This document shows, in pieces, positions 1 through 64,000 of a stretch of DNA of 64,000 nt. Origin of the DNA: an uncultured Helicobacteraceae bacterium (GTDB taxonomy: Bacteria > Campylobacterota > Campylobacteria > Campylobacterales > Helicobacteraceae). A program made the position numbers and the translations under genes. A model generated the notes under the pieces. The model was not told the DNA's origin. It worked only from the letters and a program-made list of their open reading frames with translations, and ran no database searches. The stretch spans positions 1 through 64,000 of the forward strand of contig CAMWQM010000007.1 of the NCBI GenBank assembly GCA_947176375.1, read 5' to 3'. Positions within the stretch are counted from its first letter, which is position 1. Each line of letters begins with the position of its first letter.

Positions 1-174
1 AATGGAGTTTATAGTGCAAGTGTCGATTTTATTAATTTTATATTAGTGTTTTTTAATATAAAAGTATTTTAAGAGATTTTCATATATTTAAAATCCTAAC
101 TTTGCTGTTAAAAATAGGAGAGCAATTTATGCTAATTTATAAAACTCTATATTTTGTAAAATGGCTAAAATACT

Positions 175-501
175 TCACACTTCAATATCTAGCATTGAGC
201 GCTCAATACTAGCATAGATATTTTTATGTTTTTTAGATTCTAAAGCAGTGTTGCTAGATTTGAGGTTCTGCTCTTCGTCTTTTTTATATTCTTGTTTATT
301 TGAATTTGAAGAATCCTTGTCTACTTTTTCTATCCCTTCTGTTGGGCGGACTTCTACATTTTCTTGCATTTTTTCACTAAAATCTTGGATATTCATTGCA
401 CTTTGGACATTTGGCTGATTGAGGGCATTTGCTTGTAATTGAGAGTTTAATAAAGCATTTTGATTTATGTGAGTGATATTTCCTATTTGAGATATTGCCA
501 T
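175..501 (-). CDS. Small hydrophilic hypothetical protein
   Basis: This 108-residue protein has no signal peptide or membrane segment. Its N-terminus is Gln/Asn-rich (MAISQIGNITHINQN) and the second half is charged, with many Lys, Glu and Ser residues. The start is the ATG at 501, 27 bases after the NFACT gene, so it is probably the last gene of that leftward operon. The N-terminal pattern and the EVRPTE motif recall a small conserved Campylobacterota protein that I remember near flagellar hook genes, but I am not certain of that link and assign no function. Confidence 0.6.
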   Translation of the reverse strand: MAISQIGNITHINQNALLNSQLQANALNQPNVQSAMNIQDFSEKMQENVEVRPTEGIEKVDKDSSNSNKQEYKKDEEQNLKSSNTALESKKHKNIYASIERSMLDIEV

Positions 502-528
502 AACTAAATCCTTTTATTTTTGGCTTTT

Positions 529-1848
529 TTAAGTCTTTATATTTATTGTGGAGTAGTTTGAATACACCACATTTGCTCCTTCCTTGATTTTTACAAACTT
601 CCTTTTTGTATAATCGACAATAAAATTTCCACTTTTAGTTTTTAGAAAACTACACAAAATCAAAGCTGCCTTTTGCAAAATCTCCTCTCTAATTATATTT
701 TTAGAACAATGAATTATCAAGTGCGATGATGGTATCCCTCTAATATGCATCCAAATATCATTCGCTCTAGCATCTTTTAAAAGCTCGATATTTTCTTTTT
801 GATTTTTTCCGACAGAGATTTTTAAATCATTGATAAAAAAGCTTTCATATTTTTTACTCTCTTTTTTATCTATCTTTTTTTGATTTTTTGGATTTATAAT
901 TTTTATATCATTTAGGTTTGTTGCATTTTTAATAAAGCTAATTTTAGAATCTAAAAAATTAATATTATCTTTTAGATTCTCCTCTTGCAACGAGATATTT
1001 TTAGCTTTAGCTTTTAGCTTTTTATTATGAGCAAAAAACTCATTTATAAGCGAATGTCTAGATTTTGGCACAAAATCTATATCTAAAATTTGAATGCTAT
1101 TGTCGTATTTTTTTAGCTTAATTGTAGAATCTTGCAATTCAATCTCGCTACTATTTTGAAGCATTTTGCCAATCTCTGCGTATTTATCCGCTCTCTTTAG
1201 TAAATCATCTTTATTTGGGAGATTTGATAGTAAAGTTTGCAATTTCTGCTTTTTATTTTCTAGTAATTGAATCTCATTTTGTTTGCTAGATTCTAGCTTT
1301 GAGGTGATTTTAGTTATATAATTTTTATGCAAAAATTCTATCATACTCTCACCTATCTCAATTTCTTTAATATTAAAATTTTGTTGCTGTTCTAGCGGAG
1401 TGAGTGGGATTCCAACTTTTACTATCCTAGAGTTTTGCGTGATTTTTCGCAAAGATTCCAAAACTACAAATTTAGAATCCAAAATTATTGCATTCGTGTA
1501 TTTTCCTGTAAATTCAAGCTGTAAAATACATTTCAATTTTTTATACTGCAATGCCTTGCTTAAAAATAGCCTTAAGATTCGATTATTCCCATCAATTTCA
1601 CATTTCTCTATTTCACTTTTTAGACAATATTTTTGCAAGGCAAAATCAAATGGAGCTGAGTATTTCTTCACCGCAAGAATAGAATCCACACTACAAAAAA
1701 TATCACTTTTGCTTTTTGCTAAATCTATATAAAAAATATCATTATCTAAGACTAATTTGATTAAATTATCATCAAGTCGCCCAATGTAGCTTATTTTTTC
1801 ATACTCATTAAATAGCTTTGCAATTTCACTCAAAACATATAAATTCAT
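529..1848 (-). CDS. NFACT family RNA-binding protein (RqcH/FbpA-like)
   Basis: The protein has the NFACT layout: an N-terminal NFACT-N domain (EFTGKYTNAIILDS near residue 115), a long charged coiled coil at about 190-320, and a C-terminal NFACT-R domain with the signature DIWMHIRGIPSSHLIIH near residue 365. RqcH proteins bind 60S/50S-tRNA complexes on stalled ribosomes and add alanine tails; older annotation calls them fibronectin-binding proteins. At 439 residues it is shorter than Bacillus RqcH, as in H. pylori. It lies downstream of recN and nadK, the same neighbours as in H. pylori. The family is clear; the RqcH activity is inferred. Confidence 0.88.
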   Translation of the reverse strand: MNLYVLSEIAKLFNEYEKISYIGRLDDNLIKLVLDNDIFYIDLAKSKSDIFCSVDSILAVKKYSAPFDFALQKYCLKSEIEKCEIDGNNRILRLFLSKALQYKKLKCILQLEFTGKYTNAIILDSKFVVLESLRKITQNSRIVKVGIPLTPLEQQQNFNIKEIEIGESMIEFLHKNYITKITSKLESSKQNEIQLLENKKQKLQTLLSNLPNKDDLLKRADKYAEIGKMLQNSSEIELQDSTIKLKKYDNSIQILDIDFVPKSRHSLINEFFAHNKKLKAKAKNISLQEENLKDNINFLDSKISFIKNATNLNDIKIINPKNQKKIDKKESKKYESFFINDLKISVGKNQKENIELLKDARANDIWMHIRGIPSSHLIIHCSKNIIREEILQKAALILCSFLKTKSGNFIVDYTKRKFVKIKEGANVVYSNYSTINIKT

Positions 1849-1916
1849 TTTTCTGCTTAAATTTTAGCCTTGAAATTTTTAGCATATTGTAGCAAATAGG
1901 CTAAAGTTTAGCAAAG

Positions 1917-3455
1917 TCATTCTTTTAGATTTTTTAATTTTTCTTGTGCAAATAGCAAGGCTTCTGGCGTGATGTTTGCCCCACTTATCATTCTTGCTAT
2001 TTCATTAATTCTGCCTTGTTTATTAAGTAGTGTAATGCTGCTTTTATCTTTACCTTTTTGCACCAAATAATGATGTGAAGCAAAGCTAGGCATATGCGAT
2101 TGATGAGAAATTGCAAAAATTTGATAATCTCGCGATAAAAAAGACAGCACTTCTGCCACACCTTCACTTTCCTTACCACTTAAATTAGCGTCAATTTCAT
2201 CTAATATTAAGATTCCACTCTGCTTTGAATACTCAATCTCAATGCATAAAATCGCTAGTTTGAGGCGATTAAACTCCCCACTGCTTAAAGTAGAAATTTC
2301 AGAAACTCCTAATCTAACTTCTAATAAATCAGCCCCATTGCTATCTAACTCTACTTCTACTAGATTTACACTTGGGCTATTTAACATTAATCGTTTGCAA
2401 TAGGATTGTAACTCTTTTAGTAAAATATTAAGATTCTGTTTTCTTAAGTCTCTAATCTCTTTAGATTCTACTTTTATCGTAGTTAGAAGCGAATCTAGCT
2501 CTTTTGTAAGTGCATTTTTATTAAAGCTAATATTTTGATAATTCTCTAAATCCTTTTTTCTCTTCTTTAAATACTCCAAAGCCTCCTCTATACTTCCATA
2601 TTTATGCACCAAATTACTTAATTTTTCAATACGATTTAAAATCTCCTCAATATCACTCTCATCGATATTATTAAGCCTCTCTTCTTCATCGATTATAATG
2701 CCAAAAATCTCATTTAAAACTTCATCAAAAATTGGCTTATTCTTATTAATAGAATCTAAAAAACTAGTAATATTGCTAAACTCGCCTAAAATTGGCTTAA
2801 GAGAGTGGATTTTTTGCATAGTTTTTTCTTTTTTTGATAGAGCTTTTTTTATCTCTAAAAGCTCATCATATTCATTTATTTTTGGATTAATACTTTCTAT
2901 TTGATTGATCTCAAAAGCCGCAAATTCCCTTAATTCAATGATATTTTTCTCCTCATTTTCTAGCTTTTGAAGTTCTACTTTTTTAGATAAAAAAGCATTA
3001 TAATTTATCCTGTAAGATTCTAGTTTTTGGCTGTATTGTGGCATTTTTTTAACAATAATAGAATCTAGGATTTTCAGTAGATTATCTTGCTGTAATTCTA
3101 TTTTGGATTGAGAATTGATATATTTGACATATTGGCTAAAAATCTCTTTTATTCGCTTCTTTGAGAGGGTTTGATTATTAAAAAAATATTTTATTTTATC
3201 TTTTTTTATAATGCTTAAAATATTCTCATCATCAAACAAGATTCCGCTATCATCTAAATACAAATAATCCTTATTAAAAGTAGCTTCAATTAGCAAGGCA
3301 TTACTATCTTTTAGCCCAAATATAGCTAAAATACTTTCCATTAAAACAGATTTTCCACTTCCGCTAACTCCGCTAAAAGTATTAAATCCTTTATTTGGAT
3401 TTAAAATCACTTCTCTAAAAGCAGGAGAATCTTTAATCAAAAGTCGCTCTATCAT
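1917..3455 (-). CDS. recN: DNA repair ATPase RecN
   Basis: RecN is an SMC-like ATPase that acts in double-strand break repair. The Walker A motif GVSGSGKSVL is near residue 30, a charged coiled-coil region fills the middle, the ABC signature is LSSGEFNRLKLA near residue 387, and Walker B is GILILDEIDANLSGKES near residue 414. At 512 residues it is close to the usual 520-550. It sits 93 bases after nadK and 68 before the NFACT gene, the order known in H. pylori. An imperfect inverted repeat (1863-1870 with 1898-1905) lies in the downstream spacer without a clear U-run. Confidence 0.95.
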   Translation of the reverse strand: MIERLLIKDSPAFREVILNPNKGFNTFSGVSGSGKSVLMESILAIFGLKDSNALLIEATFNKDYLYLDDSGILFDDENILSIIKKDKIKYFFNNQTLSKKRIKEIFSQYVKYINSQSKIELQQDNLLKILDSIIVKKMPQYSQKLESYRINYNAFLSKKVELQKLENEEKNIIELREFAAFEINQIESINPKINEYDELLEIKKALSKKEKTMQKIHSLKPILGEFSNITSFLDSINKNKPIFDEVLNEIFGIIIDEEERLNNIDESDIEEILNRIEKLSNLVHKYGSIEEALEYLKKRKKDLENYQNISFNKNALTKELDSLLTTIKVESKEIRDLRKQNLNILLKELQSYCKRLMLNSPSVNLVEVELDSNGADLLEVRLGVSEISTLSSGEFNRLKLAILCIEIEYSKQSGILILDEIDANLSGKESEGVAEVLSFLSRDYQIFAISHQSHMPSFASHHYLVQKGKDKSSITLLNKQGRINEIARMISGANITPEALLFAQEKLKNLKE

Positions 3456-3548
3456 AAACTTTTATCCTTGATTTACACAAAATATTATTTTAAAGCTCAA
3501 AAAACTAGATTTATTTTTATCTACAAATACACACCACATACAAGCCAT

Positions 3549-4622
3549 TTATAAGCCCCAGCTAAACTTTTCTCTTAATACTTCAAAATAATCCCTATTT
3601 TTATCATAAATCAAAAGTGCATTTTGACTTGCAGCTTTAATGACTAATCTATCATTCATATTAAATTCAAAAACATCTTGCCCATCTACAACTATGCTTG
3701 CATTAGAATCTTTTGAAGCGGAATCTTTAATATTAAAATCTTTACTATCTTTAGAGTTTGAATCCATTATACTAGCATCTAAATTATTCTTTGAAGTGGA
3801 ATCTAAATTAGAATCTCTAGAAATTACAAAATCTTTAGAATCTGCTAAATTAGAGCTATTAAGATTAAAATCTTGCTTGATATTAGTTTTGGATTCTCCA
3901 AAGCTTTTAGAATATTGCAAGTCTAAATATTCTTGCAAACTAAATTCTAGCTCAAAACTATCATTTAAAATCAAGGATTTCTGTGTCAAAGAATGCGCAC
4001 AAATCGGTGTTAAAATAATATTTCTATTATATGGATAGATAATAGCCCCACCTGCACTAATATTATAAGCAGTAGAGCCAGCAGGAGTTCCAATAATCAG
4101 CCCATCACCAAAATATGAATTAAAAAACTTTCCATTGATTTTTGCCGCAATTTTTATCATTCCGGCTATATCTTTTTTTGAAATGATAAATTCATTTATA
4201 CAAAGTAGTTTTAATACTCTATTTTTAGTATGAATTTCAGCATTGAGAGGCATAATTTTGCAAATAGCAAAATCACCCATTTTAAGCTTTAGCACAAAGT
4301 CATCTAGCTCACTTAATCCTATTGCGGTTAGAAAGCCAAGCCTCCCAGTATTTATCCCAAGGATAGCCTTATTAAATGGTAGTGCTTTTCTAAGCGATGA
4401 AATTAATGTTCCATCTCCACCAAAACTAACTATAATATCACACCACGCGCACATTTCTTTAAATTCACTTCCACTAATGCCTATCATTACGGCACTATCG
4501 CTAGAAATTCTTACTTCTATATCATTTTTTTGTGCAATAGCTTTAAAATCATCATATATAGCTTTTAATGATGGGGTTAAAGGGCGCAAAAGCACCCCAA
4601 TTTTACTAACTTTAAAAGACAT
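3549..4622 (-). CDS. nadK: NAD kinase with a long low-complexity insert
   Basis: NadK phosphorylates NAD to NADP using ATP or polyphosphate. The diagnostic GGDGT motif is at residues 68-72 and the second signature PAGSTAYNISAGG at about 180-192. Family members are usually 280-300 residues; this one has 357 because about 75 residues (roughly 235-310) of Ser/Asp/Lys/Asn-rich sequence (units such as DSNSKDSKD) are inserted before the C-terminal strand SIVVDGQDVF. The insert is encoded by repeated GAATC/GATTC words. The ATG overlaps the stop of the upstream membrane protein gene. The domain on both sides of the insert appears complete, so I expect an active enzyme. Confidence 0.94.
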   Translation of the reverse strand: MSFKVSKIGVLLRPLTPSLKAIYDDFKAIAQKNDIEVRISSDSAVMIGISGSEFKEMCAWCDIIVSFGGDGTLISSLRKALPFNKAILGINTGRLGFLTAIGLSELDDFVLKLKMGDFAICKIMPLNAEIHTKNRVLKLLCINEFIISKKDIAGMIKIAAKINGKFFNSYFGDGLIIGTPAGSTAYNISAGGAIIYPYNRNIILTPICAHSLTQKSLILNDSFELEFSLQEYLDLQYSKSFGESKTNIKQDFNLNSSNLADSKDFVISRDSNLDSTSKNNLDASIMDSNSKDSKDFNIKDSASKDSNASIVVDGQDVFEFNMNDRLVIKAASQNALLIYDKNRDYFEVLREKFSWGL

Positions 4623-5380
4623 TAATTTTGTAAATAATAAGCTTTGATTTGAAAGCCTCTCTTGCTATTAATCTGCATACTAGGTCCTTCAAACACTGCC
4701 ACATTGCTAAAAGCTCTAGTAATTAAACTAATAGCCTCTCTAGCGCGAAAAGATGCAAGTCCTTCTTGTTTTAGCTCTGCACTAGGACCAGAATAAGGAT
4801 TACTATCTACTATTCCACTAACTTCTATTGCAATTAGTTCTGTATTTGTATTTATAAGATTCCTTACAGAATAAACTACCTCATCACTGCAAGACTTTGG
4901 CATAACCCAGCTTCCATTTCTCATAGTAATACAAGATGCTATATCTTTATTAAGAGGTTTAATTGTGTATTTTAGTTTAGCTATCGTAGGTGTAGAAGGA
5001 TTCTGTATATTTTGCGTAGGTGTAGCTTTAGGTGTTTTACTTTCCACATTAGAAGCAACTTCTTGTAATGTTATATCTGTATTTGCAGGATTATTTGTAG
5101 GTGCATTTGCTGTGGGTTGATTATTAACATATTCATTATTTGTAGTAGGAGTAGTATTTATAGCATTAGATGGATTCTGCATTGCCACATTTTGCTGTGG
5201 TTGTGGCGGTAAAATATCCTCCATAGCAGGCAAATCTGTATTTATATATTCTTCTTGTCTATCATTAAAAAATAAAATTGTAATTACAGCAAGAACTACG
5301 ACCATTAATAAAACCAAACCTAAAACCATCATAGTTTTTTTATTATCACTACCACCACCTAAAATACTTTTTATATCCAT
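4622..5380 (-). CDS. Single-pass membrane protein with OmpA-like C-terminal domain
   Basis: The 252-residue protein has a short cytoplasmic start, one membrane helix at about 17-39 (MMVLGLVLLMVVVLAVITIL), a Pro/Asn/Thr-rich linker to about residue 135, and a folded C-terminal domain. That domain contains VSGIVDSNPYSG and, after a gap, LASFRAREAISLI, which fits the pattern of OmpA/MotB-type peptidoglycan-binding domains. This suggests an inner-membrane protein that reaches the cell wall. The match is by eye and weak. The gene overlaps nadK by one base and has an RBS-like GGAG shortly before its ATG, so the two are co-translated. Confidence 0.65.
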   Translation of the reverse strand: MDIKSILGGGSDNKKTMMVLGLVLLMVVVLAVITILFFNDRQEEYINTDLPAMEDILPPQPQQNVAMQNPSNAINTTPTTNNEYVNNQPTANAPTNNPANTDITLQEVASNVESKTPKATPTQNIQNPSTPTIAKLKYTIKPLNKDIASCITMRNGSWVMPKSCSDEVVYSVRNLINTNTELIAIEVSGIVDSNPYSGPSAELKQEGLASFRAREAISLITRAFSNVAVFEGPSMQINSKRGFQIKAYYLQN

Positions 5381-5420
5381 TTTTATCTCCTATATTTTTA
5401 TTTGAGAATTATACTAAAAT

Positions 5421-6230
5421 TTAACTCGCAATTTCAAAAGACGACTTGATAATATCAAACGCCTCCTTTAGCTCAATAAATTTAATATTATAAGCTTTGA
5501 TCACCTCTTCATTTTGCCCAAAAACTTTATCTGGGTGATATTTTTTTATAAGTTCTAAATATTTTGCACGAATATCAAAAAAGCTATCAGAGTGAGAACA
5601 ACCAAGAATCCTATAAGCCTCAGAAAGATTCTGCTCTTTTCTTGTCATATAACTTGGTTGGCTTTTTTTGCCATTTGGCTTAAAACTATCATAATCAAAT
5701 TCTAATCTAACATTGTGAATTATTTTATTGCCTATAATATTCATTATCATAGCCCAAAAATTAGCATTCCTACTATCTAAATAAATATTTGATAAATCAC
5801 TACTGATAATAATATTTGAAAGCAATGCACCAAGATAACGTTTGGCAATGTGATTTGGTTTATCTAGGCTCAAAACTGCACTCTCTACTCCAATCATTCT
5901 AAAAGAGATTCTAACGCATTCTAAAATGGATTGCGTAGATGTTATTTTAATCCTAATAGGAAGATAGCTCATCTCTAATATGCTTTCTAATGTGAAAGAA
6001 GATTGTAAATTATTTTCATCTTGCTCTTGAGATTGCATTGAGGAATAATAAGCCCAATTTATTAAATAATCTTTCTTAAATCGCTCCCCATCATCTAAAA
6101 TCAAAATTGAGCTTGAGAGATGATATTGCTTTTGAAAATGCTTTTTGGCATAATTTAGAAATTTTGGCAATAGTGGATTATGCTCCTCTATACTGATTTG
6201 AACAAATCTACTTAAGGCTTCAACCCTCAA
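5421..6230 (-). CDS. J-domain (DnaJ-like) protein
   Basis: The C-terminal 65 residues form a J domain: EAYRILGCSHSDSFFDI followed by KKYHPDKV with the invariant HPD tripeptide, then a helix ending KEAFDIIKS. The first 190 residues are not a family I recognise, although a J domain at the C-terminus recalls DjlA, which has TerB-like helices before it. It would stimulate an Hsp70 (DnaK) on a specific client. It is the first gene of the leftward cluster, 95 bases from the divergent TSUP gene, so a promoter must lie in that gap. Confidence 0.8.
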   Translation of the reverse strand: MRVEALSRFVQISIEEHNPLLPKFLNYAKKHFQKQYHLSSSILILDDGERFKKDYLINWAYYSSMQSQEQDENNLQSSFTLESILEMSYLPIRIKITSTQSILECVRISFRMIGVESAVLSLDKPNHIAKRYLGALLSNIIISSDLSNIYLDSRNANFWAMIMNIIGNKIIHNVRLEFDYDSFKPNGKKSQPSYMTRKEQNLSEAYRILGCSHSDSFFDIRAKYLELIKKYHPDKVFGQNEEVIKAYNIKFIELKEAFDIIKSSFEIAS

Positions 6231-6325
6231 TCTTCATTTCCTTAACTTTAAAAATATTCTAGCATTTAAGCAAATCTGATTCCAAAAAACATAATAATTT
6301 CAAAATTTTTATTTTTAGGATAATA

Positions 6326-7081
6326 ATGGAATTAATAATATTAGCAATTTATGGTATAGTCGCTGGGATTTTGGCTGGAATTTTTGGAATAGGCGGTGGC
6401 ATAATAATTGTCCCTTCAATGATGTTTTTTGGATTTGATATAAAAAATGCAATAGGAATCTCTGTTATGCAAATGATTTTCTCATCAGTATATGGCAGTT
6501 TTTTAAACATTAGAGCAAAATTACTAGATATTAGAATTGCTATTTTTGTAGGATTGGGTGGATTATGTGGAGCTGCTTTTAGCGGATATGTGGTGGATTT
6601 TTTTAAACCACTTTATTTAGAAATTGCCTTTATGCTAATTTGTCTCTATTCACTCTATAAAGCGCTGAAAACTAAAACCACGCAGAATCTATCCACCCCA
6701 AAAGAAAATCCAAAATTATTTTTATTCATCATAGGTTTTATAACTGGAATCTTTGCAATTTCACTAGGAATAGGTGGTGGATTGCTAATCGTCCCTGCAG
6801 TTAGCTATGCACTTGGAATTAGCACAAAGCAAGTCGTCCCTATATCATTATTTTTTGTGATCTTTTCATCATTTTCTGGCTTCATTAGTCTAGCATTACA
6901 TAATTATGTGAATTATAAAGAGGGTCTAATCGTTGGAGCATTTTCACTAATTGGTGTATTTTTTGGCACAAAAATTAATAAAAAAATCTCACCAAAAGCC
7001 CATAAAATAGCTGTTATTATACTCTATATCATAATTTTATGTATTATGATAAAAAATATAATTCAAACAAATTTACTATAA
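6326..7081 (+). CDS. TSUP family permease (sulfite exporter TauE/SafE-like)
   Basis: This polytopic protein has about eight hydrophobic segments in two halves. Each half starts with the family signature: GILAGIFGIGGGIIIVPS near residue 13 and GIFAISLGIGGGLLIVPA near residue 143. TSUP permeases move sulfite, sulfonates or other small organic anions; the substrate here cannot be told from sequence. The start ATG at 6326 follows an AGGAT box. It is divergent from the J-domain gene and 27 bases upstream of recR. Confidence 0.87.
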   Translation: MELIILAIYGIVAGILAGIFGIGGGIIIVPSMMFFGFDIKNAIGISVMQMIFSSVYGSFLNIRAKLLDIRIAIFVGLGGLCGAAFSGYVVDFFKPLYLEIAFMLICLYSLYKALKTKTTQNLSTPKENPKLFLFIIGFITGIFAISLGIGGGLLIVPAVSYALGISTKQVVPISLFFVIFSSFSGFISLALHNYVNYKEGLIVGAFSLIGVFFGTKINKKISPKAHKIAVIILYIIILCIMIKNIIQTNLL

Positions 7082-7108
7082 AATATCAATTTATGCTATA
7101 TTTTCGCA

Positions 7109-7678
7109 ATGAAAAATAAATCATTTACATTATTAATTGAGCAATTAGAGCAAATTCCTAGCATTGGTAAAAAATCAGCTAATAAGATTGCATATACGCT
7201 TGCACTAGAAAATAAGATTCTAGCTCTAAATCTTGCTAATTGCATTGAAAATGCGGTGCAAAATATTCAGCAATGTGAGATTTGCGGTGGAATCGCAGAG
7301 GGCAAAATATGTGAAATTTGTGAAGATGATACTAGACTTTATAGCGGAATGCTCTGCATTGTCTCAAATCCAAAGGATATTTTAATCATTGAAGAAGCAA
7401 ATATATTTAGCGGAATCTACTTTGTCGTAGATGATGCAAAGAGAATCGATTTTGAAGGATTAAGAGCAAATATCAAACTTTATAATATACAAGAAATTAT
7501 CTTTGCTTTTAGCCCATCTTTAATGAGTGATGCGATGATTTTATTTATCGAAGATAAACTAAAAGATGAAAAACTAATTTTTTCTAAAATTGCACAGGGG
7601 ATTCCAACAGGCGTTGGACTTGATAATATTGATAGACTTTCGCTAACTCGTGCACTGGAAGGGAGAGCAAAAATTTAA
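7109..7678 (+). CDS. recR: Recombination mediator RecR
   Basis: RecR works with RecO to load RecA at single-stranded gaps. The helix-hairpin-helix IPSIGKKSANKIAYTLA is at residues 15-31, the four-cysteine zinc finger CEICGGIAEGKICEIC at about 56-71, and the Toprim domain follows. Length (189) is close to the usual 195-200. RecO is also encoded nearby (8646-9266). No strong RBS precedes the ATG, but it is the only start that retains the N-terminal domain. Confidence 0.95.
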   Translation: MKNKSFTLLIEQLEQIPSIGKKSANKIAYTLALENKILALNLANCIENAVQNIQQCEICGGIAEGKICEICEDDTRLYSGMLCIVSNPKDILIIEEANIFSGIYFVVDDAKRIDFEGLRANIKLYNIQEIIFAFSPSLMSDAMILFIEDKLKDEKLIFSKIAQGIPTGVGLDNIDRLSLTRALEGRAKI

Positions 7679-7749
7679 AAGAAGAAGGAATAAAATTAAA
7701 ACAAGGAGAGTAGAAATTTTAAAAAATAATAAATTTAAGAGAATATAAA

Positions 7750-8505
7750 ATGATAAGTAAGAAAATTTTAAATATAGTTGGTAGGACAAATGCGGAATAT
7801 GGGCTTATTAAAGAGGGTGATAGGGTGCTACTTGGGCTCTCTGGTGGAAAAGATTCGATTTTGCTTGCTACGATTCTAGCAAGAATGCAAAATCATGCAC
7901 CATTTAAGTTTGACTTCAAAGCTATAACAATTGACTATGGGAGAGGGGGCGAATATGATTACATTTTCAAATATTGCGAAAAACATAATATAAAATATGA
8001 ATTATATAGAACAAAAATCTATCAAGCCCTAGAGGAAAAGAAGCGTCCAAATAGCTCATATTGTAGCTTTTGTTCAAGAATGAGGCGAGGAGCGCTGTAT
8101 AGCAAGGCATTAGAAGAAGGGTATAATAAAATTGCTTTAGCTCATCATTTAGATGATGTGGCTGAAAGCTTTGTGATGAATTTTAGTTTTAATGGAGCTT
8201 TACGCTCAATGCCACCGATATACAAGGCTCAAAATTCTTTACTTGTAATTCGTCCGCTTATTTTTGTGCGTGAAAGGCAGATTATAGATTTTATAAAAAG
8301 TAATAGAATCTACATTGCACCTGATTGCAACTGCCCAATAAATTGGAATAGTGATGATAAAAAACCATATGCAAGAGAGGACGCTAAAAATCTACTAAAA
8401 AATTTAGAAGAAAATAATAAAGATTTATTCATATCGCTTAAAAAAGCCTTTAGCAACATACATACAAATACATTTTGTGATAAACAATATATTGATGGGT
8501 TTTAG
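7750..8505 (+). CDS. ttcA: tRNA 2-thiolation PP-loop ATPase (TtcA-like)
   Basis: The PP-loop SGGKDS is at residues 30-35. CSFCSRMRRGALY near residue 96 and a later CNCPI motif supply the cysteines that in TtcA hold an iron-sulfur cluster. LAHHLDDVAESFVMN is the family motif after the PP-loop. TtcA makes 2-thiocytidine at tRNA position 32. The protein has 251 residues. The family is sure; the exact tRNA position is inferred. It converges on recO across 140 bases that contain no clear terminator. Confidence 0.87.
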   Translation: MISKKILNIVGRTNAEYGLIKEGDRVLLGLSGGKDSILLATILARMQNHAPFKFDFKAITIDYGRGGEYDYIFKYCEKHNIKYELYRTKIYQALEEKKRPNSSYCSFCSRMRRGALYSKALEEGYNKIALAHHLDDVAESFVMNFSFNGALRSMPPIYKAQNSLLVIRPLIFVRERQIIDFIKSNRIYIAPDCNCPINWNSDDKKPYAREDAKNLLKNLEENNKDLFISLKKAFSNIHTNTFCDKQYIDGF

Positions 8506-8645
8506 TTTGCTTTTGCCAATGTGCAAGATTCTTATAATAATTTTAGAATGCTAAATGTTTTTTAATGCAATAATTAAAAGCAAAAAATAGCTAAATCCAA
8601 ATCACAAGCGAAACTATAAAAATCAATCTAAATTCAAGTAAAAAC

Positions 8646-9266
8646 TCATAGTCCCTCAAGCATTATATTGAGCAGGTATTTAACTTCTGCATTATTTAAA
8701 CAAATACTTCTATTACCCTTTAAAAAATCAAAAAAAGTTTTAGTATTGATAGATTCTAAACTATAAGGAATGCAGCTCTTATGTGCGGCTAAAAAACTCC
8801 TTACAATCACACTATTTTCACCTAAATTTTGATTGCAAACAAAACACTTTATCTCTAAAATCTTTCTACCCTCAAATTCTAGTAGTTTTGCATAGGAATC
8901 TAGCAAGATTCTATATGGATTTTGCTTTTGAAATTTTAGTGACATTTCATCTAATAAATCAAAATAGAAGCTTGAAATCTCATTAGTATCCTGTAAATGC
9001 TTATTTATAAGCTTTAAAAAACTCTGCCAAAAATACAATCTATCATATTTATGCTCCCATTCAAAGCCAATTTGAAGGATATTTCTAAGCCGTGGCATAA
9101 AGATTCCACTATAATCAATCTCAAAATCAATTTTTCTGCCTATATTGATGATACTATGACGAATCCCATAGAATCTATAGAGACTTAAAAATTTACTTTT
9201 TGTTATGATTTTTACAACTATATCTTCATTTTTTAGCTTCACTATGCCACTTATATAGCCTTGCAA
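8646..9266 (-). CDS. recO: DNA repair protein RecO
   Basis: The protein opens with the OB-fold pattern of Campylobacterota RecO (MQGYISGIVKLKNEDIVVKI) and contains a helical middle and a cysteine pair (CFVCNQN) that may bind zinc, with a further Cys about 25 residues later. RecO anneals strands and, with RecR, loads RecA on SSB-coated DNA. At 206 residues it is shorter than E. coli RecO (242), as usual in this phylum. The start is a TTG at 9266 with GGAG five bases upstream (9275-9272). The sequence is divergent, so the call rests on the N-terminal pattern and on its position near accD, as in H. pylori. Confidence 0.8.
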   Translation of the reverse strand: MQGYISGIVKLKNEDIVVKIITKSKFLSLYRFYGIRHSIINIGRKIDFEIDYSGIFMPRLRNILQIGFEWEHKYDRLYFWQSFLKLINKHLQDTNEISSFYFDLLDEMSLKFQKQNPYRILLDSYAKLLEFEGRKILEIKCFVCNQNLGENSVIVRSFLAAHKSCIPYSLESINTKTFFDFLKGNRSICLNNAEVKYLLNIMLEGL

Positions 9267-9336
9267 AGAATCTCCATATTAAACTTTAAATTTAGAATAA
9301 TTATAATTTAAATTTAAAAATTTTTTGGAGATTTTT

Positions 9337-10062
9337 TTGATAAATTTTATAGAGGCAACTTTAATTGCAGGAAGCAAAATAGCAAATATTTTAGAATCTA
9401 AAAATAAAATTCTTTATACAAAACACACACAAAATACCAGCGGAGACATAAGCATAGAAGCAGATTTATTGAGCGAGAAAATATTTTGTAAATTTTTAGG
9501 CAAATTTGGCAATATAGATTCGGAAGAAAGTGAGTTTATTGATAATCATAAAGACTATACAATTATTCTTGACCCGCTTGATGGAAGCGATAATTTTCTC
9601 TCAAATATTCCATACTATGGTGCTAGCATTGCTTTGTGCAATAAAGATTTAGAGCCACAAATTGGCATCATTATGAATTTTTGCACTCAAATTGTAGTCA
9701 TAAACTATCAAAATAAAAATTTTATTGGCAAACTTGGGCAAAATTTTAGTGATTTTAAAATGCAAGAAAATAGCACAAACTCTGTAAAATGTGGAATCTT
9801 TGAAGGTGCTTACTCAAAGCCAGAAATTTGTAATATTCTTGCGCTAAATCATATTAAATTCCGCTCTCTTGGAGCTTTAGCCTTAAGTCTTGCTTTAGCA
9901 AATGATGTAAATTTCTTGCTTTTTAGTGGGAAAAAGCGTAGATTTGATTTGAAAGCAGGAGAGTTAATTACACAACATTTATATAAAATTGAGGATAAAA
10001 AATTCACTCTTATAAGTAAAGATAAGGAGTTATTTGATAAAATTGCGAATCTTCTATTTTGA
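9337..10062 (+). CDS. Inositol monophosphatase family phosphatase
   Basis: This is a lithium-sensitive phosphatase-fold protein: the metal-binding motif DPLDGSDNF is near residue 82, preceded by a Glu-Glu pair (IDSEESEF), and SLGALALSLALA occupies the place of the family's second motif. Substrates in this family include inositol phosphates, fructose-1,6-bisphosphate and 3'-phosphoadenosine phosphates (CysQ); the sequence does not decide. I prefer the TTG at 9337 because GGAG at 9327-9330 lies six bases before it; an upstream TTG at 9325 overlaps that site. It is followed by accD after 12 bases, an order also known in C. jejuni. Confidence 0.83.
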   Translation: MINFIEATLIAGSKIANILESKNKILYTKHTQNTSGDISIEADLLSEKIFCKFLGKFGNIDSEESEFIDNHKDYTIILDPLDGSDNFLSNIPYYGASIALCNKDLEPQIGIIMNFCTQIVVINYQNKNFIGKLGQNFSDFKMQENSTNSVKCGIFEGAYSKPEICNILALNHIKFRSLGALALSLALANDVNFLLFSGKKRRFDLKAGELITQHLYKIEDKKFTLISKDKELFDKIANLLF

Positions 10063-10074
10063 AATGAGGGGAAA

Positions 10075-10965
10075 ATGGCATTAAATTTGTTTAAAAATAA
10101 TAAGAAAAAAACACAGGAAGCACCAGCCACAAAACCACAAGAAATGCAATCACAATGGATTAAATGCAATCTTTGTAATTCGCTTATGTATTATAAAGAA
10201 GTTCTTTTGCAAAATTCTGTTTGTCCAAAATGTAACTATCATTTTAGAATCAATGCAAATGACAGAATAAAATTAATATTTGATGAAGACAGCATACAAG
10301 AATATGACAGAGAGCTTTCACCAACTGACCCTCTAAATTTTGTGGATAAAAAAAGTTATAAACAAAGAATTGAGGAATATTCTAAAAAATCAGGTGGTAG
10401 AGAGAGTTCAGCCATTAGCATAGAGGGAAAAGTTAATGGTAGAGAAGTTCAAGCTGTAATATTTGATTTTGAGTTTATGGGTGGAAGTTTGGCATCCGTA
10501 GAGGGAGAAAAAATTGTCCGTGCAATAAATAGAGCGATAGAAAAAAGACAAGCATTAATAATTTGTTCTGCTAGTGGTGGCGCTAGAATGCAAGAAAGCA
10601 CATTTTCTTTAATGCAAATGGCAAAAACGAGTGCCGCATTAGATAAATTATCTTCTGCAAAACTGCCTTATATTTCTATTTTAAGCGACCCTACAATGGG
10701 CGGAGTTAGCGCTTCATTTGCATTTTTAGGAGATATAATCATAGCAGAACCAGGAGCTACGATAGGATTTGCTGGGGCTAGAGTTATAAAGCAAACAATT
10801 GGAGAGGATTTACCAAAAGGCTTCCAAACTGCCGAATTCTTACTAGAACACGGATTAATTGATATGGTGGTGCACAGAAAAGAGCTTAAAAAAACCATTA
10901 GCGATTTACTTGGAATGCTAATAAATGAAAATAAGAATCTACTCAATAGCAAAAAAACAAAATAA
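10075..10965 (+). CDS. accD: Acetyl-CoA carboxylase carboxyltransferase subunit beta
   Basis: AccD pairs with AccA to transfer the carboxyl group from biotin to acetyl-CoA, making malonyl-CoA for fatty acid synthesis. The four-cysteine zinc ribbon (CNLCNSLMY and CPKCNYHF) is at about residues 32-54, and the crotonase-like core includes [13 protein letters not shown] and [14 protein letters not shown]. It has 296 residues, a normal length, with a GAGGGGAAA ribosome-binding region before the ATG. Its last 41 bases overlap rlmH in another frame. Confidence 0.96.
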
Positions 10966-11374
10966 TTATAATGACTATATGAAAGAAATGAGGCAATTTG
11001 GAGTGAAATTAGAAATAATTGATATATTTAATGCAAATATTGCAAATGCGCAAAAAAGTGGTAGCTTAAATGCTAAAATTGCATATAGCAATGAATTTGA
11101 AAAATATATGAATAAAAATACTCTAAATATTGCTCTGCACCCAAATGGAGATGAGCTAAATTCGACTGAATTTAGCAATTTAATAAAAGATAGAAATGAA
11201 ATTAGTTTTTTTATTGGTGGTGCATTTGGTTTTGAGGAAAAATTCTTACAAAAAATGAAAAACATTTCACTAAGCAAACTTACTTTTAGTCATAAAATTG
11301 CAAAGATTATTTTATGCGAGCAGATTTTTAGAGCATTATGTATAATAAATAATCACCCATATCATAAAGAATAA
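10925..11374 (+). CDS. rlmH: 23S rRNA pseudouridine-1915 N3-methyltransferase RlmH
   Basis: RlmH is a small SPOUT-fold dimeric enzyme that methylates pseudouridine 1915 in helix 69 of 23S rRNA on assembled ribosomes. The protein has the family's glycine-rich SAM loop ([13 protein letters not shown]) near residue 97, [15 protein letters not shown] after it, and the C-terminal HPYHKE end. Length 149 is typical (about 155). The ATG at 10925 lies inside accD; no later start would keep the N-terminal strand [11 protein letters not shown], so the 41-base overlap seems real and implies translational coupling. Confidence 0.92.
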
Positions 11375-11384
11375 AAGGATAAGT

Positions 11385-11765
11385 ATGCGTAAAAGAGAAA
11401 TCGATGAATTAAAAAATAAACTTGATTTGTTAAAATCTAATATCATTAGTAGTATAGATTCACTAAGTGATAATATCTCAAATCTAAATAATATAGCTTT
11501 AAGCGAGGATATAGAAATGGGAAGTACTAAATCTCTTGTTAAAGTTGATGAAAATACTTTAGCAAAAAACAATAATGATTTAGTAGAAATAAATAAGGCT
11601 CTAGATAAAATCAAATCAAAAAAATATGGTAAATGTGAAATGTGTAATGAACAAATTGATATAAAAAGATTAAGAGTAAAACCACATGCAAGATATTGCA
11701 TATCTTGTAGAGAGATTTATGAAAAAGAAATTAAAATAAGCAAAGGAATAAAAAATGGTTTTTAA
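11385..11765 (+). CDS. DksA/TraR family zinc-finger protein
   Basis: This 126-residue protein has a coiled-coil N-terminal part and a C-terminal four-cysteine zinc finger (CEMCNEQI, then CISCREIYEK 21 residues later), the DksA/TraR pattern. Such proteins enter the secondary channel of RNA polymerase and modulate rRNA and stress promoters with ppGpp. H. pylori and C. jejuni have a short homologue at this position. It starts 10 bases after rlmH and overlaps the next gene by 11 bases. Confidence 0.88.
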   Translation: MRKREIDELKNKLDLLKSNIISSIDSLSDNISNLNNIALSEDIEMGSTKSLVKVDENTLAKNNNDLVEINKALDKIKSKKYGKCEMCNEQIDIKRLRVKPHARYCISCREIYEKEIKISKGIKNGF

Positions 11766-12771
11766 ATACTATCCATTAACAATACTTATATTAGGGATTT
11801 TGGCTGGATTCTATGTGTATAATCTAACTGATGCAAGTTTTATTTATACACTTCCTTTTAGTAATGAATATACTTTTGATATGCCTGTTGCACTATATAT
11901 TATGATGATAATTTATATTATATTTTTTATTAGCATAATTTTTATATTTTCTGAGCGATTTGGAAGATTTATTGAAGATTCTGCTATAAAAAATGATAAA
12001 AAAACTTTTATTAAAAAAATCAAAAGTAGAATCATTCAAAGTGATAATAATAAATTTGTTATAAAAACTGAGCTTTTTAAAGAAATTGATAATATTTTTG
12101 ATGGGCTAGATATTAAGCCAAAGCCACATTTTACAAGTTGTAATAATCAAGAAATGAAAAAATTATTTGCAATGTATGAAAATTTACAAAATGGTGAAGA
12201 AATAGATATACACAAATTTAATATTCCACAGACTAGCTCACTTTTCACATTAAATGTTAAAAATAGTATAAATAAAAATTATAAAAATGGTTTGTCAATT
12301 ATAAAAAACAAAAATTATATTTATGAACTTAAAAAATTTGCATTTATTGCGTTAGTTAAAAACGGAGATTCTAAAGACATTGAAAAATACAAGGATTCTA
12401 TAAGTTATGATAGAGATATTGTTTTAGCATTAATAGAAGCATATCTTGCAGGTAAAATAAACTTTAGCCAAAAAGAAATAAGCGATATGTGTATTAATAA
12501 TAAATTCAACAAAGACGATTATATGGATCTTGCAAAGAATATGAAAGGTAAAATTAATCCTAGTGAATGGATTAAGCTATTTGAAAATTTAGCAGATAGT
12601 GATGAGAATGCTGAAAATTCTTATTTTTATGTTTTATTAGAGTTAGAAATGTTGCAAGAAGCAAGAGAAAGATTAAGAACACAACCTAGTTATGATTTTC
12701 TAAATATTAGAGCATATTTAGATTTAAAATCTACTGGAAAATCATACCCAATAGAATTATTTTTTAAATAA
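11755..12771 (+). CDS. Conserved membrane protein of unknown function
   Basis: Two membrane helices are visible, at about residues 6-23 (YPLTILILGILAGFYVYN) and 45-68 (VALYIMMIIYIIFFISIIFI), followed by a 270-residue hydrophilic region, mainly helical and Lys/Asn-rich, that probably lies in the cytoplasm. No catalytic motif is recognised. The equivalent position in C. jejuni, between the dksA-like gene and dusB, also holds a membrane protein of unknown function, as I recall. It overlaps the DksA-like gene by 11 bases. Confidence 0.75.
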   Translation: MVFKYYPLTILILGILAGFYVYNLTDASFIYTLPFSNEYTFDMPVALYIMMIIYIIFFISIIFIFSERFGRFIEDSAIKNDKKTFIKKIKSRIIQSDNNKFVIKTELFKEIDNIFDGLDIKPKPHFTSCNNQEMKKLFAMYENLQNGEEIDIHKFNIPQTSSLFTLNVKNSINKNYKNGLSIIKNKNYIYELKKFAFIALVKNGDSKDIEKYKDSISYDRDIVLALIEAYLAGKINFSQKEISDMCINNKFNKDDYMDLAKNMKGKINPSEWIKLFENLADSDENAENSYFYVLLELEMLQEARERLRTQPSYDFLNIRAYLDLKSTGKSYPIELFFK

Positions 12772-12811
12772 TTTATATATTATTAGGAATGTTGATTTAG
12801 AGGGGTTTAAA

Positions 12812-13324
12812 ATGAGAAAAGCATTTTCTATGATTGAGTTAGTTTTTGTAATTATAATAATTGGCGCATTATCTGCAACTGCTATGACTTGGCTAATAAG
12901 CACAAGAAATGATTCTGCTATTGCAATGATAAGAAGTGACATTTCGACTATTTTTAAACAAGTTTCAGCAAGAGTTATAGCTGAAAATATCAATATAACA
13001 TCTAATAAAGCACCCACAGGTTACTCAAATTGGGGAGAATGGCTTATGGACACACCTCATCTTGATAAAAGCAAATGGTATCCTACTCAAAATGGTTTAA
13101 GAGCTATAATTAGAGTTTCTAGTTCATCTAATACAAATTCTAATGGAAGTTTTGATGTATGCATAGGGGATTATTTATATATTGATAACAAACAAGGACT
13201 ATTGATTTTTATACCAAATAAAATTAACACAACAAATAAATTTTGCAAATTATTAGCTGATAGTTATAAAAACACTTCTAACTTTACAATAAATCTCTCT
13301 ACAAATAACAAGGTTATATTTTAA
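12812..13324 (+). CDS. Type IV prepilin-like protein (N-methylation motif)
   Basis: The N-terminus MRKAFSMIELVFVIIIIGAL is a class III signal: a four-residue basic leader, cleavage before Phe, Glu at mature position 5 and a hydrophobic helix. The residue before the cut is Ala rather than the common Gly. The 150-residue globular part contains a Cys pair (CIGD, CKLL) that may form the pilin disulfide loop. It would be processed by the prepilin peptidase at 25488-26246. No assembly ATPase or platform protein is nearby. Such pseudopilins serve DNA uptake or secretion; which one is unknown. GAGGGG precedes the ATG. Confidence 0.85.
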   Translation: MRKAFSMIELVFVIIIIGALSATAMTWLISTRNDSAIAMIRSDISTIFKQVSARVIAENINITSNKAPTGYSNWGEWLMDTPHLDKSKWYPTQNGLRAIIRVSSSSNTNSNGSFDVCIGDYLYIDNKQGLLIFIPNKINTTNKFCKLLADSYKNTSNFTINLSTNNKVIF

Positions 13325-13704
13325 GCTATTTAAAAATATTTTTCATTTATCTACAAAAATAATATTTTGTAATTTATTTTTAGTTTTTTGTTTTTAGAAT
13401 CTTTAATAGAAAATATAAAATCTCCTAGTTATACTATAATTTAACTATTAAGAATATACCAATATTTTAATCATCTTCAAATAATGTTTAAAATAAATCT
13501 AATCATATAAATTTATTTTCAAAACTATATTTTAAACTATCATACCCTTCCTTACAATTATGTTTTTACAACTTATAACTAATTTTTACTTCTTATTCTA
13601 TATCCCTATAAATCAATAAAATTCCATTTTAAAATAATTTATTTACTTTATAGTAATTCTAAATATATAATTTTCAAATTTTAAAATATCAATTTAAGGT
13701 TTTG
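13325..13704. other. AT-rich intergenic stretch
   Basis: No coding sequence, RNA gene or strong hairpin was seen between the prepilin gene and dusB. A TATAAT hexamer at about 13434-13439 could be a -10 box, and AAGG at 13696-13699 is the likely ribosome-binding site of dusB. Confidence 0.4.
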
Positions 13705-14649
13705 ATGTATATAAATTTTAATAATCTCTTGATGTTAGCTCCTCTTGCTGGTTATACCGACTTGCCATTTAGAAGTATGGTTAAAAAATTTGGTGTTGAT
13801 ATAACAGTTAGCGAAATGATAAGTTCATATGCACTAAATTATAATTCTAAAAAAACATTAAAAATGATAGAAAAAAGCCCCCTAGAGATTCCGTTTTCTG
13901 TGCAAATTGCAGGAAACAAAACAGAGGTTATCAAAAGAAGTGTTGAGATATTAAACGAGCAGGATGGCATTAATATTATTGATTTAAATTGTGGTTGTCC
14001 TGCACCGAAAGTTAGCTCACACGGCAATGGAAGTGGCTTATTAAAAGATTTAAATTTAATGGTAAGCTTAATTAATACAATAAAAACATATTCAAATAAG
14101 CCATATACTAGCGTAAAAGTTAGGCTTGGTTTTGATAAAAAGATTCCACTTGAGATTGCAAATGCACTAAATGATAGTGCCGCTGACTTTGTAGTCACTC
14201 ATGGCAGGACAAAAATCGATGCCTACAAAAAAGAAAAGATTGATTATAATTCAATAGCTTTGATAAAAGAAAAGATAAAGATTCCACTTATTGCAAATGG
14301 CGAGATAGATTCTTTCAATAAAGCAAAAGAAGTTTTAAAACTAACAAATGCGAATGGCATAATGATAGGTAGAGCAGCACTAAAAGAGCCGTGGATTTTC
14401 TATCAAATTAAAAATAATACGCTAAATCTCCCAGATATGATAAAAAAAGACATCGTGCTAGAGCATTTTGATAATATGATTAAATTCTATGGGGAGCGAG
14501 GTTGTATAATGTTTAGAAAGAATCTTCATAGCTATGCTAAATCTCACCCAAATGCCACAGAATACCGGAGCATAGTAAATAATATTTCAAATCCACAAGA
14601 GATGCGAGAATCTATAATAAATTTTTTTAGTGATAAAAAAATAAGCTAA
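13705..14649 (+). CDS. dusB: tRNA-dihydrouridine synthase (Dus family)
   Basis: Dus enzymes reduce uridine in the tRNA D-loop using FMN and NADPH. Visible motifs are the FMN-binding start LAPLAGYTDLPFRSMV, the catalytic cysteine in DLNCGCPAPKV near residue 98, and the phosphate-binding IPLIANGEI and GIMIGRAAL. At 314 residues it is standard length. I choose the ATG at 13705 over a TTG one codon earlier because AAGG is five bases upstream. The family is certain; the DusB subgroup is from family distribution. Confidence 0.92.
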   Translation: MYINFNNLLMLAPLAGYTDLPFRSMVKKFGVDITVSEMISSYALNYNSKKTLKMIEKSPLEIPFSVQIAGNKTEVIKRSVEILNEQDGINIIDLNCGCPAPKVSSHGNGSGLLKDLNLMVSLINTIKTYSNKPYTSVKVRLGFDKKIPLEIANALNDSAADFVVTHGRTKIDAYKKEKIDYNSIALIKEKIKIPLIANGEIDSFNKAKEVLKLTNANGIMIGRAALKEPWIFYQIKNNTLNLPDMIKKDIVLEHFDNMIKFYGERGCIMFRKNLHSYAKSHPNATEYRSIVNNISNPQEMRESIINFFSDKKIS

Positions 14650-14678
14650 AATTACAAAAAAATTAAATGGAATCTAAA

Positions 14679-15500
14679 ATGAAAATTTTTATATTACTTA
14701 TATTCGCAATCATACTAGAGGCTAAAATCATCGATGGAATCGCAATCAAAGTAAATGGAAATATAATCACCCTCTATGAAATACAAAATATACAAAAAGA
14801 TAAAAAATTAAGCAAACAAGAGGCTATCGACCTATTAATCCAAGAAAAACTAAAAGAAAATGAAATAAAAAGATTGAGTATAAAAGTTGATGATAAGGTT
14901 ATAGAAGATGAAATCAATAATATCGCAATAAATAATAAAATCACAAGAAAAGATTTAGAAAATGCTCTCAAAGCTCAAAAAATAGATTTTGAAAATTATA
15001 AAAAAGAACTAAAAGAGCACATTACAAATAGAGAGCTAATGCAAAAGATTTTGCAAACTAATTCTAGTATCACAAATGAAAATGACTTAATGGCGTATTA
15101 TGAAAACAATAAAAATGAATTTATGCTCCCAACCAAAATCAAAGTTACAAGCTATACTTCAAATAGTGATGCAGCATTACAACAATTCTTACAACATCCT
15201 ATGATGATAAATACAAATATTATTTCAAAAGATGAGGAAATTGATATCAAAAGTCTCCCTCCGCAAGTCTCAAGGGTATTTTTGGAAACTAAAGAAAATA
15301 GCTTTACTCCTGTTCTAAACTCAGGAAATACTTTGATAGTCTTTTTTATAAAGTCAAAAGAGCAAAAGGAGCTACTACCATTTGATGAAGTGAGGCTAAA
15401 TGTAATGCAAAAATACGCTGAAGTCAAGGAAAATGAGATTTTAAATGACTATTTTAGCAAGATTAAGGCAAATTCACAGATAGAGATTGTGCGAAAGTAA
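14679..15500 (+). CDS. SurA-like periplasmic chaperone / PPIase-family protein
   Basis: The start at 14679, seven bases after GGA, gives an N-terminal signal peptide (MKIFILLIFAIILEAKI). The mature part begins DGIAIKVNGNIITLYEI, the pattern of SurA N-domains, followed by helices and a parvulin-like stretch after residue 145 in which the classic catalytic signature is not evident. The C-terminal helix returns to the SurA core. It probably helps outer-membrane proteins fold in the periplasm. H. pylori and C. jejuni have one similar protein (HP0659/Cj1289 type). An upstream ATG at 14667 is less likely. mqnA starts one base after its stop. Confidence 0.83.
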   Translation: MKIFILLIFAIILEAKIIDGIAIKVNGNIITLYEIQNIQKDKKLSKQEAIDLLIQEKLKENEIKRLSIKVDDKVIEDEINNIAINNKITRKDLENALKAQKIDFENYKKELKEHITNRELMQKILQTNSSITNENDLMAYYENNKNEFMLPTKIKVTSYTSNSDAALQQFLQHPMMINTNIISKDEEIDIKSLPPQVSRVFLETKENSFTPVLNSGNTLIVFFIKSKEQKELLPFDEVRLNVMQKYAEVKENEILNDYFSKIKANSQIEIVRK

Positions 15501-15501
15501 A

Positions 15502-16176
15502 ATGCGATTTGGAAAAATTAGCTATCTAAATTTGCTTCCTTTTGATGTGTTTGTCAAGCAGTATCCAATAAATTCATCCTTTAAACTATTTTTAAATCAC
15601 AATAAAAATTATCCCTCAAAGCTAAATAAAGAATTCTTATTTAAAAGAATCGATGCAGGTTTTATCTCCTCAATCGCTGGAATCAAAGCCAAAAAAGCCA
15701 AAAGTGGAATCATTTCTTATGGCGAAGTTTGGAGCGTTATTGCTATTCCTAAAGAAAATAAACTAGATTATCAATCCGCAAGTTCAAATGCGCTATCTAG
15801 GATTCTAAAAATTAATGGAGAGATTCTAATAGGCGATAGGGCATTACGATACAAGCTAACAGGCGGGAAATGCACAGATTTAGGCAAGATTTGGTGGGAT
15901 AAATATCATCTGCCATTTGTCTTTGGGCTATTTTGTTATAATAATTACAAGGATATTTATTTGAAACTATCAAATGCCTTTAACAAAAGAAATATTAAGA
16001 TTCCACAATATATTTTATCCAAGCATTCAAGCACTAGCGGGATAGCAAAAAGTGATATAAAAGAATATCTAAAACATATCCATTATAATGGTGCAAAGAA
16101 AAAGCCACAAATTGCTCTAAATCGATTTTACCGCCTTGTGCGAATAGAGAGAATCAAAGTTCCAAGCAGGTTTTAG
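15502..16176 (+). CDS. mqnA: Chorismate dehydratase MqnA (futalosine menaquinone pathway)
   Basis: MqnA converts chorismate to 3-enolpyruvyl-benzoate, the first step of the futalosine route to menaquinone used by Campylobacterota. The family start MRFGKISYLNLLPFDVF, the periplasmic-binding-like fold with DAGFISSIAG, and LIGDRALRYKL and LGKIWWDKYHLPFVFGLF are all visible. It has 224 residues, shorter than Thermus or Streptomyces forms but as in Helicobacter. The ATG at 15502 follows the previous stop by one base. Confidence 0.9.
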   Translation: MRFGKISYLNLLPFDVFVKQYPINSSFKLFLNHNKNYPSKLNKEFLFKRIDAGFISSIAGIKAKKAKSGIISYGEVWSVIAIPKENKLDYQSASSNALSRILKINGEILIGDRALRYKLTGGKCTDLGKIWWDKYHLPFVFGLFCYNNYKDIYLKLSNAFNKRNIKIPQYILSKHSSTSGIAKSDIKEYLKHIHYNGAKKKPQIALNRFYRLVRIERIKVPSRF

Positions 16177-16611
16177 GCAAACAAATTTTATGAAAAGTAG
16201 AATCGAAAGAATAAATTTAAAAGGCAGAATCTAGGAAATCTGTTTTAAAAAATAGATTTAAAACAAAGTTTATAAAGTAAATTTTAAAAAACTTCGAATA
16301 TACAAAAATAAAATCTAAATAAATTTAAAATATCTGGCTTTGTCTTATATACATTTTAAATTTAAAGTCAATTTTAAATATTAAATAAAACTTAATTGTT
16401 TTGGTTTTTTAAGCCAAAGTGGAATCTTTTTGCTTTACTTGTTTATTTCTTCTTCAATTTTTATTTAGTTTCACAATTTTGCATAAGTTTCTTCTTTAAA
16501 TTGGAATCCTACCAAATAATCGCCTCCATAAATATTATAAGCAAACTAGATAAAAATTAGTCATTTTATATCTTGATTTAACTTTATATCAAAAATTATT
16601 TAAACCACTAT
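16177..16611. other. AT-rich stretch with possible decayed coding remnants
   Basis: No intact gene is present. On the minus strand a short open stretch ending near 16465 reads YGGDYLVGFQFKEETYAKL, which could be a further gene scrap, but I do not recognise it. No RNA gene was seen. Confidence 0.35.
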
Positions 16612-17247
16612 TTAGCCTTGCATAATCTTCACAAGTCTTGTTGTTTTACCAAAATCACAAGCTTTGCTATAATATTCTTTAGCAGTAGATAAATTTTGTA
16701 GCACATAAAATCTAGCTTCAAAAATTCCTCCAAGATTATTACATATTTCACAATAATCATTATCACAGACTTTTTAAAAATATTTATAAGCTTTTTTTGT
16801 GGTCATTTTCTCTTGAATACAAAGTTCCAAATATCTCATAACTTGCAGCATCATTTTGCTCACAGCATAATTTAAAGAATTTTTTAGCATTTTTATAATC
16901 CTTAGTGTTATAATATACAAAACCAATCGTGTGAATAAAAATGTCATTATTATCATCAAGCCTCTAATTTGTTCAAATATAAGCCCAAAAGCTTTTATAC
17001 CTCTTAATTTGTCTAAAATTTTAATGGCTTTTAGTTTTGCTTCAGGGTGTTCTCTATCTACTTTTTTGAAATCTCTAATTTTATAGATATTATTTACCCT
17101 AATTATTATGCCTTTTATATTATCATCAAAGCCTTTTTGTTGCATCACTTGATACTCTCCTACTTTAAACTTAGACCTCCTCTATATTGCATATAAAAAC
17201 CACAATCCTATGCTTTGTAAAGCTCTATAAAACTGCTCATATATCAT
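16612..17247 (-). pseudogene. Broken Sel1-like repeat (Hcp-type) protein gene
   Basis: Read on the minus strand and allowing frame changes, this region encodes Sel1-like repeats: HTIGFVYYNTKDYKNAKKFF, then CCEQNDAASYEIFGTLYS, then NLSTAKEYYSKACDFGK. These are the paired-helix units with regularly placed cysteines of Helicobacter cysteine-rich proteins. An ATG at 17247 has AAGGAG five bases upstream (17258-17253), but an in-frame TAG follows after about 22 codons, and at least two more frame changes are needed to reach the TAA at 16612. It is a gene remnant, not a functional protein. The 124-residue open frame at 16774-17148 reads mostly out of the original frame. Confidence 0.8.
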
Positions 17248-17535
17248 AAAATCTCCTTAAAATTGATTCTTAAAATATCTTATAGTGCATTTAAAATATT
17301 TTTAAAAATCAAACTCTAATTCTACTCCCCATTAAAGTTTGCTTAAAAATTAATAAAAGATTAAATATAAATAAATTTCTTTTAAATTTTAGATGATATT
17401 TTTAAACAAGATAGAATCTTTAAGCATATTTTGGTAATAATTTTGCCTTTAAAAGCCAGGAAAACGCTTTAAAATAAAGCAAAGTTTAATAGATTTGCTA
17501 AAAATTAAATATCAAATAAGGTTTAGTTTAAAAAA

Positions 17536-18660
17536 ATGAATTTTAGTCCATATCCTTTTGAATTATTAAACAATCTCATTTCTAATATCAGCCCAAAAAA
17601 AGAGATTATTAAGCTAACTATCGGTGAGCCACAATTCCAAACTCCACAAATCATTATAAATGAGCTAATTAAAAATGCTCCACTACTTTGCAAATATCCA
17701 CCAAGCAAGGGAGAATCATATCTAATAGATTCCCAAATTGAATTTATCAAAAATCGTTTTAAGCTAGATATAAAAAGTAGTGAGATTCTACCTACATTTG
17801 GCACTAGAGAGGTTTTATTTAACTTTCCATCTTTCTTTTTTAATAGCAAGTTTCACAAAAAAAGCACTAGATTTATCGCTTTTCCAAATCCTTTTTATAA
17901 GATTTATGAGGGTGCGGCGATTGCAAGTGGTGCAAATATCATATTTATGAATCTAAATGAGGAAAATAACTTTAAACCACATTTAGATGAACAAAGTTTA
18001 AAAAAAGTTGATTTAGTGATTTTAAACTCACCAAATAATCCCACAGGCTCCACACTAAATATTGATGAGTTAAGCTCTTGGGTTAAGGCGGCACTAGAGT
18101 ATGATTTTATTCTATTAAGTGATGAATGCTATAGTGAGATTTATGAGGATATTCCACCACCATCGATTTTAGAGGCTAGTTTAAAGGTAGGAAATATAAA
18201 TTTTAAAAATATCTTAGCACTAAATTCCATTTCTAAAAAAATCTCTGCTCCGGGCTTACGCAGTGGCTTTATTGCAGGAGATAGCAGAATCTTAAAAGAC
18301 TATGCCCTGTATCGCACCTACATTGGTGCTGCCTCACCGCTTCCATTGCAAAAAGCTGCTAGTGTGGCGTGGAGAGATAAAGAATTTAGCAAAAATTTTA
18401 GACAAATCTATGCTAGAAATCTAAAACTCTCAAGGGAGATTCTAAAGGTAAAAGTTGAGCCATATACATTTTACACTTGGCTTAAAGTTGCCGATGATAT
18501 GGAATTCACAAAAGAGCTTTATGCAAATGATGGAATTTTAGTTTTACCAGGACGATTTTTAGGACAAAATGGCGCTGGAATTGGCTATGTTAGGATTGCT
18601 TTAGTTTATAGTGAAGAGGTTATTAAAGATTCTTTAGAGAGGTTGTTAAAGTGGATATAA
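17536..18660 (+). CDS. PLP-dependent aminotransferase (class I/II), succinyl-DAP transaminase candidate
   Basis: This fold-type I aminotransferase has the PLP-binding features LNSPNNPTGS near residue 168, LLSDECYSEIY near 196, and the Schiff-base lysine in LNSISKKISAPGLRSGF near 237. It has 374 residues. In H. pylori the homologue beside murC is annotated as an aspartate aminotransferase; related Campylobacterota proteins are annotated as succinyldiaminopimelate transaminase (DapC), which would fit its link to cell-wall synthesis. I cannot separate the two from sequence. It overlaps murC by 10 bases. Confidence 0.88.
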   Translation: MNFSPYPFELLNNLISNISPKKEIIKLTIGEPQFQTPQIIINELIKNAPLLCKYPPSKGESYLIDSQIEFIKNRFKLDIKSSEILPTFGTREVLFNFPSFFFNSKFHKKSTRFIAFPNPFYKIYEGAAIASGANIIFMNLNEENNFKPHLDEQSLKKVDLVILNSPNNPTGSTLNIDELSSWVKAALEYDFILLSDECYSEIYEDIPPPSILEASLKVGNINFKNILALNSISKKISAPGLRSGFIAGDSRILKDYALYRTYIGAASPLPLQKAASVAWRDKEFSKNFRQIYARNLKLSREILKVKVEPYTFYTWLKVADDMEFTKELYANDGILVLPGRFLGQNGAGIGYVRIALVYSEEVIKDSLERLLKWI

Positions 18661-19976
18661 AAAAGATTCATTTCATTGGGATTGGTGGGATTGGAATCTC
18701 TGGTTTGGCTAGATATATTCAAAGTCTAGGAATTGAAGTTAGTGGCTCTGATGTAGCGGCTAGCTGCTCTACTAAATATTTAGAATCGCTTGGAGTAAAA
18801 ATCAATATTCCGCATAATAAAAATGCTATAACAGATCCCTCTTTAGTCATTCATTCCGCAATAATTAAAGATGATAATATAGAGATTCAAACTGCTAAAG
18901 AAAAAGGCATCAAAGTGTTATCTCGTAAAGAAACTCTAAAAATGATTTTGGGGGACAAAATAGTATTCTCTGTGTGTGGAGCACATGGTAAAAGTAGCAC
19001 TACTGCGATGCTTAGTGCAATTTTAAATAAGTATAATGCAATAATTGGAGCAGAATCCAAAGAATTTGGCTCAAATGTGAGAATAAAGCAATCTAATAAT
19101 ATAGTTTTTGAAGCAGACGAGAGTGATGGAAGCTTTCTAAATAGTAATCCATACTGCGCTATCGTAACCAACGCAGAGCCAGAGCATATGGAGTATTATA
19201 ACTACGATATAGACTTATTTCATAAGGCTTATATTAATTTTCTTTCACAAGCAAAAATTCGAGTAATTAATGCGGAAGATGAGTTTCTCTCCACGCTAAA
19301 GCTAGATTCTACTCGATTGCATCCTAATAAAGATATAAAAAATGTTAGATACTTTCTTAAAGATAATGAACCTTTTAGCTCATTTAGCCTATTTAATAAT
19401 GATAAATTTATCGGGGAATTTGAGGTTTGGGGCTTTGGATTGCACACTGCTACAAATGCCTCTCTTGCTATCCTTGCCTCGCTAAATGAACTTAATGTAG
19501 ATACAATAAAACACAATCTTCTAAATTATAAAGGAATTAAAAAACGATTTGACATAATTTGCAATGATAAATGTGTGATGATTGATGATTATGCCCACCA
19601 CCCAACAGAAATAAGAAGCACACTAGATTCACTAAAACAATACGCAAAATTAAAACAATTAGGCACTTTGAGTGTCATTTGGCAACCGCATAAATACTCA
19701 AGGACTATTCATAATATTGATGAATTTTCAAAATGCTTTAGTGGTGTTGATAAACTTATAATTTTACCCGTATGGCGAGCAAATGAAGAACCTATAGACA
19801 TAGATTTTGATGGATATTTTAGAAAATATTTGCCTATATTTGCAGATGAAATCAATAGAAGTGGAAATAAATTAGAAATTTTAAAAGATAATAAGATTTT
19901 AGATGTGCTAGATTCTGGGTTAATCGTTGGCTTTGGTGCTGGAGATATAACATATCAGTTAAGAGGGGCAATATGA
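18651..19976 (+). CDS. murC: UDP-N-acetylmuramate--L-alanine ligase MurC
   Basis: MurC adds L-alanine to UDP-MurNAc, the first peptide step of peptidoglycan synthesis. The N-terminal nucleotide-sugar fold begins IHFIGIGGIGISGLARY; the ATP loop is GAHGKSSTTAML near residue 109; the Mur ligase marks EADESDGSF and DDYAHHPTEI follow. Length 441 is normal. It is translationally coupled to the aminotransferase before it (10-base overlap) and to the small membrane protein after it (4-base overlap). Confidence 0.97.
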   Translation: MDIKKIHFIGIGGIGISGLARYIQSLGIEVSGSDVAASCSTKYLESLGVKINIPHNKNAITDPSLVIHSAIIKDDNIEIQTAKEKGIKVLSRKETLKMILGDKIVFSVCGAHGKSSTTAMLSAILNKYNAIIGAESKEFGSNVRIKQSNNIVFEADESDGSFLNSNPYCAIVTNAEPEHMEYYNYDIDLFHKAYINFLSQAKIRVINAEDEFLSTLKLDSTRLHPNKDIKNVRYFLKDNEPFSSFSLFNNDKFIGEFEVWGFGLHTATNASLAILASLNELNVDTIKHNLLNYKGIKKRFDIICNDKCVMIDDYAHHPTEIRSTLDSLKQYAKLKQLGTLSVIWQPHKYSRTIHNIDEFSKCFSGVDKLIILPVWRANEEPIDIDFDGYFRKYLPIFADEINRSGNKLEILKDNKILDVLDSGLIVGFGAGDITYQLRGAI

Positions 19977-20308
19977 AAATTGCAATTATAATTTTAGTTG
20001 CGATTTTAGTTGGCTTATTTTTATATTTTACTTTTAAAAATAAAGTTACTAAAAAAAATGGCATTATACTTGGCTTTATTTTTATAATCATTTTAGCATT
20101 AATCATTATCTACACAACTCTACAAGATAGGAATAATAAAAAGCAAATTGATCTAATTTTCTCTTTCAATCAAGGAAAGGAACTTCAATGTGGCGATTTG
20201 ATTGTGCAAAATAAAAATTTTAATTTCATTAGTGGCACACTTAGCTTTGTGGGCAAGAAAAAAACAAAATTCGAAGATAAAATAATTCCTATAGAAGAGT
20301 GTCTCTAG
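19973..20308 (+). CDS. Small conserved membrane protein
   Basis: The 111-residue protein has two membrane helices, at about 3-22 (IAIIILVAILVGLFLYF) and 31-50, and a short soluble C-terminal domain with two cysteines (LQCGDL and EECL). H. pylori has a conserved hypothetical gene at the same place between murC and mutS2. Function is unknown. The ATG overlaps the murC stop by four bases. Confidence 0.75.
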   Translation: MKIAIIILVAILVGLFLYFTFKNKVTKKNGIILGFIFIIILALIIIYTTLQDRNNKKQIDLIFSFNQGKELQCGDLIVQNKNFNFISGTLSFVGKKKTKFEDKIIPIEECL

Positions 20309-20320
20309 ACCTTAAATTAA

Positions 20321-22534
20321 ATGAAAAAAGATATTTATAAAAAATTAGATTTAGAGGAGTTTATTTTAAAGTTTAATTCGTATTTTGCTAGGAATGCTAG
20401 ATTTGAAGTTGGAATAGATTTAAATATTTTTAAATCATATTTAGATGAGCTAGATAAAGTTAATTTTACCCCACCAAAAGCTGTTTTAAACCTGCAAGAT
20501 TTTATGCTAAAAGTGCAAAAACAAGGAATCTTAAAGCTAGATGAAATTTTTGAATTTATAAAAATCATAAAATATTTTTTATATCTAAAAAGCCTGAATC
20601 TCAAAGATTTAAAATACCTGCCCATTATGCTAGAAAAAATCATCATTCCAAGTGAGATTCTAAAAATAGAAGATAGCTTTGAGGTTATAAATGATAAATT
20701 TAGCCTAAAGAATGGAATCTATCTTGAGCTAGATTTGATAAATAAAGCAATTAATAGCCTAAAGTTAGAAAGCAAAAAGCAAATGGATAGAATCTTGCAG
20801 AAAGAAAAGTTAAGCCCATTTATCATTGATAGGCAGATTCACTTGATAGATTCCAAAGAATGCTTATTGCTAAAAGCTGGATTTAGTAAAGTGCTTGAAG
20901 GAAGAATTATAAATAGAACGCAAGCAGGATATTTCTATGTTTTGCCAAAAACTTTGCAAAATATTTATGAGAGGCTTGAAAATCTCTACAATAAAAAAGA
21001 AATATTAATTTATAAGATTGAAAAAAGCATTTCTAGTACGTTTTTAAAGCATATTTTATTCTTAAAATTTATTGATAGGGAATTTGATAAGTTTGATTCT
21101 ATGCAAGCAAGGATTTTTTTTGCTAGAGATAATGATTATAGCTTTATTCTACCTAGCAAGAAAAAATCCCTCATATTGTGCGATTTTATCCATCCTGCAC
21201 TAAAAAATGCAATCCCTTGTAATATTAATTTTAAAGCTAAGATTCTACTTATTACAGGGGTCAATGCTGGTGGAAAAACTATGCTTTTAAAATCAATTTT
21301 AAGTGCTGCATTTCTAGCAAAATATCTTATTCCTTTTAGAATAAATGAATCTAAATCACAAATCCCCTATTTCAAATCAATTTATGCAATCATTAATGAC
21401 CCACAGGATAGCAAAAATGATATTTCAACTTTTGCAGGAAGAATGCTTGAGTTTAGAAAACTATTAAATATTGATAATGCAGTTTTGGGAATTGATGAAA
21501 TAGAACTAGGGACAGATGCAAACGAGGCTAGTGCCTTGTATTTTGCATTATTAGAACATTTAGAACAAAAAAATATAAAGATTATAATCACAACCCACCA
21601 TAAGATTCTAGCCTCAAAAATGGCATCAAATCCAAATGTAGCACTCACTGCTGCTCTGTATAATGAAAAATTAGCCCTACCCTCTTATTTATTTTTAGAA
21701 GGAAGTATCGGCAAAAGCTATGCCTTTGAGAGTGCCAAAAGGTATGGAATCCCGCCAAATATAATAAATAGAGCAAAAGAAGTTTATGGAGAAGATTTAG
21801 AAAATCTAAGTGATTTGATAGAGCAAACTTCAAAGCTAAAAGTAAATCTTTTAAAAAAACAGCAGGAACTAGATAATGAAATTAGGATTCATCAAAATAA
21901 AAATATTGAATTAAATAATTTAATCAAAAATGAAAATGAAGCAATTAGAAATAAAACTCTAAAACTAGAATCCATTTATAATGATGCAATAAGTGAGGCT
22001 AAAGCCCTCTTAAAGCAAAATGATAAAAGCGAGATTCACAGATTCCTAAATAAACAAAATAAAATCTTTAAGAATCTTCCAAAAGAAAAGCAAAGCCCTA
22101 ATATTGAGCTTAAAATTGGTAAAAGAATTATGTATAATCAACAAAGAGGAATAATTCTTAATCTAAAAAAAGATATTGCCATAATTGAGCTTGATAGTGG
22201 AATAAAAATGAAAGTTAAGCCATCAAAACTTGAACTAGGTGCAGAGATAAAATCAAAGCCACAAAAAATTGATATTAATAAATCTAGCAATTCTTGTAAT
22301 ACCAGCCTTGATTTGCATGGCAAAAGAGCGGAAGAAGCAATCGAAATATTAGATAAATATATTTCTGATTGCTTGTTAGCGGGATTTGATGAAGTGTTAA
22401 TTTATCACGGGATTGGAAGTGGAATTCTATCTAGTGTGGTGAAAGAATTTTTAGCCACTCACCCAAAAGTAAAAAGCTTTAGCGATGCGCCTAGTAATAG
22501 TGGAGGATTCGGAGCAAAGGTAGTGAAATTCTAA
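20321..22534 (+). CDS. mutS2: MutS2 endonuclease
   Basis: MutS2 binds recombination intermediates and 8-oxoguanine-containing DNA; in H. pylori it suppresses recombination. The MutS ATPase core has Walker A (LLITGVNAGGKTMLLKS near residue 309) and the Walker B region GIDEIELGTDANEASAL; a coiled coil lies at about 500-580; the C-terminal Smr nuclease domain has LDLHGKRAEEA and HGIGSGIL. At 737 residues it is close to H. pylori MutS2 (762). A 12-base gap separates it from the small membrane protein gene. Confidence 0.96.
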   Translation: MKKDIYKKLDLEEFILKFNSYFARNARFEVGIDLNIFKSYLDELDKVNFTPPKAVLNLQDFMLKVQKQGILKLDEIFEFIKIIKYFLYLKSLNLKDLKYLPIMLEKIIIPSEILKIEDSFEVINDKFSLKNGIYLELDLINKAINSLKLESKKQMDRILQKEKLSPFIIDRQIHLIDSKECLLLKAGFSKVLEGRIINRTQAGYFYVLPKTLQNIYERLENLYNKKEILIYKIEKSISSTFLKHILFLKFIDREFDKFDSMQARIFFARDNDYSFILPSKKKSLILCDFIHPALKNAIPCNINFKAKILLITGVNAGGKTMLLKSILSAAFLAKYLIPFRINESKSQIPYFKSIYAIINDPQDSKNDISTFAGRMLEFRKLLNIDNAVLGIDEIELGTDANEASALYFALLEHLEQKNIKIIITTHHKILASKMASNPNVALTAALYNEKLALPSYLFLEGSIGKSYAFESAKRYGIPPNIINRAKEVYGEDLENLSDLIEQTSKLKVNLLKKQQELDNEIRIHQNKNIELNNLIKNENEAIRNKTLKLESIYNDAISEAKALLKQNDKSEIHRFLNKQNKIFKNLPKEKQSPNIELKIGKRIMYNQQRGIILNLKKDIAIIELDSGIKMKVKPSKLELGAEIKSKPQKIDINKSSNSCNTSLDLHGKRAEEAIEILDKYISDCLLAGFDEVLIYHGIGSGILSSVVKEFLATHPKVKSFSDAPSNSGGFGAKVVKF

Positions 22535-23024
22535 ATTAGACTCCAGACAAAACTAGAATCTAAAAAGCAAAATTCTATAACAAAATACTAAATTAACAAG
22601 AATCTAAAAATATAAAATCCAAAATACAGGTTCTAAAAAGATTTTAATTTAATGATAATTGAGATTCAAATAAATGGCATTGGTATTATCTATTAGTATT
22701 TAGCATTTATCACTACATCCATTTTTAAGAAAAATTATTAAACACTAAAGCATTATATAAAAACGCTTATGATAAATAAAAATGTATCGGTGAGAAATTT
22801 ATAATATGTTTTTAAATTAAAGTTAAATATCTATTACAATAAATATTCACCACTGCTTGTTTTTCAAAAATTAAAACAATGAATAAAAAATATAGAATCT
22901 AGCAAAATAAAAAATAGATTTATAGAGTATATCATTAAGGTAAAAATAGGTAGATTCCAAAAAATTATTAAAATTTAAATATTTTTTTATCATAATTGCA
23001 ATTTTTGAAAAAAGGAGATAGAAA
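22535..23024. other. Long AT-rich gap upstream of nrdB
   Basis: No gene was found in 490 bases. The first part contains many GAATC/GATTC words. The promoter of nrdB must lie here, but no convincing NrdR box or clear -35/-10 pair was identified; AAGGAG at about 23013 is the nrdB ribosome-binding site. Confidence 0.4.
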
Positions 23025-24062
23025 ATGAATGAAAAAATGGCAAAAAGAAAGAAAATATACAATCCAGAATCTACTGAAAGTGTAAATGACAGGAAAATCT
23101 TTAATGGCGACCCTACTAGCATATTTGATTTAAATAAAATCAAATATCAATGGGCTTATAATTTATGGAAAGTAATGCTCGCAAACACTTGGTTTCCTGA
23201 AGAAGTAGGAATGAATCAAGACAAAAGAGATTATGTAAGTGGGTTAACAGAGCAAGAAAAGCTAGGATATGATAGAGCGCTAGCACAGCTTATATTTATG
23301 GATTCACTTCAAACAAATAATTTGATTGATAATGTAAATCCATACATAACAAGCCCGGAGCTAAACTTAATATTGGTTCGTCAAGCCTATGAAGAGGCGC
23401 TTCACTCTCAAAGCTATGATGTTATGGTGCAGGCAATTAGCGATAATAGCGATGAGATTTATGAAATGTGGAGAAGAGATGTTGAGCTTAGAAATAAAAA
23501 TGACTACATTGCGGATGTTTATATGGATTTGGCTAAAAATCCAACAGAAGTAAATCTCATAAAAGCTTTCTTTGCAAATCAAATTTTAGAGGGAATCTAT
23601 TTTTATTCAGGTTTTTCTTATTTCTATACTTTGGCAAAAAGTGGCAAAATGCTTGCAAGTGCAAATATGATTAGATTTATCAATAGAGATGAAGTTACAC
23701 ATTTACTACTATTTTCAAATCTAATCAATTCTGTTAAAAAAGAGCGACCAGACTTATTTACAAAATCACTTGAAGAAGAAGTTGTAGAAATGTTTAGAAA
23801 AGCTGTCGATTTAGAATCATCTTGGGGTGAGTATATCACACAAGGACAAATTTTAGGACTTACAACAGAGATTATTAGACAATATATTGAGTATCTAGCA
23901 GATGAGAGATTAGAGAGAGTTGGGATAAAAAAAATATATAATTCAAAGCATCCTATAAAATGGGTTGATCAATTTAGCAGTTTTAATGACCAAAAAACTA
24001 ATTTCTTTGAATCTAAAGTAACAAATTATTCAAAAGGGAGTATTACATTCGATGATTTCTAA
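23025..24062 (+). CDS. nrdB: Ribonucleotide reductase beta subunit (class Ia)
   Basis: NrdB carries the diferric-tyrosyl radical needed by NrdA to make deoxyribonucleotides aerobically. Metal-ligand motifs are visible in [22 protein letters not shown] and [11 protein letters not shown]. At 345 residues it is normal length and ends in FDDF, the usual C-terminal type of tail that docks on NrdA. nrdA is not in this window. The ATG has a good AAGGAG. H. pylori also has nrdB close to pcm. Confidence 0.95.
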
Positions 24063-24780
24063 AAAACGTCTTTATGCTTTTCAAATAAAGACAAAAATTA
24101 ATTTTGAGGAGAATCTAGCGCATATTGAGCAATTAGCTAAAAATTGTGGCGAAGGAGCTATAATTCTAGCTCCTGAAACTGCACTTAGTGGATTTTGCTA
24201 TCAAAGAATGAATGAAGCTAGTGAGTTTAGCAAGGTTGCAACTGAAAGATTAATAGAAGCAAGTAGTGATAAAAGTATCGTGATTACGATGATTGAAAAA
24301 TATAATGGCAAATACTATAATAATCTAAAAGTCTTTTCGCGTGGGGTTATGGTGCATAAGCAATCTAAAAATAAGCTTTTTCCACTTGGCGATGAACATA
24401 ATCACTTTGCATCTGGAAGTAGAGACGAGATTTGTCCATTTTTTATAGATGGGATTAAATGTGCTGCAATTAATTGCTTTGAGTTAAGATTCCCAGAGAT
24501 TTGGAATCTAGTGCGTGGTGCTGATATTATCTTTATCCCTGCACAATGGGGAAAAGAACGGAAAGAACATTTCGAAACTCTAACTCGTGCACTTGCGATT
24601 GCCTCTCAAGCATTTGTAATATGTGCTGATAGTGCAAATGATTCTATGGCTAAAGGAAGTGCGATTATCTCTCCATTTGGAAAAGTAGTCAAAGATGATA
24701 ATAGAGAAGTAGTCTCTAGTGAAGTAGATTTAAATGAGATTGCTCGTGTGCGTAAATATATACAAGTAGGGTTAGAGTAG
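24052..24780 (+). CDS. Carbon-nitrogen hydrolase (nitrilase superfamily)
   Basis: The Glu-Lys-Cys triad of the nitrilase fold is present: Glu in [10 protein letters not shown] near residue 44, Lys in [12 protein letters not shown] near 107, and Cys in [12 protein letters not shown] near 144. These enzymes hydrolyse amides or nitriles; omega-amidase, N-carbamoyl hydrolase or deaminated-glutathione amidase are possible. H. pylori has one similar protein. At 242 residues it is a compact single domain. It overlaps the end of nrdB by 11 bases and precedes pcm by seven, so the three probably share a transcript. Confidence 0.85.
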
Positions 24781-24787
24781 AGATTAT

Positions 24788-25426
24788 ATGAGTATGTATA
24801 ACATAAAACTTCAAAGAATGGTAGATGAAATAGAAAGCAGATTTAGTCTATCAAGCAGTGTTAAAAATGCTATGCTTAGAGTTCCACGCGAGATTTTTAT
24901 TCCATCTAGTATGCTCCACATTGCCTACAAGCTTGATGCTCTACCTCTTGGGGCAAAACAAACTATAAGCTCTCCTCTAACAGTTGCTAGAATGACACAA
25001 TATTTACAATTAGAAAATTGTGATAATGTGCTAGAAATAGGGCTTGGAAGCGGGTATCAAGCTGCAATTTTAAGTAAGATTATAAGAAGAGTTTTTAGCA
25101 TAGAGCGTATTTCTAGGCTTAGAGATGAAGCAATAGAGCGATTTAGGGCTTTAGGTATTATGAATATTAATACAAAATTTGATGATGGGCAAGATGGTTG
25201 GGATAAATTTGCTCCATTCGATAGAATCCTTTTTTCTGCAAGTTTGGGACAGATTCCAAATAAAATAATAAATCAACTAAACAATAATGGGATCTTGGTA
25301 GCCCCGATTTTAAAGCCAAATGGCGCACAAATAATCACAAGATTTACCAAACAAAATGGAAATTTAATTATACTCGATGAATTAGAACATTGCTCTTTTG
25401 TTATGGTAAAAGATAACACAGAATAA
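24788..25426 (+). CDS. pcm: Protein-L-isoaspartate O-methyltransferase
   Basis: Pcm repairs isoaspartyl residues in aged proteins using S-adenosylmethionine. The family motifs are PREIFIP, KQTISSPLTVARMTQYL and the SAM loop VLEIGLGSGYQAAIL. Length 212 is typical. A second ATG lies two codons in and cannot be excluded as the start. Confidence 0.94.
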   Translation: MSMYNIKLQRMVDEIESRFSLSSSVKNAMLRVPREIFIPSSMLHIAYKLDALPLGAKQTISSPLTVARMTQYLQLENCDNVLEIGLGSGYQAAILSKIIRRVFSIERISRLRDEAIERFRALGIMNINTKFDDGQDGWDKFAPFDRILFSASLGQIPNKIINQLNNNGILVAPILKPNGAQIITRFTKQNGNLIILDELEHCSFVMVKDNTE

Positions 25427-25487
25427 GTTTAATTTATTTTAGATTCCAAAGTATTTTATTACTAGGGAATGTTAAAGGAGAGGATTT

Positions 25488-26246
25488 TTGGAGTTTATAT
25501 TTGTTTTTATATCTTTTATTTTCGCTTTATGTTTTGGTTCTTTTTTAAATGTGATTATAGTTAGAATGCCACAGGATAAAAGTATAGTTCTTCCATCATC
25601 TGCGTGTATGAGCTGCGAAAATAAGCTAAAATTTTATCATAATATTCCATTACTATCATATTTGTTTTTGGGTGGGAAATGTGGATTCTGTGGGGCAAAA
25701 ATATCTATTTTATATCCTATCGTTGAGCTTATTTCTGCAATATTTGGAGTATTTATTTATCTAAAATTTGGCTTTAGCTTTGAGGCTTTATTCATTGGGA
25801 TTAGCGTTTTATTATTATTAGCTTTAAGCATTATTGATTTAAAGTTTAAAGCAGTGCCTGATAGTCTAAATTTTTGGGCTTTGATATTTGCTTTAATTGG
25901 TGGAATCTTGCTTCATAGAGATTTTATTTTTATAGTTGGAAGTTCGTTTGCAATGGCTGGATTTTTCACATTACTTAGATTTGCATTTCAAAGCCTAGCA
26001 AAAAAGGAGGTACTAGGCGAAGGTGATATTATCGTTGTAGCCACAATGGGTGCATTACTTGGATACAAACTAGCCCTAATTGCTATTTTTATATCTGCAG
26101 TTTTTTCTTTAATTATTTTATTAGCATTTTTTAAAAAGGACTATGCTATCCCATATATTCCATTTTTATTTGCTGGGATGTTAACTTGCCTATTCTTTGA
26201 TAGTTTTTTTCTTAATTTCTTAAATAGCTATATTTTAGGAATATAG
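25488..26246 (+). CDS. Prepilin leader peptidase / N-methyltransferase (A24 family)
   Basis: This inner-membrane aspartic protease cuts and methylates type IV prepilins. The cytoplasmic zinc-binding cysteines (CMSCENKL and CGFCGAKI) lie between helices 1 and 2; the catalytic aspartates are in IIDLKFKAVPD and the GEGDI motif; about seven to eight helices follow. The start is a TTG at 25488 with AAGGAG seven bases upstream. The only substrate candidate in the window is the prepilin at 12812-13324. It overlaps nothing but abuts lptF directly. Confidence 0.94.
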   Translation: MEFIFVFISFIFALCFGSFLNVIIVRMPQDKSIVLPSSACMSCENKLKFYHNIPLLSYLFLGGKCGFCGAKISILYPIVELISAIFGVFIYLKFGFSFEALFIGISVLLLLALSIIDLKFKAVPDSLNFWALIFALIGGILLHRDFIFIVGSSFAMAGFFTLLRFAFQSLAKKEVLGEGDIIVVATMGALLGYKLALIAIFISAVFSLIILLAFFKKDYAIPYIPFLFAGMLTCLFFDSFFLNFLNSYILGI

Positions 26247-27284
26247 ATGAGTTTTTTTAGCAATAACATTAGAAATTATTTATTTCTATCGTTTGCTAAA
26301 TTATTTTTCATCTTTTTTGTGGTTCTATTTTTTATCTCATCAATTATTATTTTAATAGGAATTGCTGGAGTTACATTTGTAATTAAAATTTCATTTTCCG
26401 ACCTTTTGTGGCTGTATTTATACACATTACCAAATAGTATTTTTTTTATTTTGCCTATCACTTTTTTTGCAACCTGCATTCTCTCCCTCTCAAAAATCTC
26501 TTATGATTATGAATTATTAGTTTTTTTTTCGCTTGGAATTAGTCCAAATAAGATTCTTAAGGTATTTTTGCCTATTAGCATTTTAATTAGTATCACTCTA
26601 TTAATCATTTCTCTTGCTATCATTCCGCTATCAAATAGTGCTTATATAAATTTCATAAATGAAAAAAAAACAAATATTGATGTAAATATCAAATCTGGTG
26701 AATTCGGACAAAAGCTTGGCAACTGGCTAATTTATGTTGATAATGCAGAAAATAAAGAATACACAAATCTAGTTTTATTCTCAAATAAGGGCTTGGAGTT
26801 TGAGAGTTTTATCCTAGCAAAAAATGGCAAAACAAACAATATTAATAATATCTTTGAGCTTGATTTATATAATGGTGCTGCGTATTTTGCTGAAAGTTTT
26901 AATATTAGAAAAATTAAATTTGATAATATGATTATTAGAAATAAGCCGGGGGAAGTGCAACTTAGAAGCTATGATTTATATGATTTTTGGAAAGAGGCTT
27001 TTGGTGATAAAATAACAAACAAGACAAAAAGATTCTCTCACTATGTTCTAATATCTTTGTTTCCACTATTTAGCATATTTTTTCTTCCTTTATTTGGGAT
27101 AGCAAATCCTAGATTTAGTAAGAATCTGTCATATTTTTACATCATAATTTCTGTTGTTATTTTTTATACACTTTCTCATTTGGTTATGGATAATATTCCA
27201 TTGCTTGGGATTCCTATTTTGTTGCTATTATGGGGATTTGTATCATATATTCTTTATAGGCGATTTATTTTAAAATTTTATTAA
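26247..27284 (+). CDS. lptF: LptF/LptG family LPS export permease
   Basis: The protein has the YjgP/YjgQ layout: three N-terminal helices, a periplasmic beta-jellyroll domain (about residues 130-250) and three C-terminal helices. With LptG and LptB it would extract lipopolysaccharide from the inner membrane. The assignment to LptF rather than LptG is from the H. pylori homologue near pcm. Two nine-base homopolymers, T9 at 26521-26529 and A9 at 26662-26670, lie within the coding frame. It begins directly after the prepilin peptidase stop. Confidence 0.85.
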   Translation: MSFFSNNIRNYLFLSFAKLFFIFFVVLFFISSIIILIGIAGVTFVIKISFSDLLWLYLYTLPNSIFFILPITFFATCILSLSKISYDYELLVFFSLGISPNKILKVFLPISILISITLLIISLAIIPLSNSAYINFINEKKTNIDVNIKSGEFGQKLGNWLIYVDNAENKEYTNLVLFSNKGLEFESFILAKNGKTNNINNIFELDLYNGAAYFAESFNIRKIKFDNMIIRNKPGEVQLRSYDLYDFWKEAFGDKITNKTKRFSHYVLISLFPLFSIFFLPLFGIANPRFSKNLSYFYIIISVVIFYTLSHLVMDNIPLLGIPILLLLWGFVSYILYRRFILKFY

Positions 27285-27294
27285 AGGAGCGGGG

Positions 27295-27996
27295 TTGGAT
27301 CATAATATTGGACATTTTGTGATAGAAAATGCTAATTATATTTCTATTTTTATTATAGCTTTGAGTACTTCATTCTCACATTGCCTTGGAATGTGTGGTG
27401 GAATCGTTGTGGCTTATAGTCAAATATCACTAAAAGGCATGATCTTCTCTAAAATTTTAGGACATTTTTTATATGGATTCGGACGCATTACAACCTATGT
27501 GACAATTGGAATAATTTTCGCATATTTAGGCAAAAGCTTTGCTATAAATAACAGCACAGAAGGTGGAATCTTCATAATAGTGGGCTTAATTATGGTGCTT
27601 TTTGCATTAGCATTTTTATTTATGCCAAAAATGCTGCAATTTTTAGAGCCAAATATTGGTAATTTTAGGATTTTTAAATCATTTTTTAATTTCATTTTAC
27701 GCAAAAAAAGTCTATTTAGCCTATATATTTTGGGAATCTTAAATGGAGCGATTCCTTGTGGATTCGTGTATTTCTTTGCGATGAATGCAGCAATTTCTGG
27801 AAGCATTTTAAATGGTGCTTTGAGTATGCTAGTTTTTGGAGTTGCAACGCTAATCCCTCTAATACTACTTGGGATGTTTAATACACTTCTTAATCTCACA
27901 AAATATAGAAGAATTTTTACAAAAATTTCTGGTATTTTTATATTTTTATTTGGAATCTACACAATTATAAGAGGCTTTAAGATTCTATTTATTTAA
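27295..27996 (+). CDS. SafE/TauE-type membrane protein (cytochrome-biogenesis-like)
   Basis: This protein with about six helices has two conserved motifs, CLGMCGGIVVAYSQ near residue 30 and NGAIPCGFVYFF near residue 158, typical of the DsbD/CcdA-related sulfite exporter group (COG2836), which includes proteins linked to copper delivery and cytochrome oxidase assembly. The cysteines may be redox-active or bind metal. Start is TTG at 27295 with AAGGAG five bases upstream. In H. pylori a homologue precedes gmhB too, so the location is conserved although its role in LPS is doubtful. Confidence 0.83.
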   Translation: MDHNIGHFVIENANYISIFIIALSTSFSHCLGMCGGIVVAYSQISLKGMIFSKILGHFLYGFGRITTYVTIGIIFAYLGKSFAINNSTEGGIFIIVGLIMVLFALAFLFMPKMLQFLEPNIGNFRIFKSFFNFILRKKSLFSLYILGILNGAIPCGFVYFFAMNAAISGSILNGALSMLVFGVATLIPLILLGMFNTLLNLTKYRRIFTKISGIFIFLFGIYTIIRGFKILFI

Positions 27997-28011
27997 ATTA
28001 AGGAAAACTAA

Positions 28012-28629
28012 ATGCAAAATCTTACTAAATCAAATACAAATAAATCAATTCCTAATATTTCAAGTCCCACTCCTGCAATCTTTTTTGATAGGGATGGTGT
28101 TGTAAATATCGATGATGAATATATTTATAAAATAGATGATTTTGTCTATGTAAATGGATTTTTAGAACTTTTTAAAGAATGCAAAATCAAGGGCTATTTA
28201 CTTTTTGTGATAACAAATCAATCCGGCATAGGCAGGGGGTATTACACTTTGAGTGATTTTTTAAAATTAAGCGATTTTATGCAAGAGGATTTAATGAAAA
28301 AATTCTCATTTTGTTTTGATAAAATCTATTTTTGCGCTCACAAACCGCAAGAAAATTGCACTTGCAGAAAGCCAAAAGCTGGAATGATAGAGCAAGCAAG
28401 CAGCGAATTCAACATTGATTTAGCAAGTTCTTATATCATAGGCGATAAAGAAAGTGATATAGAAGCTGGGATTAATGCAAAAATAGGCACGAAGATTCTA
28501 TTTTCCAAAGTAGCTTTTAAAAAGCTCTCCAAAGAAAACTCCAAATATGAAGACAATAAGATTAGTAAGGCAGATTTTATTATAGACAATCTTTATAAAG
28601 CAAATAGTATAATAAAAGTCCTAAATTAA
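28012..28629 (+). CDS. gmhB: D-glycero-beta-D-manno-heptose 1,7-bisphosphate 7-phosphatase
   Basis: GmhB is a HAD-superfamily phosphatase of the ADP-heptose pathway for LPS core. The nucleophile motif FFDRDGVVNID is near residue 24, the zinc-binding loop has CAHKPQENCTCRKPKAGM, and GDKESDIEAG supplies the metal aspartates. Length 205 is slightly above E. coli (191) because of an N-terminal Ser/Asn extension. It heads the run gmhB-hldD-hldE-gmhA, preceded by AAGGA before the ATG. Confidence 0.95.
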   Translation: MQNLTKSNTNKSIPNISSPTPAIFFDRDGVVNIDDEYIYKIDDFVYVNGFLELFKECKIKGYLLFVITNQSGIGRGYYTLSDFLKLSDFMQEDLMKKFSFCFDKIYFCAHKPQENCTCRKPKAGMIEQASSEFNIDLASSYIIGDKESDIEAGINAKIGTKILFSKVAFKKLSKENSKYEDNKISKADFIIDNLYKANSIIKVLN

Positions 28630-28640
28630 AAAAGGAGGAG

Positions 28641-29648
28641 ATGGTGAAATATATTTATGATGATTTAGAAGATAAAAGTATTCTAATAACAGGTGGAGCG
28701 GGCTTTATAGGAAGCAATATTGCTAAATATTTGAATTTCTATCACCCAAAGGCAAAGGTTGTAATTTTTGATAGTTTTAGGAATTTAGAAACCTTTAAAA
28801 ATGGGAATCTAAAATCTCTAGGGCATTTTAAGAATCTACTTGATTTTAATGGTGAAATTATCGTTGGAGATTTGGCAAAAAAAAGTGATTTAGAAAAGCT
28901 AGATAATCTTAAATTTGATTATATCTTCCACAATGGTGCTATTTCTGATACCACTTGCGATGACCAAGAGCTAATTTTAAGAACAAATTATTTAAGTTTT
29001 GATTATTTCATAAATAAGGTAAAAGAAAATAATGCAACTTTAATCTACTCCTCATCTGCTGCTGTTTATGGTAATTCAAAAGCACCAAATATCGTAGGAG
29101 AAGGCGAAATGCCAGAGAATGTCTATGGCTACTCAAAACTTTTAATGGATAGGAAAATAAGAGAAATTATTGCAAAAAAGGGCGATGAAAGTGATTTTCA
29201 AATCATAGCTTTGAGATATTTTAATGTTTATGGAAGTGGTGAGTTTTACAAAGGTAGCACTGCTTCTATGATTTTACAGCTAGGGTTAAATGCGCTCAAA
29301 TATAAAAAAGTTAGATTATTTGAATTTGGAGAGCAATTAAGAGATTTTATTTATATAAAAGATGTAATTCAAGCAAATATCAAAGCAATAGAATCTACTA
29401 AAAGCGGAATCTATAATGTAGGTAGTGGCAAAGCACGAAGTTTTAACGATATTGTTAATATTTTAAAAAGTCATATCGGGGACTTTGAAGTAGAATACAT
29501 CAAGAATCCACATAGCTTTTATCAAAATCACACACAAGCAGATATTACAAACACCAAAGAAGAGCTATTTTATGAGCCTAGATACACTTTAGAAAAAGGT
29601 ATAGAAGACTATTTACCAATAATAAAGGAAATAGCAAATAATGTTTAG
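28641..29648 (+). CDS. hldD: ADP-L-glycero-D-manno-heptose 6-epimerase
   Basis: HldD (RfaD) epimerises ADP-heptose at C6, the last step before transfer to LPS. The NADP-binding loop GGAGFIGSN is near residue 18 and the catalytic Tyr-Lys pair in NVYGYSKLLMD near 162. Length 335 is normal. AAGGAG at 28632-28637 is three bases before the ATG at 28641 but six before a GTG at 28644, so translation might begin one codon later. Confidence 0.96.
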   Translation: MVKYIYDDLEDKSILITGGAGFIGSNIAKYLNFYHPKAKVVIFDSFRNLETFKNGNLKSLGHFKNLLDFNGEIIVGDLAKKSDLEKLDNLKFDYIFHNGAISDTTCDDQELILRTNYLSFDYFINKVKENNATLIYSSSAAVYGNSKAPNIVGEGEMPENVYGYSKLLMDRKIREIIAKKGDESDFQIIALRYFNVYGSGEFYKGSTASMILQLGLNALKYKKVRLFEFGEQLRDFIYIKDVIQANIKAIESTKSGIYNVGSGKARSFNDIVNILKSHIGDFEVEYIKNPHSFYQNHTQADITNTKEELFYEPRYTLEKGIEDYLPIIKEIANNV

Positions 29649-31026
29649 TTTAAATAATTACAATCCAAATATTTTGGTTATTGGTGATTTAATGATTGAC
29701 CACTATGTTTGGGGAACTTGCGAGCGAATCTCACCCGAAGCTCCTGTGCAAATTTTAAAAATAAAAAATGAAAATAATAGGTTAGGTGGAGCAAGTAATG
29801 TTGCAAATAACCTTGTCGCACTCGGTGCGAATGTTTTTTTATGTGGAATAATTGGCAATGATGCTGATGGAAAAACTCTGCTCTCAATGCTAGAGAATGC
29901 GAAGATAAATACAGATTTCATTCAAATTGAAAATAATTTTAGCACTATTAAAAAAACTAGATTCCTTGCATCAAGTCAGCAAGTTTTGCGAGTAGATAGA
30001 GAGCATGAGGCACTTAGTTTAGATTCTAAAACACTCTCTTTAATCAAAAAAGAAATTACTAAATTTGATAGCATAGTGCTATCTGATTATGCAAAAGGAG
30101 CGCTAGACTCTGCATTTTGTAAAGAAGTAATAAATCTAGCAAAACAAAATAATAAGCTAATTTTATGCGACCCAAAAGGCGATGATTACTCAAAATATAG
30201 TAATGCCACATTGATTACTCCAAATAAAAAAGAAGCAGAAATTGCAACGAATATTAAAATAGATTCCAAAGATTCACTTCTAAAAGCCTTAAATAAACTA
30301 AAAAATGACTATAAGCTAGATTATGCAATCATTACTTTAAGCGAAGATGGAATGGCTATTTTTGATTCCAAAATGACAGAGATTCCAACTCTAGCGAAAG
30401 AAGTTTTTGATGTAACGGGAGCAGGCGATACGGCTATTGCTGCGCTATCTTTTGGACTTTCAAAAGGAATAGATATTTATGATAGTGCAAAATTTGCAAA
30501 TGCTGCTGCAGCAGTTGTTGTTGGAAAGATTGGTTCTGCAGTAGCTAATATTAGTGAAAGTTTGGAAATTATGAAAGATGAAATTGATATAAATAATATT
30601 ACTTTGATTGAAAATTTAAAAAAAGAAGGCAAAAAGATTGTTTTTACAAATGGCTGTTTTGATATTCTACATAGTGGACATATTGAATATTTGAAGGCTG
30701 CCAAAAAATTAGGCGATATTTTAGTGGTTGGAATAAATAGTGATAGCTCTGTTAAGAGGCTAAAAGGTGAAACTAGACCGATAAATTCTCAAAGTGATAG
30801 AGAAAATGTTTTATCTGCTATTTCTTATGTGGATTTTGTTATTATTTTTGACGAGGATACTCCGCTAGAATTGATCAAACAAATAAAGCCAGACATTTTG
30901 GTAAAAGGAGGGGACTATAAAGATAAAGAGGTGATTGGAAGCAATATAGTAAGCAAGGTAAAAATACTTGATTATGTGCCAAATAAAAGTACAACAAATA
31001 TAATAAATAAAATAATAAGGAAATAA
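29641..31026 (+). CDS. hldE: Bifunctional heptose 7-phosphate kinase / heptose 1-phosphate adenylyltransferase
   Basis: HldE has two fused domains. The ribokinase-like N-terminal part (about 1-310) contains the anion-hole motif DVTGAGDTAIAAL near residue 260. The C-terminal nucleotidyltransferase part begins FTNGCFDILHSGHIEYL near 336 with the HSGH signature and ends in an EVIGSNIV motif. It phosphorylates heptose-7-phosphate and then adenylylates heptose-1-phosphate. Length 461 matches H. pylori. It overlaps hldD by eight bases. Confidence 0.97.
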   Translation: MFSLNNYNPNILVIGDLMIDHYVWGTCERISPEAPVQILKIKNENNRLGGASNVANNLVALGANVFLCGIIGNDADGKTLLSMLENAKINTDFIQIENNFSTIKKTRFLASSQQVLRVDREHEALSLDSKTLSLIKKEITKFDSIVLSDYAKGALDSAFCKEVINLAKQNNKLILCDPKGDDYSKYSNATLITPNKKEAEIATNIKIDSKDSLLKALNKLKNDYKLDYAIITLSEDGMAIFDSKMTEIPTLAKEVFDVTGAGDTAIAALSFGLSKGIDIYDSAKFANAAAAVVVGKIGSAVANISESLEIMKDEIDINNITLIENLKKEGKKIVFTNGCFDILHSGHIEYLKAAKKLGDILVVGINSDSSVKRLKGETRPINSQSDRENVLSAISYVDFVIIFDEDTPLELIKQIKPDILVKGGDYKDKEVIGSNIVSKVKILDYVPNKSTTNIINKIIRK

Positions 31027-31028
31027 TA

Positions 31029-31598
31029 ATGAATGAGGATTTTATACAAGGTGAGTTTTTTTCTCATATTGATACAGCACAAAGCACTTTAAAGCTATTA
31101 GTAGATGATATATCAAAAGCGGCTGAGATGATGATAGAATCTCTCAAAAATGGTAATAAAATTATGGTTTGTGGTAATGGTGGCTCTGCGGCGGATGCAC
31201 AGCATTTTGCAGCAGAATTAAGTGGGCGATATATGGTGGATAGAGACGCTATAAGTTGTATAGCTTTGACTACTGATACATCTGCACTCACTGCTATCGG
31301 AAATGACTTTGGATTTGAGTTTATTTTCTCAAGGCAAGTTGAAGCATTAGCCAAAAATGGTGATATTTTACTTGCAATCTCTACAAGCGGAAAATCTCAA
31401 AATATTATCAAAGCTATGAATGTTGCAAAAAGCAAAGATTGTAAAATCATAGGCTTAAGTGGCAAACACGGCGGCGATATGTGCGACTATGCAGATTTAA
31501 ACATAATCATTCCTAGCTCTAGCACACCTAGAATCCAAGAAATGCACTTAATAATCGAACACATTTGGTGTAATATCATCGAAAGGGCTTTTGTTTGA
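31029..31598 (+). CDS. gmhA: Sedoheptulose 7-phosphate isomerase
   Basis: GmhA performs the first committed step of ADP-heptose synthesis. The SIS-domain signature CGNGGSAADAQHFAAELSGRY starts near residue 48, and LAISTSGKSQNIIKA and the C-terminal HLIIEHIWCNIIE helix complete the fold. Length 189 is standard. It starts two bases after the hldE stop. It completes the heptose operon; the ADP-heptose made here may also signal to host ALPK1, as known for H. pylori (established knowledge, not shown here). Confidence 0.97.
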   Translation: MNEDFIQGEFFSHIDTAQSTLKLLVDDISKAAEMMIESLKNGNKIMVCGNGGSAADAQHFAAELSGRYMVDRDAISCIALTTDTSALTAIGNDFGFEFIFSRQVEALAKNGDILLAISTSGKSQNIIKAMNVAKSKDCKIIGLSGKHGGDMCDYADLNIIIPSSSTPRIQEMHLIIEHIWCNIIERAFV

Positions 31599-32164
31599 GC
31601 AAATTTGCAAATCTTGAGGATTTTTTCGTTAGCGAAGCAAAAGAGGCAATATTGCTAAAGTATGCGGATATTATCTTTGGCAAATATTTTATTTATTTAC
31701 TAACTCCACAAAATAAACTCTACCCTTGTGTGGTTTATAATAGTGTGATAAGTCAAAGATTACATAAAGAAAAGCTAAAGCCTGTTATACATTTTTGTAA
31801 TTGCAAGGATTTATGGGAAAGTTATAATAAAGATTCTAGTAGTTTAAAGGCAAAGATTCCGCTTGAAAATTCTTTTAATTATAGCGTTGGAAAAAATTCT
31901 ACTAAAATTTTTTATAAAGTTGAATTACCTTTTTGTGAGAGTTGTATTAATATATATGAAAATATTTTGTTTAAATTTTCTTATACAATGGATTTTCACA
32001 AAGAATTATTTTTAGACAAAAATATTTTAGCATTAGAACAAATTACAATAGACAATAAATTAAACACAGATTCTAGCTTTAGCCCTATGGATATTAAATT
32101 AGGAGATAAATATTTTATTTTAAGTTACAAAAAGGAGAAAATGTGGCTTTCTTATCAAATATAG
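31595..32164 (+). CDS. Hypothetical protein with two cysteine pairs
   Basis: I do not recognise this 189-residue soluble protein. It carries HFCNCKDLW near residue 69 and FCESCINIYE near 112, so Cys-X-Cys and Cys-X2-Cys might bind a metal together. No signal peptide or membrane helix is visible. The TTG start at 31595 overlaps the gmhA TGA by four bases (TTGA), which implies translational coupling with the heptose operon. Its last codons overlap the next gene by 22 bases. Confidence 0.65.
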   Translation: MSKFANLEDFFVSEAKEAILLKYADIIFGKYFIYLLTPQNKLYPCVVYNSVISQRLHKEKLKPVIHFCNCKDLWESYNKDSSSLKAKIPLENSFNYSVGKNSTKIFYKVELPFCESCINIYENILFKFSYTMDFHKELFLDKNILALEQITIDNKLNTDSSFSPMDIKLGDKYFILSYKKEKMWLSYQI

Positions 32165-32655
32165 ATGATATTTCTAGTATGTTTAAAAAAAGTGAGACTT
32201 TAAAAATACTATATGATTATTTATCTAGCGCTACGGATAAATCAAATGATATTTATAAAAGAATCTTGATGCTTGATTGCTCTAATGGCAGAGCTGAAAA
32301 TAAGTTTGATTTAGGTTTTGATATGGTAGCAATAGAACAAAGCTATACTTTAAATAATGAAGGAATTTTTGAATCTCATAAAAAATTTGTTGATTTTCAG
32401 CTAGTAGTTTATGGGGATGAATGTATGGAAGTCGGGCATATTTATAATTTTAATGCAACTAATAAATATAATGAGGATAGAGATGTGATAAACTATTCGC
32501 GTTTTAGTGAGGTTTCTAAAATCTTTCTATATCCCAAAAGTCTTTTAGTGCTATTTCCTAATGATATTCATGCAGGCGGATTTAGGCTAAAGAGTGATAT
32601 TGTCTTTAAAAGCGTGGTAAAAGTCCCACGAGAGCTATTAAAATTTGGATTTTAA
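32143..32655 (+). CDS. YhcH/YjgK/YiaL family cupin-like protein
   Basis: The pattern ESHKKFVDFQLVVYGDECMEV near residue 76 and LFPNDIHAGG near residue 145 are the metal-binding marks of the YhcH/YjgK/YiaL (DUF386) family. Members include the sialic-acid related NanQ and the beta-galactosidase subunit EbgC; most act on sugars. The start is GTG at 32143, with AAAGGAG five bases upstream (32131-32137). A sugar role would fit its place after the heptose genes, but this is inference. Confidence 0.83.
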   Translation: MAFLSNIDDISSMFKKSETLKILYDYLSSATDKSNDIYKRILMLDCSNGRAENKFDLGFDMVAIEQSYTLNNEGIFESHKKFVDFQLVVYGDECMEVGHIYNFNATNKYNEDRDVINYSRFSEVSKIFLYPKSLLVLFPNDIHAGGFRLKSDIVFKSVVKVPRELLKFGF

Positions 32656-32658
32656 GCA

Positions 32659-33183
32659 TTGAAAATCTTATTAATTTCTTTATTATTGTTAAGCTTAGAG
32701 GCTAACAACGATACTACTTTAAAAACAAAACAAGAAAAATGCAGAAATGACATTATCGGCTACTGGCTAAGCCCAAAAGATAAGCATAGTGGTAGAGTAA
32801 ATATCATAGAATTTATTAAAAAAGGTGGGAAGTATTTTGCTTATAATGTTATTTTTATGGATATGCTTCCTAGCCAAAAAGATGAAAATAATCAAAAATA
32901 TTCGCTTAGAGACAGAGAAATTTTAGGTAGTGTATATATTTATGACCTTCAAAAAAACACAAAAAATTCCTATACAAATGGCAGATATTATGATTTCAAC
33001 AATGGAAAAATATTCCAGCTTAAAGCTAGGCTTGAATGTAATAAATTAAAACTTCTAATAAGTGTTGATAATATCGGTATGCTTGGCATTAGCAAGGTTT
33101 ATGAATATCTAAATCCTAATGATATTGAATTTTACATAAAAGGTAAAAAGCCACATATTGATTTTAGTGGTGTAGAACAATAG
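32659..33183 (+). CDS. Exported DUF2147-family protein
   Basis: The TTG start gives a signal peptide (MKILLISLLLLSLEAN). The mature part begins with IIGYWLSPKDKHSG and later YDLQKNTKNSYTNGRYYD, matching the lipocalin-like pattern of DUF2147, where the motif is usually GxWl...g. A cysteine pair (KCRND and LECNK) may form a disulfide. Function is unknown; it is presumably periplasmic. It follows the YhcH-like gene by three bases, and no strong RBS precedes it. Confidence 0.7.
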   Translation: MKILLISLLLLSLEANNDTTLKTKQEKCRNDIIGYWLSPKDKHSGRVNIIEFIKKGGKYFAYNVIFMDMLPSQKDENNQKYSLRDREILGSVYIYDLQKNTKNSYTNGRYYDFNNGKIFQLKARLECNKLKLLISVDNIGMLGISKVYEYLNPNDIEFYIKGKKPHIDFSGVEQ

Positions 33184-33376
33184 CTAAACTTATCTTTATC
33201 AAATTATTTGATATTTTAAAAATGTGGCAATAAACTTTAAATTAGCAGAATCTAGAAACTAGTAAAGATTCTAGAATTAAAAATTCTAAAAACTAAAATT
33301 ATTAAGTAAAAAATAAATCATTTTTTATTATCAATAAATTTGAAGCAGAAACTTTAAAATATAAAAGTCTCAAATA

Positions 33377-33393
33377 TGGAATAGCTTTTGCTT
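33377..33393 (+). promoter_or_regulatory. Sigma54 (RpoN) promoter of the flgB operon
   Basis: TGGAATAGCTTTTGCTT contains the obligatory GG (33378-33379) and GC (33390-33391) separated by exactly 10 bases, and matches the Campylobacterota version of the -24/-12 element (GGAA then TTTGCTT). It lies about 36 bases before the flgB ATG. RpoN with FlgSR controls rod and hook genes in this group. Confidence 0.8.
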
Positions 33394-33428
33394 CTAGCAT
33401 TATATCAAAAATTACAAGGATTAGTTTT

Positions 33429-33854
33429 ATGTTTGAGATTAGCAAAGCCTATGGTATAGTCAATAAAGCACTTGATTATCGCTCATTAAGACAGGATTTA
33501 ATAGCAAGTAATATTGCAAATACTTCAACTCCATTCTATCGCCCTCAAGATTTGCATTTTGAGACTTACTTAACAAAAGAGGCAAATAAAATTTTTAAAA
33601 ATGAAAGCTCCAAAGTATTACCTCTGGCACAGACAGATAGCAAACATTTAGAACCAATAGATTATCACTCAAATCGCCCTAGTATTTTCTATCGTGATGG
33701 GCATTTGGCTAGAAATGATGGAAATAGTGTTGATATAGATGTAGAGACAAGTGAAATGGGAAAAAATGGCGTAATGTATAATGCGTTAATTAATGCTAGC
33801 AAGAAGCATAAAGGTATTTTTTCTTATGCAATGGAATCTTCAAAAAATATTTAA
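33429..33854 (+). CDS. flgB: Flagellar proximal rod protein FlgB
   Basis: FlgB is part of the proximal rod of the flagellar basal body, exported by the flagellar type III system. The N-terminus holds the rod-family signature RQDLIASNIANTSTPFYRP (residues 21-39), and the protein ends with the amphipathic helix typical of axial proteins. Length 141 is normal. It is the first gene of flgB-flgC-fliE and follows a sigma54 promoter. Confidence 0.96.
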   Translation: MFEISKAYGIVNKALDYRSLRQDLIASNIANTSTPFYRPQDLHFETYLTKEANKIFKNESSKVLPLAQTDSKHLEPIDYHSNRPSIFYRDGHLARNDGNSVDIDVETSEMGKNGVMYNALINASKKHKGIFSYAMESSKNI

Positions 33855-33867
33855 TTAAGAGGTAATA

Positions 33868-34362
33868 ATGGCATTTTTAAGTAGTTTTGATATTAGTGGC
33901 TATGGGTTATCTGCACAAAGATTTAGGATAAATGTAATTTCTTCAAATATTGCAAATACAAATTCTACTAGAACAGATGAGGGTGGTCCATATAGAAGAA
34001 GAGAAGTTATTTTTAAAGCTTTTGATTTTAATAAGGAATTAAATAAACAATTAGGCAAAAATAATAATCTTTTAGAGTATGAAGACCCACTTAATGAAGG
34101 TGTTTATGGAAAAAAGCCGAAACCTAGCATTATGAGTGTTTATGTGGATAAAATCGTTCGTGATGACAGAGAGCCTATTATGAAGTATGATCCAAGCCAT
34201 CCTGATGCTGATGCTAATGGATATGTAGCATATCCAAATGTAAATCCTGTTATAGAAATGGCCGATTTAATAGAAGCAACTAGAGCTTATCAAGCAAATG
34301 TTGCAGCATTTCAAAGTGCAAAAAATATGGCAAATAATGCTATAATTATGTTTCAAGCTTAA
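33868..34362 (+). CDS. flgC: Flagellar proximal rod protein FlgC
   Basis: FlgC has the same rod signature near its start (RFRINVISSNIANTNSTRT) and the conserved C-terminal VNPVIEMADLIEATRAYQAN motif. At 164 residues it is slightly longer than E. coli FlgC (134), as in Helicobacter, with the extra residues in the middle. It lies 13 bases after flgB with an AAGAGG box. Confidence 0.97.
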   Translation: MAFLSSFDISGYGLSAQRFRINVISSNIANTNSTRTDEGGPYRRREVIFKAFDFNKELNKQLGKNNNLLEYEDPLNEGVYGKKPKPSIMSVYVDKIVRDDREPIMKYDPSHPDADANGYVAYPNVNPVIEMADLIEATRAYQANVAAFQSAKNMANNAIIMFQA

Positions 34363-34379
34363 ATTTTTAAGGAGATTCC

Positions 34380-34694
34380 TTGGCTGATATAAAATTAGAT
34401 GGCTTAAAATTAGACAATCTACAAATAGGAAATTTAGATTCCATTAAAAAGCAAAATCCTAGCAATACCCCAACAAAAAACTTTATGGATACAATGAAAG
34501 AAGCATTTGATGAGGTAAATACACAGCAAAAGACTTCTGAACAAGCATTAAGTGATATTGCAACAGGGAATATTAAAGATTTACATCAAGCAGCAATAGC
34601 AATAGGAAAGGCAGAAACAAGTATGAAAGTAATGCTTGAGGTGAGAAACAAAGCTATTAATGCTTATAAAGAGATTTTAAGAACACAAATATAG
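34380..34694 (+). CDS. fliE: Flagellar hook-basal body complex protein FliE
   Basis: FliE joins the MS-ring to the rod. The C-terminal half has the family pattern: FMDTMKEAFDEVN, TGNIKDLHQAAIAIGKAETS and LEVRNKAINAYKEILRTQI. Length 104 is normal. Start is TTG at 34380 with AAGGAG about seven bases upstream. It is the third gene of the rod operon; ftsI follows after 20 bases as in H. pylori. Confidence 0.95.
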   Translation: MADIKLDGLKLDNLQIGNLDSIKKQNPSNTPTKNFMDTMKEAFDEVNTQQKTSEQALSDIATGNIKDLHQAAIAIGKAETSMKVMLEVRNKAINAYKEILRTQI

Positions 34695-34714
34695 TAAATT
34701 TAAAGCTTTTGTGA

Positions 34715-36559
34715 ATGCAAGATTATAGTGATTTAGATTTTAATATTAATTTTGATGAGGATTTAACAAAAGAACTAAACAACACTCAAAGCAAAGATTT
34801 AAAAAAAATTGACCGATCTAGTAGTATTGTAGTTTTATTTTTAATATTAATTTTACTTCTAGGCATATTTTTCATAGCCCTATATTACAATATAACATCA
34901 AATAGAAAGCTTCCAACTTTAGAAGTTTCAAAAAAAGAGATTTCCCAAAGAGGGACAATTTATAGTAGTGATGGATTTAATCTTGCAAGTAGCAAGAATC
35001 TATACAAAGTTAGTGTTATGAAAAATAGCATTAATAAAGATAAAATAGAACTTTTTATTCGCCTTTTTTCAATATATAGCGGAGAAAACGAGGAATACAT
35101 AAGAGAAAGGCTGAAAGGAAGGGGTAACATAATACTTTCTTATAATGTTAGCCCAAAAACTGCGCTAAACTTAAGAGAACTAAATACCAAATTGATACGA
35201 AATGGAATCTTTCAATCTTATGAAGAAAATGGCAGAGTTTTTCCTAAATCTGGACTAGATATTGAAATTAGTGGAGAAAGCAGAGATTATTTATATAAAG
35301 ATGTGATAGAGCCAATTTTAGGCTACACAAATAAACTTGAAACAAATGGCTATACAAAACCAGAGGGAATAAAGGGAATTGAAAAATTTTATAATGAAAC
35401 TTTAGATTCCAAACAAGATGGATTCTACAAAGGCGATAGGGATATAGGCTTTAATATCGTGCTGCAAAAAGATGCAGTCATCAAGCAAAGAATTGATGGC
35501 AGAAGTGTTGTGCTAACCATTCCATTAAAATTACAAAAAAAGATTGAAAATATCATAGATGAAGCAGCTCTAGGGCTAGATGCAAAAGAAGTAGTCGTTG
35601 GAATTATAGATTCAAATAGTGGTAAGATTCTAGCACTTGCTTCATCACAAAGATTCGACCCAAAGAATATCAAACAAAATGACTACTCAAAACTTAATTC
35701 TAATTTTGTCGAGCTTTCTTTTGAGCCCGGAAGTATTATGAAACCAATAGTTTATGCGATTTTGCTAGAAAAGCGATTGATTAATCCAAATGAGATTTTT
35801 AACCTAAATAATGGAACCTATAAACTAGGCAAATACACCATTAGAGATGAAATTAAGAGGCAGTATGCAAGTGCGGAGAATATTATTGTAATTTCAAGCA
35901 ATGTCGGTATGACGCAAATGGCACAAAGATTAAGTGCAAAGACTTATTATAGTGGTTTGCAGGCATTTGGATTCTCAATCCCTACAAATATAGACTTGCC
36001 ATATGAAAAAAATGGTTTATTACCCTCTCAAGCAATGCTAAATTCATATGTCTATAAAGGTAGTATTTCTTATGGTTATGGAATGAGAGCGACTTTTATC
36101 CAAATGCTTCGTGCTTATGCGATTTTTGCGAATGGCGGATATTTGATTACTCCATATTTAAAGGATTATACAATTAGCTCTAATGGACAAAAGTTAGATA
36201 TACATAAGCCAAATGATAAAATTAAGATACTAAATGTTTATAGCGCTGATACTATGCAAAAAACGCTCATTAAGACGGTTGAGCAAGGAACAGCAAAACA
36301 AACAAAAGTAGATGGGGTTATAGTAGGTGGTAAAACAGGAACAGCAAGAGTAGCAATAGGTGGCAAATATGGCGACAAATACATAGGCTCATTTTTTGGA
36401 TTCGCAAAAGATGACAAATCAAGCTATACAATAGGAGTGGTTGTCTTTGAATCTAGTGCAAAAAGTAGCTATTATGCTTCACAAACTGCTACACCGATAG
36501 CAAATGAAGTTATCAAAGCATTAGTGCAAGAGGGATATTTGAAAAAAATTGAAAAATAA
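34715..36559 (+). CDS. ftsI: Septal peptidoglycan transpeptidase FtsI (PBP3)
   Basis: FtsI crosslinks septal peptidoglycan during division. It has a cytoplasmic N-terminus, one membrane anchor at about residues 39-60 (VVLFLILILLLGIFFIAL), a pedestal domain, and the penicillin-binding domain with SxxK (EPGSIMKPI near 340), SxN (VISSNVGM) and KTG (GGKTGTA near 541). Length 614 is normal. Placement directly after flagellar rod genes is characteristic of Helicobacter. It overlaps the next gene by 11 bases. Confidence 0.95.
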   Translation: MQDYSDLDFNINFDEDLTKELNNTQSKDLKKIDRSSSIVVLFLILILLLGIFFIALYYNITSNRKLPTLEVSKKEISQRGTIYSSDGFNLASSKNLYKVSVMKNSINKDKIELFIRLFSIYSGENEEYIRERLKGRGNIILSYNVSPKTALNLRELNTKLIRNGIFQSYEENGRVFPKSGLDIEISGESRDYLYKDVIEPILGYTNKLETNGYTKPEGIKGIEKFYNETLDSKQDGFYKGDRDIGFNIVLQKDAVIKQRIDGRSVVLTIPLKLQKKIENIIDEAALGLDAKEVVVGIIDSNSGKILALASSQRFDPKNIKQNDYSKLNSNFVELSFEPGSIMKPIVYAILLEKRLINPNEIFNLNNGTYKLGKYTIRDEIKRQYASAENIIVISSNVGMTQMAQRLSAKTYYSGLQAFGFSIPTNIDLPYEKNGLLPSQAMLNSYVYKGSISYGYGMRATFIQMLRAYAIFANGGYLITPYLKDYTISSNGQKLDIHKPNDKIKILNVYSADTMQKTLIKTVEQGTAKQTKVDGVIVGGKTGTARVAIGGKYGDKYIGSFFGFAKDDKSSYTIGVVVFESSAKSSYYASQTATPIANEVIKALVQEGYLKKIEK

Positions 36560-37718
36560 GATTTTTCACAAACTCCCAAAAGAAGCATTGCTTTTAGTCG
36601 AACTTTTCTTAAAAGCTAATGTTAAAATTTATTTGGTTGGTGGATCTGTTAGGGACTTTTATCTAAATAAGATTCCAAATGATTTTGATTTTACAACTCC
36701 TGCCTTGCCAGAGGAAACTTGCCATATTTTGAAAAATTATAAACTATTTAAAATAGGTGCAAAATACGGAACAATAGGTGTCAATATAAATGGAATCTAT
36801 TTTGAAATTACCACTTTTAGAAGTGAGAGCGGATATGAGGACAATCGCCATCCAAGCAATATAATTTTTAAAAAAGATATTTTAGAGGATTTAAAAAGGC
36901 GGGATTTTAGCATAAATGCCATTGCTTATGATATTTTTGAAGATAGATTGATTGATGAATTTAATTGTTTGAGTGATTTAAAAAATGGTGTAATCCGCTG
37001 TATAGGCAACCCAAAAGATAGATTTAGCGAAGATTCTCTTAGAATCCTGCGTGCTTTTAGTTTTGTTTCAAAACTAGATTTCAATATCCATAATAAAACT
37101 TTCCAAGCCGTAGTAGAAAAAAAAGATTTGCTAAAAAATATCAAAATAGAACGTTTTAGGGCTGAAATAATAAAAATACTAAATGGAATCAATCCTAAAG
37201 CAGCTCTAAAGCTGATTAAAAATCACAATATTTTAGATATTAAATTTATCCCAAAAAATCTAAATAAGATTCCACTAAATTACAGAATCTATGCTTTGTT
37301 TTTAATATTTGATAATTTGGATTTCATAAATAAGAATCTAAAAAATGAAATAGAAATAATAAGAAATATTTTTAATCGATTTAAATATATACGAAAGATT
37401 AAAGATAAAAGGCATTTTTTTGCACATTTGAGGGTGGAATTTGATATTAAATATATTTTCATTGCACTTTGTATAAAAATTGCTTTGAATAAAAAAAATA
37501 TAATTTTTAAAAAAGTTTTTAGGGCAAAAACTCTTAATCAAAAGCTCTCAATTAATGGCAATGACTTACTAAAAGCTGGATTTAGCAGAAGCAAAATAAG
37601 AAAAGTTAAAAATATTTTATCCCTGCATTTATATTCTAAAACCCTCCCAAATGAGAGAAGGATCTTACTTAAATATGCAAAATACAAAATAAATGGTATT
37701 GTTAAATCAACAATCTAG
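36549..37718 (+). CDS. CCA-adding enzyme / poly(A) polymerase family nucleotidyltransferase
   Basis: This class II nucleotidyltransferase has VYLVGG-type SVRDFYLNKIPNDFDF near residue 30 (written in the gene as IYLVGGSVRD), with the catalytic DxD in NDFDFTT, and the later RRDFSINAIAYD and EDSLRILRAF motifs. It adds CCA to tRNA ends; Campylobacterota have one such protein and H. pylori annotates it as poly(A) polymerase. At 389 residues it is normal. The TTG start overlaps ftsI by 11 bases. Confidence 0.92.
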   Translation: MKNKIFHKLPKEALLLVELFLKANVKIYLVGGSVRDFYLNKIPNDFDFTTPALPEETCHILKNYKLFKIGAKYGTIGVNINGIYFEITTFRSESGYEDNRHPSNIIFKKDILEDLKRRDFSINAIAYDIFEDRLIDEFNCLSDLKNGVIRCIGNPKDRFSEDSLRILRAFSFVSKLDFNIHNKTFQAVVEKKDLLKNIKIERFRAEIIKILNGINPKAALKLIKNHNILDIKFIPKNLNKIPLNYRIYALFLIFDNLDFINKNLKNEIEIIRNIFNRFKYIRKIKDKRHFFAHLRVEFDIKYIFIALCIKIALNKKNIIFKKVFRAKTLNQKLSINGNDLLKAGFSRSKIRKVKNILSLHLYSKTLPNERRILLKYAKYKINGIVKSTI

Positions 37719-38080
37719 TTTTATTCTGCCAAAGCTATTTTATTTATTTTAAATTATTAGAATCCCGATATACTTTGGAAATAATTCATTCTACTTATAT
37801 CATATCAAATCTATTTATTGTTAGATTTTTTCTAGATTCTCTTTTTTACTATGCTCAAAAATAACAAGATAAATAAAATCTAAATTTTTATTGCTCTAAA
37901 AGCTATGCAATTGCTTTAGAAACCACAATTAGTATATTTGCTTCGCCCCCTGCCTACAAAGACAAAATATTTAGATTCTACCTTTTAAAAAATATTGTAA
38001 ATCTAATACCTCTATCCAAAGCTTTATTTATATATTTCACTTTTAATAGAATATAAACAAAGCTATCTTAAAATAATTGA
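37719..38080. other. AT-rich non-coding stretch between convergent units
   Basis: The stretch separates the rightward nucleotidyltransferase gene from the end of the leftward FkbM pseudogene. No intact gene, RNA gene or clear terminator was recognised. It may hold more decayed coding sequence but no family is recognisable. Confidence 0.35.
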
Positions 38081-38979
38081 TCAAATATTGTCACTAGTAT
38101 TTTTCTTTAAAACTATGTAGTTTGTGGTTACAAACTACTCACAAATATCGCTGTAAATTTTAATAGGAAATAGATTTACTAGGCAAGATTCTATATATTT
38201 GCATAGAGTATTCTTTAAAAAATACCAAAATCCTGAAAAATGTGCGTGTATCGATGTTACACCCACCAAACTCAAAATGTAACTTATGAATAGAATCTTT
38301 CTCAAATATTCCTAATACTCCATTTAGTGCATTAAACTTGTGTCCTTCTATATCTATTTTCAAAAAATGAATATATAAAATTTATGGCATCTTACATAAT
38401 TATCAATAGTTATAATTTTCACACTCTTGCTTTATTCAAATAGAATATTACGATACTCTAATTTTCTTTTAGAAGAGAAGAAACCAGAACCTTTGATATT
38501 ATAATAAAGAGTCTTTTTTGTATCTCAATGATTAAAAAAATATTTTGATTAGCCAAATTATTGCAATTTTAAATGTTTTTATTTAGGGTATTTATCATAT
38601 TATAATTTGAAAGTTACCAACTAAGTTTCTATTTGCTTTTATGAAAATTTTTAACTCATTTTCTAAAGCCTTAATCTTGCTATCAAAAAGATTCTGCCAT
38701 ATTGATTAATTCTTTGCTCCCATTTTGAAAAATATGTTTATTTTCATTTAGTTTTTCAAAGATTAATTCCAAATAATTTCCGACATTACATCTACATAAA
38801 ATATGTAATTGGTGGCTTAAAATGCTTTATAAGTATAGAATGCTGCATCCTCTCCACTATTATCCACATTACCAGCCTAACAATAAGTTTATATAATCTT
38901 GTTAAAACCATCACTCTAGCATTATCATAAATATTATTAGCAATTTATAAAGAGCTCTTTCATAAAATTTCTCTAGCAA
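38081..38979 (-). pseudogene. Broken FkbM-family methyltransferase gene
   Basis: With several frame changes the minus strand reads as one FkbM methyltransferase: a SAM-binding start (NYIFYVDV then NVGNYLELIFE), a middle with YNIKGSGFF, the core IHFLKIDIEGH and ALNGVLGIFE, then FEFGGCNIDTRTFF, and the C-terminal end VTTNYIVLKKNTSDNI before a TGA at 38081. At least five stops or frameshifts break it. The likely original start is a TTG at 38979 with AAAGGAG four bases upstream (38990-38984), 15 bases after hom. Such enzymes O-methylate surface glycans or flagellin sugars in this phylum. Only a 67-residue open frame (38160-38363) remains. Confidence 0.87.
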
Positions 38980-38994
38980 ATCTCTCCTTTAATA

Positions 38995-40266
38995 TTATCC
39001 CTCAATCCTTATCATAAATGGTTTGTCTGTTATCACTTCAAGTTTGGAGATAGAATATAGCGCTTTTTTAATATTTGCTTCATTACTTTTGTGTGTAGAA
39101 AGGAGTAAAGTAGCATAATTTTTATCAGTAGATTCTCTTTGTAGTAGCATTTTAATTGAGATGCCACATTCTCCCAAAATTGAAGTTATTTTAGCCATAG
39201 TTCCTGCTTTATCAAGAGCTTTTAAGCGGATATAATATCTGCTCTCTATACTAGAAATTTCTTTTAACTTCAATCCGCTCTCAAGTGACCGCTTAAAGCC
39301 AAGCATAGGTGAAGATTTACTCCTTGCTATTTCTATTAAATCACTAACAACTGCACTTGCTGTCGCATCTCCACCCGCCCCAGCGCCATAATACATTGTC
39401 TCACCTACTTTATCACCAATCACACTTATACCATTCATTACACCAGAAACTTTGCTAATCATCTCATTTTTATCAATCATTGCTAAATGAACCCTTAACT
39501 CAACCTCATCATTAACTTTTTTGGCTATTGCAAGTAGTTTGATCGTGTAATTGAACTCATTTGCAAAAAATATATCATCTTGCGAAACGCTCTCAATCCC
39601 CTCTACTAAAATATCCTCTGGCTTTGCGTCAATCCCGTAGGCAATAGAAGAGAGAATTAAAAGCTTATGTGCTGTGTCCATTCCGCTAATATCAAGACTA
39701 GGATTCGCCTCTGCATAGCCTAGATTCTGCGCTTCTTTTAAGCAAGTTTCAAAGCTAATACTCTCATTACTCATTTTTGTTAGAATATAATTACAAGTCC
39801 CATTCAAAATCCCTCTAATACTTAAGATATGATTAGAACTCAAACCATCACGCAACGCCTTGATAATTGGAATCCCACCTGCAACACTTGCTTCAAAACA
39901 TATAGGAATGCCATTTGCAATTTTTTGTAAATCATATCTGTGATATGCTAGCATTGCCTTATTTGCAGTGATTACAGCTTTTTTATTACTCAATGCCTTT
40001 TTTGCAACCTCATAGGCTAAATCGATCCCACCCATAAGCTCAATTACCACATCAATTTCATCATCTTCTAAAACATCATCAATGTTTGTGGTAAGTGGAA
40101 TCTTAACTCTTTTATCAGTTCTGCTAATATCCTTTACAACGCCTTTCTTGATTCTAATGCTAGCCCCAGCTCTAGCTTTGATTATATCTTTATTCTCCTC
40201 AATTAGAAGTGCAGTAGCACTCCCAACCACGCCTACACCAATAATTCCTACATTTATATTTTTCAA
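38995..40266 (-). CDS. hom: Homoserine dehydrogenase
   Basis: Hom reduces aspartate semialdehyde to homoserine for threonine and methionine synthesis. The NAD(P)-binding loop GIIGVGVVGSATALLIEE is at residues 7-24, the catalytic region includes NGTCNYILTKM and EANPSLDISGMDTAHKLLIL, and a C-terminal ACT domain (AGTMAKITSILGECGISI) suggests feedback control by an amino acid. Length 423 is normal. It is 11 bases downstream of an aminotransferase, as in C. jejuni. Confidence 0.96.
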   Translation of the reverse strand: MKNINVGIIGVGVVGSATALLIEENKDIIKARAGASIRIKKGVVKDISRTDKRVKIPLTTNIDDVLEDDEIDVVIELMGGIDLAYEVAKKALSNKKAVITANKAMLAYHRYDLQKIANGIPICFEASVAGGIPIIKALRDGLSSNHILSIRGILNGTCNYILTKMSNESISFETCLKEAQNLGYAEANPSLDISGMDTAHKLLILSSIAYGIDAKPEDILVEGIESVSQDDIFFANEFNYTIKLLAIAKKVNDEVELRVHLAMIDKNEMISKVSGVMNGISVIGDKVGETMYYGAGAGGDATASAVVSDLIEIARSKSSPMLGFKRSLESGLKLKEISSIESRYYIRLKALDKAGTMAKITSILGECGISIKMLLQRESTDKNYATLLLSTHKSNEANIKKALYSISKLEVITDKPFMIRIEG

Positions 40267-40277
40267 TATTTTGCCTT

Positions 40278-41486
40278 TTAAGAATAATTTTTAAAAAAAT
40301 TCTTTATGTTTTTTGCAGCTTGACGAATTCTCTTGTCATTTTCAATTAATGCTATGCGCACATATCCCTCACCGCTATCGCCAAATCCAATTCCAGGGCT
40401 AAAAGCCACATTTGCTTTTTGCAAAATTTGCGTGCAGAAATCTAAACTTCCCAAATGTTCGAATCTTTGTGGAATCTTAGCCCATATAAACATACTTGCT
40501 TGTGGCATTTGAAGCTCCCAGCCAGCATTACTAAAACTATCAATTAAAACTCTCATTCTATGTTCGTATTGATTTTTAATCTCTTCTACACAATCTTGTG
40601 TCCCATCAAGTGCGATTGTAGCAGCAACTTGTGTGGAAGTGTGCATACCATAATCAATCCAACTTTTAATTTTTTGCAAAGCCTCAATCATCTTTTTATT
40701 TCCAACTACAAAGCCAACCCTCCAGCCAGCCATATTATAACTTTTAGAAAGTGTATAAGTCTCCACGGCAACATCTTTTGCACCATCTACTTCAAATATT
40801 GATGGTGTTTTATAGCCTCCAAAGCAAAGTTCTGCATAGGCAATATCGCTAATGATATAAAATCTCTCTTTTTTTGCAAGCTCTACTAATCTCTCATAAA
40901 AATCTTTATTAACAATGGTAGTAGTGGGATTGTGTGGGAAATTTACAACCACAAACTTTGGCTTTGGAAAGGCACTTTTAATGCTTTTTTTCAAATCGAT
41001 AAAATAGGATTCATAATCTAACTTCATATTATTATCCCATTTTATCGGAAGATTAATTACATTTGCTCCATTTAAAATAAAAGCATAGTAATGTATAGGA
41101 TACGCGGGAGCACACACGATAGCATTATCTCCTGGATTTGTTATAGCCTGAATCAAATGCACATAGCCCTCTTTTGAACCCATAGTAGCACAAACTTCTA
41201 CATCTGGGTCGAATCTAACTCCATATTTACGCTCATACCATTTACTAATCGCAAGGCGAAGCTTGTAGATTCCCTTACTTGCAGAATATCCGTGATTCTT
41301 ACTTTTTTTAACAGATTCGCATAATTTATCAATAATGCGCTGTGGTGTAGCTCCGCTTGGATTCCCCATACTAAAATCTATTATATCTTCCCCACCTTGC
41401 CTCATTTTTAGCTTAATTTCATTAATACTTGCAAAAACATACTTTGGTAGCCTCTTAATCTTATCAAATTCTATCTCATCAAACAT
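40278..41486 (-). CDS. PLP-dependent aminotransferase (LL-DAP aminotransferase / AlaC-like)
   Basis: This class I aminotransferase has FSMGNPSGATPQRI near residue 38, VVNFPHNPTTT near 170 and the PLP lysine in TYTLSKSYNMAGWRVGFV near 238. The HNPTTT variant and overall pattern resemble the AlaC/LL-diaminopimelate aminotransferase-like group. In C. jejuni a homologue lies directly before hom. The substrate is likely an aspartate- or alanine-family amino acid; not resolvable here. It is a different subgroup from the aminotransferase at 17536-18660. Confidence 0.9.
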   Translation of the reverse strand: MFDEIEFDKIKRLPKYVFASINEIKLKMRQGGEDIIDFSMGNPSGATPQRIIDKLCESVKKSKNHGYSASKGIYKLRLAISKWYERKYGVRFDPDVEVCATMGSKEGYVHLIQAITNPGDNAIVCAPAYPIHYYAFILNGANVINLPIKWDNNMKLDYESYFIDLKKSIKSAFPKPKFVVVNFPHNPTTTIVNKDFYERLVELAKKERFYIISDIAYAELCFGGYKTPSIFEVDGAKDVAVETYTLSKSYNMAGWRVGFVVGNKKMIEALQKIKSWIDYGMHTSTQVAATIALDGTQDCVEEIKNQYEHRMRVLIDSFSNAGWELQMPQASMFIWAKIPQRFEHLGSLDFCTQILQKANVAFSPGIGFGDSGEGYVRIALIENDKRIRQAAKNIKNFFKNYS

Positions 41487-41515
41487 TTTGCCCTCTTTAT
41501 CGACTATTTTTAATT

Positions 41516-42334
41516 TTATCTCAATCTTACATTAATACCATTTTTTATATTACCTGCAAAGATGGAATCTTTTATTTGAATAAATTTTGTATTATCAACA
41601 ATATTTACATTAGCATTACTCCGCCTGCTTAATTCCTGAATATCGATGATATTTAGATTCCTATCAAAAAATATAATTTTGGGATTAAAACTTTTATTAT
41701 TTAAACTAGAAATCTCTAATCTACCGCTATTCCCAACCTCTATCCAATACTCGCCACTAACCTCATAAATATTTAGACTATTTCCTTTAGCAACAAATGT
41801 AGAATTTGGCATTTTAGAATTGATTAAGGCTAGATTATATTCCCACTCTACATTAGATATTTGATTGATATCAACTAGGGCAAACCCACTTTTAGAAAGC
41901 TCATTTAGTAATAAAATAGGGTCTATTATATGTTCAGTAATAAGTGAAATCTTTAGCTTTGAGGTTTCTTCTTCATAAACCACTTCGCTAGGTGTCCAAT
42001 ATGAATAGCCCATATGTGAAAGTGCTCTATTTATAGATTTAATTAAAAAAATAGGGCTTGTTTGAGAAATAAAAATCACATTTAATTCCTGCGGTTTACC
42101 AAATTTTAAATTAAGTAATCCATTATTTTGAAGCAAAGAAATAACTTTATACATATTCAAATAGCCATTTTTATAAAAACTATTTTTATTCACAAAGAGT
42201 TTATTTATATAGTTTTTATTGCGATTATATGAGCTTTCACCAATCAAATTGATGATTTTAGAATCTATCATATCTGCATAGATAGATTGAAACAAGATTC
42301 CACTTAACAATAAAATACTAAATATTCTCACCAC
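41516..42334 (-). CDS. Exported protein of unknown function
   Basis: The protein has a signal peptide (MVRIFSILLLSGILFQSIYAD, cut near residue 20) and no further membrane segments, so it is probably periplasmic. The mature part seems to contain repeated alpha/beta modules; VNIVDNTKFIQIK at the end and an LNVIFISQTSPIFLI stretch recall secretin-like short domains, but I do not claim this. The equivalent C. jejuni locus has a periplasmic protein of unknown function. It overlaps the RodZ-like gene by seven bases and is likely to act with it. Confidence 0.7.
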   Translation of the reverse strand: MVRIFSILLLSGILFQSIYADMIDSKIINLIGESSYNRNKNYINKLFVNKNSFYKNGYLNMYKVISLLQNNGLLNLKFGKPQELNVIFISQTSPIFLIKSINRALSHMGYSYWTPSEVVYEEETSKLKISLITEHIIDPILLLNELSKSGFALVDINQISNVEWEYNLALINSKMPNSTFVAKGNSLNIYEVSGEYWIEVGNSGRLEISSLNNKSFNPKIIFFDRNLNIIDIQELSRRSNANVNIVDNTKFIQIKDSIFAGNIKNGINVRLR

Positions 42335-43371
42335 TCTTCACCTTTATTTAAACTCAAAAATTTTGCTTTGTCAATCTCTTTAAAACCATCTTCATTTGTA
42401 TATAGAAAATATTTATTATCCCCACCAATATAATTTTTAGAAAATCCATTTGGTGATGTTAGACTAAAATGGCTATGTCCTGTGCGTATAAGCTTATTAT
42501 TATCTAATTTAATATTATATCGACTAGAAGTTGAGAGTTGCTTTTTTTTATAGGTTTGCAAATCAATTACTCCTATCCAAAGCGGCTCTTTTGGGATAAA
42601 TGTAATTTCGCTAATATTTAATACAAGCTCTTGTGAATTAGATTCTTTAGATTCTATTGAATTTGATTGTGTGGTGCTAGATTCGGTAGTATTTGGTTTA
42701 GAAGCACTAGATTGATCTGCATTAGATTCTACTATATTAAATTCCACTTCATTTAAATTTTGATTAATATTTTGCTCTTGCTTTAAAGCATCAGATTCCA
42801 AAATATCATCTGTTTGATTTGGAATAGTTGCATTATTTTGGATAGATTCTTGAGATATTTCTAAAGACTGCAAATCTTGTGTATTTTCCTCTGTAACAGC
42901 ATTGTTTTCTTTAAAATCTTGCATATTATTAGTATTACTTGTATTTGTGGTTGATAAATCCTTTGTGCTAAATACATTGTTATAAATAAAATAGACCACA
43001 AATGCAAGCACAAGTATTGCTAAAAAGGCAAATAGCTTTAAATAAGACCTATCTTTTTTTTCTTCAACTGCGATATATATCTTTTCACTTGTGATATTAT
43101 CATAGACATCATCTTCTATTTCTTTATTACCTATATTATTTATTGCTTCTATGGCTTCCTGTTTCCTATGATGTTCCTCATAAGCTTTTAGCCACTCTTG
43201 CATATCAATTTTAAATTCTCTTTGTATAATCTGGCTAAAACCTTTTGCTTTAATCTTGTCAAAATTATCAAATTCACATTCAATAATACTTTTCAATTTA
43301 TCTTGCGTAATGCGTGTTTTTAAACTGACTTCTTTAATGTCTAATTTTTTTAAAAATTCAATACATTCCAT
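42328..43371 (-). CDS. RodZ-like single-pass membrane protein with N-terminal helix-turn-helix-like domain
   Basis: The first 85 residues are helical and look like a RodZ-type helix-turn-helix (VSLKTRITQDKLKSIIE and a later FKIDMQEWLKAYEEH). A membrane helix lies at about 131-150 (LKLFAFLAILVLAFVVYFI), then a 110-residue Ser/Asn/Gln/Glu-rich linker, then a 75-residue C-terminal beta-rich domain beginning ITFIPKEPLWIGVI, which resembles the RodZ DUF4115 type. RodZ links MreB to the cell wall; a shape role is inferred. In C. jejuni a membrane protein occupies the same place. Confidence 0.68.
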   Translation of the reverse strand: MECIEFLKKLDIKEVSLKTRITQDKLKSIIECEFDNFDKIKAKGFSQIIQREFKIDMQEWLKAYEEHHRKQEAIEAINNIGNKEIEDDVYDNITSEKIYIAVEEKKDRSYLKLFAFLAILVLAFVVYFIYNNVFSTKDLSTTNTSNTNNMQDFKENNAVTEENTQDLQSLEISQESIQNNATIPNQTDDILESDALKQEQNINQNLNEVEFNIVESNADQSSASKPNTTESSTTQSNSIESKESNSQELVLNISEITFIPKEPLWIGVIDLQTYKKKQLSTSSRYNIKLDNNKLIRTGHSHFSLTSPNGFSKNYIGGDNKYFLYTNEDGFKEIDKAKFLSLNKGEEW

Positions 43372-44041
43372 TTGTTACCATCCTGTATGTTAAGATTCCT
43401 GCCGCCACGGATACATTTAGAGAATCAAAATTCTGCATTTTGATAGATAAAATACTATCCATTCTCTTAAGCAATCTATTTGGCAAACCATCTCCTTCAC
43501 TGCCTAAAAATAAAGCCCATTTATTAAAACATATATTATTGTTAGAATCCACTTCATTAGCACTAGAGCCAATGAGCTTAAAACCACTCATTTTAAGCTC
43601 ATTAGCCAAGCTTAAATAATCTTTATAAACAACATAAGGCATATCGAAAAAAGCCCCGCTGCTTACTCGTGCAACACCATTTTCATTAAATTTGCTTGTA
43701 GAGATTATTCCATCTATTCCAAAAGCGTATGCTGTGCGAAATATTGAGCCTATATTGCCAATATCACTAATTCCAACAATGACTATAATTTTACTAGAAT
43801 CTTTCAAAATTTTAAAGCTAGATTCCGCTTTAAAATTAATTTTTAGCAAATATCCTTGATGATTTCCACCTTTTGCAAGTGCTTGAGCTTTTTTAGAATC
43901 TAGTCTTATAATAGGCTTATTTAGCGCTAAAAATTGTCTAAAAATATCTTTTGGAATCTCTTTTTCGAAATAGATTTCTTCAATTATATTGCTGTGTTTT
44001 TGTAAGACATAAAAACAAGTCTGTTTGCCATAGATTATCAT
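43358..44041 (-). CDS. rlmB: SpoU/TrmH-family rRNA 2'-O-methyltransferase (RlmB-like)
   Basis: The protein has the RlmB layout: an N-terminal substrate-binding domain starting MIIYGKQTCFYVLQKHS, and a SPOUT knot with IVGISDIGNIGSIFRTA, ALFLGSEGDGLPNRL and the last motif SLNVSVAAGILTYRMV. RlmB methylates G2251 of 23S rRNA. Length 227 is typical. The symbol is the most likely subgroup; other TrmH-type targets are possible. It overlaps both neighbours by a few bases. Confidence 0.88.
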   Translation of the reverse strand: MIIYGKQTCFYVLQKHSNIIEEIYFEKEIPKDIFRQFLALNKPIIRLDSKKAQALAKGGNHQGYLLKINFKAESSFKILKDSSKIIVIVGISDIGNIGSIFRTAYAFGIDGIISTSKFNENGVARVSSGAFFDMPYVVYKDYLSLANELKMSGFKLIGSSANEVDSNNNICFNKWALFLGSEGDGLPNRLLKRMDSILSIKMQNFDSLNVSVAAGILTYRMVTNGMY

Positions 44042-44862
44042 ATATTTCCCTTAATAATCTCATTGTAAATGCTTTCAGCACTTTTATTCACTAGCTTTGA
44101 GAGTAGCTTTGCCTTGATTTTTGGAGGAAGCGACATAGAGGATATATCATTTGCATTTAGAGTTTTTTCCTCTCTACTCTCACTTTGAATTACTATAACC
44201 CACTCGCCATTGATATTAGATTTCTGTATCTGCTTTGCGACTTCACCAACCTTACCAAAATAAAATTTTTCATATATTTTAGTAATTTCTTTAGCTACAA
44301 AAATATCATTATTTGGTGCAATAGAATCTAAAAGATTAATAGTTTCTAAGATTCTATGTGTGGATTCAAAAAAGACATTTATGGAATTGTTATTTAGAAT
44401 CTCATTTAAGATTCTACCTTTTTCTTGCAATTTATGTGGCAAGAATGCGTGGAAAATTAGATTTTTATTATTTAGCTCAAATCCACTTAATGCAAATGCA
44501 CTTAATAGGCTGCTAACACCTGGAATAATGCTGTATTCTAAATTATTTTCTTGCATAAATTTTACTAGCTTTGCGCCTGGGTCACTAATACAAGGCATTC
44601 CTGCATCACTCATAAAAACTACATTTTTTTTAAAGAAGCCAACTCCTAGCTCACTAATCCTAAAATCTTCATTGTGTGAGTGCAAAGATATGAAGTTATA
44701 ATCACTTTTTTGTAACATTTTTCGTGAATTTAGAAGTGAGATAAGTTTTTTTGCAATCCTAGTATCCTCACATAGAATCTCATCACAGGATTGCAAAATT
44801 TCTATCGCCCTAAATGTAATATCACTTATATTACCTATCGGTGTGGCAAGTAGATAGAGCAA
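44038..44862 (-). CDS. rsmI: 16S rRNA (cytidine-1402 2'-O)-methyltransferase RsmI
   Basis: RsmI belongs to the tetrapyrrole-methylase fold. Motifs are the start YLLATPIGNISDITFRAIE, the SAM-related MSDAGMPCISDPGAKLV near residue 91 and the IPGVSSLLSAFALSGF region. It methylates C1402 in the decoding centre of 16S rRNA. Length 274 is normal. It lies one base after rpmE and overlaps the next gene by four bases, an arrangement shared with C. jejuni. Confidence 0.96.
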   Translation of the reverse strand: MLYLLATPIGNISDITFRAIEILQSCDEILCEDTRIAKKLISLLNSRKMLQKSDYNFISLHSHNEDFRISELGVGFFKKNVVFMSDAGMPCISDPGAKLVKFMQENNLEYSIIPGVSSLLSAFALSGFELNNKNLIFHAFLPHKLQEKGRILNEILNNNSINVFFESTHRILETINLLDSIAPNNDIFVAKEITKIYEKFYFGKVGEVAKQIQKSNINGEWVIVIQSESREEKTLNANDISSMSLPPKIKAKLLSKLVNKSAESIYNEIIKGNI

Positions 44863-44863
44863 T

Positions 44864-45067
44864 TTATTTCATTTTATATTTTTGTTTGAACTTTTCTACT
44901 CTTCCAGCACTATCAGTGATTTTATCAGAGCCTGTGTAAAATGGATGGCAAAATGATGATATATCAATTTTCATTTCACTTTTATTGCTTAAAACTTCAA
45001 TTGTTTTTCCACTTGTTACGCAAGTTACTTTACAAGGGACATATTCTGGGTGAATTCCTTTTTTCAT
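44864..45067 (-). CDS. rpmE: 50S ribosomal protein L31
   Basis: This 67-residue protein has the L31 pattern: [16 protein letters not shown], then [14 protein letters not shown] and the basic end. Cysteines are at 12, 16 and 40, so the full four-cysteine zinc set of C+ forms (16, 18, 37, 40) is absent; it is probably a C-minus type that does not hold zinc well. A likely AAGG box lies about 11 bases before the ATG. It is first in a run of seven leftward genes ending with hom. Confidence 0.96.
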
Positions 45068-45455
45068 AATATTTAACCTTAATATTGATTTTAAACTTGT
45101 GATTCTATCGTTTAATCTTTAATTTCAAATAAATTTAGAATTAAAAATTTAGCTTTTATAAAAAACATCAATAATGAATAATTAAATTTTTGCAAAACTT
45201 AATGATTCTAATATGAAATAATTTTAAATTTAATTTTTGGATTCCAAGAATCTAAAAAGACAAATTTTAAAATCTTCAAAGAATCTAGAATCTAAAAGTT
45301 TGGAATCTTTAAATAATTATTTTTAGTAACCATAAAAAGCGAAATCTTAATTATTATAGAAATATCAAATTTAAATTACAAATATTTTATAACTTGTTAT
45401 AAAAATAATAAATTTAGAAAAGCTATTTTACAAATAATCTAACTAGAATCAAATT
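45068..45455. other. AT-rich gap upstream of rpmE
   Basis: No coding sequence or RNA gene was found in 388 bases. A TAAAAT near 45087-45092 on the minus strand could be a -10 box of rpmE. The middle is rich in GAATC/GATTC words. Confidence 0.35.
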
Positions 45456-46850
45456 TTAATTTCTATTAAAATCATCTTCCAAGCGGACAATATCATCTTC
45501 GCCCAAATATTCGCCAACTTGCACTTCTATCATCACTAAATCAATTTTTCCAGGATTTTCTAATCTATGCACATTTCCCATAGGAATATAGGTGCTTTCA
45601 TTTGCTTTTAAAATAAATTCCCTCTCCTCTATGCAAACAATCGCACTTCCACTCACCACAATCCAATGCTCATTCCTATGAAAATGTTTCTGCAAACTTA
45701 ATCGTTTTTGTGGCTTTACAATAATCTGCTTAATTTTATAGCCATTTCCTTCGAGTAGCACATCATAGCTTCCCCACGGACGATAAGCCTTACGATGAAT
45801 TTTACATAAATCACTATTGTTTGATTTTAGAATCTTAACTATATCTCTTACTCTTTGGCTCTCACCATCTTTGCTGATTAAAAGACAATCCTCTGTATCA
45901 ATCACAATTAAGTCGCTAACTCCTATCGTAGCGGTAGTTTTATTTGATAAAATAAAATTATTTTTAGAATCTAGTGCGATTAAATTTGAATTTAGCACAT
46001 TATTATTACTATCTTTTTTATACTCATCTTTTAGGGCATCAAAGCTTCCTACATCATTCCATTTAAAATCTGTCTTTATTAATTTTAGTTTTTTTGATTT
46101 TTCCATAATCGCATAATCAATGCTAATATCCTCAATATCTTGCATATCTTTGGGATTTAACCGAATAATATTATTTTCGTTAAAAGCATTTTTAAAGGCA
46201 TTTTTACAAGCTTTTAGCAATTTATCTTGATATATTTTAAATTCATCTATCAAAACACCAGCCTTGAAACAAAACATTCCACTATTCCAAAAATATTCTC
46301 CCTCTTTTAGATACTCTGTTGCCCTCACAATATCTGGTTTTTCGATAAATTCCAAACCACTGCTACTATCTTTTATATATCCATATCCTGTATGTGGCGT
46401 TGTGGGCTTGATTCCAAATAAAACTATAAAATCATCTTTAGCTAGAGCGACTGCCTCATTGACGGATTTTATATATTTTTTTTCATCTTTGATTATATGA
46501 TCGCTTGGCAAAGCTAGAATAATTTCATCTCTATTCACACTTAATGCGCTAAAAAGCAGTGCAGGAGCTGTATTTTTAGGCAAACTTTCTAAAATATATC
46601 TATATTTTTTATTTTGCTTTTCGCTTTGCATATTATTTATTTCTATATTTTCTATTTCATCTTGGGCTAGAAAATAATGCCCTTCATTTGTGATTATTTG
46701 AAAACTATCACTTAAATCAAAATTCCTAATAATAGTCTTTTGAAATAATGAAGTATCATCTATTAGTTTCACAAATTGCTTTGGTAATAATTCCCTAGAA
46801 AGTGGCCACAACCTAGTGCCACTCCCACCACATAAAATTGTTATCAACAT
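45456..46850 (-). CDS. manC: Mannose-1-phosphate guanylyltransferase / mannose-6-phosphate isomerase
   Basis: This bifunctional enzyme makes GDP-mannose for surface polysaccharides. The nucleotidyltransferase part starts with GGSGTRLWPLSRELLPKQF (residues 8-26) and has FIEKPDIVRA and YFWNSGMFCFKA; the C-terminal cupin isomerase part has RPWGSYDVLLEGNGYKIKQI and LSLQKHFHRNEHWIVVSG with metal histidines. Length 464 is typical. It stands alone, with no other mannose genes in the window. In H. pylori GDP-mannose feeds GDP-fucose for Lewis antigens. Confidence 0.96.
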   Translation of the reverse strand: MLITILCGGSGTRLWPLSRELLPKQFVKLIDDTSLFQKTIIRNFDLSDSFQIITNEGHYFLAQDEIENIEINNMQSEKQNKKYRYILESLPKNTAPALLFSALSVNRDEIILALPSDHIIKDEKKYIKSVNEAVALAKDDFIVLFGIKPTTPHTGYGYIKDSSSGLEFIEKPDIVRATEYLKEGEYFWNSGMFCFKAGVLIDEFKIYQDKLLKACKNAFKNAFNENNIIRLNPKDMQDIEDISIDYAIMEKSKKLKLIKTDFKWNDVGSFDALKDEYKKDSNNNVLNSNLIALDSKNNFILSNKTTATIGVSDLIVIDTEDCLLISKDGESQRVRDIVKILKSNNSDLCKIHRKAYRPWGSYDVLLEGNGYKIKQIIVKPQKRLSLQKHFHRNEHWIVVSGSAIVCIEEREFILKANESTYIPMGNVHRLENPGKIDLVMIEVQVGEYLGEDDIVRLEDDFNRN

Positions 46851-47048
46851 ATTAGTAGAATCCTTAAAAAACTAGAAATTTTATAGCTCAAATTGTAATA
46901 TTTTAATAGTGAAGATTTGATTAAACAAGCTAAAAAAGAATAGCATAAGATAAGCTAATTTTATTTAAACATCATTTTAAACTACCACAGCAGATAGATA
47001 GCTCATTATAAAAGATATTAAAAAGTAGCTTATCTTAAAGTTTAAATA

Positions 47049-47084
47049 AAGCCTAAAATACATAAAACTTTAAACTTTAGGCTT
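47049..47084 (-). terminator. Probable transcription terminator after cysK
   Basis: A perfect nine-base inverted repeat (AAGCCTAAA at 47049-47057 and TTTAGGCTT at 47076-47084) with an 18-base loop lies 20 bases past the cysK stop. On the minus strand it is followed by TTATTTAAA, a weak U-rich tail. Confidence 0.6.
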
Positions 47085-47103
47085 CTAAAAAATTATTTAG
47101 ATT

Positions 47104-48015
47104 CTACTCAAATAATTCTGTACTGAGGTATCTTTCACCTGTATCATTTAGGATTGTAAGAATATTTTTATTTGGATATTTTTTTGCTAATTCTTTTGCT
47201 GCAAAGAAATTTCCACCTGATGAGATTCCAACTAATAGTCCCTCTTTTCTTGCTAACTCCCTTGCTGCAAGGAATGCGCTATTAGAATCTATTTTGATAA
47301 TATCTTTATAAATATTAGTATTTAGATTTTTTGGCACAAATCCTGCACCGATACCTTGAATCTTATGCACTCCTGGATTGCCACCACTTAAAACTGGGCT
47401 ATCACTTGGTTCTACTGCATAAATTTCAATATCTTTATTTTTTTCTTTTAACACCTCACCAACTCCGCTTAAACTTCCACCTGTACCAACTCCTGCTACA
47501 AAAACATCTATTTTAGTTTCACCAAAAGATTCTAAAATCTCTTTTGCAGTTGTTTGCTTGTGGATTGCTGGATTTGCAGGGTTTGAAAACTGGTCTAAAA
47601 TGATAGAATTTGGAATGCTTTTTTGAAGCTCATTTGCTCGCTCTATCGCACCTTTCATTCCCTTTTCTTTAGGAGTTAGCTCTAACTTTGCACCAAATAT
47701 AGAAATAAGTCTTCTTCGCTCTATACTCATAGATTCTGGCATAGTAATAATTAGCTTTAGCCCTAAAGATGCACATAAACCAGCAAGCCCAACGCCTGTA
47801 TTTCCACTTGTTGGCTCAATTATTGTGCTACCTTTTGAAATAACACCAGAATCTAGCGCATCTTTAATCATCGCATAAGAGATTCTATCCTTTATAGAAC
47901 TTAGTGGATTCATAAACTCACATTTTACAAATATGTTTGCCTCTGTATTAATATTATTAATTTTTAAAATTGGAGTATTGCCTATCATTTCAGTTACATT
48001 TTGAAAAATTTTCAT
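47104..48015 (-). CDS. cysK: Cysteine synthase (O-acetylserine sulfhydrylase)
   Basis: This fold-type II PLP enzyme makes cysteine from O-acetylserine and sulfide. The PLP lysine is in NPLSSIKDRISYAMI near residue 42, the phosphate cup in PTSGNTGVGLAGL, and GVGTGGSLSGVGEVL and GISSGGN are present. Length 303 is normal. Two tandem ATGs occur; I choose the second (48015), six bases after AAAGGA, over 48018. CysK and CysM subtypes cannot be told apart with certainty; H. pylori's single copy can use cystathionine-derived substrates. Confidence 0.93.
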   Translation of the reverse strand: MKIFQNVTEMIGNTPILKINNINTEANIFVKCEFMNPLSSIKDRISYAMIKDALDSGVISKGSTIIEPTSGNTGVGLAGLCASLGLKLIITMPESMSIERRRLISIFGAKLELTPKEKGMKGAIERANELQKSIPNSIILDQFSNPANPAIHKQTTAKEILESFGETKIDVFVAGVGTGGSLSGVGEVLKEKNKDIEIYAVEPSDSPVLSGGNPGVHKIQGIGAGFVPKNLNTNIYKDIIKIDSNSAFLAARELARKEGLLVGISSGGNFFAAKELAKKYPNKNILTILNDTGERYLSTELFE

Positions 48016-48052
48016 CATTATTCCTTTAAATAATTTATGCTTAAAGCAATCT

Positions 48053-48061
48053 ATTATATCA
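48053..48061 (-). promoter_or_regulatory. Extended -10 promoter element of cysK
   Basis: The minus strand reads TGATATAAT, an extended -10 box, about 38 bases before the cysK start. Campylobacterota sigma70 promoters often rely on this element without a clear -35. Confidence 0.6.
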
Positions 48062-48120
48062 TAGCAAGTTGTTTATTTTAAGCATATATTCTAAAAGATT
48101 TAAATTTTTAAGGAGCTAAT

Positions 48121-50655
48121 ATGGAATTCAAAGACAAATATTTAGAGCAAGTAAATACAAGATCAAAAGAAAACATCCCTCCACTGCCATTAAACACAGA
48201 TGATACAAAAAGTGTAATAGAATTATTAAAAAGTAACAAAGAAGTAGAGTTTGCAAAAGATTTGCTAATAAATCGAATCTCACCAGGTGTTGATGATAGT
48301 ACTAAAATAAAAGCCCAATTTTTAGGAGATATAGTAAAAGGCAAGATAAAGGTAGAATCTATTTGCAAAAAAGAAGCTATCAAGATTCTAGGAACAATGG
48401 TTGGCGGATATAATATAGAACCATTAATTTATGCTCTAAATGATAATGAAATAGCCAAAGATTCTGCAGATATCTTAAAACATTTGATTTTCGTATATGA
48501 TAATTTCGATATTATCGCAGAGCTTAGCAAAAGCAATTCCTATGCAAAAGAAGTTATAGAATCTTGGGCAAATGCAGAATGGTTTTTAGCAAAAAAACCG
48601 CTAGAAGAAAAAATCGAACTAGTAGCACTAAAGATTGATGGAGAGACAAATACTGATGATTTAAGCCCAGCTAGTGATGCTTTTACAAGAAGTGATATTC
48701 CACTTCACGCACAAGCTATGCTAAAAAATAGAATACAAAATACAAAAGAAAGACTAGATTCCATTAAATCAAAAGGAAAAGTAGCTTATGTAGGTGATGT
48801 AGTAGGAACAGGAAGCTCTAGGAAATCTGCTTGTAATTCCATAATGTGGCATTTTGGTAATGAGATTCCATTTATCCCAAACAAAAAGAGTGGTGGAATC
48901 GTAATTGGCGGAGTGATTGCACCTATATTTTTTAATACTTGTCAAGACAGTGGTTGTTTGCCAATAGTCGCTGATGTTAGCAATATAAAAGAGGGTGATA
49001 GAATCACAATCTATCCATATAAAGGTGTGATTGAAAAAGATGGCAAAGAAATATCAAAATTTAATCTAACTCCTCCTACAATCTTTGATGAAATGCGTGC
49101 AGGCAGCAGAATAAATCTAATTATCGGTAGAAAATTAACGAATAAAGCAAGAGCTTTTCTAAATTTAGAAGAAGAAAATCTATTTGCAAAACCAACTCCA
49201 CCAAAACAATCAAACAGAGGTTATACTCTAGCTCAAAAAATAATAGGCAAAGCTTGTGGCAAAGAGGGAGTTAGAGCAGGTGAATATTGCGAGCCAATAA
49301 CCACAACCGTTGGCTCTCAAGACACCACAGGAGCAATGACAAGAGATGAAATAAAAGAAATGGCGGCATTAAAATTCTGCACAGATTTTGTTATGCAAAG
49401 CTTTTGCCACACAGCAGCATATCCAAAATCAGCTGATATTTCACTTCAAGCGACACTGCCAAATTTCATCACAAGTAGAGGTGGCGTAGCCCTTCGTCCA
49501 AAAGATGGTGTAATTCACTCATGGCTAAATCGATTTGTTTTACCAGATACACTAGGCACAGGTGGAGATTCGCACACTAGATTCCCCATTGGAATCTCAT
49601 TTCCAGCGGGAAGCGGGCTAGTAGCATTTGCAGCGGTAAATGGAATTATGCCACTTGATGTGCCAAAATCCATTTTAGTTAGATTCAAAGGTGAAATGAA
49701 TGAGGGTATAACTTTAAGAGATTTGGTAAATGCAATCCCATACTATGCGATTAAAAAAGGTTTGCTTAGCGTTGAGAAAAAGAATAAGAAAAATATTTTC
49801 AACGGCAAAATTTTAGAAATAGAGGGTTTGCCAAATCTAAAAGTAGAACAAGCTTTTGAATTAAGCGATGCAAGTGCGGAGCGAAGTGCAGCTGCTTGTA
49901 GCGTTAGACTAAATAAAGAGCCTATCATTGAATACCTAAAATCAAATATAGCATTGATTGAGGCTATGATTAAAAATGGTTATGAAAATAAAGAGACTTT
50001 AGCGCAGAGAGCAAAAAAAATGCAAGAGTGGATAGACAATCCAATCCTTTTAGAACCAGATTCTGATGCAGAATATGAAGAGATAATTGAGATTGATTTA
50101 AAAGATATTACAGAGCCTATTTTAGCCTGTCCAAATGACCCTGATGATGTAGCTACATTAAGTGAAGTTCTAGCTTCAAATGAAAGAGCACATAAAATTG
50201 ATGAAGTATTTTTAGGAAGTTGTATGACTAACATAGGCTTATTTAGGGCATTTGGTGAAGTGATAAAAGGTGAAGGACAACTAAATACTAGAATCTGGAT
50301 TGCTCCACCTACAAAAATGGACGAAAAACAGCTCATACAAGAGGGATACTATTCTATATTTGGTGCTAGTGGTGCTAGAATGGAAGTACCTGGTTGTAGT
50401 TTATGTATGGGAAATCAAGCTAGGGTTAGAGACAATGCAGTGGTATTCTCCACAAGCACAAGGAATTTTGATAATAGAATGGGTAAAGGGGCTAAAGTAT
50501 ATCTAGGTAGTGCTGAATTAGCGGCTGTTTGTGCGATACTAGGTAAGATTCCAACCAAAGATGAATATATTAAAATAATAAGCAATAAAATTATTGATAA
50601 AAATAAAATATATTCTTATTTGAATTTTAACCTAGTTAATAATTTTTATTTGTAG
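48121..50655 (+). CDS. acnB: Bifunctional aconitate hydratase 2 / 2-methylisocitrate dehydratase
   Basis: AcnB interconverts citrate and isocitrate in the TCA cycle. It has the AcnB order: an N-terminal HEAT-like domain (1-155), the swivel domain with [15 protein letters not shown] and [16 protein letters not shown], then the cluster-binding core with [34 protein letters not shown] and the [11 protein letters not shown] cysteines near residue 760. Length 844 is normal. AAGGAG precedes the ATG. Free AcnB can bind mRNA as an iron sensor in related bacteria; whether so here is unknown. Confidence 0.97.
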
Positions 50656-50659
50656 AATG

Positions 50660-50668
50660 TGATATAAT
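50660..50668 (+). promoter_or_regulatory. Extended -10 promoter of the hemerythrin-GGDEF gene
   Basis: TGATATAAT lies four bases after the acnB stop and 47 bases before the next start, so the downstream gene probably has its own sigma70 promoter. Confidence 0.55.
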
Positions 50669-50715
50669 TTCATTTCATTATTTAAAAATAAAAAAAGGGA
50701 GGGGAGAAGTTAGTA

Positions 50716-51837
50716 ATGCTAACTTTTAAATGGAATAAGTCATATACTACAAATATTGCCACCGTTGATGAGCAACATAAAATGCTAGTTAGTATGATTA
50801 ATAAGCTAGGTGAAAGTATATACTCTCAAGAGGTGCTTTCACCTGAGATTCTAGATAAATATTTTGAAAATTTAGCACTATATGCAAAAGTTCATTTCAA
50901 AGATGAAGAAACTTATATGGCTGAACATAATATAGATTCTAGGCATCAAGAAGCGCATAAACGAGCCCATATAATGTTTTTAGAGGAAGCCTCAAAGCTC
51001 TATGATGGTGTTAAAAATAAGCTAATTGGTCCTGAATTTTTATTCCATTTTTTAGCAAATTGGATTTCTATACACATTCTAGGCACAGATAAGATTCTAG
51101 CAAAGCAAATAGCAGCTATCCAAAATGGCTCTACGCCACAGGAAGCTTTCAATAGTGTTCAAGAAATAGTCGATGAAACCGTAGCACCCCTACTATTTGC
51201 AGTAAATCAACTTTTCACCAGAACGACAAATATGAATCATAAGCTTATGAGCTTAAACAAATCGTTAGAAGAGCAAGTTACATTAAGGACACAAGAGCTT
51301 CAACAGGTAAATAATACACTAAAAGCTATGGCACTAACCGACACACTAACAAAATTAGGAAATAGAAGGGCTGCAGTAGCATATCTACAAAATGAGTGGA
51401 AAAAGCCATTTGATGATAGAGTTACGCTAACCTGCATTATGATAGATGTCGATAAATTTAAACATGTCAATGATACACAAGGACACGAAGCAGGAGATAA
51501 AGTCCTGGCTTTAGTGGCAAATACGATAAGAGATTCTGTTAGGAATGACGATTTTGTTTGTAGGCTTGGTGGAGATGAATTAGTAGTTTTATCAAATAAT
51601 ACAAATCTAGTATATATAATGCAGTTAGCAGAACATATAAGAAGCAAAATTTCAAAAATAAGAATGGAGTTTCCTAGTGATGTATGGGAAGGCAGTGTTT
51701 CTCTAGGAGTAGCCCAAAGAGATAAAACACAAAAAACTTATATTGATTTACTCAAAAAAGCCGATGAAGGCTTATATAAAGCAAAGGAAAATGGTAGAAA
51801 TCAAATAGGCTGTGTGCAGTCATTTGGATTTCAATAA
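50716..51837 (+). CDS. Bacteriohemerythrin-GGDEF diguanylate cyclase
   Basis: An N-terminal hemerythrin domain (1-135) carries all expected di-iron ligands: H21 (DEQHKML), H60 and E64 (HFKDEE), H77 and H81, H120 and D125. A helical linker (about 170-200) leads to a GGDEF domain whose active-site motif is GGDEL (residues 285-289), Phe replaced by Leu; the inhibitory RxxD site (RNDD) lies exactly five residues before it. This suggests oxygen- or redox-sensing control of c-di-GMP synthesis. It follows acnB by 60 bases, with GGGAGGGG-like RBS before the ATG. Confidence 0.9.
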   Translation: MLTFKWNKSYTTNIATVDEQHKMLVSMINKLGESIYSQEVLSPEILDKYFENLALYAKVHFKDEETYMAEHNIDSRHQEAHKRAHIMFLEEASKLYDGVKNKLIGPEFLFHFLANWISIHILGTDKILAKQIAAIQNGSTPQEAFNSVQEIVDETVAPLLFAVNQLFTRTTNMNHKLMSLNKSLEEQVTLRTQELQQVNNTLKAMALTDTLTKLGNRRAAVAYLQNEWKKPFDDRVTLTCIMIDVDKFKHVNDTQGHEAGDKVLALVANTIRDSVRNDDFVCRLGGDELVVLSNNTNLVYIMQLAEHIRSKISKIRMEFPSDVWEGSVSLGVAQRDKTQKTYIDLLKKADEGLYKAKENGRNQIGCVQSFGFQ

Positions 51838-52034
51838 ATAATCTTTATAATATGGGAATAAAGTAAAGATAATATAGCTTACTTGTTTCCAAATTATAGA
51901 TTCATAAAACTAATCTTTTATAATATAAATTCATTTCTTATTAATAAAAATATTAAAGAAATTAGAAATAAACTTTACATATTTTTATATAAATGTAAAA
52001 ATATTCATATCCCAAGATTCTATTTTTAATATAT

Positions 52035-52740
52035 TGCTTAATCGTAAATCCACTTTGCACAAAACTTGCTCCATAACTACCTAGCCATATCACAGCGTAA
52101 GCTCCTTACCTATCCTATTTTGTGGAATCATCTTTTTAAGCCCCTCTTCCATTGCAGGTTTCTTATCAGTCATATTCTTGTGCCATAGACTCCTAGAAAA
52201 ATGACATTTATCCTAATATTTTTAGCGGCACAATCAAGTGCTGTCATCCCTGTAAGCCCTATGACTACGTGATTACAAGCGATAATAAGCAACCTACCCA
52301 CTAAAGGCAGTATCCACCTTTGAGAGGAATTATCAATAATACAAGCCTCTGCCTTTTTATAGCATTTGTTTAATTTCACTTTGTATACAATTCCACACAC
52401 CTTTTAAATCAACTGCAATATTTTTATCAAACTTACTCCTCGCTAATCCCCTACCATAGGCTTTTATGTGGTCTGAACTTATGCGTTATTAAGACAATAT
52501 CAAGATGTCCAAATCTATTCGTGATAAAATCTATCACCTCTTGAACACTTTGTGATTTTGATACATCAAACTGCACACTTAAAGGCTTGATACCGACTAT
52601 CAAAAAGCTATTTTGCCTGTGCTTATGTGTATTTTATATCATTTATTGTATACCTCTAGCTTTTGCAAATTCTCTTGCTATGCCTAGCTATCCCCTTGTA
52701 CTGCTCCTGTGTGGTAAATACCATTTTATCTTTAATCCAT
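52035..52740 (-). pseudogene. Broken short-chain dehydrogenase (SDR) gene
   Basis: In three frames the minus strand shows an SDR: IKDKMVFTT at the start, LGIAREFAKARGI, NIAVDLKGVWNCIQSEI (the NLKG region), then HVVIGLTGMTALDCAAKNI and RINVIFLG, and VIWLGSYGASFVQSG near the end. The catalytic Tyr-x3-Lys region is degraded (IACNHVV). Many stops and frame changes exclude a working product. A 76-residue open frame (52170-52400) is what is left. The ends are approximate. It lies downstream of the alcohol dehydrogenase and may once have belonged to the same unit. Confidence 0.82.
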
Positions 52741-52931
52741 AATAATTTTTAGATCATTTATTTTTAGTATTATTCTAAATTAAATTTTGCTAATAAAATT
52801 TGATTTAGATTCTAAATTCAAATATTTAGAATCTATTTTTAATAGCAACTCTATAAACTTAATTGAGATAGATTAAATAAAAATTTTCTAATCTTATTTT
52901 TTATAATCAATCTCTTGACCAAACTTATCAT

Positions 52932-54224
52932 CTAGCTTAAACTTTTCATATCTATCACAAAGCGAAAGTCAGCTTTTCCCTCTGCGACTATTTTATACAC
53001 AGAATCTAGCTTTTGGATAGAGATAATCTCAACCTTTGGATAGATATTATTTTCCACACTAAAATCTAGCATTTCTTGAGTTTCTTTGATACCACCTATC
53101 AAAGATGGATAGATTTTTTTATTTTGAAACTGCCATAAAAACTCTTGCGAATCTAGTTTTGGAGCATCCTTTGGAGCAGGAAGCCCTACGATTGCCATTT
53201 CCCCACCAAACTTAAGCATTTTATGATAGTCATTTATGTCATATTTGTATGGAATCGTGCTAATGATAAAATCAAATATATTGCTAAATTCCTTAAATCT
53301 AGTGCTTTTGACATTGACAAATTCCTTTGCTCCTAGTGCCAGCACTGAATCCTTTTTATCAATAATATCAAAGCAAGTAACCTCTGCCCCCAAATGTACC
53401 ATATATTGCAATGCCATATGCCCTAGTCCGCCAACCCCAGCTACCGCAACCTTTTGTCCGCTTTTTACTTTACTAAACATTATGGGTGAATAAGTCGTAA
53501 TCCCTGCACACAAAAGTGGGGCTACTTTCTCTATCTGTGCATTTTTACTTACTTTTATCGCAAATTTTTCACTTAAAACAATATTGTTTGAGTAGCCTCC
53601 ATAGGTGATTGCATTGTCATGAAAAACATCTTTACTATTATAAGTAAAGACGGTTTTTGCATTTGTGCAATATTGTTCTTTACTTTGTTTGCAAGCCTCA
53701 CATTCTCCACAAGAATTCACCATACAGCCTACCCCTGCGTAATCACCAACTTTAAATTTAGAAACTTTGGAGCCAACTGCAATGACAATTCCTACAATCT
53801 CGTGTCCTGGGACCATAGGATAGATAGCCATGTGGTGGTCGCCAGAGACTGTGTGCAAATCACTATGGCAGATTCCAGCATATAGTATCTCTATTAAAAT
53901 ATCATTTTCTCCCATCGGATGACGTTTAAAACTAAAGTACTTAAATTTCCATTCCTTACTATTGGCTGCATAGTCAAAGCTAGGAATCTCCTTGCCACTT
54001 AAGGCTTCATTTAGCCCATTTGATTTTATATTGCTAGAAGATTTAGAATCTGCTTTTAGGGAGCTAAAGATTCCACCTCCTCCTATTATTGATACACTTG
54101 CCATTCCCATACTTGCAAGTGCTACACTACCAGCTTTTGCTGAAGTTTTAAGAAACTCTCTTCTAGCACTCTGCTCTTCTCCAAAGCACTTTTTTTGACT
54201 GCTTAATTCTATTTTTTCTTTCAT
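52932..54224 (-). CDS. Zinc-dependent alcohol dehydrogenase with Tat signal
   Basis: The enzyme part is a cinnamyl-alcohol-dehydrogenase type medium-chain dehydrogenase: the catalytic zinc motifs GICHSDLH and PMVPGHEIVG, structural zinc cysteines in CGECEACKQSKEQYC, and the Rossmann loop GVGGLGHMAL. Ahead of it is a 70-residue extension with a twin-arginine signal (SARREFLKTSAKAGSVALAS, Arg 21-22), so the protein may be exported folded. H. pylori has a cytoplasmic-looking relative (HP1104). The ATG at 54224, after GGTGG, is preferred over a GTG at 54236. Its promoter (54259-54289) matches that of the efflux operon. Confidence 0.9.
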   Translation of the reverse strand: MKEKIELSSQKKCFGEEQSARREFLKTSAKAGSVALASMGMASVSIIGGGGIFSSLKADSKSSSNIKSNGLNEALSGKEIPSFDYAANSKEWKFKYFSFKRHPMGENDILIEILYAGICHSDLHTVSGDHHMAIYPMVPGHEIVGIVIAVGSKVSKFKVGDYAGVGCMVNSCGECEACKQSKEQYCTNAKTVFTYNSKDVFHDNAITYGGYSNNIVLSEKFAIKVSKNAQIEKVAPLLCAGITTYSPIMFSKVKSGQKVAVAGVGGLGHMALQYMVHLGAEVTCFDIIDKKDSVLALGAKEFVNVKSTRFKEFSNIFDFIISTIPYKYDINDYHKMLKFGGEMAIVGLPAPKDAPKLDSQEFLWQFQNKKIYPSLIGGIKETQEMLDFSVENNIYPKVEIISIQKLDSVYKIVAEGKADFRFVIDMKSLS

Positions 54225-54258
54225 TTTATTTTCCACCTTTCTTGAAAATTAAAATAAT

Positions 54259-54289
54259 ATTATAAAATCTAACACTTAGTGTTTGTCAA
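54259..54289 (-). promoter_or_regulatory. MerR-type promoter of the Tat alcohol dehydrogenase gene
   Basis: On the minus strand TTGACA (54289-54284) and TATAAT (54264-54259) are separated by 19 bases. The spacer contains the perfect dyad AACACT-A-AGTGTT. A dyad inside an over-long 19-base spacer is the hallmark of promoters twisted open by MerR-family activators. Confidence 0.75.
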
Positions 54290-54392
54290 GCTAATTTACA
54301 TAAAATAATCCTAAATTTTTATAATTCTCATAAACAAAATACATAGAATATTAATCACAAATTCTGCCTCTAAAACTAACTGCTAAAATACT

Positions 54393-55925
54393 TTAAAAGC
54401 GCTTTTTCTTTCCTTGTATCCACTCACTAAGTTTTGCAAAATATATAAAAAATAGTGGAATAAAAAATATAGCTAAAAATGTCGCTGCTAGCATTCCACC
54501 AATCACTCCTGTGCCAATAGAATGCCTGCTTAAGGCCCCTGCTCCGCTACTAATTGCAAGAGGAAAAACTCCTAAACTAAAAGCAAGTGAAGTCATAACA
54601 ATAGGGCGAAATCTTAACTTTGCAGCTTGCAGTGCAGAAGCAACTATACTCTTTTTCTCAATTTCTCTAGAGTGCATTGCAAATTCTATTATTAAAATTG
54701 CATTTTTAGCAGACAGGGCGATTAGCACGAGCAGTCCCACTTGAAAGAATATATCATTTTCTAGCCCTCTTAAAAACACTGCTAAAATCGCACCAAACAC
54801 CCCAAAAGGCACAGCAGTTAGCACAGCTAGAGGTATTAGCCATTTTTCATATTGTGCCACTAAAATTAAAAACACAAAAATTAACCCAAAGACAAATGCA
54901 ATACCACCTGTGCCAGAATTTACCCTCTCTTGATAGCTTGCACCAGAATAGCTAATATCATATCCCTCTGGCAAAACTTCTACTGCCACTTTTTCAATAA
55001 TATTCATTACATCACCACTAGAATAGCTAAAATTTGGATAGGCTATCACATTTGCTGCAGGAAAGAGATTAAAACGATTCACAATATCCGCTCCAATCAA
55101 TCTCCTAAAAGTTAGAAGCTCACTTAATGGGATTAAATTGCCACTGCTTGACTTTACAAATACCTTACTTAAGTCCTCTGGTTTTGCTCTAAAATCACCA
55201 CTAGCTTGAGCAATGACCCTAAAAGTCCTATTATAAAGCTCAAAATTATTCACATAATAACTTCCAAAAGTAACTTGCATAGTCCTAAAAATATCACTAA
55301 TATTTACTCCTAGGCTAGAAGCTTTCTCTCTATTTAAAGTTACTTCATATTGTGGCGTATCAACTGCTAGGCTTGTAAAAATATTACTAATTTCCTCTCT
55401 TTTTTGCGCCTCTTGCAAAAGTAAATCAGTGTATTTTTTTAAATCCTCTAAACTTCCTCCTGCCTTACTTTGAACATACAAATTTATACCACTTGAATCT
55501 AGCCCAATAATCGTAGGGGCTTGCACTAGGAGGAATCTTGCATTAGGATAACTTTCTAATTCCTTACTCAAAGTTGCAATTACCTCTCTATCGCTCTGCC
55601 CTTTTTTCTCTCGCTCATTCCACGGGATAAGCCTATAAAACGTAACCCCGCCATTACTTTTAAAATTCCCAGATAAAAAACTATATCCTGAAATTGTCGT
55701 TAGCTCACTAATTAAAGGATTCTCCATTCCTTTAGCAATCAAATCCTTTTGCACAGCTGTCGTGCGAGAGAGCGAAGCACCCTCTGGCAAAATTGTGTGA
55801 ATAATTACATTTCCCATATCCTCATTTGGAACGAGTGAGGTTGGAATCTGCTTTAACAAACCATAGCAAGAAAAAATGATTGCAAAAAATATCAAAATAA
55901 ACAAGATTCCCCCTCCTAATAACAT
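54393..55925 (-). CDS. RND efflux pump, C-terminal part (frameshifted)
   Basis: This frame encodes the second half of an AcrB/CmeB-type pump: IPTSLVPNEDMGNVIIHTILP opens the large second periplasmic loop, and the last membrane bundle has LVLIALSAKNAILIIEFA with the proton-relay lysine and SLGVFPLAISSGAGALSRHS. It overlaps the N-terminal part in another frame. Continuity of family sequence (VANVIRRG joined to ILFILIFFAIIFSCYG) shows that the two were one gene of about 1040 residues. The first ATG (55925) lies in a membrane helix, so on its own this piece would not be a complete transporter. Confidence 0.88.
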   Translation of the reverse strand: MLLGGGILFILIFFAIIFSCYGLLKQIPTSLVPNEDMGNVIIHTILPEGASLSRTTAVQKDLIAKGMENPLISELTTISGYSFLSGNFKSNGGVTFYRLIPWNEREKKGQSDREVIATLSKELESYPNARFLLVQAPTIIGLDSSGINLYVQSKAGGSLEDLKKYTDLLLQEAQKREEISNIFTSLAVDTPQYEVTLNREKASSLGVNISDIFRTMQVTFGSYYVNNFELYNRTFRVIAQASGDFRAKPEDLSKVFVKSSSGNLIPLSELLTFRRLIGADIVNRFNLFPAANVIAYPNFSYSSGDVMNIIEKVAVEVLPEGYDISYSGASYQERVNSGTGGIAFVFGLIFVFLILVAQYEKWLIPLAVLTAVPFGVFGAILAVFLRGLENDIFFQVGLLVLIALSAKNAILIIEFAMHSREIEKKSIVASALQAAKLRFRPIVMTSLAFSLGVFPLAISSGAGALSRHSIGTGVIGGMLAATFLAIFFIPLFFIYFAKLSEWIQGKKKRF

Positions 55926-57510
55926 TTGCCACTACGCGTGAAAATCTATAAGTTAGCCTCTCAAAGAAATAATTAAACTTTGAAATAATATATATTGGCT
56001 TATTTTCATTTCTCTTTAAAAACATAGCACAAAGGCTTGGCGTAAGACTTAAGGCAACAAGTCCAGAGATTACCACTGAAATTACAATCGTAATGGCAAA
56101 CTGCTTGTAAATCTCCCCACTAAAACCTCCAATAAACGAGACAGGGATAAATACAGCTGAAAGCACCAAAACGATTGCGATAATCGGGGAGGTGATTTCT
56201 CTCATCGATTTAATCGTAGCTTCTTTAGGGTTTAAATGCTCTGAATGCATTATCCTTTCTACATTTTCAATCACAATGATTGCATCATCAACCACGATTC
56301 CAATAGTTAGAATTAGCCCAAATAATGTGAGTAAATTAATACTAAAGCCAAAGATATAAAGCCCTACAAATGTCCCTATGATTGAAACAGGAATAGCAAC
56401 ACAAGGGATAATAGTAGCCCTAAAATTTCCCAAAAATAGATAAATCACAGCGACAACCAAAATTATAGCCTCAATAAAAGTTTTTAAAACCTCTTTCATA
56501 GAAGCTTCTACAAATTCTGTGGGACGAAATGGATTTGAATATTGCATACCATCTGGGAATTTGCTAGATAATTCTTGCATAGCAGATTCCACATTCTTTG
56601 CTGCTTCTAGCATATTTGCCCCGGGCTGCAAAGTGATTCTAATTGGCACAGATGGAATCTCATTATAAAAATTATCTTGCAAATATTCTTGTGCGCCTAG
56701 CTCAACTTTTGCAATATCTTTTAGTCTTAAAGTCGAGCCATCTGCATTTGAAGTGATAATAATATTTTCAAACTCTTCTTTGCTTGTAAATAAGCCCTTT
56801 GTAGTGATATTGTAAGTAAAAAGACTATTTGAAATTGGCTCTGCACCAAACTTCCCAGGAGCAAATTGAGAACTTTGCTCTTCAACTTTAGCAATAACTT
56901 CAAGCGGAGTTAGATTATAGATTGAAAGTTTATCGGGTAAGAGCCAAAGCCTCATAGCATAAGTTTGCAAACTCCATAGCTCCACGCCTATGCCCTTAAT
57001 CCTCTTTAATTCATCTACAATATTCAAAAGTGCATAATTTTCGATATAAATTTTATCGTGATTTGGATTATTTGAATAGATATGATACAACCCGACAACC
57101 GATGTTGTGCCTTTTTGCACATTAATTCCTAGTCTTTGCACTTCACTTGGAAGTTGGGATAGGACAGACTGCACTCTGTTATTGACATTTACAACTGCCA
57201 TATCAGGATTTGCTTCATTACTAAAAAATACACTAATAGTAAAATTCGCTCCACTTGATGGAGATGAGCTTTGAATATAAATCATATCCTCGACTCCATT
57301 AATACTATTTTCTATCACGCTAACCACACTTGTAGAGATAGTCTCTGCACTTGCTCCTGGGTAGCTTCCGCTTACTATCACTTGTGTGGGTGTAACTTTT
57401 GGATACTGCTCTATTGGGAGATTAAATATACACAAAAGCCCTGCAATCACAATAATGATAGAAATCACCGCAGAAAATGCTGGACGATTTATAAAAAACT
57501 TTGAAAACAT
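55822..57510 (-). CDS. RND efflux pump, N-terminal part (frameshifted)
   Basis: This is the first half of an AcrB/CmeB-type inner-membrane pump: the start FINRPAFSAVISIIIVIAGL, the first periplasmic loop (PTQVIVSGSYPGASAETIST), and helix 4 with GIVVDDAIIVIENVERIM, whose paired aspartates carry protons. About residue 528 the frame leaves the family at a G5 run (plus strand C5 at 55909-55913), giving a wrong C-terminal tail. Removing one G restores the frame. AAGGA precedes the ATG, 14 bases after the adaptor tail. Confidence 0.9.
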   Translation of the reverse strand: MFSKFFINRPAFSAVISIIIVIAGLLCIFNLPIEQYPKVTPTQVIVSGSYPGASAETISTSVVSVIENSINGVEDMIYIQSSSPSSGANFTISVFFSNEANPDMAVVNVNNRVQSVLSQLPSEVQRLGINVQKGTTSVVGLYHIYSNNPNHDKIYIENYALLNIVDELKRIKGIGVELWSLQTYAMRLWLLPDKLSIYNLTPLEVIAKVEEQSSQFAPGKFGAEPISNSLFTYNITTKGLFTSKEEFENIIITSNADGSTLRLKDIAKVELGAQEYLQDNFYNEIPSVPIRITLQPGANMLEAAKNVESAMQELSSKFPDGMQYSNPFRPTEFVEASMKEVLKTFIEAIILVVAVIYLFLGNFRATIIPCVAIPVSIIGTFVGLYIFGFSINLLTLFGLILTIGIVVDDAIIVIENVERIMHSEHLNPKEATIKSMREITSPIIAIVLVLSAVFIPVSFIGGFSGEIYKQFAITIVISVVISGLVALSLTPSLCAMFLKRNENKPIYIISKFNYFFERLTYRFSRVVANVIRRGNLVYFDIFCNHFFLLWFVKADSNLTRSK

Positions 57511-57524
57511 AATTTTTCCTTATT

Positions 57525-57843
57525 TTAGGATTTTATAATTGCATTTGAATAGTAAGGTGTATCTTGCATATTTAAAACACTAAATTTAATATCTCTAAAA
57601 GCTGCTATAATAGAATCTACAAAATTTGCTGCAATGCTAGAATCTGCTATGGCATTAGAATCTGTGGAATCCAAATATTTAGATTCTATTTTGACTAAAT
57701 CTTTATTTAAAACTAAATTATATTTGGAATCTAAATTTCTATCTAACCCACTAGTATCTAATCTTAAAGCGTCATTTTTAGAATCTATGGATTCCATTTT
57801 TTCTACTTTCTCCCTAACTTTAACTTTATCATTATTTTTAATC
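57525..57843 (-). pseudogene. Out-of-frame C-terminal tail of the efflux adaptor
   Basis: Read one frame off, the adaptor continues beyond its stop: NKIKNNDKVKVREKVEKM matches the usual end of AcrA-type proteins, followed by a 90-residue Ser/Asp/Leu-rich tail ending at a TAA at 57525. The join requires loss of one A from the A4 run (plus strand TTTT at 57847-57850). The extended frame ends 14 bases before the pump start, which is the expected operon spacing. The tail contains repeated LDS and DSN units encoded by GATTC/GAATC words. Confidence 0.65.
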
Positions 57844-58884
57844 TTATTTTAAGCTATCAATTATTATAATGTTACCTGCTTTTAACCCGCTATTTATTAA
57901 AATCTCATTATTTTCTATACTTTTTCCTAACTCTACTTTTCTCACACTAACACTGCCTTCTTTATTACTATCTATATTCTCTAACACAAAGACAAAACTA
58001 GAATTAGAATCTTGCCCTATCGCACTCTGTGAGATAGAGATAGCATTTTTTACCCAAAAGCCAGATAGATTTAGATATACAAATTGAATTGGAAGTAGCT
58101 TAAAATCATCATTATCTAGCACTGCCCTTGCCCTCAAAGTCATTGTATTTTCATCTAATATGCTATCTATAAAATCTAACTTACCTTTTATAGATTTATC
58201 ATCAGATAGGGTTATGTTGATATTATTAGTATCATTAAAATAACTAAAATCACTAAAAGGTATTGAAAACTCTGCATAAATAGGGCTTAATTGCGTAATT
58301 GTAGTAAGGACACTATTGACATTTTGTCCCACTAAATTCATAGTATCATAATTTCTAATGCCAACTTTGCCGCTAATGCTAGCCACTATATCTGTGTAAC
58401 TCAAATCTAGCAGAGCATTAGCAAGGTTTGCCCTAGCACTTTTTAATTGGGCTTTAGCATTTTCGTAGTTATATTTACTCTCATCATAAATATCAATTGT
58501 AAAAATCCCTTGCTTATAAAGCTTACTAACCCGTTCAAAATCCCTTTTTTGTTTAGTAAAATTTGCCTCTGCATTGCTTAAATCCGCCTTACTCCTATCC
58601 ACTATATTTTGATAATTTGTAGGGTCTATTTTAAAAAGCTTCTCACCCTCCTTTACAATGCTATCCTCCTTAAAAAACTGCTCTATCAAAAGCCCCTCTA
58701 CCCTTGCATAAATATCAACCTTATGGATACTTTTTAATCTAGCTGGATAGCTAAACTCTAAATTTATATCCTTTGGCACAATCTTTAGTGTTCTAACCTC
58801 TAATATATCATCTTTCTTTTCTATCTCTTTATTTTCACAGCCAAACATTAAAACCATAATAATTGCAATAAATATTTTATTCAC
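57844..58884 (-). CDS. RND efflux periplasmic adaptor (membrane fusion lipoprotein)
   Basis: This AcrA/CmeA-type adaptor links an RND pump to an outer-membrane channel. It has a lipoprotein signal (VLMFGC, Cys16), the lipoyl halves VDIYARVEGLLIEQFFKEDS and YTDIVASISGKVGIRN around a coiled-coil hairpin, and the beta-barrel. The GTG at 58884 is chosen because an upstream ATG at 58953 lies within the promoter; GGAG is 12 bases before the GTG. The frame ends early through an apparent one-base shift. No outer-membrane channel gene is present. Confidence 0.88.
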   Translation of the reverse strand: MNKIFIAIIMVLMFGCENKEIEKKDDILEVRTLKIVPKDINLEFSYPARLKSIHKVDIYARVEGLLIEQFFKEDSIVKEGEKLFKIDPTNYQNIVDRSKADLSNAEANFTKQKRDFERVSKLYKQGIFTIDIYDESKYNYENAKAQLKSARANLANALLDLSYTDIVASISGKVGIRNYDTMNLVGQNVNSVLTTITQLSPIYAEFSIPFSDFSYFNDTNNINITLSDDKSIKGKLDFIDSILDENTMTLRARAVLDNDDFKLLPIQFVYLNLSGFWVKNAISISQSAIGQDSNSSFVFVLENIDSNKEGSVSVRKVELGKSIENNEILINSGLKAGNIIIIDSLK

Positions 58885-58922
58885 TACTAATTTTTCTCCA
58901 TCAAAATTTTTAAAAAACTGGA

Positions 58923-58953
58923 ATTTTAAAGCATAACACCAAGTGTCTGTCAA
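58923..58953 (-). promoter_or_regulatory. MerR-type promoter of the RND efflux operon
   Basis: On the minus strand TTGACA (58953-58948) and TAAAAT (58928-58923) flank a 19-base spacer holding ACAC-TTG-GTGT. Layout and dyad match the promoter of the Tat alcohol dehydrogenase at 54259-54289, pointing to one MerR-family regulator, which is not encoded in the window. Confidence 0.72.
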
Positions 58954-59052
58954 GAGGAAATTTAATAAAAATTAATTATTTTTAGAGAATAAATAGAATC
59001 TATCTTTAGTAGGATTAAGGTAGTGCTTGATTGCTAAAATTTATATTTTTAA

Positions 59053-59109
59053 TCGGTTGGAATACCCTCTTTTTGGATTGCTTCCATAGTGGATAGCTGC
59101 TGTTTTTGC
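59053..59109. repeat. Second copy of a 57-bp piece of pgi
   Basis: These 57 bases repeat 59402-59458, inside pgi, in the same orientation with a single mismatch. On the minus strand they encode the same SMEAIQKEG segment. The copy sits 120 bases past the pgi stop in sequence with no open gene, so it is a remnant of a partial tandem duplication. Confidence 0.9.
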
Positions 59110-59229
59110 AAAAGTTAAATTAAGTAGTTTTGATCATAGAAAAAGAATCTAAAAAATATAAAAACTAGATTCTTATTATACCATTCCAAAGCATCTTCGC
59201 AAACTTCATTCTTGATAGAAATATAAAAT

Positions 59230-60507
59230 TTACTTATTTTTCTCTTTAAATTTTGTAACCAATATTTTCTTACCAAGCTCCACACCGGGCTGATCATAAG
59301 CATTAATATCTAACACTTTTCCGGCAGCTGAAGTCAAGAGCTCATAATACATTATTAAACTTCCCACACTCTCCTCATTTAACTCTTTAATTTCTATATA
59401 GTCGGTTGGAACACCCTCTTTTTGGATTGCTTCCATAGTGGATAGCTGCTGTTTTTGTAACAGAGAGGCGAAGCTAGAGCCATTTACAAAATTACTAGAT
59501 TCTAAAAACTTTAAGCTAATATTTGGAATCTTTGGCTTTTCATAACTTTTTTGATGAAGACTTAAAAAAGTAACACTCTTATCCATAACTCCTTGCACAA
59601 TTAGCTGTAAAAATGAGTGCTGGTCAATACTCCCAATTAATGCAATAGGCGTTAGTGCGGTCTTACGCCCAAAGCTATTTAACTTACCTAAACTCTCGCC
59701 CCAAAGCTGCACATACCAAGAATTAAAATCCTTAAAAACACTAGAATATGAAAATAAAATATTAATATGAAATTTATCCCTATTATTCCCTAGAAACAGG
59801 GCTTTTTTTAAGATATGTTCTTCTTTTCTATCAAAAAAATTATTAGATATTTTTCTAGCACCCAGAAGAATCTTATCAACTCTATATCCCAAAATCATAA
59901 GGGGTAAAACCCCTATTGTACTTAAAACCGAAAATCTACCACCAATATTTTTATCAATAGTTAGAGTTTTAATATTTTTAAAATTACCAAAAGATTCTAT
60001 TGGAGATCCCTTATCCGTGATAAAACATAAATGTTTTTTATTAGCTTCATTTTTAAAAATTTTATATTTCTTTAATACATATTTCATCAATGAAAGTGTC
60101 TCTATTGTGCCACCAGACTTTGAAATAACAATAAAAAGAGAATCTGATAATTTAATTTTTTTGAGCGATTTTTCAATCTTTATAGGGTCAGTGTGCTCTA
60201 AAAATTTAAGATTAATATTTTTTCTATATGATAAATGCGATAACATCGTATCAATTGCCTTGAGCCCAAGTGAGCTTCCACCTATGCCTATTATTATTAG
60301 ATTTGAAATATTATTTAGAAATTTTACATTATCTTTAATATAAGAGCTAGATTCTAAAATTGACTTTTTATCATAAGGAAGCTTGTAATAACCGCTAATA
60401 TTGCTATTTCTCTCATCACAAATTGCCCTAAATAGTGCATTTATTGAATCCTTTTTTATATCATAGATTTGTGATGATTTATTAAAATATTCTCTAAATT
60501 TAATCAT
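59230..60507 (-). CDS. pgi: Glucose-6-phosphate isomerase
   Basis: Pgi interconverts glucose-6-phosphate and fructose-6-phosphate. The sugar-phosphate loops IIIGIGGSSLGLKAIDTM near residue 72 and VISKSGGTIETLSLM near 128, and the catalytic Glu region (VQLWGESLGK) are present. At 425 residues it belongs to the shorter bacterial form. It overlaps the gap gene stop by four bases and so is co-transcribed with it. A 57-bp piece is duplicated downstream. Confidence 0.95.
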   Translation of the reverse strand: MIKFREYFNKSSQIYDIKKDSINALFRAICDERNSNISGYYKLPYDKKSILESSSYIKDNVKFLNNISNLIIIGIGGSSLGLKAIDTMLSHLSYRKNINLKFLEHTDPIKIEKSLKKIKLSDSLFIVISKSGGTIETLSLMKYVLKKYKIFKNEANKKHLCFITDKGSPIESFGNFKNIKTLTIDKNIGGRFSVLSTIGVLPLMILGYRVDKILLGARKISNNFFDRKEEHILKKALFLGNNRDKFHINILFSYSSVFKDFNSWYVQLWGESLGKLNSFGRKTALTPIALIGSIDQHSFLQLIVQGVMDKSVTFLSLHQKSYEKPKIPNISLKFLESSNFVNGSSFASLLQKQQLSTMEAIQKEGVPTDYIEIKELNEESVGSLIMYYELLTSAAGKVLDINAYDQPGVELGKKILVTKFKEKNK

Positions 60508-61484
60508 TTTGACACATATAAACTTAAATCTATTAGCCTTGTGCTGTATCCTACTTCATTATCATACCAAGCCAAAATCTTTGCACTAAATTCATCAATT
60601 ACTATCGTTTTATCAGGGATAAAAATTGAGCTGTATTTTGAACCGATAAAATCGCTTGAAACTCGCTTCTCTAAATCATTATAAATAATGCCTTTCATAT
60701 CATTTTGCTCTGCTTTTAAAAAAGCTTCATTTATAGATTCCACGCTCACTTTGTTTCTCAATCTAGCACTTAAATCAACAAGGCTAACATCTGGGGTTGG
60801 AACACGAATAGCCACGCCATTTAATTTGCCATTTAATTCAGGAAAAATCTTGCCAATAGCCTTTGCCGCACCTGTGCTAGTTGGAATCATATTTAGCGCT
60901 GCAGCCCTCGCACGACGAATATCTTTATGTTTTACATCAAGAACATTTTGGTCATTTGTATAGCTGTGAATCGTGCTCATTAAAGCAGATTCCAAACCAA
61001 AAGTGCTATGCAAAACTTTTACAAGCGGAGCAAGGCAGTTTGTGGTGCAAGAAGCATTTGAGACTATCTCTTCACCTTTATAAGAGGTATGATTTACACC
61101 ATAAACATACATATCGACATTATCAGCAGGAGCGGAGATTACTACTTTTTTAATATTATCCCTCAAATGTGCTTTTGCTTTATCAAATGAGTTAAATTTC
61201 CCGGTGCATTCTATCACACAAGTAGCACCATAAGCAGAAAAATCAAGATTATTTGGGTTTCTATCGCTCAAAACTTTGACATTTTTGCTATTGCCTATTG
61301 AGATAGTTTGATTATCAACTTTTTGCACTTCACTACTTCCATGCACAGAATCATATCTTAAAAGATGAACTAAAGTATCAATATCTGCTGTGCTATTTAT
61401 CGCAACAAGCTCTGCATCACTTCTTTGTCCTATAAGTCTTGCTGTGCAAAGCCCAATCCGTCCTGTTCCATTGATTGCTAACAT
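60504..61484 (-). CDS. gap: Glyceraldehyde-3-phosphate dehydrogenase (type I)
   Basis: GAPDH oxidises glyceraldehyde-3-phosphate in glycolysis or runs in reverse for gluconeogenesis. The NAD loop NGTGRIG is at residues 5-11, the catalytic cysteine in SNASCTTNCLAP near 147, the histidine in STIHSYTNDQ, and TSTGAAKAIG binds phosphate. The NGTGRIGLC start is the form found in H. pylori. Length 326 is normal. It forms an operon with pgi. A clearly different paralogue lies upstream at 61816-62955. Confidence 0.95.
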   Translation of the reverse strand: MLAINGTGRIGLCTARLIGQRSDAELVAINSTADIDTLVHLLRYDSVHGSSEVQKVDNQTISIGNSKNVKVLSDRNPNNLDFSAYGATCVIECTGKFNSFDKAKAHLRDNIKKVVISAPADNVDMYVYGVNHTSYKGEEIVSNASCTTNCLAPLVKVLHSTFGLESALMSTIHSYTNDQNVLDVKHKDIRRARAAALNMIPTSTGAAKAIGKIFPELNGKLNGVAIRVPTPDVSLVDLSARLRNKVSVESINEAFLKAEQNDMKGIIYNDLEKRVSSDFIGSKYSSIFIPDKTIVIDEFSAKILAWYDNEVGYSTRLIDLSLYVSK

Positions 61485-61815
61485 AAAATACCTCTCATAA
61501 AAAATTCTAAAATCTTACAAAAATCTAACTTAAAAAACTCTAGCAAAGCACTATAAATATATTAACTCTTAAATTATTAAAAACTTTACTAAGTAACAAT
61601 ATATAACGAAATCTATGATTGAAAATTTATAAACTTATCTAGCTGTTTAAATTTAAGCTTTTTTAAAAATGTTGTTCTAACATACATTTAAAATATATTT
61701 CAAAGTATTTTAATAATACAAGCTAGATTCCACATTAAACGGATTCCACCTAAAAACTTAAAATAATGAAACTTTATTTTTAAAATTCCATTTAATATAT
61801 AAAACTATTATGGAA
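61485..61815. other. AT-rich gap between the two GAPDH genes
   Basis: No gene was seen in 331 bases. An eight-base perfect inverted repeat (AATTCCAT at 61784-61791, ATGGAATT at 61810-61817) spans the stop of the upstream GAPDH gene and is followed on the minus strand by TTTAAAAAT, which may be a weak terminator. The promoter for gap-pgi must lie nearer 61500. Confidence 0.4.
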
Positions 61816-62955
61816 TTAAGCTTTATAAATTAGTTTTGCCATATCTAGAAGTCTGTTTGCATAACCACTTTCATTATCAAACCAAAGGCTAATTCTGCAT
61901 AATTTGCCATTAATTTTAATCAAATCTGTCGGGATTATTGCACTTCTGCTATCTTTGATAAAATCACTTGAAACAAGCATAGATAAATCAAATCCTATAA
62001 TTCTAGGATTAAAATTTAACTCCAAAATCTCATCTTTACTAATTTTATTCTCAAGCATTAAATCAATATTGCTAAATGAAACAATAGAAGTTGGAATCCT
62101 AATAGAATCTCCATAAAATCTCCCTACACTATCGCCAAAAAGTCGCTCGATCATAAAGCCTATTGAACTTTTAGTTGGCAAAATATTTTGCGTAGCATTT
62201 CTGCTTAATCGTAAATCACTCAAATGTGCGTTATCTAATAAAACTTGATCGCTATTAAATGGGTGAATTGTAGTGATATTTCCACCTAGAATCTGGTGCT
62301 TTTGCTTTATGGCAAAAATTATAGGAGCAATTGCATTCGAGCTACAAGAGGCATTTGAGATAATTTTCTCTCCGCTATATTTATCCTCATTCACTCCAAA
62401 GACAAAAATAGGTATATTATCCTTTGGTGGGGCACCCAAAATCACTTTTTTAGCACCATTTTTAATATATGGCATTAAATTTTGTGTATCTAAAAATTTT
62501 CCACTACATTCAAGCACTAAATCCACTTCACCAAAGCTTGTCTCATTAGGATTATTGGCATTGCTAACTATAATCTCATCTATCTCATCACTAAAATTAT
62601 CATTGCTAATAAAAAGCCTATTGTCCCTAAGCTCTACTTTATGGTTAAAAGTCCCAAAAATCGTATCATTTTTTAATAGATAAGAAAGATTGCTAAAATT
62701 AGAAACATCATTTATATGCGTGATTTTTATAATTTTATTTGTAGATTCTTGTTTAGATTCTATAGTTTTAGACTTGATAGATTCAGTGCTATTTATACTA
62801 GATTTAGCAGATTCTATTTTTTTGAAAATATCATTTTTATTGCTAGTTTCCTCAATCTTATTTTGATTTACTGATTTATTATTTTCATATGCTAATCGAA
62901 AAAACGCCCTTCCTATGCGTCCAAAGCCATTTATAGCTACTTTTATTATCTGCAT
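61816..62955 (-). CDS. Divergent GAPDH paralogue with a low-complexity insert
   Basis: The NAD loop INGFGRIGRAFFRLA (8-22) and the catalytic cysteine (SNASCSSNAIAP) and histidine (TTIHPFNSDQ) regions identify a GAPDH-fold enzyme, and SLWFDNESGYANRLLD is the conserved end. It departs from the norm in the phosphate site (LPTKSSIGFMIE in place of TSTGAAKA) and has an extra 45 residues (about 28-73) of Lys/Ser/Glu-rich sequence between the first two strands of the NAD domain. Length is 379 instead of about 330. It may act as an anabolic or erythrose-4-phosphate-type enzyme. It abuts the next leftward gene. Confidence 0.88.
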   Translation of the reverse strand: MQIIKVAINGFGRIGRAFFRLAYENNKSVNQNKIEETSNKNDIFKKIESAKSSINSTESIKSKTIESKQESTNKIIKITHINDVSNFSNLSYLLKNDTIFGTFNHKVELRDNRLFISNDNFSDEIDEIIVSNANNPNETSFGEVDLVLECSGKFLDTQNLMPYIKNGAKKVILGAPPKDNIPIFVFGVNEDKYSGEKIISNASCSSNAIAPIIFAIKQKHQILGGNITTIHPFNSDQVLLDNAHLSDLRLSRNATQNILPTKSSIGFMIERLFGDSVGRFYGDSIRIPTSIVSFSNIDLMLENKISKDEILELNFNPRIIGFDLSMLVSSDFIKDSRSAIIPTDLIKINGKLCRISLWFDNESGYANRLLDMAKLIYKA

Positions 62956-63752
62956 TATTTGGTTGTATAGAATGGTTTTAAAATGATTGTTTCTTGATGA
63001 ATCATATTCTCACCATCTGTTTTATAAATGCTAATTATAGATTTATTTGCTTGTTGCGCCTTCTTGATGATATTTTCATCATCATCTTTTAATCTTGCAA
63101 TCTCCATTTTGCGTATCTTTTGTGCAATTTTTAGCCTTTCTCCCTGCATTGCATTAGTGGAATCTTGTGTATTTGATTGAAAGGTGGAGAGCATAGGTGG
63201 ACGCTTTTTAAATTCAAAATTAACTAAATATTTTGGAATATAAGATTCTAGAATCTCTTTTTTTTCTTTTATGCTTTCATAATAATTTTCAGCCAAAACA
63301 TTCATTTTCTCACTCTTCTCCCAACTAAAACCTTTATTATAAGATTTTATTATATCTTTCCAATTTCCATTTCTAGTCTTATGCCAATACATAAGCTCAT
63401 CAATAGCGACTTTAGAGGCAAATTCATCATCACGAATGAGAAGCTCTCCTATTACATTGCGATTAAATCCTGTATCTTTTAACATTTTATATCTGCGAAT
63501 AACTCCTGGAATCAAAGCGTGATAGATTCCAGCACTAGGGTCTGCAAAATTCATTCTATATTCTCCTGCACAAGATTCGTGCCACGCAATAGCTGCAAGA
63601 GTGTATCCCATATCATATTTTTTACCATAATTATATGCATAAGCAATGATTTCTTTTTGGCTATGTGAAAACTCATTTACACCTACACATTTATTTGTAG
63701 GTGTAGCATACAAAAATACAATAAAAAATAAAAAGAAAGTAATTAATCGCAT
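62955..63752 (-). CDS. Exported lytic-transglycosylase-like protein
   Basis: A signal peptide (MRLITFFLFFIVFLYATP) is followed by a lysozyme-like domain: LAAIAWHESCAGEYRMN with a probable catalytic Glu near residue 59 and a DPSAGIYH motif soon after. Typical SLT motifs GLMQ and AYNAG are altered (AGIYH, SYNKG), so this is a distant subgroup. A Lys/Glu-rich helical C-terminus follows. It would trim peptidoglycan in the periplasm. H. pylori has a comparable gene beside glyS. Confidence 0.75.
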   Translation of the reverse strand: MRLITFFLFFIVFLYATPTNKCVGVNEFSHSQKEIIAYAYNYGKKYDMGYTLAAIAWHESCAGEYRMNFADPSAGIYHALIPGVIRRYKMLKDTGFNRNVIGELLIRDDEFASKVAIDELMYWHKTRNGNWKDIIKSYNKGFSWEKSEKMNVLAENYYESIKEKKEILESYIPKYLVNFEFKKRPPMLSTFQSNTQDSTNAMQGERLKIAQKIRKMEIARLKDDDENIIKKAQQANKSIISIYKTDGENMIHQETIILKPFYTTK

Positions 63753-63841
63753 ATAAAAAAACCTTCGAATTTTGCTAAAATTTTACTCTATTTTTTATAA
63801 TAAAGCATTAAAAACTATTCCAATTTATAAGGAAAATCATT

Positions 63842-64000
63842 TTGGATACATCGTCACTACTTATTGAAATATTTACTGAAGAATTGCCATTTAGCGGAGT
63901 AAAAAAAGAAATAAATAATATTTTGCCAAAATTTAAAAATATACTAAAAAAATATAATTTAGATTCTGAAATTGAACTTTTTTGGACACCAAGAAGGTTA
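63842..64000 (+). CDS. glyS: Glycyl-tRNA synthetase beta subunit, 5' end
   Basis: The window ends 53 codons into this gene. The start MDTSSLLIEIFTEELPFSG has the beta-subunit signature LLIEI-x-TEELP, and the piece ends FWTPRRL, matching the family's conserved TPRRL. Start is TTG at 63842 with AAGGAAAA about 10 bases upstream. It is divergent from the transglycosylase-like gene; the 89-base gap must hold both promoters. Confidence 0.9.
   Translation, partial: MDTSSLLIEIFTEELPFSGVKKEINNILPKFKNILKKYNLDSEIELFWTPRRL

Follow-up and report, generated by a model that had tools for sequence, protein, structure and literature searches.

Two MerR-type promoters of a Helicobacteraceae genome very probably belong to a nine-site regulon of an NmlR/AdhR-like protein

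Two promoters in a 64,000-nucleotide stretch of DNA (the window) from an uncultured Helicobacteraceae bacterium, one preceding the gene of a Tat-exported dehydrogenase and the other an RND efflux operon, very probably belong to a regulon of nine sites that is governed by a single NmlR/AdhR-like MerR protein, encoded on another contig (C9) and switched by a signal. At the level of sequence, this reading is grounded in the sites themselves, their geometry and placement, the site in the regulator's own promoter, the co-occurrence of sites and regulator among related genomes and the match between residue 17 of the regulator and the spelling of the operator. A preliminary description of the window had already linked both promoters to one regulator. 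The shared site and a MerR gene preceded by the same site agree with this proposal, but the regulon comprises nine sites and not two.

Architecture of the two window promoters

Both promoters are located on the minus strand. The dehydrogenase promoter (54259..54289, TTGACAAACACTAAGTGTTAGATTTTATAAT) consists of the –35 box TTGACA, a 19-bp spacer containing ACACTAAGTGT, and the –10 box TATAAT, while the efflux promoter (58923..58953, TTGACAGACACTTGGTGTTATGCTTTAAAAT) combines the same –35 box with a 19-bp spacer containing ACACTTGGTGT and the –10 box TAAAAT. All elements initially described, including the ACAC-N3-GTGT dyad, are therefore present in both promoters. Read on the plus strand, the two dyads are ACACTTAGTGT and ACACCAAGTGT. 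The dyad had been described as centred in the spacer; it does lie inside the spacer, but off-centre, with its midpoint 7 bp past TTGACA in both cases. This is the position known from MerR-family sites, in which the dyad centre follows the –35 box by 7 bp when the site has 21 bp and by 8 bp when it has 22 bp (PMC5045206). Promoters of MerR-type activators combine this 7- or 8-bp offset with a spacer of 19–20 bp, and both features were found in the two window sites, in agreement with the published rule (PMC5045206) and with the MerR-type architecture originally assigned to them.

Throughout the window, only two matches to ACACNNNGTGT were detected, and these are the two promoter dyads. In shuffled versions of the window the mean number of matches was 0.05, and none of 100 shuffles contained two. 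These shuffles, together with the reversed-pattern controls of the scans described below, rule out that the dyad occurs by chance.

Genes behind the window promoters

The first promoter precedes a gene (52932..54224, minus strand) encoding an Ahr/AdhP-like zinc alcohol dehydrogenase with the Pfam domains ADH_N and ADH_zinc_N and the Tat motif SARREFLKTSA. Its nearest NCBIfam model is the Ahr aldehyde reductase, with a score below the cut-off. Translation starts at an ATG near position 54224, 34 nt after the –10 box, and the listed GTG start at 54236 falls inside the ribosome-binding stretch of this gene. The second promoter precedes the gene of an RND periplasmic adaptor (MFP; 57844..58884, minus strand), a probable lipoprotein (MNKIFIAIIMVLMFGC...) that scores 225.7 bits with the NCBIfam model RND_mfp (TIGR01730, cut-off 94.9). 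Here, translation starts at a GTG at 58884, 38 nt after the –10 box, and the protein begins with a lipoprotein-type signal. The real starts of both genes are internal to the open reading frames as listed.

The adaptor gene is followed by a gene for an RND permease of the AcrB family (54393..57510, minus strand), which is split by a frameshift into two overlapping open reading frames, 55822-57510 and 54393-55925. One of them covers positions 1-533 of ACR_tran and the other positions 528-1020. The frameshift is located at about 55,822-55,925, near a short G run, and could represent either an assembly error or true decay. A 90-amino-acid open reading frame with Asp/Ser-rich stretches and without a family match (57525-57797) is situated between the MFP and RND genes.

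Nine sites in the genome

The 1.8-Mb genome was scanned with a 31-base pattern, allowing up to three mismatches and using the reversed pattern as control. Nine sites were identified, compared with none for the control. All nine show a 19-bp spacer and are located 30–60 nt upstream of a start codon. In addition to the Tat dehydrogenase and the MFP-RND operon behind the window promoters, these sites precede genes for a Tat-exported carboxymuconolactone decarboxylase (CMD) and a cupin (contig C2), an NmlR-like MerR protein (C9), an Ahr-like dehydrogenase (C1), a Tat-exported aldo/keto reductase (C11) and a maltose-acetyltransferase-like protein, with an aldo/keto reductase encoded ~1.3 kb further on (C26). 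The remaining sites are found before a short chimeric open reading frame (the second site on C2, C2:49951) and at a degenerate locus where the opposite strand retains the remnant of an aldo/keto reductase gene (C3:149639). Damaged targets in this genome include the split RND permease, the C3 remnant and the chimeric frame after the second C2 site.

The regulator encoded on contig C9

A search of the whole genome with the Pfam model MerR_1 returned matches at three places only, all of them outside the window, confirming that the window contains no MerR-family gene. The first match is HspR (C4), which adjoins a cbpA-like gene. The second is the remnant of a MerR gene, interrupted by stop codons, that lies downstream of the Tat-CMD/cupin operon (L007:4112-4309; C2, about 48090-48323); this adjoining decayed gene suggests that a local regulator formerly belonged to the operon. 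The third match is an intact NmlR/AdhR-like MerR protein of 141 amino acids (C9:57-482, minus strand). Its promoter carries TTGACAAACACTTAGTGTAATGCTTTATAAT (site 537-567, 54 nt before the ATG), so that a MerR-family gene whose own promoter carries this site, which the preliminary description had proposed to look for, does exist in this genome.

The C9 protein scores 39 bits with MerR_1 (PF13411, cut-off 21.6) and shows the organization of the MerR family, an N-terminal winged helix-turn-helix followed by a dimerisation helix. Its family profile aligns with PDB 5D90 along positions 1-119, and the top structure matches of the family alignment are those of NmlR from H. influenzae (5D90, 5D8C and 5E01, E about 1e-28). 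The best NCBIfam model is likewise NmlR (NF041849), with 82.5 bits compared with a cut-off of 175. All 30 relatives also match this model, counted as matches irrespective of bit score. Cys54, which is absolutely conserved in the NmlR clade according to a 2016 review (PMC4776306), is replaced by F54 in the C9 protein, whose cysteines are Cys72, Cys109 and Cys135; among 59 family members, 22 have C54. Because of the score below the model cut-off and the missing sensor Cys54, strict membership in NmlR was rejected and the C9 protein is not filed as NmlR, which means that the NmlR signal cannot be read across to it and that its signal has to be deduced from its targets. By analogy, we nevertheless expect the C9 protein to work like NmlR/AdhR, regulators that respond to formaldehyde or other carbonyl compounds.

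AdhR of B. subtilis, which by profile belongs to the same MerR clade as the C9 protein, mediates an aldehyde response, and the core of its regulon consists of adhA and the CMD gene yraC (PMC4776306). An alcohol dehydrogenase and a CMD are under its control, and this pair of targets was also found behind the sites of the genome studied here and of its relatives. The AdhR regulon contains three genes (adhA, yraC and yraA), in contrast to about nine promoters here, where many of the targets are Tat-exported, and its sensor residue, Cys52 in B. subtilis, is absent from the C9 protein. NmlR, known from Neisseria and from H. influenzae (HI_0186), is the best match of the C9 protein among solved structures and controls adhC-estD, but differs from it in the model score and in Cys54, for which the C9 protein has Phe. 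In Gram-negative bacteria, NmlR occurs in Neisseria and a few Pasteurellaceae only, according to the same review (PMC4776306). The metal regulators CueR and MerR share the 19–20 bp spacer, the 7-bp dyad offset and a specificity residue/base pair with the system described here (PMC5045206), whereas their profiles give weak scores for the C9 protein and their targets are metal pumps instead of oxidoreductases.

Sites and regulator in related genomes

In a scan of 119 genomes for the exact 18-base core, sites were detected in 26 genomes, 25 of which belong to the same family. A C9-type MerR protein is encoded in 44 genomes, namely in 25 of the 26 with sites compared with 19 of the 93 without (Fisher 9e-13 overall and 7e-7 within the family). 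A protein-based genome scan with the C9 MerR protein revealed 66 loci, nearly all from named or uncultured Helicobacter and Campylobacter, including H. cinaedi, H. bilis, H. canis, H. pullorum, H. heilmannii and C. troglodytis. Within 1.04 Mb surrounding 60 of these Helicobacter/Campylobacter MerR genes, we counted 64 sites versus 0 controls.

The first genes behind 190 distinct sites, covering the three operator spellings introduced below, most often encode AKR (41), ADH (29), MerR (26), CMD (25) or cupin (16) proteins, and more rarely acetyltransferases, flavodoxin-like quinone reductases and a few transporters; since the stretches were picked around sites or regulators, these counts describe the regulon and not a random sample of the genomes. 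The list of first genes is much alike for all three spellings. Tat motifs were found in 33 of 81 first genes behind sites, compared with 38 of 803 other open reading frames from the same stretches. In some relatives (L097, L037 and L088), MFS/TLC nucleotide-carrier-like transporters are encoded behind ACAC-type sites.

Taken as a group, the aldo/keto reductases, dehydrogenases, CMDs and flavodoxin/quinone reductases fit a role in the detoxification of reactive small molecules. The initial suggestion that a toxic small molecule is exported and oxidized is thereby supported for the enzymes behind the sites, but not to the same extent for export, as the link to efflux is kept in few relatives. 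Depending on the species, orthologues of the window dehydrogenase are preceded by an ACACT, ATACT or AGAGT site; the conservation of the dyad upstream of this gene, on which the preliminary description had made its proposal depend, thus holds in several relatives. For the adaptor gene it holds in part only, since L173 and L174 alone carry a site upstream of the MFP orthologue, in the AGAG-type spelling, and most orthologues have none. On this basis, the RND link is treated as weak, and of all parts of the regulon, control of the RND operon is conserved least.

These observations bear on the alternative that only the promoters of the dehydrogenase and the other enzymes matter, the RND promoter being passive or dying in front of a broken permease gene. 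The split permease, the lack of a site before most MFP orthologues and the decay of other targets in this genome speak in its favour. On the other hand, the efflux promoter is intact, with a match to the full consensus, the two relatives named above do carry AGAG-type sites upstream of their MFP orthologues, and the split could be an assembly error. Overall, we regard a dying RND promoter as rather unlikely, but as an explanation to be taken seriously.

Three operator spellings and residue 17

With a general pattern that fixes only the positions common to all spellings, 50 of 119 genomes were found to contain MerR-type promoters, and the reversed control gave few matches. The half-sites fall into three spellings, ACACT, AGAGT and ATACT, all of which retain the 19-bp spacer and the 7-bp offset. 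The spelling AGAGT resembles what we take to be the NmlR/AdhR box, in contrast to the ACACT dyad found here. The base 4 bp from the dyad centre tracks residue 17 of the recognition helix: arginine goes with C, histidine with G and threonine with T. The sites in the regulators' own promoters follow this rule with zero exceptions (R-C 8, H-G 10 and T-T 2), and so do 25 of the 26 genomes with a single regulator, the one breaking it being G054. Residue 17 of the C9 protein is arginine (R17), and both window promoters have the spelling ACACT. An identical residue/base pair shows the strongest correlation in metal-responsive MerR subfamilies (PMC5045206). On the regulator tree, residue 17 changes about four times, yielding one to three independent pairs, so that the statistical weight of the correlation rests on few independent events; the stronger claim, that repeated independent change proves residue 17 to be the specificity determinant, was rejected for this number of pairs.

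Repressors commonly bind palindromes located between the –35 and –10 boxes, and TetR proteins often repress RND operons. A repressor from outside the MerR family (TetR-, MarR- or HxlR-like) that chances to bind in the spacer might accordingly recognize the dyad. We consider this very improbable, as the 19-bp spacer and the fixed 7-bp offset are found in all three spellings, dyad spelling varies with the recognition helix of the MerR protein, and MerR genes of this family have the site in their own promoters. Control by the heat-shock repressor HspR, with heat-shock genes as targets, is hardly credible and was ruled out by site type and co-occurrence: although HspR is present and belongs to the MerR family, its site HAIR (CTTGAGT-N7-ACTCAAG) is unlike the sites described here, chaperone genes are missing from the nine targets, no site match within three mismatches was found at the hspR gene, and it is the NmlR-like protein with which the sites co-occur.

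Proposed mechanism and implications

In the mechanism that we propose for the regulon of the C9 protein, a dimer of this protein would sit on the ACACT-N-AGTGT dyad between the –35 and –10 boxes, ACACTNAGTGT DNA being its predicted binding target. With 19 bp, the separation of the two boxes would be too long for σ70 polymerase. A signal, most likely an electrophile or a reactive carbonyl, would bind or modify the protein, which would then twist the DNA and thereby bring the boxes into register. As a consequence, the merR gene, the Tat-exported and cytosolic dehydrogenases, the aldo/keto reductases, the CMD and cupin and the RND pump operon would be switched on. We infer DNA twisting and activation from the behaviour of the MerR family, and the type of signal from the functions of the targets and the precedent of AdhR/NmlR.

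In a wider sense, Helicobacter and Campylobacter may possess NmlR-like paralogues that control a large envelope-directed carbonyl/electrophile regulon, written in three operator spellings, with shared target genes that changed spelling between species and with a new signal or mode of sensing that does not involve Cys54. We offer this reading tentatively, as one with a good chance of being right but not yet the favoured outcome. It would pair R17 with ACACT, H17 with AGAGT and T17 with ATACT, Cys54 being unused here and in many other genomes. In agreement with the initial remark that no such regulon was known from Helicobacter, we found no account from Helicobacter or Campylobacter in the open-access literature. 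To our knowledge, transcription in Helicobacter species other than H. pylori has barely been mapped. The present analysis offers a testable regulon, with a regulator, an operator, a target list and a predicted specificity residue. The enrichment of Tat motifs raises the question why enzymes of nicotinamide-cofactor families are exported, and the three spellings on the same target families provide a natural example of joint change in a regulator and its sites.

Other features of the window

Between pgi and the RND promoter, a 56-base segment (59053-59108) duplicates part of the adjacent pgi gene (about 59402-59457) with 98% identity. Further along, two consecutive GAPDH-like genes are located at 60504-61484 and 61816-62955, the second of which contains an insert of ~45 residues rich in Ser and Lys.
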